A stretch of 22,140 nucleotides of DNA from a virus. Both the position numbers and the translations under genes were made by a program. The notes under the pieces are model-generated. The model made no database searches and had not been told where the DNA came from. It was given only the letters and a program-made list of their open reading frames with translations. Where the stretch lies: the IMG/VR virus record IMGVR_UViG_3300037838_000076, positions 1 to 22,140 of that record; one strand, 5' to 3'. This document shows, in pieces, positions 1 to 22,140 of this stretch. Each line of letters begins with the position of its first letter. The stretch's first letter is position 1.

Positions 1-870
1 GAATTTCTTCACCATGTCTACAAGTGCGTCTGCTGTTGGGAATTTTGGCAACACTGCGAAGAAGTCTGTGCCTGTGATTCTGTCTATGACTTCTTTCTTT
101 AAATCTTTTGTCTTGTCATTGGTCAGTTGTTTCCAGTGTTCAACACCATAAAGGAATTCAACACCGCCAAAGAAGTCTGCCAAGACTCCGTCCATGTCAA
201 GATATACGATTGGCTTTGTGTCTGTCATATCTTCATTATACAACTTCTTGTTGTTTTCGTCAACTTCTTTACCGAATCGATCCTGTATCTTGTTGTACAA
301 CACTTTACCATTATCTCCACCCATTACAATTTTGCTGAATTCGTGTTCCTGTCCTTTCATCGCAAGTTCTCTGGCCTTTGATGCACTGACACCTGTGATG
401 TCACTTGCGTCTGGATCACGTTGTCCTGCACTAACAACTTGAATGCTGTCAAATGTGTATTCAACATCTCCAGCCTTGGTTGGTTTTCCGTTGTACTGAT
501 TTAATAATTTTTGGAATTCCATTACTCTGTCGTCGCCTGCAACCATTATCACCTTTGTTCTGCCTTCCTGCTCAAGCACCTTCATCACTTTGATTATGGT
601 GTTTGCCCTGATGTCGCCAAAACTCAATTTTGGATCTGACTGGAAGTGTTGTCTCAGGTATGATAGTTTTGTTGTGAAATCGATTGGATCTTTGGCAGTA
701 CCTCCTGTGTGTGAAAGGAATACAAATCCCTTGCCATTGACCTTTGCGGCAACTTGCTGTACTTTATTAATTAATTTCTCGTGTCCTATTGTAGGAGGAT
801 TAAATCGGCCAAAGGCAAAGACTGCTGTTGAACGATCGTCTTCCTTAAGAAACAGTTCCCTGAGGTGCAT
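1..870 (-). CDS. Bifunctional nucleotidyltransferase / HAD 5'(3')-deoxyribonucleotidase, 3' part missing
   Basis: The frame is open from the ATG at 870 to the window edge (290 codons), so the C-terminus is cut off. Residues about 15-170 look like a cytidylyltransferase-type nucleotidyltransferase: GRFNPPTIGH (21-30) carries a T/HxGH motif and SASKARELA (162-170) resembles the C-terminal substrate-site motif. Residues about 218-290 start a HAD phosphatase of the NT5C type, with YLDMDGVLADF (223-233) giving nucleophile Asp225 and Asp227. By family the first domain transfers a nucleotidyl group and the second dephosphorylates (deoxy)nucleoside monophosphates; the substrates here are unknown. The start overlaps the upstream gene by 26 nt and has an AAGG ribosome site about 10 nt before it. 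A promoter-like element and an in-frame ATG (228, Met215) sit at the domain junction. Confidence 0.82.
   Translation of the reverse strand, partial: MHLRELFLKEDDRSTAVFAFGRFNPPTIGHEKLINKVQQVAAKVNGKGFVFLSHTGGTAKDPIDFTTKLSYLRQHFQSDPKLSFGDIRANTIIKVMKVLEQEGRTKVIMVAGDDRVMEFQKLLNQYNGKPTKAGDVEYTFDSIQVVSAGQRDPDASDITGVSASKARELAMKGQEHEFSKIVMGGDNGKVLYNKIQDRFGKEVDENNKKLYNEDMTDTKPIVYLDMDGVLADFFGGVEFLYGVEHWKQLTNDKTKDLKKEVIDRITGTDFFAVLPKFPTADALVDMVKKF
235..263 (-). promoter_or_regulatory. Internal sigma70-like promoter at the domain boundary
   Basis: On the minus strand TTGACG (258-263) and TATAAT (235-240) are separated by exactly 17 nt, close to the sigma70 consensus. The -10 box ends 6 nt before the in-frame ATG at 228, which is Met215 of the fused gene and lies just before the HAD domain. 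A transcript from here would begin at or next to that ATG and could give a free-standing nucleotidase. The elements are seen; activity is inferred. Confidence 0.55.
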
Positions 871-1201
871 CGTATTCGCCTTGCTTTATATTTTCTAGTT
901 CTCTGTCTGATATGACTCTGGCAACCTGTTGTCTAGTCTCCTTGGGAAACATGTTGCTGACATCGTCTTGTGTAGTGCCAAATTCCTTTACGTATTCTTT
1001 TGCGGCATCATCCACAAGGTACATCCATAGTTTCTGTGCTTTCTCATGGTCGTACACGTTCTTGGCCATTTTTCTCTTGATGTTCGATATGATTGGCATG
1101 AAACGTCTACGATACAGTTCCTCATTGTTCATGATGTACGTATCCAGCTCGTTTACTGCGTCCGAGTCTATGTTCTCTATGATAAATTGTGATGCTCTCA
1201 T
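845..1201 (-). CDS. Hypothetical protein, 118 aa
   Basis: I do not recognise a family. The protein is soluble, charged and probably helical, with many Lys, Arg and Glu residues and no membrane segment. The opening residues MRASQFIIEN resemble the start of several small proteins in marine T4-like phages, but this is an impression, not a match. It overlaps the next gene (start 870) by 26 nt, which suggests translational coupling. A late-promoter-like box ends 7 nt before its ATG, and no ribosome site fits between, so it may be translated from a leaderless late transcript. Confidence 0.75.
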   Translation of the reverse strand: MRASQFIIENIDSDAVNELDTYIMNNEELYRRRFMPIISNIKRKMAKNVYDHEKAQKLWMYLVDDAAKEYVKEFGTTQDDVSNMFPKETRQQVARVISDRELENIKQGEYDAPQGTVS

Positions 1202-1208
1202 ATAAGCA

Positions 1209-1216
1209 TATTTATT
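1209..1216 (-). promoter_or_regulatory. T4-type late promoter box AATAAATA
   Basis: AATAAATA on the minus strand, one mismatch from the T4 late consensus TATAAATA. It ends 7 nt before the ATG at 1201 and overlaps the TAA stop (1215-1217) of the preceding gene. Initiation about 6 nt downstream would leave almost no leader. Confidence 0.55.
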
Positions 1217-1697
1217 AGTAAAGATTCTCTAACAGCCACATGTAAAACGGTGATGAGAATGTAAATGTCCATTTTCCATTAAATCCCATCATGGTTACAT
1301 TCTTGAAGGATTCTTCCATTTCATTGCCCAACTCACGTTGCTGTGTGGCCCATGGTTCTGGATATGTTGGTGTATAAACTCCTTCATACACTAATGCTCC
1401 TATGTTTATTTCGTCAATCTCTATGTCTTTTATGTGCAACAGTTGATCCTTGATTAGGTCTCCCTTCTCATTCACAACAGTTTGATTCTTTCCTTTTCCT
1501 GATCTGTTTATGATCAGCTCGTAGGAATCACCTTCTTTCAATTCGTGTTCAAACTCGATCACGTCAGGCTTGTCTTCGGTGCCTGTGATATCACCTGCGA
1601 AATAACTCTTATCACCGAGCATGATCTCTGCATGGGGAGGCTTATCCCACATGGTTGCGTATAGTTCTAGTTTAAATTTTAGTTTTTCGGTTCCCAT
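1215..1697 (-). CDS. Hypothetical protein, 160 aa, predicted beta-rich
   Basis: No family recognised. The N-terminus (KLELYATMWDKPPHAEIML, about residues 9-27) and the alternating polar/hydrophobic pattern suggest a beta-sandwich, as in small virion-associated or ligand-binding domains. This fold guess comes from sequence pattern only. There is no signal peptide or membrane segment. The start overlaps the 3' end of the 64-aa gene upstream by 19 nt, so it belongs to the chain of coupled small genes that follows the subtilase gene. Its stop codon lies within a late-promoter-like box that serves the next gene. Confidence 0.72.
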   Translation of the reverse strand: MGTEKLKFKLELYATMWDKPPHAEIMLGDKSYFAGDITGTEDKPDVIEFEHELKEGDSYELIINRSGKGKNQTVVNEKGDLIKDQLLHIKDIEIDEINIGALVYEGVYTPTYPEPWATQQRELGNEMEESFKNVTMMGFNGKWTFTFSSPFYMWLLENLY

Positions 1698-1873
1698 TCA
1701 AATTCCAATCCGGCTGTTCTACCTGTGTATGGTATATTTACGTCGTCCCTGAACATCTCGATGAATAACTGAGTTCCTGGCACTTGCACCTTCATGTACT
1801 TGTCTGTTCTCTCTAAAACGTCTGCTTCCTTGGTCCTGTCATTGTTTGTACAGGTTATTGTTATTGTTTCCAT
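1679..1873 (-). CDS. Hypothetical protein, 64 aa
   Basis: A small acidic protein with no recognised family. It begins METITITCTNNDRTKE and looks beta-rich throughout. It overlaps the upstream gene by 13 nt and the downstream gene by 19 nt. Overlap on both sides within one transcriptional unit is the main reason to accept it as real and translationally coupled. No function can be proposed. Confidence 0.68.
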   Translation of the reverse strand: METITITCTNNDRTKEADVLERTDKYMKVQVPGTQLFIEMFRDDVNIPYTGRTAGLEFEWEPKN

Positions 1874-2205
1874 TTGTACATCCTTTCAAATTTTTCTGTT
1901 ATCTCTGTTCTACGTCCTCCCTGTGCTTCGAACTCGCTTATGAATTGATCTATTAGATTGGCGGCCCGTCTTCTGTACTCTGGCAATGCGTCTGCTTGTA
2001 ATTTTTGCACAGAACTTTGTGGCACGATCTCAACTATTGTGCCTATGGGCATTGAATCAATCCAACTTCCTGCCTTGCACATGTCATTCTGTATTTTGTG
2101 CAGTTCTGATGTAGGGTTGAATGTAGGCATCATCCTACGTGATTCGTCTACTAGGATACACATCAGTGTTCCAAAATAATCTTCTTTGTATATTTCTTTT
2201 TGCAT
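1861..2205 (-). CDS. Hypothetical protein, 114 aa
   Basis: No recognised family. The sequence is soluble and mixed alpha/beta, with a helical, Arg/Glu-rich C-terminal third. The start codon shares one base with the TAA of the subtilase gene (TAATG), so translation is probably coupled to that gene. It overlaps the 64-aa gene downstream by 13 nt. The neighbouring small genes could form a set with it, but nothing visible links them functionally to the protease. Confidence 0.72.
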   Translation of the reverse strand: MQKEIYKEDYFGTLMCILVDESRRMMPTFNPTSELHKIQNDMCKAGSWIDSMPIGTIVEIVPQSSVQKLQADALPEYRRRAANLIDQFISEFEAQGGRRTEITEKFERMYKWKQ

Positions 2206-5200
2206 TATTTCTTAATTGGTACAAATTTATCTGTCTTGAGATCGTAAACCAAACCATGTTTTGTGTTATTGTCCACGGTCTTGCCAAACAAGTCTGCCTT
2301 CATGTTGCCATCCTTGTCAAAACACTTGGGGTTCTTCATCCATAAAAACTTACAACTGCCTGCGAACTTCTTGACGAAGTTCATCCCTACTTCAACACCG
2401 TCGTTGTTGGCTACACCGGACTTGTCCATTCTGTATTCTGCTGTGAAGTTCACACTGGCGTCTAGATCATCCGCTCCTGACTTGTTGTAGTAGAAGCCTA
2501 TGTTCTTCTCTTTTGTGCCCTGTGTGAGATTGCTGTTTATGTCCGTGTAGTTTATCGTTCCATCTAGATTAACGCTTTCGGCTACCTCCAAATCCATCGT
2601 TCCCGATGTTATGTGACTTGGAAGTGAGAACGACCAACCGAAAGTTGTGTGCGTATCTTTGTGTATTTCATACGCCAACCTGTAAGATTCTGTCTCTATG
2701 TCTGAGAATGATTTGATCAGACTGTTGTCTGTTGTGTTAACATCAGTGAAACCTTTAGAGTAATCTAGTGTCAACACGTTGTTGCCCAACTGGTACGCAA
2801 CACCAATGTTTGCCGATGTCGTGTCATTGTTGTCACCTACAGCCAACACACCATCTGAACTGTTGCCCAGCCATGTGTCCTGTTCACTCATGTGTCCCAG
2901 TGATGTTTTCAGTTTGAATTTGTTATTGAAGTAGAAGTCTTTTCCTACGTTTAATGAATAATCTCCTGAACCATTTTCACTTGTGTAAAAACCAAAATTG
3001 TAGTTTTTAGCAAGATCATAATGACCGCCTTGTGCGAAACTGCCGTACATCTGTTGATGTGGTAGGAATGTGTTCTTGTTGTCCACCAGCATCTCAACGT
3101 CAGAATATTTCCTATTATCTTTTACTGTGAAACTTGATCCCAGGTCCATGTAATAGTTCCTGTCGTAGTCGTCAAGCACCATTATCTTCAAGTTTAGTAG
3201 GCTTGATGGTGCCGCTGTACCTGTGGAATAATATGTGTTGTTCAAACTTACAGTAGGATGATCTACTCTGCCTGATGTTGCCAATCCAACTGCACCCTGT
3301 GGTTTGGTTGCTTCGTTAAGATCCAACATACCCTGACCGTGTACGTTCACGTTGTAGTCATTGCCGAACATATTCTTGTCCGCTGTGTTCATCACAAGTT
3401 TCACAAGGTTATCACCTGCCATGTAAGGCCACATCTGATTCAACACACCAAATGCACCCGTCACGTGTGGGGCCGCCATACTTGTCCCAGAGCCATTGTT
3501 GTAAGCACCATTTGGCGTGGCCGCCATAATGTTGTGTCCAGGTGCCAATATGTAGAAGTCTGAAATTCTGTGAGTGTCGTTACAGGTATTGTTGCTGGTG
3601 TTAATTTTTAGGCAAACATGTCCGGCCTTGTTGCCTTCAACTTCAGTACCGTTCCAGTTACCAACTACGACCATCTTGCCACCCAATATAAGATTTCCGT
3701 TGCTGTCTTCCTCTACTGCCCATATGCCAGGATCACCTGCGTGTGCATATCCTGAATTACCTGCAGAGTTCACTAGTATGATGTCACTATCTGTTGCAAC
3801 TTTCCAGTAACTCGAATCTCCTTGTCCATTGTTTCCAGCCATCTTTTCGACCAATTCACTTGCTTTGTATGTGCCGTCATTCAATTGTGTTACTGTACTG
3901 GTCCATTGATTCCGTGTGTTAGGATCGTTATCGTGATCTGTGTAGTCTTTGAAATATGCACTGTTGTTGAAACTCATGTTCACGGCCACGATGTTCATGC
4001 CTTCTCCACCATTTGATTCAGCAGACTTGAGCTTTGCAAAATCGTGCAAGGCCAACTGTGCTTGGTTGATACTTATTCTTGCGTTACTGTGCCTGTCTAT
4101 GTTGGCACCGACCAGTTTGGCATCAAAGGCTACCCCGTGCGTGTTGTTATTCTTGACTAATGTGTACTCCGTGACAGGACTACCATTCACCCATTTTTGG
4201 GTGGATGTATAATCTCCTGTGGTTAATCTGCCATTGGCATCGTAGGAGTCTCCGGTTTTTTTACCTGCAATGATGCTGGCCACGTGTGTGCCGTGCCATT
4301 GTCTTTCTACAACTGTTCCGTTGTATGGGTTATAATTTTTATAGTAAAGGTATTTGCCATCCAGGTTCTCATGATCAGTGTCCTGCCAAGTGTCGAGTAC
4401 TCCAAGCACTGCACCTTTACCTGTCCAACCCCTCGCATAGGCATCCGCGGCGTTTATCGTATTGAGACCGTGATTGCTATTGTATTCTGTTGTCTTGTGA
4501 TCTGCGACAGTTGTACTCATGTTAGCGGTCACTGTACCTAGGTTGATGTCTTCGTCAGTGTAGGCATTGGAAACAAGTTGTGTGCTTATCTGTGTGCCAG
4601 AATCACTTGTTGTTACAACTCGATCGGCAGTTGATTCACTCTGTAATATATTTTCAGATCTAGTAGATTGGCTTAACTGTGTAGTAGACCAGTCTCCTGT
4701 AACGACGATTGCCGAACCGTTTACTATTTCGGTAGTACCGTCTTTGTATGTCAGTTGTTGTCTAGGAGTTGTGGTTGTCACTGTCCTAGAATCTTTCTTG
4801 ACTGCGTCTGTGTAGTTTCTAGTTCTATAAACTTTTGTTGTGATCGGTGTGGTAACGACTGTATCAACATATCTTACGACTGTCACGGTGGCTGTGTTGT
4901 CTCCGTGGTCTGTGGTCGTCGTCACGTCTCTGTTTGCAGTGTTCGTGGTTGCACTACCTTCCTGTGTTTCTGTTGATGTGTCTGTTGCGTCTGTGTGTGT
5001 TGTTTCTGTGTAGTTTGCCGAATTTTCAGTTACTGCAACAACAGTTGGATCAAGATTTGTTGTTGCCGTTACAGGATTATCGCCTGCCCTAGTTTCTGTG
5101 ACTTCTACAACAGTTGGATCTAGATCTGCGGTTGTGGTGTTAAGCACTGAGCAAGTCTGTGCACCGTTTGATGTTGTATTGTTCAAAAATGTTGTTCTTA

Positions 5201-5948
5201 CGAATGAACATCTAGTTGTTACCGTTGTTCTGATATTTGTGGTTGTAGTTGTTTTTGTTCTAGTTTCATCACCACCTCCTGCGTGTACAGTAGTCCAGTC
5301 CGTGAAACTCACACTTGACGTGCCTGTTGCGTCTGACGTTTCATCGTTGTCATTATTGATCGTCTGTACTGTTTTAATTTTTTTAGTATTTGCATACTCA
5401 CTTGAAGTAGAATTTTTCTCTTGTTCGATAATTTCATTTGCCCTAGTTTCTTTATCTACAAGGTTGTAATCTGCTAGGGTAATAGTTTGTCCATTAGCAA
5501 CTTTTTGTATCACAGGCTTAACATAATTCTGTAGGTAAAGCATGGCCGCATGTGCCTGTTTGAATGAGTCTGAGTTATAAACATGGTATTTCTCTGCATC
5601 AGTTTGATTGCTAATCAGTTCTTCGGTCTGATCCCATAAACTTTTTGCTGTTTGTAATTGTGTAAGAAGTGTGTTGGCTTGATCGATATCTCCCTGGTCG
5701 GGACCTGTGATCACACCCTGTATAGCACTTATGTCACCGCTTGATATGGCGAATTGAAAATCAGATAAAAGAGCACTGTAAGAACTAACCAAACTTGCTG
5801 ACCCAGATAAGTTCGATAGATCTTCGTTGATAAAATTGCCAACATCTCCAACTGCCCCACCACTGCCACCACCGCCACCACAGGCAGTAAGTGAAATACC
5901 AGCCAGACCGGCCAGTACTGTGTTCTTTAATTTGCTCCTAAGTTTCAT
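2205..5948 (-). CDS. Large subtilisin-like (S8) serine protease, predicted lipoprotein
   Basis: 1247 aa. Residues 1-23 form a lipoprotein signal peptide (basic start, hydrophobic core, LTAC with Cys23), followed by a Gly-rich linker. Residues about 40-180 look helical. Residues about 219-480 are very Thr-rich, with two copies of LDPTVVxVTE. The S8 domain spans about 495-850, with Asp519 (GVLDT), His552 (HGTHVAS), oxyanion Asn731 (NSAGN) and Ser823 (GTSMAAPH), so the catalytic set is complete. The last about 390 residues resemble an autotransporter barrel (alternating aromatic strands) but end in Lys-Lys instead of the usual aromatic residue, so export by that route is uncertain. It would act at the cell envelope or surface. 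A GGGGG ribosome site precedes the start, which overlaps the upstream 60-aa gene by 4 nt. Such a protease is unusual in a phage, and its target is unknown. Confidence 0.9.
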   Translation of the reverse strand: MKLRSKLKNTVLAGLAGISLTACGGGGGSGGAVGDVGNFINEDLSNLSGSASLVSSYSALLSDFQFAISSGDISAIQGVITGPDQGDIDQANTLLTQLQTAKSLWDQTEELISNQTDAEKYHVYNSDSFKQAHAAMLYLQNYVKPVIQKVANGQTITLADYNLVDKETRANEIIEQEKNSTSSEYANTKKIKTVQTINNDNDETSDATGTSSVSFTDWTTVHAGGGDETRTKTTTTTNIRTTVTTRCSFVRTTFLNNTTSNGAQTCSVLNTTTADLDPTVVEVTETRAGDNPVTATTNLDPTVVAVTENSANYTETTHTDATDTSTETQEGSATTNTANRDVTTTTDHGDNTATVTVVRYVDTVVTTPITTKVYRTRNYTDAVKKDSRTVTTTTPRQQLTYKDGTTEIVNGSAIVVTGDWSTTQLSQSTRSENILQSESTADRVVTTSDSGTQISTQLVSNAYTDEDINLGTVTANMSTTVADHKTTEYNSNHGLNTINAADAYARGWTGKGAVLGVLDTWQDTDHENLDGKYLYYKNYNPYNGTVVERQWHGTHVASIIAGKKTGDSYDANGRLTTGDYTSTQKWVNGSPVTEYTLVKNNNTHGVAFDAKLVGANIDRHSNARISINQAQLALHDFAKLKSAESNGGEGMNIVAVNMSFNNSAYFKDYTDHDNDPNTRNQWTSTVTQLNDGTYKASELVEKMAGNNGQGDSSYWKVATDSDIILVNSAGNSGYAHAGDPGIWAVEEDSNGNLILGGKMVVVGNWNGTEVEGNKAGHVCLKINTSNNTCNDTHRISDFYILAPGHNIMAATPNGAYNNGSGTSMAAPHVTGAFGVLNQMWPYMAGDNLVKLVMNTADKNMFGNDYNVNVHGQGMLDLNEATKPQGAVGLATSGRVDHPTVSLNNTYYSTGTAAPSSLLNLKIMVLDDYDRNYYMDLGSSFTVKDNRKYSDVEMLVDNKNTFLPHQQMYGSFAQGGHYDLAKNYNFGFYTSENGSGDYSLNVGKDFYFNNKFKLKTSLGHMSEQDTWLGNSSDGVLAVGDNNDTTSANIGVAYQLGNNVLTLDYSKGFTDVNTTDNSLIKSFSDIETESYRLAYEIHKDTHTTFGWSFSLPSHITSGTMDLEVAESVNLDGTINYTDINSNLTQGTKEKNIGFYYNKSGADDLDASVNFTAEYRMDKSGVANNDGVEVGMNFVKKFAGSCKFLWMKNPKCFDKDGNMKADLFGKTVDNNTKHGLVYDLKTDKFVPIKK

Positions 5949-6127
5949 AATATTGCCCCCATCAAAGTGGCACCTATCAAAAATGATAGGATGTATCTTG
6001 TGTATAATGAAAAGGGTTTGGCAATCTTGTAACCATTCTCCCTAAGGCAAATCACGTGTGCATCTATTGATTCAGCCGTGATATTCACATCAACTGTGTT
6101 GATCTGTTCTAAGTCTTTATCGTTCAT
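5945..6127 (-). CDS. Small tail-anchored membrane protein, 60 aa
   Basis: A short polar N-terminal part (about residues 1-42) is followed by one hydrophobic segment (YILSFLIGATLMGAIL, 45-60) that runs to the C-terminus, as in tail-anchored proteins. No family is recognised. It ends in an ATGA overlap with the subtilase gene, so the two are probably translated together, and a strong sigma70-like promoter stands directly before it. It may help the protease at the membrane or simply couple its translation. The -10 box ends 6 nt before the ATG and no ribosome site is visible. Confidence 0.72.
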   Translation of the reverse strand: MNDKDLEQINTVDVNITAESIDAHVICLRENGYKIAKPFSLYTRYILSFLIGATLMGAIL

Positions 6128-6133
6128 GTTATT

Positions 6134-6161
6134 AGTATAACACGTAACTGAAATGTGTCAA
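6134..6161 (-). promoter_or_regulatory. Sigma70-like (early) promoter of the 60-aa/subtilase operon
   Basis: TTGACA (6156-6161) and TATACT (6134-6139) on the minus strand are 16 nt apart. TGT directly before the -10 box makes an extended -10. The ATG at 6127 lies 6 nt beyond the -10 box, so the message should start at or beside the start codon. The -35 box overlaps a 14-bp palindrome. Confidence 0.7.
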
Positions 6162-6171
6162 CTCGAGTTGA
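6158..6171. promoter_or_regulatory. 14-bp perfect palindrome, candidate operator
   Basis: TCAACTCGAGTTGA is a perfect inverted repeat that covers four bases of the -35 box of the promoter at 6134-6161. That is where a dimeric repressor could block RNA polymerase. It is not followed by a T-run on either strand, which argues against a terminator. I have not seen a second copy elsewhere in the window. Confidence 0.4.
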
Positions 6172-6202
6172 TCTTAAAAAAACCTAGTGTTTATGCGACT
6201 TT

Positions 6203-6778
6203 TTATGAATTAATTAAAACAGAACTAATGGTTCCTGCTGTGACTGATGTGGCTTTTGCTCTTACCCAAACAAAATTTCCTGTGAAATTGGCAGTCGAAA
6301 TTAAGGTACTTTGGTCAGCAGTGAATGTCGATCCAGACACATCAAACCAATCATCCTCGGTCGGAGTTGTTGCGAGTGAACCCTGTATCTTGATTGAACC
6401 TGTCATTGTGCTATTCACTTGGTATGCCACAGTGTGTACACCGTCTGGTTGAGAGTAGTATCCATCACCCTTTTCTTTGTCACTGACGAAACCTGTGTGA
6501 TCTAACGTGGTAGTTGACGAACCGTCTGATGTTTCTGTTGTCACTACTTCTTCCACAATTAATTCATTGGCAGAAGTTTCTGTTTTGACGGTGAACGTTG
6601 CATTGTTGCTAGTAGTACCTGTCACAGTTATTAAGTCTCTAACGGCAAAACCGGCCAAACTTGTGGTAGTTGATGTGATCTTGTACTCTGATCCCGTTGC
6701 AGTGAAACTGATGTCCGTGCCTGATACATTCGCTATGTGCGATTTAGATGCTAGTAGTGTAGTGCTTGTCTGTGCCAT
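6203..6778 (-). CDS. Probable virion-associated (tail fibre/decoration-like) protein, 191 aa
   Basis: A Thr/Ser-rich, beta-rich protein without membrane segments. The C-terminal part (about residues 105-191), with DGVHTVAYQV, IQGSLATTPTEDDWFDVSG and FVWVRAKATSVTAGTI in order, resembles a beta-sandwich domain that I associate with structural or fibre proteins of marine T4-like phages. This is recalled, not computed. The gene stands alone between two operons and has a late-promoter-like box 6 nt before its ATG, which fits a virion protein expressed late. Its place in the particle cannot be told from the sequence. Confidence 0.6.
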   Translation of the reverse strand: MAQTSTTLLASKSHIANVSGTDISFTATGSEYKITSTTTSLAGFAVRDLITVTGTTSNNATFTVKTETSANELIVEEVVTTETSDGSSTTTLDHTGFVSDKEKGDGYYSQPDGVHTVAYQVNSTMTGSIKIQGSLATTPTEDDWFDVSGSTFTADQSTLISTANFTGNFVWVRAKATSVTAGTISSVLINS

Positions 6779-6784
6779 CGTTGT

Positions 6785-6792
6785 TATTTATT
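6785..6792 (-). promoter_or_regulatory. T4-type late promoter box AATAAATA
   Basis: The minus-strand box ends 6 nt before the ATG at 6778 and contains the TAA stop (6788-6790) of the preceding 98-aa gene. No ribosome site lies between box and start. Confidence 0.58.
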
Positions 6793-7084
6793 CAGTATTT
6801 TTCCTTTTGAATCTTGCTGTTTTTGGACCAAGTCCGTACACAGCGGCCAGTTCGTTTGGTTCCTGTCCGTCAACTGTCAGTATGTTTATGTACTTGATCT
6901 TGTACGCTTTGCCATCCGCTTCTCCTAGTTCCTCACACACGCAATCATTTTCTCTGACTTTCCTCACTCTCAACAGGCTCCTCTTTATCACAGGAGAGCC
7001 CATCCAGTTCTTCTCGATCATGCTCTCAACGATGCTCTGATCATTGAATATGTTCTTATCTCGTAGTTTTTTTATTGCTTCCAT
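6788..7084 (-). CDS. Hypothetical protein, 98 aa
   Basis: A small basic soluble protein with no recognised family. The end (ELAAVYGLGPKTARFKRKNTE in order) has a short Gly-Pro-Lys turn reminiscent of helix-hairpin-helix DNA-binding motifs, but the match is too short to claim a function. It overlaps the 213-aa gene by 29 nt and is the last gene of the dnaJ-clpA operon. The start has an AAAGG ribosome site 6 nt upstream. Confidence 0.72.
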   Translation of the reverse strand: MEAIKKLRDKNIFNDQSIVESMIEKNWMGSPVIKRSLLRVRKVRENDCVCEELGEADGKAYKIKYINILTVDGQEPNELAAVYGLGPKTARFKRKNTE

Positions 7085-7697
7085 TTTTTACCTTTCTAAA
7101 TTGAATTACTTTTTCTATGGCCTGCTGTGCCAACATGTATATAGGTGTTAGGTACTTCTCTTCCTTGACATAGAAGTAACCACCAAAGCAGTATGGGGAC
7201 TTGTCTTCCAGGAAGTCTATTATGTTGTAGTTTGTGACCAAACAGTTGTCAACATTCCTCTCAAGGAATTCCCATAGGTTCTTTTTCTGTGTATCTGTCA
7301 TTAGCACTTGTGAATCCTTTCTCAAGTACACCTGGTATTGGTATTTGCCGTGAGGCAGTCTAGTACAGCCCACAGTGTCCTTGCCCAGGCTTTTGAACCT
7401 TGGATCAACTGTCTCAGAACCGATCCAGAAATCCCAAAAACGTTCTATCAGCTCTTGAGACTTGTCTAGGTTCGAATAGAATATGGTCTTCCTGTCCTGC
7501 ATACGGAACTTGACGTTCCTCCTGTTGGCCATTATGAAACTGGCAAGATGGTTCATATCAGGCAGGTCCTTATAATCATTTTTAATTTTCAAAAGATGCT
7601 CGTCCGTTGTGGGATAGAACATCAAACTACCCGGCATCAGAAATTCGGTCTTGTGACGGAACTTTCCGTAGTACAACTTATTGTGATGCTTTCTCAT
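7056..7697 (-). CDS. Hypothetical protein, 213 aa
   Basis: No recognised family. It is a soluble mixed alpha/beta protein rich in aromatic residues (FWDFWIG, CFGGYFYV), with a basic N-terminus (MRKHHNKLYYGKFRHK) and a basic C-terminal tail (KVKNGSNKKTTR). It overlaps the end of the clpA gene by 20 nt and the 98-aa gene by 29 nt, so it is translated as part of the chaperone/protease operon. It could be an adaptor or substrate of the ClpA-like unfoldase by position, but nothing in the sequence shows this. Confidence 0.72.
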   Translation of the reverse strand: MRKHHNKLYYGKFRHKTEFLMPGSLMFYPTTDEHLLKIKNDYKDLPDMNHLASFIMANRRNVKFRMQDRKTIFYSNLDKSQELIERFWDFWIGSETVDPRFKSLGKDTVGCTRLPHGKYQYQVYLRKDSQVLMTDTQKKNLWEFLERNVDNCLVTNYNIIDFLEDKSPYCFGGYFYVKEEKYLTPIYMLAQQAIEKVIQFRKVKNGSNKKTTR

Positions 7698-10023
7698 CAG
7701 ACACCTTGGGTTTAAATTGATCTAGTGTTTGTGGTTTTTTCTTTGCTTTGAAGTTCACTGTAAGTTTAGGAACTATATCGTTCGATAGTCCAACATCGAC
7801 CATGCCACCTTCTGTAAGTTCACCAAACAACATCATCTTAGATAGTGGTTTCTTGATCTCGTCATCAATCACACGTTGTAGTGGTCTTGCACCAAGTTTA
7901 GCATCGAACCCTTTTGTCATTAAGAATTCTATTGCTTCGTCGGTTGCATTTACTTCAACATCTTTTTCCATTGTCATTGTGTTCAATTCTTGCAAGAACT
8001 TCTTGACCACAGACCTCATGGTGTCTTTGCCTAGTTTATCAAACTTGATCACTGCGTCTAGCCTGTTCCTAAACTCTGGCGGGAAGAACTTTTTAAGTGC
8101 TTTGTCATCTTCGCCTGATCTCTCGCTCTTACCAAAGCCAATGTTGTTTCTTTCATTTTCTTCTGCACCCAAGTTAGAAGTCATTATCAGTGTTATATTT
8201 CTGCAGTCTGCTTTCTTACCATTAGATCCAGTCACTGTACCATAGTCCATTACTTGTAGGAGCATGTTTGATACATCTCTGTGTGCTTTCTCTATCTCAT
8301 CAAACAACACCACTGCGTGTGGATTCTTTTCCACTTCGTTGATAAACATACCACCGCCCATGTTTGAATCTTCATAGCCTACGTATCCCGGAGGTGACCC
8401 AATAAGTTTAGCAATAGAATGTTTCTCTTGATACTCAGACATGTCAAATCTAATCAACTCAACACCCAGGGTCTTAGCCAGTTGTCTAGCAGTCTCGGTC
8501 TTACCACAACCTGTTGGTCCTAGGAATAAGAATGATCCCACTGGTTTGGTAAGGCTTTTCAATCCTGCCCTAGCAACCAGTATCTTGTCTGTGATAGTGT
8601 TGATTGCTTTGTCTTGTCCGTAAACTTGCAGTTTCATCTTCTCTTCGAGTGTTTTTAGATTACTAGCCTGCTTCTGAGATAATTGTTCTATGCTTATCCC
8701 TGTCATGACAGATATCTCATGAATAATTTCCTCATGATCTATCTTGCCGTCTTTCACGTTGTTCAATCTCAGCCTTGCACAGGCAACGTCTATTACGTCA
8801 ATGGCCTTGTCAGGCAGTTTCTTGTCAGCAATAAATTTAGTTGAATAGTCCACTGCGTCCTCACAGGCTTCATCTGTTATTATACAGTTATGGAACTTTT
8901 CATAGTATTGTTTCACACCTTTTAATATCTTAACTGACGTTTCCTTAGATGGTTCTCCCACTTGAAGTCTTTGGAATCGTCTCATCAATGCTCTGTCCTT
9001 CTCGAAATACTTTCTGTATTCTTCCCATGTAGTAGAAGCAAGTACTTTAATTGATCCTTTAAGTAGTGCAGGTTTCAGCATGTTTGCCATGTCCATGTTA
9101 TTGCCTTGTCCTGTTGCACCAGCACCAACTATCATGTGTGCTTCGTCTATGAACAGTATGCTCTTGCCTTTTTGATCGAGTGCGTTCACAATCAGTTTCA
9201 ATCTCTCTTCAAAGTCGCCCCTGAATTTACTTCCTGCTATAAGGCTGTTTACATCTAAACTCCATACTATATGATCTTTCAAGTATTCTGGGATATCATC
9301 TTTGTTCTTTGCAATCCTTCTGGCAAGTCCCTCCACGACTGCTGTCTTACCAACACCTGGATCACCCACTATAAGAACGTTGTTCTTGTTCCTCCTCGCT
9401 AGAATCTGTTTGAGATCCTCTGTTTCTTGTTCTCTGCCTATTACAGGATCTATCTTCTTATCAAAGTACTTCTGATTCAAGTTCTCACAATAACTTTTAA
9501 GTATTCTATCTGCTTGGTTGTGTCTATGTTTCTGTTCTTGTCCTACTTCGCCCGGCCCTCCCATGCCCGCCATGCCCTCGTCTAGTATAGTTTCTGTGGA
9601 CACAAGGTCTATAAGATCTTGTTTGTTCACTTGATGTTTCTTTAGGAAGAATGCGGCATAACTTTTCTTCTCAGAAAATATGGATATCAGTATGTCTATT
9701 GAACTTACATCCTGTCTGCCCTGGAACAATGCCTGTGTAAATGCTCTGTTCATTAGTCTTTCTAATGAAGCAGTTTTCCTAGGGGTCATTGGTTCACTTC
9801 CCTTTGCAATTATGTCGTTGCATTTTGTATCTAGATAGTCTTCTACATCCTTGATTAATGATCCAACGTTCACTTTGAAATCATGCAATACAGTTCCTAC
9901 ACTGTTGTCTTTGATAAGGGACAGCAACACGTGTTCTATCGTGACGTACTCGTGCCTTCTCTTCTCCGCTTCTTTTACTGCGTTCTCAAATATGTTCTCT
10001 AGTCCTTCATTTGCTTCTAACAT
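7678..10023 (-). CDS. clpA: ClpA-type AAA+ unfoldase
   Basis: 781 aa, about the length of bacterial ClpA (758 in E. coli). The N-terminal Clp_N repeat domain covers about 1-150, then two AAA+ modules. D1 has Walker A GDPGVGKT (220-227), Walker B ILFIDE (289-294). D2 has Walker A GPTGCGKT (502-509), pore loop GYVGYE (546-551), Walker B VVLFDE (571-576) and sensor/arginine region EFRNRLD (650-656). IGF at 628-630 occupies the place of the ClpP-docking loop, so it could work with the host ClpP; no ClpP gene is in the window. There is no ClpB-type coiled-coil middle domain. It follows the deformylase by 3 nt, with AAAGGA just before the start. An unfoldase of this kind in a phage suggests selective degradation or refolding of host or phage proteins. 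Confidence 0.93.
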   Translation of the reverse strand: MLEANEGLENIFENAVKEAEKRRHEYVTIEHVLLSLIKDNSVGTVLHDFKVNVGSLIKDVEDYLDTKCNDIIAKGSEPMTPRKTASLERLMNRAFTQALFQGRQDVSSIDILISIFSEKKSYAAFFLKKHQVNKQDLIDLVSTETILDEGMAGMGGPGEVGQEQKHRHNQADRILKSYCENLNQKYFDKKIDPVIGREQETEDLKQILARRNKNNVLIVGDPGVGKTAVVEGLARRIAKNKDDIPEYLKDHIVWSLDVNSLIAGSKFRGDFEERLKLIVNALDQKGKSILFIDEAHMIVGAGATGQGNNMDMANMLKPALLKGSIKVLASTTWEEYRKYFEKDRALMRRFQRLQVGEPSKETSVKILKGVKQYYEKFHNCIITDEACEDAVDYSTKFIADKKLPDKAIDVIDVACARLRLNNVKDGKIDHEEIIHEISVMTGISIEQLSQKQASNLKTLEEKMKLQVYGQDKAINTITDKILVARAGLKSLTKPVGSFLFLGPTGCGKTETARQLAKTLGVELIRFDMSEYQEKHSIAKLIGSPPGYVGYEDSNMGGGMFINEVEKNPHAVVLFDEIEKAHRDVSNMLLQVMDYGTVTGSNGKKADCRNITLIMTSNLGAEENERNNIGFGKSERSGEDDKALKKFFPPEFRNRLDAVIKFDKLGKDTMRSVVKKFLQELNTMTMEKDVEVNATDEAIEFLMTKGFDAKLGARPLQRVIDDEIKKPLSKMMLFGELTEGGMVDVGLSNDIVPKLTVNFKAKKKPQTLDQFKPKVSDEKASQ

Positions 10024-10026
10024 TTT

Positions 10027-10521
10027 CTATCCTTTGTTTGCCATTTGCCATCGTAATTTCGATACTCTTTTATTAAACGTAATACCATCAAGGTGATCGA
10101 GTTCATGCTGGAAGCACTTGGACTCCATCCCGTCGAGTTTTGCGAATTCTGTTTTTCCCTGTGTTGTTTCATATTGTACTTCTACTATTTTTGGTCTTTC
10201 TACTTTTATAAAGACATCTTTGAAAGAAAGACACCCTTCCACGTCGATAACTTTTTCTTTACTAGAATTTATCACCTGTGGATTCCAAATTATAGCATGT
10301 TTCTTGAATGTGTCAAATGTTTCGTGCCCAATCGCAAAGAATCTTTTGGTAATGCCGATCTGGTTGGCCGCAAGTCCCATTCCTTTCTCATCAAGCATCA
10401 ACCTAATCATGTCGCTTTCAAAATGCTCCCTGTCATCGTAACCATGTATGCTGTCTGTTTCCGTCCAGGGTGTGCTGGTTTGTAACAGTGTCTCGTGTGG
10501 ATATTGAAATACTTGTATCAT
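10027..10521 (-). CDS. def: Peptide deformylase
   Basis: 164 aa from the chosen start. It carries all three deformylase motifs: GLAANQ (49-54), EGCLS (95-99, metal ligand Cys97) and HELDH (139-143, ligands His139 and His143, catalytic Glu140). It removes the formyl group from new protein N-termini. Phage deformylases are well known in marine phages, where they may speed processing of unstable proteins such as photosystem subunits or phage products. I chose the ATG at 10521 because AGAAGGA lies directly before it and it overlaps the upstream gene's stop (ATGA). A longer form from 10566 would only add 15 very basic residues. It lies between the DUF1289 gene and clpA. Confidence 0.95.
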   Translation of the reverse strand: MIQVFQYPHETLLQTSTPWTETDSIHGYDDREHFESDMIRLMLDEKGMGLAANQIGITKRFFAIGHETFDTFKKHAIIWNPQVINSSKEKVIDVEGCLSFKDVFIKVERPKIVEVQYETTQGKTEFAKLDGMESKCFQHELDHLDGITFNKRVSKLRWQMANKG

Positions 10522-10685
10522 TGTCCTTCTCTTTGCCTTAACTCTTTTAGATTTTCTTTTTTCCATTCATCTGTTGTCTCCGGTGCTTTCCATTTTATAA
10601 TTTCCTCTTCAGTACGACTACATCCAAGGCAGTATCCACTCTCTTGGTCGAATATACAGATTTTTATGCATGGGCTTTGAATCAT
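10518..10685 (-). CDS. DUF1289-family small Cys-rich protein, 55 aa
   Basis: This 55-aa frame starts at the ATG that overlaps the dnaJ stop (ATGA) and ends in an ATGA overlap with the deformylase start. The N-terminal half, IQSPCIKICIFDQESGYCLG then CSRT, matches the DUF1289 pattern (SPCxxxC...GxCxGC-RT..EI..W), with Cys6, Cys10, Cys19 and Cys22 as likely metal ligands. The C-terminal half is a charged helix (EWKKENLKELRQREGQ). DUF1289 proteins are small, widespread bacterial proteins of unknown role, thought to bind a metal or Fe-S centre. Its placement inside a chaperone/deformylase/unfoldase operon hints at a protein-maturation role. Confidence 0.85.
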   Translation of the reverse strand: MIQSPCIKICIFDQESGYCLGCSRTEEEIIKWKAPETTDEWKKENLKELRQREGQ

Positions 10686-11548
10686 AGGTCCTTTATCTTC
10701 TTTAGATCACCAGCACTCAGTTGTGGGATCAACACGTGTATCTTCACATAAAGATTACCACGTATTCCTATGGTCTTGTGTATGGGCATTCCTTTACTCC
10801 TGACCAGGAGCATTGTGCCTGGTTGTGTACCACTCGGTACGTTGACCGTTATCACACTGTCCTCCAATGTCTTCAATTGTATCCGGTGTCCACGAACTGC
10901 CTGGAAACAGTCTATGGTCTTGTCTGTGTATAGGTCATTGCCCTTGCGTGTGTACCCGTCTGAGTCCAGGACACTCATCTGCACCATCAGGTCACCACGT
11001 GGCACGTTCTTGATGGAATCGTCACCCATGCCTGCGTACTTAAATGTGACCCCGTGTTGCACACCCGCGGGTATCTTGACTGTTGCAAATTCATCTCTAC
11101 CACTAGGTAGTTTGTAGTTTATTGTTTTATCGTTGTTCATCATGGCCTCTTTGATGCTGATGGCCATCCTCACGTTCACACTCCTGTTGCCCTGCTTGAC
11201 GTTCCGGAATATGCGTTCGTCACCGTTCCTGCCAGTGAAGTTGAAACGACCGTTGAAGTCCATGTCCCCACCCTGTCCGAATCCTGAGAAGATGTCGCCG
11301 AATATGTCCTCGTTGAAGAACGGGTGTTGGGCACCACCTGTGCCACCTCCGAACTTCCGCATGGAATCGTAGTCGTGTCGTTTCTGTGAACTCTTCAGTG
11401 TGTCGTGTGCTTCGTTGATCTCTTGGAATTTTTCCTGTGTGCCGCCCCTGTCTGGATGGTGTTGCTTGGCCAGGTCCTTGAATGCCTTGGTTATCTCCGC
11501 ACTGGTGGACTGCTCATTCACACCTAGTATGTCATAATAATTCTTCAT
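10682..11548 (-). CDS. DnaJ-like co-chaperone (type B, no zinc finger)
   Basis: 288 aa. The J domain fills about 1-65 with the HPD motif at 31-33. A Gly/Phe-rich linker (FGGGTGG, FSGFGQGG, about 66-105) follows, then the C-terminal substrate-binding domains (about 125-285). The CxxCxGxG zinc repeats of type A DnaJ are absent, so this resembles CbpA-type proteins. By family it stimulates a DnaK ATPase, here presumably the host's. It leads a five-gene overlapping chain (DUF1289, deformylase, ClpA, 213-aa, 98-aa). A sigma70-like promoter ends 7 nt before its ATG, and there is no visible ribosome site, so the message may be leaderless. Confidence 0.92.
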   Translation of the reverse strand: MKNYYDILGVNEQSTSAEITKAFKDLAKQHHPDRGGTQEKFQEINEAHDTLKSSQKRHDYDSMRKFGGGTGGAQHPFFNEDIFGDIFSGFGQGGDMDFNGRFNFTGRNGDERIFRNVKQGNRSVNVRMAISIKEAMMNNDKTINYKLPSGRDEFATVKIPAGVQHGVTFKYAGMGDDSIKNVPRGDLMVQMSVLDSDGYTRKGNDLYTDKTIDCFQAVRGHRIQLKTLEDSVITVNVPSGTQPGTMLLVRSKGMPIHKTIGIRGNLYVKIHVLIPQLSAGDLKKIKDL

Positions 11549-11555
11549 TGCAGTA

Positions 11556-11583
11556 ATTGTACACTAGATCTACCATCTGTCAA
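11556..11583 (-). promoter_or_regulatory. Sigma70-like promoter of the dnaJ-clpA operon
   Basis: Minus-strand TTGACA (11578-11583) and TACAAT (11556-11561) are 16 nt apart, and the ATG at 11548 is 7 nt beyond the -10 box. The -35 box shares bases with the stop codon of the oxygenase gene upstream. Confidence 0.62.
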
Positions 11584-12068
11584 CGCTTGTCTGTGTTCAG
11601 TGCCATTGCCCATATGGTAAGACTGATACGCTCCCCCTCGGTAGGAGATGTGGCCCTGTGCCTGTCGTGTGGACTGAATATTATTGCTTGACCCTTTTGA
11701 AGTGCTGGAATACTTTTGTTCTCCAACTCTATTCCACCTCCCTTTGCAGACTGGAGTTCACATGTGAGTGTGAAGTGTCTTATGTGGGTCCTGTGTTTTG
11801 GCCAGGTATCAACATGCCAGTCGTATTGTTCTCCTGGTCTGTAGAATGATATCTGTGGTTCCTGTATCCAATCGATCACTGGTTCTATTGTATTGAATAA
11901 TTTTATCCATTCCTCCCAACGTGAGCTGTCCTTGTACCAAGCGATCCTGTTGTTCCTTATCGTGGACTTGCCCAGTGTGGTTCCTGCCTGCATCTTGTCC
12001 TGTGCGTATCTGATCAGCTCGTCGCACTCGTCGTCCGTAAGGAATTGGAAAGGTTCGTACAGTTTCAT
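11580..12068 (-). CDS. Fe(II)/2-oxoglutarate oxygenase, prolyl-hydroxylase-like
   Basis: 162 aa. The iron-binding set is visible: His85 and Asp87 in YDWHVDTW, and a distal His137 in HDRHRATS. Arg147, ten residues on, suits the 2-oxoglutarate carboxylate. The arrangement fits the P4H/PKHD-type oxygenases that are common in marine T4-like phages; their substrates are mostly unknown. I chose the ATG at 12068. A TTG six bases earlier would add only two residues. It is the last gene behind the holin-like gene, and its stop overlaps the promoter of the dnaJ operon. No strong ribosome site is visible. Confidence 0.85.
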   Translation of the reverse strand: MKLYEPFQFLTDDECDELIRYAQDKMQAGTTLGKSTIRNNRIAWYKDSSRWEEWIKLFNTIEPVIDWIQEPQISFYRPGEQYDWHVDTWPKHRTHIRHFTLTCELQSAKGGGIELENKSIPALQKGQAIIFSPHDRHRATSPTEGERISLTIWAMALNTDKR

Positions 12069-12078
12069 GTACAATTAA

Positions 12079-12417
12079 TTATTTGCTTGATTTCGCCCTT
12101 GATCCAGTGTAGAGTCCAAACCAGGCCGCACCAGCACCAACAACTATTGAAACAAGACCTGACTGTTCCATAGTGGGAGCAGGTATTTCCATGTACCATA
12201 CCACTACTTTGTACAGTAGGAATATGTAGGTTGAAATGAATACTCTAGGAAATATTCTCCAGGCATCAACGGCTCTTGCCAAATGAATGATCCAAGCAAA
12301 AGGGTTTGGTCCTAAATCTTTTATACTTGTGTCAACTTCTAATTCCACAGAAACTTTTTTCGTTGCTGTATTTTTATCTACTGGTACAACCAACTTATCT
12401 TCTTTCAATTCAGCCAT
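12079..12417 (-). CDS. Two-helix membrane protein, holin candidate
   Basis: 112 aa from the ATG at 12417, which shares a base with the preceding stop (TAATG). The N-terminal about 45 residues are polar and cytoplasmic in type. Two hydrophobic segments follow (about FISTYIFLLYKVVVWYM, then GLVSIVVGAGAAWFGLYTG), and the tail is short and basic (SRAKSSK). Size, two closely spaced helices, a basic tail and position in a region with spanins fit a phage holin, which would form the membrane lesion for lysis. Membrane proteins of other roles can look the same, so this call rests on context. Confidence 0.6.
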   Translation of the reverse strand: MAELKEDKLVVPVDKNTATKKVSVELEVDTSIKDLGPNPFAWIIHLARAVDAWRIFPRVFISTYIFLLYKVVVWYMEIPAPTMEQSGLVSIVVGAGAAWFGLYTGSRAKSSK

Positions 12418-13022
12418 TATTTTATACCTTCGATCTTTGCATCTCTTTTTCTGTGACCATTCCATGCAACAAATCCACCTGCTCTCAATGACCAGTATGC
12501 CAAGTAGTTCATGGTATAGAAGCCGTTGACTATGACATTGATGTCTCTGAATATCTCATCCGCTCTCGCTTGTGTGATTTCACCCATTGTTTTCTTTTTA
12601 TTAACTTCTAAAAGTGTCTTGTACTTGTATGCGTAGTCGTGCACCAATCCACCGATCAATAATACACCAACTGGTGAAAAGAAAGTTCTTAGAAACTTGG
12701 GTATGCTCGCACCATCAAATTGGAAACCTGCTGGGATCACATATTCTCTTCCATCGATATTGTATTTCCAGTCGTCTGTTAGTACCCAATTTCTTGTCGA
12801 TAGCAACCACATCACGATTGCTTTCCAAAAACCTTTGCCTTTGGTTGCGATTGGTACAGGTTGCAATTTTGGCATTCCTTTGTAATTAAATTTTGTTTTT
12901 ACTTTTCCGTAGTTGTCGTCGAAGTGATTGATTACCGCCGCTACTATTACAACAGCGATCAATATTGACCATTGCCAGAATTTCATTGCCAGTGCTATTA
13001 TGTCTAAACCAAATATTTCCAT
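12417..13022 (-). CDS. DUF1353-family membrane protein
   Basis: 201 aa. One N-terminal membrane segment (about 15-33) is followed by a DUF1353 domain with its characteristic run DGREYVIPAGFQFDGASIP (about 90-108) and the conserved HDYAYKY further on. DUF1353 is frequent in tailed phages, often near lysis genes, and its activity is not established; the conserved His-Asp-Tyr and Asp-Gly-Ala-Ser motifs could form an active site. A late-promoter box and a GAGGA ribosome site stand before the start. It shares one base with the holin candidate's start codon, so the two are probably co-translated. Confidence 0.82.
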   Translation of the reverse strand: MEIFGLDIIALAMKFWQWSILIAVVIVAAVINHFDDNYGKVKTKFNYKGMPKLQPVPIATKGKGFWKAIVMWLLSTRNWVLTDDWKYNIDGREYVIPAGFQFDGASIPKFLRTFFSPVGVLLIGGLVHDYAYKYKTLLEVNKKKTMGEITQARADEIFRDINVIVNGFYTMNYLAYWSLRAGGFVAWNGHRKRDAKIEGIK

Positions 13023-13046
13023 TTTTTATTCCTCGTTTAATACACG

Positions 13047-13054
13047 TATTTATT
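13047..13054 (-). promoter_or_regulatory. T4-type late promoter box AATAAATA
   Basis: The minus-strand box lies 24 nt before the ATG at 13022 and contains the TAA stop (13050-13052) of the SNase gene. Unlike the other late boxes it leaves room for a leader with GAGGA, so this gene should have an ordinary ribosome site. Confidence 0.62.
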
Positions 13055-13484
13055 CAATGGCACCTTTTACAACACCCTCGGCGACCAATCTCTTCCTGTT
13101 CTTCATGTGTTGTTTCTGCGTGTCCGCTTTCGCACCACCAAAGTATGGCACCGCGTGTCCGGACTTGCACATGATCTCTGTCACTTGTTTGCCCTCTATT
13201 ATGAAGTCTCCCAGCACTCTACCGAACTTGCCCTTCATGTCCTCACCTTTCTTGCTGATTGTTGTCTGTAACACGGGGTTAGGTCCCAGCAGTGATTTAA
13301 GTTTGGCTTTCGCCGCCAGTCCGAATTTCTTCTCTATCTTGTCTCTGGTCCTCGATTCTGGTGTGTCTATGCCCATGATCCTCACACGTTCATTCATCTG
13401 CCATATGCCGAAGCCCAGGTCGATGTCAACATCTACTGTGTCTCCGTCCACCACTCTTTTCAATTTACATCTGTATGTCCACAT
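13050..13484 (-). CDS. Staphylococcal-nuclease-like (SNase) nuclease
   Basis: 144 aa, the size of a single SNase domain. The residues match the catalytic set of the family: Asp15 (VVDGDTV), Arg35, Asp40, Thr41 and Glu43 (RIMGIDTPES), and Arg89 (KFGRVLGDF). It should cleave DNA or RNA with calcium. There is no signal peptide, so it would act in the cytoplasm unless released at lysis. AGGAG precedes the start. It lies in the late lysis region between a small membrane protein and the DUF1353 protein. Host DNA scavenging is a plausible role but is inferred. Confidence 0.9.
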   Translation of the reverse strand: MWTYRCKLKRVVDGDTVDVDIDLGFGIWQMNERVRIMGIDTPESRTRDKIEKKFGLAAKAKLKSLLGPNPVLQTTISKKGEDMKGKFGRVLGDFIIEGKQVTEIMCKSGHAVPYFGGAKADTQKQHMKNRKRLVAEGVVKGAIE

Positions 13485-13500
13485 CGCTGTTCTCCTGTCG

Positions 13501-13767
13501 TTATTTTGAGTTTTTTAACTGGTCAATTTCTTTTTTTAAATATTCTAGTTCTTTTTTCATTACTGCTAAGTCTGTGTGGCTACGGCTGGGTTGTTCTCTG
13601 TAGGATTCAAACTGTATTTTATTAGTATTAGTTTTCATTTCTAATATATCTAATCTTTCCTCCATATGGAACACGAAAGCCGCCGCTGAAACAATGGCAA
13701 CGATCACCACTGCCAGTGTTTTCAGCGATACCTTTAGTTCTGTTTTTTCGTCAATCTTGAGAGCCAT
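13501..13767 (-). CDS. Small membrane protein with coiled coil, 88 aa
   Basis: Residues about 15-34 (LKTLAVVIVAIVSAAAFVFH) form one membrane helix, and the C-terminal part (about 65-88) is a charged coiled coil. No family is recognised. It lies 7 nt downstream of the Ala/Gly-rich gene, with AAGAG as ribosome site. In the lysis region it could be an accessory lysis factor such as an antiholin or a second holin, but a single helix plus coiled coil does not decide this. Confidence 0.7.
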   Translation of the reverse strand: MALKIDEKTELKVSLKTLAVVIVAIVSAAAFVFHMEERLDILEMKTNTNKIQFESYREQPSRSHTDLAVMKKELEYLKKEIDQLKNSK

Positions 13768-13774
13768 CTATCTC

Positions 13775-14464
13775 TTACCAAAATTTAAGTTTCTTGGCAC
13801 CTTTTTTAATTGCTTTACCGGTCTTCTTGGCTGTGTTGTTCACTGCCGTGGCTGTGTGTGTGACTGCCGCCGCAACTGGTTTCGTGACTGCGACCACTGC
13901 CTTCTTTGCCGGTCTTGTGTCAACTGTGATGCTGGGTTGTAGTGTGATACCAACACCAAGTGCTAGTTTAACATCTGCACCCACTGTCAGTTTGCCGTCT
14001 TCCACTGTTGCACCGCCGCCCACTTTTGCACCGATCTGTGGACCAACTGAAACTTTTGCACCAATTCCTGCATTGTTTCTTTCGCCACCAACCGTGGTAC
14101 TTGCTCCCACTTCAGCACATGAACCTGCTATGGCTCCTGCTTCACCTTTGGCACCGTTGGTTCCTATCTGACCTGAAACTCCCACGTCTGAATAAACTTT
14201 TGTTCCTGCGTGTGCTTCTGATTTGACTCCAACTCCACCGACCTTGGTTTCATTCTCTACGTTTGAGTATGCTCCCACTTCTGCGTGAGCACCTACACTG
14301 GCACTTGCGTTGCCTTTTTTTGCTTTTGCTACTGCACCTGCTTCTGTTTCTGCGTATGCACCTGCGTTGGCTGTTGTGCCTTTACCTAGGTTCTTTGATG
14401 TGTCTGCGTTTGCTCCAGCCTTGGCTGAGCTCTTTGTTGTCTTTGCTTTTGCTTCTGTTGCCAT
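13775..14464 (-). CDS. Ala/Gly-rich low-complexity protein with basic tail, 229 aa
   Basis: No recognised family. Residues about 10-170 consist almost only of Ala, Gly, Ser, Val, Thr, Asn, Glu and Lys, with small residues alternating with polar ones (VGAHAEVGAYS, AKGEAGAIAGSCAEVGAS), a pattern that suggests stacked short beta-strands or an extended repetitive fold. The last about 40 residues are a Lys/Ala/Val-rich amphipathic stretch ending KKTGKAIKKGAKKLKFW, which could bind membrane or nucleic acid. It is co-transcribed with the spanins; its ATG shares a base with the o-spanin stop (TAATG), and GGAGAAAG lies before it. Function unknown. Confidence 0.72.
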   Translation of the reverse strand: MATEAKAKTTKSSAKAGANADTSKNLGKGTTANAGAYAETEAGAVAKAKKGNASASVGAHAEVGAYSNVENETKVGGVGVKSEAHAGTKVYSDVGVSGQIGTNGAKGEAGAIAGSCAEVGASTTVGGERNNAGIGAKVSVGPQIGAKVGGGATVEDGKLTVGADVKLALGVGITLQPSITVDTRPAKKAVVAVTKPVAAAVTHTATAVNNTAKKTGKAIKKGAKKLKFW

Positions 14465-14826
14465 TACTCTTTCTCCTTTGGTTCGTAGTATTTTTTATAT
14501 TCTTCCAAGAGGTTGTTGGTCTCTTGCAGTTTCTGTCTGATCTGTGCAAAGTTCCTTGCCAGCACTTGGTAGTCCTTGTCTGTCAGTCCGAACAGCACAG
14601 GATCTATGCCTGCCTCTTCCAGTTTCTTGAACACTTCCTGTGCGTTCTCACTTGTGATTATGATCCATTTTAATTCTTCCAGTTGTAGTGCTGTGGGCAT
14701 TGGATAGTCCAATTTCTGTCTTGGTTCTTCCACTGAGAATATCTTGATCTTCTTCTCACCACCGATACTACATCCTGTGAGTAGTATGATCATTGCCAGT
14801 GCAAATATTTTATTGATATGGTACAT
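14464..14826 (-). CDS. Outer-membrane lipoprotein, probable o-spanin
   Basis: 120 aa. It has a signal peptide and lipobox LLTGC with Cys19 at the cleavage site, followed by a helical, charged C-terminal part (about 60-120). It overlaps the 3' end of the preceding coiled-coil membrane protein by 17 nt. Overlapping genes for an N-anchored coiled-coil protein and a lipoprotein are the hallmark of Rz/Rz1-type spanin pairs, which fuse the inner and outer membranes in the last step of lysis of Gram-negative hosts. Spanins diverge strongly, so the call relies on topology and arrangement. Confidence 0.75.
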   Translation of the reverse strand: MYHINKIFALAMIILLTGCSIGGEKKIKIFSVEEPRQKLDYPMPTALQLEELKWIIITSENAQEVFKKLEEAGIDPVLFGLTDKDYQVLARNFAQIRQKLQETNNLLEEYKKYYEPKEKE

Positions 14827-15283
14827 AATTTGGGTTCGCCAGTGCTGGGCACTCTGGGTTGATTTCTGATTTCAATGTTGCTTTCAATTCTTCTGGTGTG
14901 TGTTCCGCACCTGATGCCAGTTCGATACATCTCGCGGCGTTCTTGCCACCTTTGTTTATGATCCTCTCAATGGCCCCTGTCCTGTCTATTGCCAGTTTGC
15001 CAATGTCTCTGTTCTTCTTTGTGAATCTTTTGTCCAAGTCTTCAAGGTCTTTTTTGAATGTGCCTATTAAAACATTTAATTTTTTGTTGCTTTCCAAGAT
15101 GGCAGTGAAGTCTTCCTTCTGCTGTTCCAACACCTTGTTCTGTTCAGTGATGGCACTCTCTAGTTTTGATTGATTTGCCTTCAGAGTGGCGTTGTCTGCC
15201 CTTAATTTCATGACATACATACCAGCACCTGCTATACCGGTTATCAGCATTATGGCTATAGCCATTTTTATCGTCGAAAACAT
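14810..15283 (-). CDS. Probable i-spanin (Rz-like)
   Basis: 157 aa. An N-terminal membrane anchor (about 6-26) is followed by a long coiled coil (about 28-95) and a globular C-terminal part with KNAARCIELASG. This is the topology of inner-membrane spanins, whose periplasmic helix meets the outer-membrane lipoprotein. The o-spanin gene overlaps its end. A late-promoter-like box ends 8 nt before the ATG with no ribosome site between, so lysis genes may start on a leaderless late message. The divergent plus-strand gene begins only 33 nt away. Confidence 0.75.
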   Translation of the reverse strand: MFSTIKMAIAIMLITGIAGAGMYVMKLRADNATLKANQSKLESAITEQNKVLEQQKEDFTAILESNKKLNVLIGTFKKDLEDLDKRFTKKNRDIGKLAIDRTGAIERIINKGGKNAARCIELASGAEHTPEELKATLKSEINPECPALANPNYVPYQ

Positions 15284-15291
15284 AATAGTAG

Positions 15292-15299
15292 TATTTATT
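15292..15299 (-). promoter_or_regulatory. T4-type late promoter box AATAAATA (lysis operon)
   Basis: The minus-strand box ends 8 nt before the i-spanin ATG at 15283 and lies in the 33-nt gap between two divergent genes. It presumably drives the run of genes from the spanins to the SNase. Confidence 0.6.
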
Positions 15300-15316
15300 G
15301 GCGATAATTACAATTA

Positions 15317-16435
15317 ATGAAGATTACCAAAGCAACTGACATCAAAGATCTAAACAAACCTTTCGAAATAACACCTTTTCTAACTGAATGGGATATAGTG
15401 GTTAAGGATGTGATCAATCCCGTTCCATTCATCAATGCCAAATTTGGTAACAGGCCCACGTTAACACCGTTGAACGGAGAGATAAATTGGTGGAGTTGGA
15501 ACAATAACATGTTGGTTGAAACAGTGAAAAATAATCCTGTCTTATACTTAAAATACGGATCTTTTGACAGTCATATCAAACAGTTATACCAAGCGTGTGC
15601 CAATACGGATCAACCACGTTTGATTGTGACTCATGATAAAATAAGATTGGCAGTGCCCATACCTGCTAACGTAAGGGTGATACACACTAATGCAATGGCC
15701 TACCAGTTTTCTAAATTGGTGAGTGATGATAAGAATATAAGACCAGTGTTACACCGATCGGTTGCAGATCTCAAACACTCTTTCCTGTTTATGGCCGCTA
15801 ACCCTAATTCTGATCGGGTAAAAGTTTTGATGATGCTTGAATCGTTGGGTGTCTTGGAAAACGCATTGTATTCATCGCCAGATATTGAAATCAGAAGTAA
15901 GCAGTACCTTACCGACAAGATTGCCATCAATCAACATCTTAATGACCTACACAGGAAATACCTAGGCAGATATTATTCGAAGTTTGATATGAAAGGTAAT
16001 CTCCGGGTAATGCCCGATCTCCTCAATCAGTGTCACTTCCATGTGGCCATGGACAGTGATGTGCTTCGCACAAACTATATCCATTGGTGTGTGGCCGAAA
16101 AACATCTGCAAGGATTCACGGCAACCACACCTGTGTTGCCCATATGGGACGACCCAGAAACACAGACAATGAAGGAATGGGGTTTCCGCTTCAACAACAT
16201 ACCTGGCCGTGATGAATCTGAGTCAGAACAGGAAGCCATAATGAGATGGTGCAAGGAGATACTGTTCTATTATCAGATGATAGGAAATAAAGAATGGGCA
16301 CAGTCATGGCAGGATCTCCAGGGAGAGGACACATTCCATAATTTCATGTTGTTAAAAGGACTCCACAGGACCATTTCGTCCAACATAGAAAGGCAGATAG
16401 ATGAATTACCTACAGAATTCCAAAATCTACAATAA
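15317..16435 (+). CDS. Glycosyltransferase-like protein, 372 aa
   Basis: This is the only plus-strand gene in the window. I do not recognise the exact family, but the order of features resembles fucosyltransferase/exostosin-type glycosyltransferases of GT-B fold. A central SDRVKVLMMLESLGVLENAL stretch (about 165-184) is followed by FHVAMDSD (about 241-248), then EKHLQGF (261-267) and EWGFRF (287-292), the places where those enzymes have the donor-binding Glu-Lys and the following Gly-Phe turn. There is no membrane segment. It is convergent with the amidinotransferase gene, with 3 nt between the stops, and divergent from the spanins. By context it may attach a modified sugar made by the neighbouring operon. 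The -10-like GATAAT at 15303-15308 has no good -35 box. Confidence 0.55.
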   Translation: MKITKATDIKDLNKPFEITPFLTEWDIVVKDVINPVPFINAKFGNRPTLTPLNGEINWWSWNNNMLVETVKNNPVLYLKYGSFDSHIKQLYQACANTDQPRLIVTHDKIRLAVPIPANVRVIHTNAMAYQFSKLVSDDKNIRPVLHRSVADLKHSFLFMAANPNSDRVKVLMMLESLGVLENALYSSPDIEIRSKQYLTDKIAINQHLNDLHRKYLGRYYSKFDMKGNLRVMPDLLNQCHFHVAMDSDVLRTNYIHWCVAEKHLQGFTATTPVLPIWDDPETQTMKEWGFRFNNIPGRDESESEQEAIMRWCKEILFYYQMIGNKEWAQSWQDLQGEDTFHNFMLLKGLHRTISSNIERQIDELPTEFQNLQ

Positions 16436-16438
16436 GGA

Positions 16439-17500
16439 TTAGAAATAATCTTGACGTGATCCTTCACGTCTAGTGTCCAGTGTGACACAATGGAAACCGC
16501 CCGCCATCGCTCTTGCATGCCTCATCTCGAGACCTATGCTTTCTATTCCATGCTTGTCAAGTTCCTTACGAAGGTGTGTCTGATTGACATCGCATATCAC
16601 TAGGTTCTCATTCACACTGAAGAAGTTGAGTCCTATATAGGGAGAAGTGGTCGTGACTCCGTTGGCCAAGGCACAACCTACGTCAACAATTTTATCTCCT
16701 GGGAAATATATCTTGTCCCATTTCTCGAATATTTTTGGATACCTATCTGGATTTAATCTGTCACCGTTAAACAATACAAGACCAGGACGCAACGGAAGGA
16801 CTGTGCTGTCAAAATGTGCGAATGCATAGAACTTGTCTGCCATGTGTATCCTATATCCTCTGGGTTCTAATATTGATTTTAACCATTGTGCACCTAGTTC
16901 CGTACCAGAATTACTGACCTGGAACAACAAGTCATTTCCCAGCCTCACCACATTTGGAGCGTCAAAAACAATTTCTAAATTACGGGTGGAAGGGTCTGCT
17001 AAATTTTCTGTCTGATATATTTCATCTAGTAGTATAGGTTTGGGTGCCGAGATCCATTCCGTGCCGCCTTCCATTGCTTCATATAGGAAATCTCTGTATG
17101 CCCTGGTCTCAAAATATCTACTCCTCAACGGTGATGCACAGTCGATAATTAGATTATCTAGAGGCAGTAGTAGATCTCTACAACTGTATGTCTGATATCC
17201 TGTAGTGGTCCATTCTGGAGTTGAAAAGGTCTTGGAGTTATCCTGTGGCGTGGGCCTTCTAACTTTGACGCCTAATTTTTTAAGAGTGTCTGCAAACACA
17301 TCCAGGTCCTCGTTTGATTCGTCTATTATCTTTTGATCCACAGGACCTTCAAGGTCTTTGATGTCCTCATATTTTTCAGTAGTGAAACAAAACGAATGTG
17401 TGCTACGATCCAAAGTTGGGAACCTAGCATGGGTGGCCGTACCAACGAAACATTCCTCTAACGGATCCCAATCATTATGGCTTGATACTATGGTTTTCAT
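16439..17500 (-). CDS. Amidinotransferase, arginine:glycine-type (AGAT/StrB1-like)
   Basis: 353 aa, typical for the family. The N-terminal SHNDWDPLEECFVG (7-20) matches the usual opening. The catalytic triad of the pentein fold is present: Asp180 in VFDAPNVVRLGND, His229 in AHFDST, and nucleophile Cys338 in GGFHCVTLD, which aligns with GGFHCWT of human AGAT. Such enzymes move an amidino group from arginine to an amine (glycine, or an aminocyclitol in streptomycin synthesis). The acceptor here is unknown. The start overlaps the upstream stop by 4 nt (ATGA), so it is the last gene of the four-gene operon from 20053. A guanidine-forming enzyme is very unusual in a phage. Confidence 0.88.
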   Translation of the reverse strand: MKTIVSSHNDWDPLEECFVGTATHARFPTLDRSTHSFCFTTEKYEDIKDLEGPVDQKIIDESNEDLDVFADTLKKLGVKVRRPTPQDNSKTFSTPEWTTTGYQTYSCRDLLLPLDNLIIDCASPLRSRYFETRAYRDFLYEAMEGGTEWISAPKPILLDEIYQTENLADPSTRNLEIVFDAPNVVRLGNDLLFQVSNSGTELGAQWLKSILEPRGYRIHMADKFYAFAHFDSTVLPLRPGLVLFNGDRLNPDRYPKIFEKWDKIYFPGDKIVDVGCALANGVTTTSPYIGLNFFSVNENLVICDVNQTHLRKELDKHGIESIGLEMRHARAMAGGFHCVTLDTRREGSRQDYF

Positions 17501-18609
17501 TGTGTTCTTTCTTTGCCAGGAGAAAAGGACAAGTAAGTCTGTATGCGTTTTAGGTCCTCCTGTGCTTTGAGTGTACAGAACTCGTTGGCAAAATGCAACT
17601 GCACTTTGTTGTCAATAGCCATGTGCAGTATCTCGTTTGCTCTTGCTTTGTCATTTGGTAAACTGTGAATGCTCAATATCACTATGCCGTCTACTTTCTG
17701 TTTGATGTAATGTTCCAGGATGGGTAGCCAGGTCAAAAACTCGTTCTCAAATTGCACACCGTTATTGTTGATTCCTTTATTTGTGCAATAGTCATCTATG
17801 ACCTTCCGCTGGAAATGTAATGGAATATTTTTATCGTATCTAGAATTATTTCCAACGTATGATATAAATGTCATGCCTGTGTAATCTGCATTATCAGATT
17901 GTTCGTAGTCACCTGGGAGTCGGAAAAACCCGCCGGGCTCTCGGCCATTGTATTCCTCACCTTCAGGAAGTACATGCCAATCTATAGCACATCTTGTCAC
18001 TCCGGTCTCGTTGTTAACATTGCCGTGTATGTGTTCCTGTGTGAAAAGGTGCACTTCTCCTGGTGATTTTTCAACAGGGGTACATACCTGCAGGCATCTC
18101 TCCTCAAATTGTTCCAAACTCATTTTTTGATCTATTACTTCTTTTGTCAACTTTCTACTGTCTTGTAAGTTGGCAATGTACATACTGTTAGTGCCAGTTG
18201 CTTTGGTCAGTGGCATCCACATCGTTGCCATCCCTTTACCATTGTTATAAAATATTCCTTGATGGAACGGAAGTCGCCTTGCGTGTTTACTTTGGTCAGG
18301 GATCACACAATTAAGCGTTGGTTGTCTTTTGATAAGGTAACGTCTTCCTTGCAATTTTGATGCTATGTATTCTTCAGCGAACTCATCAAACAACACCATG
18401 TACTCTTTTCTGGCAAACGCTCTCTGGACATGCAAACATAGTTCTGATATCTGCGATGGGTTTACCGCTTCATGGATTGTTTCTAATGATAATACATTAG
18501 GAAATTTTTCTTTGATCACGTTTAGGATCAAATGTGGAAAATTGTATTTTTCTATGTCGTAGGTCAACTTATTGTTCTGCCATTGATCGTAAAAGTATGG
18601 ATCACTCAT
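17497..18609 (-). CDS. Fusion of a PhyH-like dioxygenase and a LIC12192-type sporadic carbohydrate cluster domain
   Basis: 370 aa. The first about 220 residues look like a phytanoyl-CoA-type Fe/2OG dioxygenase: QPTLNCVIPDQ (96-106), PFHQGIF (114-120), TMWMPLTKATGTNSMYI (129-145) and HIHGNVNN with Arg206 in VTRCAIDW. The expected HxD ligand pair reads His116-Gln117-Gly118, so the acidic ligand seems to be absent. Residues about 245-363 match the LIC12192 type (TIGR04323): ISYVGN, VIDDYC, DGIVILSIHSLP and ELHFAxE-like QLHFANE. In bacteria, members of both families are found as separate genes in surface-polysaccharide clusters. Here they form one chain. A GGAG ribosome site precedes the start, which overlaps the aminotransferase gene by 8 nt. 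Confidence 0.72.
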   Translation of the reverse strand: MSDPYFYDQWQNNKLTYDIEKYNFPHLILNVIKEKFPNVLSLETIHEAVNPSQISELCLHVQRAFARKEYMVLFDEFAEEYIASKLQGRRYLIKRQPTLNCVIPDQSKHARRLPFHQGIFYNNGKGMATMWMPLTKATGTNSMYIANLQDSRKLTKEVIDQKMSLEQFEERCLQVCTPVEKSPGEVHLFTQEHIHGNVNNETGVTRCAIDWHVLPEGEEYNGREPGGFFRLPGDYEQSDNADYTGMTFISYVGNNSRYDKNIPLHFQRKVIDDYCTNKGINNNGVQFENEFLTWLPILEHYIKQKVDGIVILSIHSLPNDKARANEILHMAIDNKVQLHFANEFCTLKAQEDLKRIQTYLSFSPGKERTQ

Positions 18610-19531
18610 CTTTCATTCTCCCGTCCCATATCCTAGAAAAACACAGTCTGTTTGTTTCTGTTCCACGATTGTATTCCTGGAATTGTCCGTTATTGTCTAT
18701 GCCAAAGTACACACATGGAGATGCTTCTAGATTTAACTTATCACACATGTCTAACTGCTTCTGCCTATATTTGTTGTATATGTAATCAGCAGGATATCTT
18801 TCCATGAGTTTGATTCCAACATATGCACTCATCACATTGATGTAATTGTAATTTTTTTCATTGATCACGTACAGTTGATCTTCGAACTTTTTCCTCTGCA
18901 TACGTATACCAATCCTATGTAACTCAACAGGAAAGACTTTTGACAGAGATGACACAACATATTCTATACACTTGTGTGTGAGATCCATTTCCTGGTTAAC
19001 AGACAGACTAACGTAAGCAAGATCAAGCATGACCGGCACATCATTATTGTCGCATTCAGTTAATAACTTTTGTAGATAGCCTGGCACTGCACCCGTATCA
19101 GAGAATGGCACACTTATCAACACAACATCATTGGGTCTTATTTCATCCTCGTCAAGCCATGCGAATTTTTCTTTGTACCAAAGGCCTTTCATCATTTGAT
19201 TGTAGAAGTACTCTCCCTTGGCTAATCTTAACCTTTTGGACTCTCTGAAACGTATGTAAAACTGTGCGAAAGATTCTGTGGTGCCCTGGGTGAAACACAA
19301 TTCGCTATAATCCTCCCAACCTCTGATTTTAGGGTGTGCGGAGAACATCCATTGCTTGTACGTTTGCACGTATTTGCTTTTGATCGACTCGTTGTCCAAC
19401 AGTGACTGATTAGATATGTATTCTTTGACTGCATCATCCCTCGTCTGACATGTCTCCGAGTCATGGACACTGTAGGCACCGCCGAACGGTTTCTCCTTGT
19501 TGTCTGGAAGGTCCGTGTACCTCGTGGTCAT
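18602..19531 (-). CDS. PLP-dependent aminotransferase-like protein (fold type I)
   Basis: 309 aa, shorter than usual (about 350-400). Signs of the fold are TQGTTESF (81-88), where the PLP phosphate would sit, VPVMLDLAYVS (165-175) with Asp170 for the pyridine nitrogen and Tyr173, and SSLSKVFPVELHRIGI (194-209), which fits the Schiff-base lysine region with Lys198 and the following Arg. The C-terminal small domain is reduced but ends with NRLCFSRIWDG. By family it would transfer an amino group from a donor amino acid to a keto group. The start follows directly after the oxygenase stop (TAAATG), with no clear ribosome site. Next to an amidinotransferase it could supply the amine that is then guanylated, which is inference. 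Confidence 0.6.
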   Translation of the reverse strand: MTTRYTDLPDNKEKPFGGAYSVHDSETCQTRDDAVKEYISNQSLLDNESIKSKYVQTYKQWMFSAHPKIRGWEDYSELCFTQGTTESFAQFYIRFRESKRLRLAKGEYFYNQMMKGLWYKEKFAWLDEDEIRPNDVVLISVPFSDTGAVPGYLQKLLTECDNNDVPVMLDLAYVSLSVNQEMDLTHKCIEYVVSSLSKVFPVELHRIGIRMQRKKFEDQLYVINEKNYNYINVMSAYVGIKLMERYPADYIYNKYRQKQLDMCDKLNLEASPCVYFGIDNNGQFQEYNRGTETNRLCFSRIWDGRMKDE

Positions 19532-20053
19532 TTATTTTAAAAAGCCGCTGATTTGTAGTGTGTACTTGTCTTCCATGCCAGCATTGGCACCGATGTGTAA
19601 AACCTCACTGTCCCACATATGTCCACTGCCCTGTTTCCAGTGCGTGTCTACTTCATCATTGTACTGTAGGAAGTGTCCTGCCTTCCAGTCCTCGAGATAA
19701 ATGTTACATCGCACCACCGTTCTTGTGTTTTCGGGATACTGGGTTTTTATCTTGTAGAACGTGTCTCTGTGTAAGGGTATAACGTTACCCGGTGGTTGCA
19801 TGATAGTGCTGACCGTAACTGTTTCAATGCCTAACTTCTCCTCCAGTTCATCGTAATCGCATTCATCCTTGTCCCAGAACTTCTGGTGTATGGTTGTGTT
19901 GGCCAACCCGTAAGTCTGAGGGAAGCCACCTGGAAATTTCTCATGTATGTCCTTGAGCTCAACCACTTGGTGTGCGATACAAGTGCTACCTTTTGGTATT
20001 TCTTGTGATAGGAAATGTTTATAGTCTATATCTAGGTGAATTTTTCTATGCAT
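19532..20053 (-). CDS. Fe(II)/2-oxoglutarate oxygenase, Asp/Asn-hydroxylase-like
   Basis: 173 aa. The iron site reads His95-Arg96-Asp97 in NVIPLHRDTFYK and a distal His153 in SEVLHIGAN. A Gly-His-Phe-Leu-Gln segment (126-130) and WKQGSGHMWDSE precede the distal ligand as in the beta-hydroxylase-like oxygenases. The substrate is not evident; with its neighbours it may hydroxylate a small molecule or a surface sugar. It is the first gene of the enzyme operon. A sigma70-like promoter ends 10 nt before the ATG, and no ribosome site is visible, so the message may have a leader of only a few bases. Confidence 0.78.
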   Translation of the reverse strand: MHRKIHLDIDYKHFLSQEIPKGSTCIAHQVVELKDIHEKFPGGFPQTYGLANTTIHQKFWDKDECDYDELEEKLGIETVTVSTIMQPPGNVIPLHRDTFYKIKTQYPENTRTVVRCNIYLEDWKAGHFLQYNDEVDTHWKQGSGHMWDSEVLHIGANAGMEDKYTLQISGFLK

Positions 20054-20063
20054 ACTAGTAATT

Positions 20064-20092
20064 AGTTTACAAGATATTGTGATGGTTGTCTA
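20064..20092 (-). promoter_or_regulatory. Sigma70-like promoter of the enzyme operon
   Basis: Minus-strand TAGACA (20087-20092) and TAAACT (20064-20069) are 17 nt apart, and the ATG at 20053 is 10 nt beyond the -10 box. The -35 box shares three bases with the stop codon of the orphaned peptidase tail. Confidence 0.5.
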
Positions 20093-20185
20093 CTGGATAA
20101 GTTCGGACTCATAAACGGTTTTACCGTTTTCCTTCATGGCAGTCAGTGATTGCTTACGATTGCCCTCTGACTTGTATGAAACGTG
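20090..20185 (-). pseudogene. Orphaned 3' end of the M15 peptidase gene
   Basis: Read from the CAC at 20185 to the TAG at 20092-20090, this gives 31 residues beginning HVSYKSEGNRKQSLTA and ending NGKTVYESELIQ. The intact peptidase has HVSYVSEGNRKQVLTA at the same place, starting with its zinc ligand His123. There is no start codon in this frame and stop codons stand directly before the CAC. The two copies differ at most third codon positions, so this is a displaced, diverged native end and not a fresh duplication. Bases 20143-20185 are also the end of the endonuclease gene in another frame. Confidence 0.85.
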
Positions 20186-20796
20186 TTATTATGCCTCCAA
20201 AATGCATTCACTGTTGTTTCTTTTTTACAAGTTAAACAACTTAATCTATATTTTGGACCTGTTGATCTATGAGGTTTTCTCATTTTAATTTTTGTTTCTG
20301 TAGTATGTTGTTTTCCAAACATTGGGTTTCTTTGTCCTTTAGCAATTCCTAGAGTTTTTCTAATTTTGCTTATTAATTTTTTTGTTTGATCTGAATGTGT
20401 ACTGCCTAATCTTACTTTATTTCCTTTGTTTTTTAATCCTATTTTTAATTTTGTTTGTTCTGATAATTTGTGACCTTTTAATTTTATACTTTTTTTCTTA
20501 TTACATAGATCCCCTAAGTTTCCACCTTTTCCACCTAGTGCTATATTATAAGTATCTTTTCTTTTAATAAAATCCTCAGTAACTATTTCTGCTTCTTTTT
20601 TAAAACATTCAACAGGTGTTCCATAACACCACAATATTTCTTTTTTAAAACTGTTGATACCGTATTTTTTTATTGCTTTGTTTAATATTAATCCAGAACC
20701 AAAATATCCATCATCATGATGTTTACTGTTAGTTTTAACGCCAACATAAAATTTATTATTATTTAGATTAGTAGTTTTATAAACGTAATTTATCAT
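20143..20796 (-). CDS. GIY-YIG homing endonuclease with NUMOD3 repeats
   Basis: 217 aa. The N-terminal YVYKTTNLNNNKFYVGVKT (4-22) is the GIY-YIG motif (YVY...YVG). Residues about 105-170 hold NUMOD3-type DNA-binding repeats (GHKLSEQTKLKIG, GSTHSDQTKKLIS, GKQHTTETKIKM). The end has a Cys-x2-Cys...His...His cluster (from CLTC to His207), perhaps a zinc finger. It begins 3 nt after the M15 peptidase stop. Base composition is far more AT-rich than the rest of the window, a sign of transfer. The last 13 residues are read out of frame from the orphaned peptidase tail, so the gene end, including His207, derives from the target gene. Confidence 0.92.
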   Translation of the reverse strand: MINYVYKTTNLNNNKFYVGVKTNSKHHDDGYFGSGLILNKAIKKYGINSFKKEILWCYGTPVECFKKEAEIVTEDFIKRKDTYNIALGGKGGNLGDLCNKKKSIKLKGHKLSEQTKLKIGLKNKGNKVRLGSTHSDQTKKLISKIRKTLGIAKGQRNPMFGKQHTTETKIKMRKPHRSTGPKYRLSCLTCKKETTVNAFWRHNNTFHTSQRAIVSNH

Positions 20797-21020
20797 GCTC
20801 TATACATGACCAAGTCCTGCAAGATACACTGTTTTTCTAGTTGCCGGATCTCTTAATGCAGTTAGAACTTGTTTTCTATTGCCTTCACTGACATAACTTA
20901 CATGAACCCAGCCAGCATCAGGTATACCTTTTTCAGCAAACTCTAAAATTAATTGGTCGAATTCTAAATTATCAGCGATCCACTGAGCAACTGTTTCATT
21001 TGCCGTGCCTGGACATTCGA
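20186..21020 (-). mobile_element. Inserted unit: substitute M15 3' end plus homing endonuclease
   Basis: The endonuclease gene and roughly the last 75 codons of the intact peptidase share AT-rich codon use (TTA, ATT, AAT, AGA, GAT), unlike the first about 80 codons of the peptidase (more CAG, CTG, AAC, GTG, AGG). The left border at 20185/20186 is sharp because the orphaned tail starts there. The right border near 21020 is only an estimate from codon use. Confidence 0.6.
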
Positions 21021-21270
21021 TATCAACTGCTTCTCCTTTGCAGTGCTGTGAGTTGCTTGAACCACCCACCGCTTCGTTCAGTGCCGGTCCCCTGTATCCT
21101 GAGTTGATCACTGTGACACCAAAGTTGTCCCTGACCTTCTGTACCACGTTTGCGAATAATTCTTTTGCGTTTGCTAGGTGTTCTTCACCTGGGGTGTTGT
21201 CTAGGCCTTTTCTAGTCGCAGTTTGACTTTTTGTGAATTCTGCCAGTGTGAAGTTTGCACTCAATCTCAT
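20800..21270 (-). CDS. M15 zinc peptidase, probable endolysin, chimeric
   Basis: 156 aa. The zinc site of M15A carboxypeptidase-type enzymes is present: His76 and Asp83 in SQHCKGEAVD and His123 in GWVHVSY, with SGYRGPALNEAVGG (57-70) before them. Such phage enzymes cut peptidoglycan peptides and serve as endolysins; there is no signal peptide, so a holin would be needed. I chose the ATG at 21270, not 21285, because MRLSANFTLAEF is the usual opening and a late box stands 5 nt before it. The first about 80 codons look native, the rest AT-rich and apparently imported with the endonuclease next door, so the protein seems to be a working hybrid. Confidence 0.9.
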   Translation of the reverse strand: MRLSANFTLAEFTKSQTATRKGLDNTPGEEHLANAKELFANVVQKVRDNFGVTVINSGYRGPALNEAVGGSSNSQHCKGEAVDIECPGTANETVAQWIADNLEFDQLILEFAEKGIPDAGWVHVSYVSEGNRKQVLTALRDPATRKTVYLAGLGHV

Positions 21271-21275
21271 GCAAC

Positions 21276-21283
21276 TATTTATC
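21276..21283 (-). promoter_or_regulatory. T4-type late promoter box GATAAATA
   Basis: The minus-strand box, one mismatch from TATAAATA, ends 5 nt before the endolysin ATG at 21270. It lies in the gap between the 247-aa gene and the endolysin. If active it would give a leaderless endolysin message. Confidence 0.55.
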
Positions 21284-21302
21284 AATAAGTGCGTATATTA
21301 AA

Positions 21303-22046
21303 TTACCAGCCTGCTTTGCTCATTAGGGCAGATTGACCATCCTTGCTGAATATAAATCTGTCTTCAGTGGTCTTTGTGATCTGGTATGGCCCGAAGTATT
21401 TTGTTAGATACATGCATTCACTCATTGCTGACTCGTCCAGTTTGAATGCTTTCACTTCGTTCATGATCATGTTGGTTGAACCAAATGCGTGTAATTCAAA
21501 TCTCAGTGTCTCATGGCTACCCTGCTTCTTGATGGACACTATGTTGTTGTCCAGTTTGAATTCCATCATCTGGAACTTGTCAAAGAACGTCTGTGTCTCT
21601 TCCAACTTCATGCCATTGATCTTTTGTGTATATGCTTCTGGTGTCCTAGGCAATATTTTTGCCATATTGGCCGCTGATGCCTCGAACGGTGTCACATTCT
21701 TGTGGTACGTGAATTCAAACGTTTCGATGTTTGTTAGTTTCTTGAGATCATCAAGGAACTTCCTGATGTGTTGATCTACCGCTTCCACCCTTGCGAACTC
21801 AACAAACACTCTGTGCTTACCATCCTCCAGTGTGCCTGGTGTTGCATCTGCATCCAGAACTTCCTTGTATCCTGTCTCTGCGAAACGTTCTAGGTCCTTT
21901 GCTGGTGCCATTCCGTCAACAGTGAATGCTAGGACCATGATGTTCCTGTCTTCACCCATCTTGCTTTTGAATTGGTCTACTGAGAATCGTTTTGAAACGA
22001 CTCCGTCTAGGTCTCCGGCCTTTAATCCTTCATTAACTAATGTCAT
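21303..22046 (-). CDS. Conserved-type hypothetical protein, 247 aa
   Basis: A soluble alpha/beta protein with no signal or membrane segment. The pattern NIMVLAFTVDG, DLERFAETGYKEVLDADATPG (in pieces), KHRVFVEFARVEA and LTNIETFEFTYHKN reminds me of an uncharacterised protein of marine T4-like phages, but I cannot name it. The start lies inside the end of the preceding gene (14-nt overlap), so translation is coupled. The well-conserved look and position before the endolysin suggest a late or structural role, which is inference only. Confidence 0.72.
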   Translation of the reverse strand: MTLVNEGLKAGDLDGVVSKRFSVDQFKSKMGEDRNIMVLAFTVDGMAPAKDLERFAETGYKEVLDADATPGTLEDGKHRVFVEFARVEAVDQHIRKFLDDLKKLTNIETFEFTYHKNVTPFEASAANMAKILPRTPEAYTQKINGMKLEETQTFFDKFQMMEFKLDNNIVSIKKQGSHETLRFELHAFGSTNMIMNEVKAFKLDESAMSECMYLTKYFGPYQITKTTEDRFIFSKDGQSALMSKAGW

Positions 22047-22140
22047 CTAAACTACTTAAATCTCCAGGCGCCTGGTCTGTTGCTTCTTGGCTCTCGATCT
22101 CGTCCTTGCCGTGTTTGAAATTACCAATTAATGCTTTTGG
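22033..22140 (-). CDS. C-terminal end of an unknown gene
   Basis: The last 35 codons of a minus-strand frame that enters from the right edge and stops at TAA 22035-22033. The visible part begins PKALIGNFKHGKDEIESQ and ends in an acidic, probably disordered tail (DLSSLDDIS). It overlaps the 247-aa gene by 14 nt. Nothing can be said about function. Confidence 0.65.
   Translation of the reverse strand, partial: PKALIGNFKHGKDEIESQEATDQAPGDLSSLDDIS

What the first reader, a model, noticed from the sequence alone, without database searches (positions are those of the whole stretch)
2205..6161. Phage-borne giant subtilase lipoprotein under an early-type promoter
A 1247-aa S8 protease with complete catalytic triad, lipobox, Thr-rich stalk and barrel-like C-terminal region is not a usual phage gene. 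It is in one operon with a 60-aa tail-anchored protein and has a sigma70-like promoter, not a late box, so it may be made early and displayed on the infected cell. Possible roles are removal of receptors to exclude other phages, nutrient release, or defence; all are inference.
Basis: partly seen in the sequence, partly recalled or inferred. Interest (0 to 1): 0.72.

Follow-up and report, generated by a model that had tools for sequence, protein, structure and literature searches.

The report
Phage-encoded outer-membrane-anchored subtilisin protease
This large aquatic phage carries, behind an early-type promoter, a gene for a protein-cutting enzyme built to be lipid-anchored and pushed through the host's outer membrane; nearly two hundred phage contigs carry relatives, so some big phages probably trim the surface of the cells they infect.

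Summary
ORF 2205-5948 (minus, 1247 aa) is an intact S8 subtilase with lipobox (C23), triad D519/H552/S823, a Thr-rich N-terminal region and a C-terminal outer-membrane-type beta-barrel. The barrel model matches only outer-membrane barrels, including the NalP, EspP and BrkA autotransporter translocators. The best Foldseek and sequence-profile match of the catalytic part is the Ssp subtilisin autotransporter. A conserved sigma70-type promoter (TTGACA-N16-TATACT) precedes it.

It is not a one-off. At least 182 viral contigs encode relatives (80 kept, 39 clusters at 90%). D-H-N-S is kept in all complete ones, and 38 of 39 end in the F/W outer-membrane signal. dN/dS is 0.06-0.1. Phage copies form nearly one clade, apart from most bacterial ones. 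Some carriers of 190-307 kb encode T4-type capsid. The 60-aa neighbour is not a dedicated partner: close relatives keep it and its promoter without the protease.

Best reading: an early, phage-encoded lipidated subtilisin that works like the NalP/SphB1 autotransporters and trims outer-membrane proteins. Receptor shaving (superinfection exclusion, protection of progeny) is the leading, untested role. No matching GenBank phage or paper was found. The barrel lies outside PF03797.

The parts
2205..5948 (-). S8 subtilase with outer-membrane barrel, 1247 aa
5880..5948 (-). Lipoprotein signal peptide, residues 1-23, lipobox LTAC|G
   Evidence: sequence; conserved in relatives
5349..5879 (-). N-terminal region, residues 24-200; exchanged for another type in L004
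4497..5348 (-). Thr-rich region, residues 201-484 (28% Thr); strongly reduced in L012/L013, different type in L004
3294..4496 (-). Subtilase catalytic domain, residues 485-885
   Evidence: Pfam; structure match to Ssp 8e7f and subtilisins
4392..4394 (-). Catalytic Asp519 codon
4293..4295 (-). Catalytic His552 codon
3480..3482 (-). Catalytic Ser823 codon (GTSMAAP)
2364..3032 (-). Outer-membrane-type beta-barrel, residues 973-1195, last strand ending ...VGMNFVKKF
2208..2363 (-). 52-residue tail after the last strand, two Cys, only in the window's clade; predicted periplasmic
5945..6127 (-). 60-aa protein with C-terminal hydrophobic helix; core gene of the lineage, also present without the protease
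6134..6161 (-). Sigma70-type promoter TTGACA-N16-TATACT; ATG 6 nt after the -10, so the mRNA is probably leaderless

Best explanation
A phage-encoded, lipidated subtilisin that works like the NalP/SphB1 autotransporters. Shown by sequence and model: signal peptide with lipobox, intact catalytic site, C-terminal outer-membrane barrel with an outer-membrane (BAM-type) end signal, early-class promoter, strong purifying selection. Inferred: it is transcribed early by host RNA polymerase; host Sec, lipidation and BAM machinery place the barrel in the outer membrane; the protease comes to lie outside, tethered by its N-terminal lipid and by the barrel; it cuts outer-membrane and surface proteins of the infected cell. 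The most likely benefit is removal or damage of phage receptors, which would exclude other phages and stop progeny being lost on infected cells and debris. That is the same goal as the early lipoprotein Llp of phage T5, reached by proteolysis instead of binding. Confidence is about 0.85 for the architecture and surface-protease mode, and about 0.4 for receptor shaving as the main role; the figure given covers the statement as a whole.
For: Intact triad in every complete relative. F/W terminus in 38 of 39 clusters with hydrophobic residues at -3, -5 and -7. Barrel model matches outer-membrane barrels, incl. EspP (Z 13.2), NalP translocator 1uyo (Z 12.7), BrkA (Z 11.8). Catalytic part: best Foldseek and profile hit is the Ssp autotransporter 8e7f. 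Barrel profile also matches the C-termini of bacterial S8 proteins at 45-212 bits; most of these are proteobacterial, several with the same CGGGG lipobox. dN/dS 0.06-0.1 at unsaturated dS. Conserved sigma70 promoter, same class as in front of genes read as DnaJ, clamp loader and ThyX. Lipidated NalP and SphB1 cleave surface proteins (PMC9289746, PMC9977779). T5 Llp is an early phage lipoprotein that inactivates a receptor (PMC9586334).
Against: No substrate, timing or localisation data. The barrel does not match PF03797 by sequence and the model is of moderate confidence (pLDDT 62-67). The beta-helix found in Ssp is not seen. The window's clade has 52 residues after the last strand. Close relatives live without the gene, so it is optional. 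Some relatives have an ordinary signal peptide instead of a lipobox, so lipid tethering is not essential to the family.
Confidence: 0.55

Rival explanations
1. Nutrient scavenging: the surface protease digests dissolved or neighbouring proteins so that a nutrient-poor host can feed a long infection by a very large phage.
For: Carriers are large phages of up to 307 kb with many metabolic genes. Related proteins occur in SAR86, SAR92 and other marine bacteria as ordinary surface proteases.
Against: No peptide-uptake genes were recognised nearby. Early surface display and lipid tethering suit cell-proximal substrates better than bulk digestion.
Confidence: 0.2
2. Defence of the infected cell: the protease attacks tail fibres of arriving phages, bacteriocins or other attackers rather than host receptors.
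For: A surface location would permit it. The PADLOC 'subtilase' model matches the catalytic domain, but only generically. The N-terminal region varies between relatives, as expected for a partner-facing part.
Against: No link to known defence genes; the match to anti-phage peptidases is that of any S8 domain.
Confidence: 0.15
3. Egress aid: it weakens the outer envelope or surface layer late in infection to help release.
For: The phage encodes an M15 peptidase, possibly a lysin (20800-21285), so lysis genes exist.
Against: Promoter of early class; located between chaperone and nucleotidyltransferase genes, not beside the M15 peptidase.
Confidence: 0.1
4. Virion protein: a tail or capsid-associated protease.
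For: PHROG 'virion structural protein' gives a weak match to the neighbouring 191-aa gene only.
Against: Lipobox, outer-membrane end signal, and barrel hits that are all cellular outer-membrane proteins.
Confidence: 0.03

Closest known systems
Subtilisin-like autotransporters NalP (Neisseria) and SphB1 (Bordetella), group 15 of type Va
   Same: Lipidated N-terminus, S8 protease passenger, C-terminal outer-membrane barrel; work on surface proteins
   Different: Phage gene with early promoter; long Thr-rich region before the protease; no beta-helix seen; barrel not recognised by PF03797; 52-aa tail in this clade
Ssp of Serratia marcescens (8e7f)
   Same: Best PDB match of the catalytic part by profile (7.9e-43) and Foldseek (4.2e-15)
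   Different: Ssp has a short beta-helix after the protease; here only a ~85-residue, low-confidence linker is predicted
Bacterial S8 lipoproteins with barrel (SAR86, SAR92/Porticoccaceae, Alphaproteobacteria)
   Same: CGGGG lipobox, S8 domain and homologous barrel
   Different: Chromosomal; only about 30-150 residues before the protease; most lie outside the phage clade
T5 Llp and related superinfection-exclusion lipoproteins
   Same: Early phage lipoprotein of the outer membrane; proposed goal
   Different: Llp binds and remodels FhuA; it is small and not an enzyme
Subtilases of Bacillus phages SP-15, Goe3 and relatives
   Same: Phage-encoded S8 catalytic domain
   Different: Only the catalytic domain matches (8-39% of the query); no barrel match

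Membership tests
MEROPS/Pfam S8 subtilase (PF00082) | Profile match and Asp/His/Ser triad with oxyanion Asn | tested here: met
Subtilisin-like type Va autotransporter | N-terminal secretion signal (lipobox in the NalP/SphB1 subtype) | tested here: met
   LTAC23-G
Subtilisin-like type Va autotransporter | C-terminal outer-membrane beta-barrel of about 12 strands | tested here: met
   AlphaFold2 models, NalP/EspP/BrkA among hits; pLDDT about 62-67, 12-13 strands counted
Subtilisin-like type Va autotransporter | Barrel sequence matches PF03797 | tested here: not met
   No match at E <= 1 for 11 members, nor at E <= 0.1 for bacterial relatives; so not filed as a PF03797 member
Subtilisin-like type Va autotransporter | C-terminal outer-membrane end signal (terminal F/W) | tested here: inconclusive
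   Met in 38 of 39 clusters; in the window's clade the F (1195) is followed by 52 residues
Subtilisin-like type Va autotransporter | Beta-helix between protease and barrel | tested here: inconclusive
   None in the model; residues 884-942 have pLDDT under 50
Subtilisin-like type Va autotransporter | Passenger translocated to the cell surface | not testable with these tools
   needs experiment
Superinfection-exclusion proteins | Early expression | tested here: inconclusive
   Early-class promoter only
Superinfection-exclusion proteins | Reduces adsorption of phages | not testable with these tools
   needs experiment

The most novel reading that the evidence does not exclude
Many large environmental phages encode an early, self-secreted outer-membrane protease with a barrel family outside PF03797, and use it to remodel the infected cell's surface by proteolysis: enzymatic superinfection exclusion, a mode of which no example was found in the papers searched.
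Probability: 0.35. Interest if true: 0.82.

Novelty: new variant of a known kind. Interest (0 to 1): 0.64.

Why it matters
Autotransporters are described as bacterial surface tools; here a related design is a recurrent, purifyingly selected gene of large phages, on its own branch of the tree. It suggests phages rebuild the exterior of the infected cell with an enzyme, not only with blocking proteins, and gives a directly testable system for how infected cells are closed to rivals. The barrel family was not recognised by Pfam, so annotation can miss the surface location.

Tried and rejected
Cultured-phage origin: no GenBank phage holds the barrel, and tblastn finds only generic S8 domains; whole-window megablast no match. 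First genome scan with the window protein alone found no bacterial relative; a scan with a diverse alignment found 57. Barrel profile against PDB sequences: nothing at E <= 1. Dedicated pair with the 60-aa protein: rejected by protease-less relatives that keep it. Decaying passenger gene: rejected by dN/dS and the invariant triad. Terminase, sheath and Gp23 searches on the window's nearest relatives were empty, probably because contigs are partial or too divergent; DNA polymerase B was found. Literature searches for phage autotransporters or phage surface subtilases: nothing relevant.

Full report
Observation. The ORF at 2205-5948 on the minus strand encodes 1247 residues. Pfam finds only Peptidase_S8, at residues 510-862 with E 1.6e-24. 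The leader ends in the lipobox LTAC with Cys23 followed by Gly. The 60-aa ORF at 5945-6127 overlaps the protease start by four bases, and the protease stop overlaps the next ORF (1861-2205), so the genes are packed as an operon. The promoter TTGACA-N16-TATACT runs from 6161 to 6134, and the ATG lies six bases after the -10, which suggests a leaderless transcript.

Family. The window protein alone finds four close viral loci. Alignments of relatives widen this to 29 loci and then to 182 confirmed stretches, of which 80 were kept and fall into 39 clusters at 90% identity. Asp519, His552, Asn731 and Ser823 are conserved in all complete members. The C-terminal residue is F in 36 and W in 2 of 39 clusters, with hydrophobic residues at -3, -5 and -7. 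This is the end signal of outer-membrane barrels (established knowledge of the BAM pathway). Only the window's clade differs: F1195 is followed by a conserved 52-residue tail with two cysteines. Lipobox and ordinary signal peptides both occur.

Structure. A model of residues 485-1247 on 18 sequences gives a subtilase fold followed by about 13 antiparallel strands, with mean pLDDT 67. The best Foldseek hit is the Ssp autotransporter passenger, 8e7f. The sequence profile also ranks it first, at 7.9e-43; by VIA-align it ties with classical subtilisins (Z 33.7 against 34.3). The barrel modelled alone has mean pLDDT 62. It matches only outer-membrane barrels: CymA Z 14.2, EspP 13.2, OmpG 13.3, NalP translocator 12.7, BrkA 11.8. 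Porins score as high as autotransporters, so the match fixes the fold class rather than the family. Sequence tests for PF03797 are negative, for bacterial relatives too. In the viral structure library the best match is another S8 protein, from an uncultured Caudovirales phage, and several uncultured-phage proteins there are already named 'Autotransporter beta-domain'.

Variation and selection. Against L003 (dS about 0.2) dN/dS is 0.06-0.1 in every domain. In L004 the first 885 residues are of a divergent type (28-46% identity) while the barrel stays at 83%. In L012 and L013 most of the Thr-rich region is missing. The front part is therefore exchanged as a module while the barrel is kept.

Context. 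The neighbourhood holds a ClpA-like ATPase, peptide deformylase, DnaJ and a nucleotidyltransferase, and this order is kept in relatives. The syntenic lineage includes loci L111, L112, L113, L115 and L133, in which the protease is absent. Four of these keep the 60-aa gene and its promoter; L133 has a promoter-like sequence but no recognised 60-aa gene. The protease also sits between the same neighbours in the more distant L026-L028. Presence in the ancestor with losses is the simplest reading, but independent insertion is not excluded. In other phage lineages (L019, L022, L024) and in L026 and L027 a strong TTGACA-type promoter stands directly in front of the protease.

Promoter class. In the 137-kb relative G006 the same type of promoter precedes genes whose sequences I read as DnaK, DnaJ, ThyX, clamp loader and QueE, while the two TATAAATA boxes lie before other genes (these names are by eye except where family searches are cited). 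This supports early expression but does not prove it.

Who carries it. Carriers of 307 kb, 303 kb and 192 kb hold the T4-type major capsid Gp23. An 86-kb carrier holds a T4-type portal. Thirteen of 17 tested records show polymerase B segments or none by record; the tool's tally is 12 of 17. They are thus T4-type phages, some of them jumbo. The host of the window's phage is unknown.

Origin. The tree of 33 proteins separates 18 phage and 2 bacterial sequences from 13 bacterial ones with full support. One bacterial row (L032, an alphaproteobacterial chromosome next to Mla-type genes by eye) lies inside the phage group. The phage group needs two to three changes of label, so it is old in phages with some exchange with bacteria. 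The bacterial sample was gathered with phage-derived patterns, so closer bacterial copies may exist.

Function. What is shown ends at a conserved, intact, secreted, predicted outer-membrane-anchored protease under an early-class promoter. NalP and SphB1 use lipidation to stay at the surface long enough to cut neighbouring surface proteins. T5 shows that an early phage lipoprotein can close a receptor. Putting these together, trimming of surface receptors is the best-supported role at about 0.4; nutrient release, attack on rivals and egress follow.

Noticed in passing
window 16439-20053: Cassette of an amidinotransferase-like protein (WDPLEE motif, by eye), a 370-aa unknown, an aminotransferase-like protein and a hydroxylase-like protein; a related pair occurs in contig G011. 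May be a small biosynthetic pathway.
   Followed up: no
window 845-1201, 1-870; L002-L005, L143-L183: Many unrelated genes of these phages begin with a similar short leader of the type M(K/R)xxEF or MxLRELF, reminiscent of the capsid-targeting leaders of T4 internal proteins.
   Followed up: no
window 6134-6161, 11556-11583; contig G006: Early-type promoters with the ATG only 6-8 bases after the -10, so leaderless early mRNAs seem common in this lineage.
   Followed up: partly
L037 (contig NZDU01000042.1): A contig binned as a Pacearchaeota archaeon carries homologs of this phage's neighbours and the S8 protein; it is probably a misbinned phage fragment.
   Followed up: partly
L112:14397-14558: In a relative without the protease, a 53-aa lipoprotein lies at the same site; it could be an Llp-like alternative.
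   Followed up: partly
L032:2711-4888: An alphaproteobacterial chromosomal S8 barrel lipoprotein nests inside the phage clade, suggesting transfer between phage and bacterium.
   Followed up: partly
window 20143-20796: SegE-like GIY-YIG homing endonuclease with NUMOD3 motifs.
   Followed up: no
window 7678-10023: ClpA-like ATPase with Clp_N domain, strongly conserved (phrog_4871), in many large environmental phages.
   Followed up: partly

Follow-up and report, generated by a model that had tools for sequence, protein, structure and literature searches.

A cassette consisting of a replacement 3′ part of an M15 peptidase gene and a GIY-YIG homing endonuclease gene has probably entered, by homing, the endolysin gene of a phage from the sea. 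At this locus a foreign gene end is linked to the endonuclease gene, the native end is stranded (or, in a second lineage, lost), the peptidase gene is restored and the exchange has been recent. All features lie on the minus strand of a stretch of 22,140 nucleotides, hereafter the window (IMG/VR record IMGVR_UViG_3300037838_000076, positions 1 to 22,140).

Layout of the locus

The peptidase gene (21270-20800, minus strand; 156 amino acids) is intact and belongs to the M15_3 family (Pfam PF08291, E = 1.5e-20). Its stop codon ends at 20800 and, after three bases, the endonuclease gene begins at 20796, a layout already given in a preliminary description of this DNA and upheld by the coordinates and Pfam matches. 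The endonuclease gene (20143-20796, minus strand; 217 amino acids) is free-standing, with its own start and stop, and the peptidase gene ahead of it is a whole host gene. Matches to SegE_GIY-YIG (PF19835, E = 4e-7, 30.7 bits versus a cut-off of 25) and, in two stretches, to NUMOD3 (PF07460, E = 3e-11, above the Pfam cut-off) make it, by domain content, a Seg-like GIY-YIG homing endonuclease for which site-specific cleavage is predicted. An AlphaFold model of the enzyme from three sequences had a pLDDT of 34.

Behind the endonuclease gene lies an orphan sequence (20185-20090, minus strand) that translates as HVSYKSEGNRKQSLTAMKENGKTVYESELIQ followed by a stop. It spans 31 codons, has no start codon at its beginning and opens with the equivalent of the codon for zinc ligand His123, thus covering codon 123 to the stop. 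The preliminary description recognized it as a diverged, start-less second copy of the last 31 peptidase codons, and both tblastn against relatives and the phylogeny agree. The first 43 bases of the orphan (20143-20185, minus strand) double as the last codons of the endonuclease gene, read in another frame. The next gene (19532-20053, minus strand) is native and collinear with relatives that lack the endonuclease.

Group I introns, inteins and bypass elements can carry GIY-YIG genes, and the native frame would be regained if the stretch ahead of codon 123 were removed, as for an intervening element of one of these kinds. However, the stretch is almost wholly coding, the upstream copy is a whole gene that ends in a stop codon of its own, and an intron would leave the foreign codons 90-122 (see below) unexplained. 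A search of the stretch for a ribozyme core with Rfam, down to E 5, returned one sub-threshold chance match and no intron family. With hardly any non-coding sequence in addition, a group I intron was rejected, and we regard any element of these three kinds as highly unlikely.

Two further features of the window concern other genes. A 1,247-amino-acid protein (2205-5948) has a subtilisin-like GTSMAAPH motif and a lipoprotein-like N terminus and is autotransporter-like, which is unusual in a phage. Two small overlapping genes (14464-14826 and 14810-15283), one for a membrane-anchored coiled coil and the other lipoprotein-like (LLTGC), resemble a spanin pair.

Native and foreign gene ends

The preliminary description proposed that the element donated a substitute C-terminal part and stranded the native end, and suggested an alignment with related phages that lack the endonuclease. 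In around 20 such close relatives the native 5′ part continues without interruption into a tail resembling the orphan, and the right junction corresponds to codon 123. The tails of the closest endonuclease-free relatives (L002-L024) match the orphan mostly at 77-94% amino acid identity (tblastn, E = 1e-11 to 3e-15). One of them, L002, is an empty site that is collinear on both flanks: reverse-strand positions 10-1269 and 1955-7658 of the window match adjoining L002 DNA, the latter running continuously with L002 6366-12063 (blastn). The endonuclease is therefore polymorphic for presence and absence at a single site among related phages, with L002 and others empty. Neither endonuclease-free phages that combine an orphan with ends like the intact copy, nor an orphan devoid of homology to M15 tails, the two contrary outcomes named beforehand, were seen.

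The two parts of the peptidase gene have different affinities. The native 5′ part (21004-21270, minus strand; codons 1-89, including zinc ligands His76 and Asp83) is 88% identical to L002 at the nucleotide level, and its tree neighbours (codons 1-88) are the native relatives: the window groups with L002 and its kin, whereas L083, the only other endonuclease-bearing lineage, lies elsewhere, with L118 and L120 (support 100/97). The 3′ part (20800-21003, minus strand; codons 90-156 and the stop), which supplies Glu110, Trp121 and zinc ligand His123, is 55-61% identical to native relatives, is of a type seen only ahead of this endonuclease gene and has the L083 tail as its sister (100/99). The orphan groups with the tail of L005 (98/94). 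Approximately unbiased (AU) tests rejected forcing the window and L083 together in the 5′ part (P = 0.002) and forcing each carrier with its 5′ kin in the 3′ part (P = 0.002 and 0.03).

Base composition follows the same division. Third-position GC content is 0.46 in the 5′ part, 0.52 in the orphan and 0.40-0.60 in neighbouring genes, versus 0.18 in the replacement tail and 0.14 in the endonuclease gene. Judged by empty sites, conflicting 5′ and 3′ trees and composition, the intact peptidase tail is the foreign one and the orphan is the native end, much as first proposed.

An endonuclease flanked by two tail copies might also arise by local duplication of the tail, insertion of the endonuclease gene between the copies and later divergence. 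Such copies would be sisters, whereas the intact tail groups with L083 and the orphan with native tails at the support given above, and the foreign sequence begins 34 codons ahead of the duplicated part. Barring error, the trees refute local duplication, and we give it a negligible probability. Similarly, the locus is known from metagenomic contigs only, as would be the case for an assembly chimera of two phages, but another metagenome contains the whole locus at 99.95% identity (L001) and a further one has the endonuclease-orphan junction on a backbone of around 87% identity (L068). Because the orphan recurs in both, it is not an assembly artefact, and a chimera is extremely improbable. This recurrence, the 77-94% identity to the native tails of relatives and the grouping with L005 also mean that the orphan is not a chance match.

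The hybrid enzyme retains the residues expected of an M15 peptidase: H76, D83, E110, W121 and H123 are invariant across 21 homologues, the hybrid included. Its AlphaFold model has a pLDDT of 94.6 (around 87-98 in the foreign tail), and the nearest solved fold is the Streptomyces zinc DD-peptidase 1lbu (E = 1e-6). On the strength of the invariant residues, the confident model and the structural match, the hybrid peptidase is probably functional.

Junctions and crossovers

Identity between the window and L002 falls from 0.88 to 0.59 after the second base of codon 89, at the end of TGTCCAGGCAC (21005-21015, minus strand), a stretch common to the window and native relatives that marks the left crossover region. 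A breakpoint scan found this position against seven of eight relatives (0 of 2,000 permutations in each case); control pairs of native sequences gave much weaker breaks. The left crossover is thus 34 codons upstream of His123. The preliminary description had the element enter at the His123 codon, which holds for the right junction but not for the left, where native codons 90-122 were replaced too. Given this left breakpoint, those codons were lost or overwritten, not merely pushed aside, and codons 123-153 were stranded.

The L083 locus has a different backbone and a different left crossover. Its best breakpoint falls after codon 111 against two near relatives (L120 and L112) and is less exact, as other relatives place the break later, at codons 133-149. 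There the native tail is gone, there is no orphan and the cassette abuts the next gene with a clean right end. The L083 endonuclease homologue shares the residues WRH with that of the window and then ends differently. As the last codons of the window enzyme come from the orphan, the 3′ end that its gene once had has probably been lost or replaced at the right junction. The end taken from the orphan may complete a zinc-finger-like C..C..H motif.

A probable mobile unit

Tail and endonuclease were never found apart among 157 related peptidases of distinct sequence: 3 have the DAGW...GLGHV tail type, and this endonuclease gene lies behind the same three. Between the window and L068, synonymous changes number 1 in 118 sites in the endonuclease gene and 44 in 100 in the neighbouring gene (Fisher P = 5e-17); further genes have dS values of 0.5-1.5. 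The two orphans agree in all of their initial 57 bases, and the last 39 hold six differences. The divergence profile shows an exchange tract around the endonuclease gene, the least diverged segment, and this is the pattern that a recent transfer centred there would leave. The tail (7 of 45 synonymous changes) is more diverged than the endonuclease gene (P = 5e-4); the cassette was thus not transferred evenly over its full length in the last exchange. Taken as a unit, tail and endonuclease look mobile.

The window and L068 have one common right junction, which leaves just two clearly separate acquisitions, window/L068 and L083. Searches with an endonuclease profile, a tail profile and the exact right junction yielded no cassette copies beyond the known three, and a search for a donor genome with an entire peptidase gene of the cassette type found none. 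The L068 contig (L068:1-210) starts two codons ahead of the left junction, as would result from a break in the assembly at a cassette common to several strains. In L084, L085 and L256, additional GIY-YIG starts lie no more than around 1 kb from the endonuclease gene, which points to endonuclease genes in tandem or to remnants of them.

Phage lysis genes recombine, and ordinary recombination could have swapped the 3′ end of this one between phages, with the endonuclease gene as a passenger and not the cause. The simple replacement of the native tail in L083 would suit such a swap, and a role for cleavage is predicted from sequence. However, the tail type and the endonuclease are strictly linked across different backbones, the endonuclease gene is the least diverged segment between the window and L068, and the native tail is retained as a fragment that starts inside the gene, which is expected of insertion at a break but not of a swap. 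We therefore consider a passenger endonuclease unlikely, if still worth weighing, and favour homing of the cassette; the case described next also speaks against a passenger.

A mirror image in a cultured phage

At around 30 GIY-YIG loci we looked for a neighbouring gene present as partial copies on both flanks. Besides the element in the window, only Yersinia phage TG1 (NC_028820; L252:5480-7283) had a stranded gene end. On the upstream flank TG1 is 98% identical to phage phiR1-RT up to base 49-50 of gene 47, where the match ends; a GIY-YIG/NUMOD3 gene comes next and then a complete gene 47. Of 143 differences between TG1 and phiR1-RT in gene 47, 142 fall in the first 540 bases (around 74% identity), which are foreign, and the remainder is virtually identical. 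In the sister phages phiR1-RT and fHe-Yen9-01 the site is empty. By these alignments the TG1 locus, newly recognized here, combines an endonuclease gene, a substitute for the 5′ end of gene 47 and stranded native bases.

The TG1 endonuclease is only around 32% identical to that of the window. Different enzymes and different target genes have thus given rise to one layout, which speaks against a passenger endonuclease. Because TG1 is an isolate, the caveat attached to metagenomes is removed for the principle. TG1 and phiR1-RT form a cultured pair, 98-100% identical around the cassette, and the idea is thus open to direct test.

Proposed mechanism

We hypothesize that, in a mixed infection, the endonuclease would cut the uninterrupted peptidase gene of another phage at or near codon 123, the start of the future orphan. 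Homologous recombination with the genome that carries the cassette would then mend the left side of the break, and the position of the crossover within the homologous part would vary; the breakpoints themselves, at codon 89 in the window and near codon 111 in L083, are observed. Repair of this kind would install the donor 3′ part and so complete the peptidase again, with every M15 residue in place. The new end, being different in sequence, presumably does not contain the cutting site and would make the carrier immune. Finally, the right side of the cassette would be joined to the leftover 3′ end of the recipient at codon 123, producing the orphan, or, in L083, beside the following gene with loss of the native tail; both junctions are observed. 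This mechanism is supported by the recurrence of the same logic, mirrored, in TG1.

We put the chances at about even that a general class of end-replacing homing cassettes exists in phages, combining an endonuclease with a substitute 3′ end (window) or 5′ end (TG1 gene 47). The substitute end would serve as both repair patch and immunity determinant, and selfish endonucleases would repeatedly rebuild essential phage genes as hybrids. By bringing a spare gene end, a selfish gene could in this way occupy a phage gene with the help of neither an intron nor an intein. This also offers a concrete route to endonuclease-made hybrid phage genes, here a lysis enzyme (window) and a recombination nuclease (TG1).

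Comparison with known systems

The closest precedent is the WHO elements of yeasts, in which the 3′ end of FBA1 is replaced at each homing, a fragment is left behind and resistance is given; cleavage was shown experimentally (Coughlan et al. 2020, eLife, PMC7282813). In both systems the endonuclease gene follows a full-length hybrid host gene with a brought 3′ end, the native 3′ fragment is stranded behind the endonuclease, and the 5′ and 3′ trees of the host gene conflict. In the WHO model the new 3′ end is resistant to that enzyme, as we infer for the tail in the window. WHO proteins are intein-like, of the LAGLIDADG kind with zinc fingers, and reside in yeast nuclear genomes, whereas the window has a GIY-YIG/NUMOD3 enzyme in a phage lysis gene and no tandem clusters; cleavage by the window enzyme is a prediction from sequence. 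As the enzyme families differ, the window element is not a WHO element by descent but works like one.

Mobile open reading frames (mORFs) with a foreign carboxy-terminal part occur in fungal mitochondria, in atp6 of Allomyces and in atp6, atp9, cox2 and nad3 of Glomus (Beaudet et al. 2013, PMC3630166). The preliminary description had likened the locus to Allomyces atp6, and the order of parts is indeed the same: a native 5′ part is followed by a foreign 3′ part, by an endonuclease (of the GIY-YIG kind in atp9) and by what is left of the native C-terminal part; the yeast elements are nonetheless nearer. The mORF hosts are mitochondrial genes, their enzymes are mostly LAGLIDADG and some reading frames are fused in frame, whereas the host in the window is an M15 peptidase gene of a virus.

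Among phages, a review of T4 describes how the free-standing GIY-YIG genes of the Seg enzymes move by double-strand-break repair with co-conversion, and how free-standing endonuclease genes are intergenic and lie at distances of hundreds to thousands of bases from the cleavage sites (PMC2988022). Intronless homing of this type resembles the window in its free-standing GIY-YIG gene beside a conserved phage gene, with co-conversion of neighbouring sequence expected. The window cassette differs in sitting at the peptidase gene with a substitute end; searching the review by terms revealed no stranded or substitute gene end. In a phage ribonucleotide reductase gene, too, a homing endonuclease lies within a phage gene that remains functional, but that gene is split into two working pieces, whereas the peptidase is whole again through its substitute end. 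We take the endonuclease in question to be MobE of phage Aeh1. The splitting is cited in a 2023 survey of phage endonucleases (PMC10448857). Neither that survey, the T4 review nor a full-text search of mainly open-access literature contained a description of an end-replacing endonuclease in a phage, in line with the earlier remark that the arrangement was not known for a phage lysis gene. End replacement is known from yeast WHO elements and fungal mORFs; the phage case and its mirrored counterpart in TG1 are the new part.
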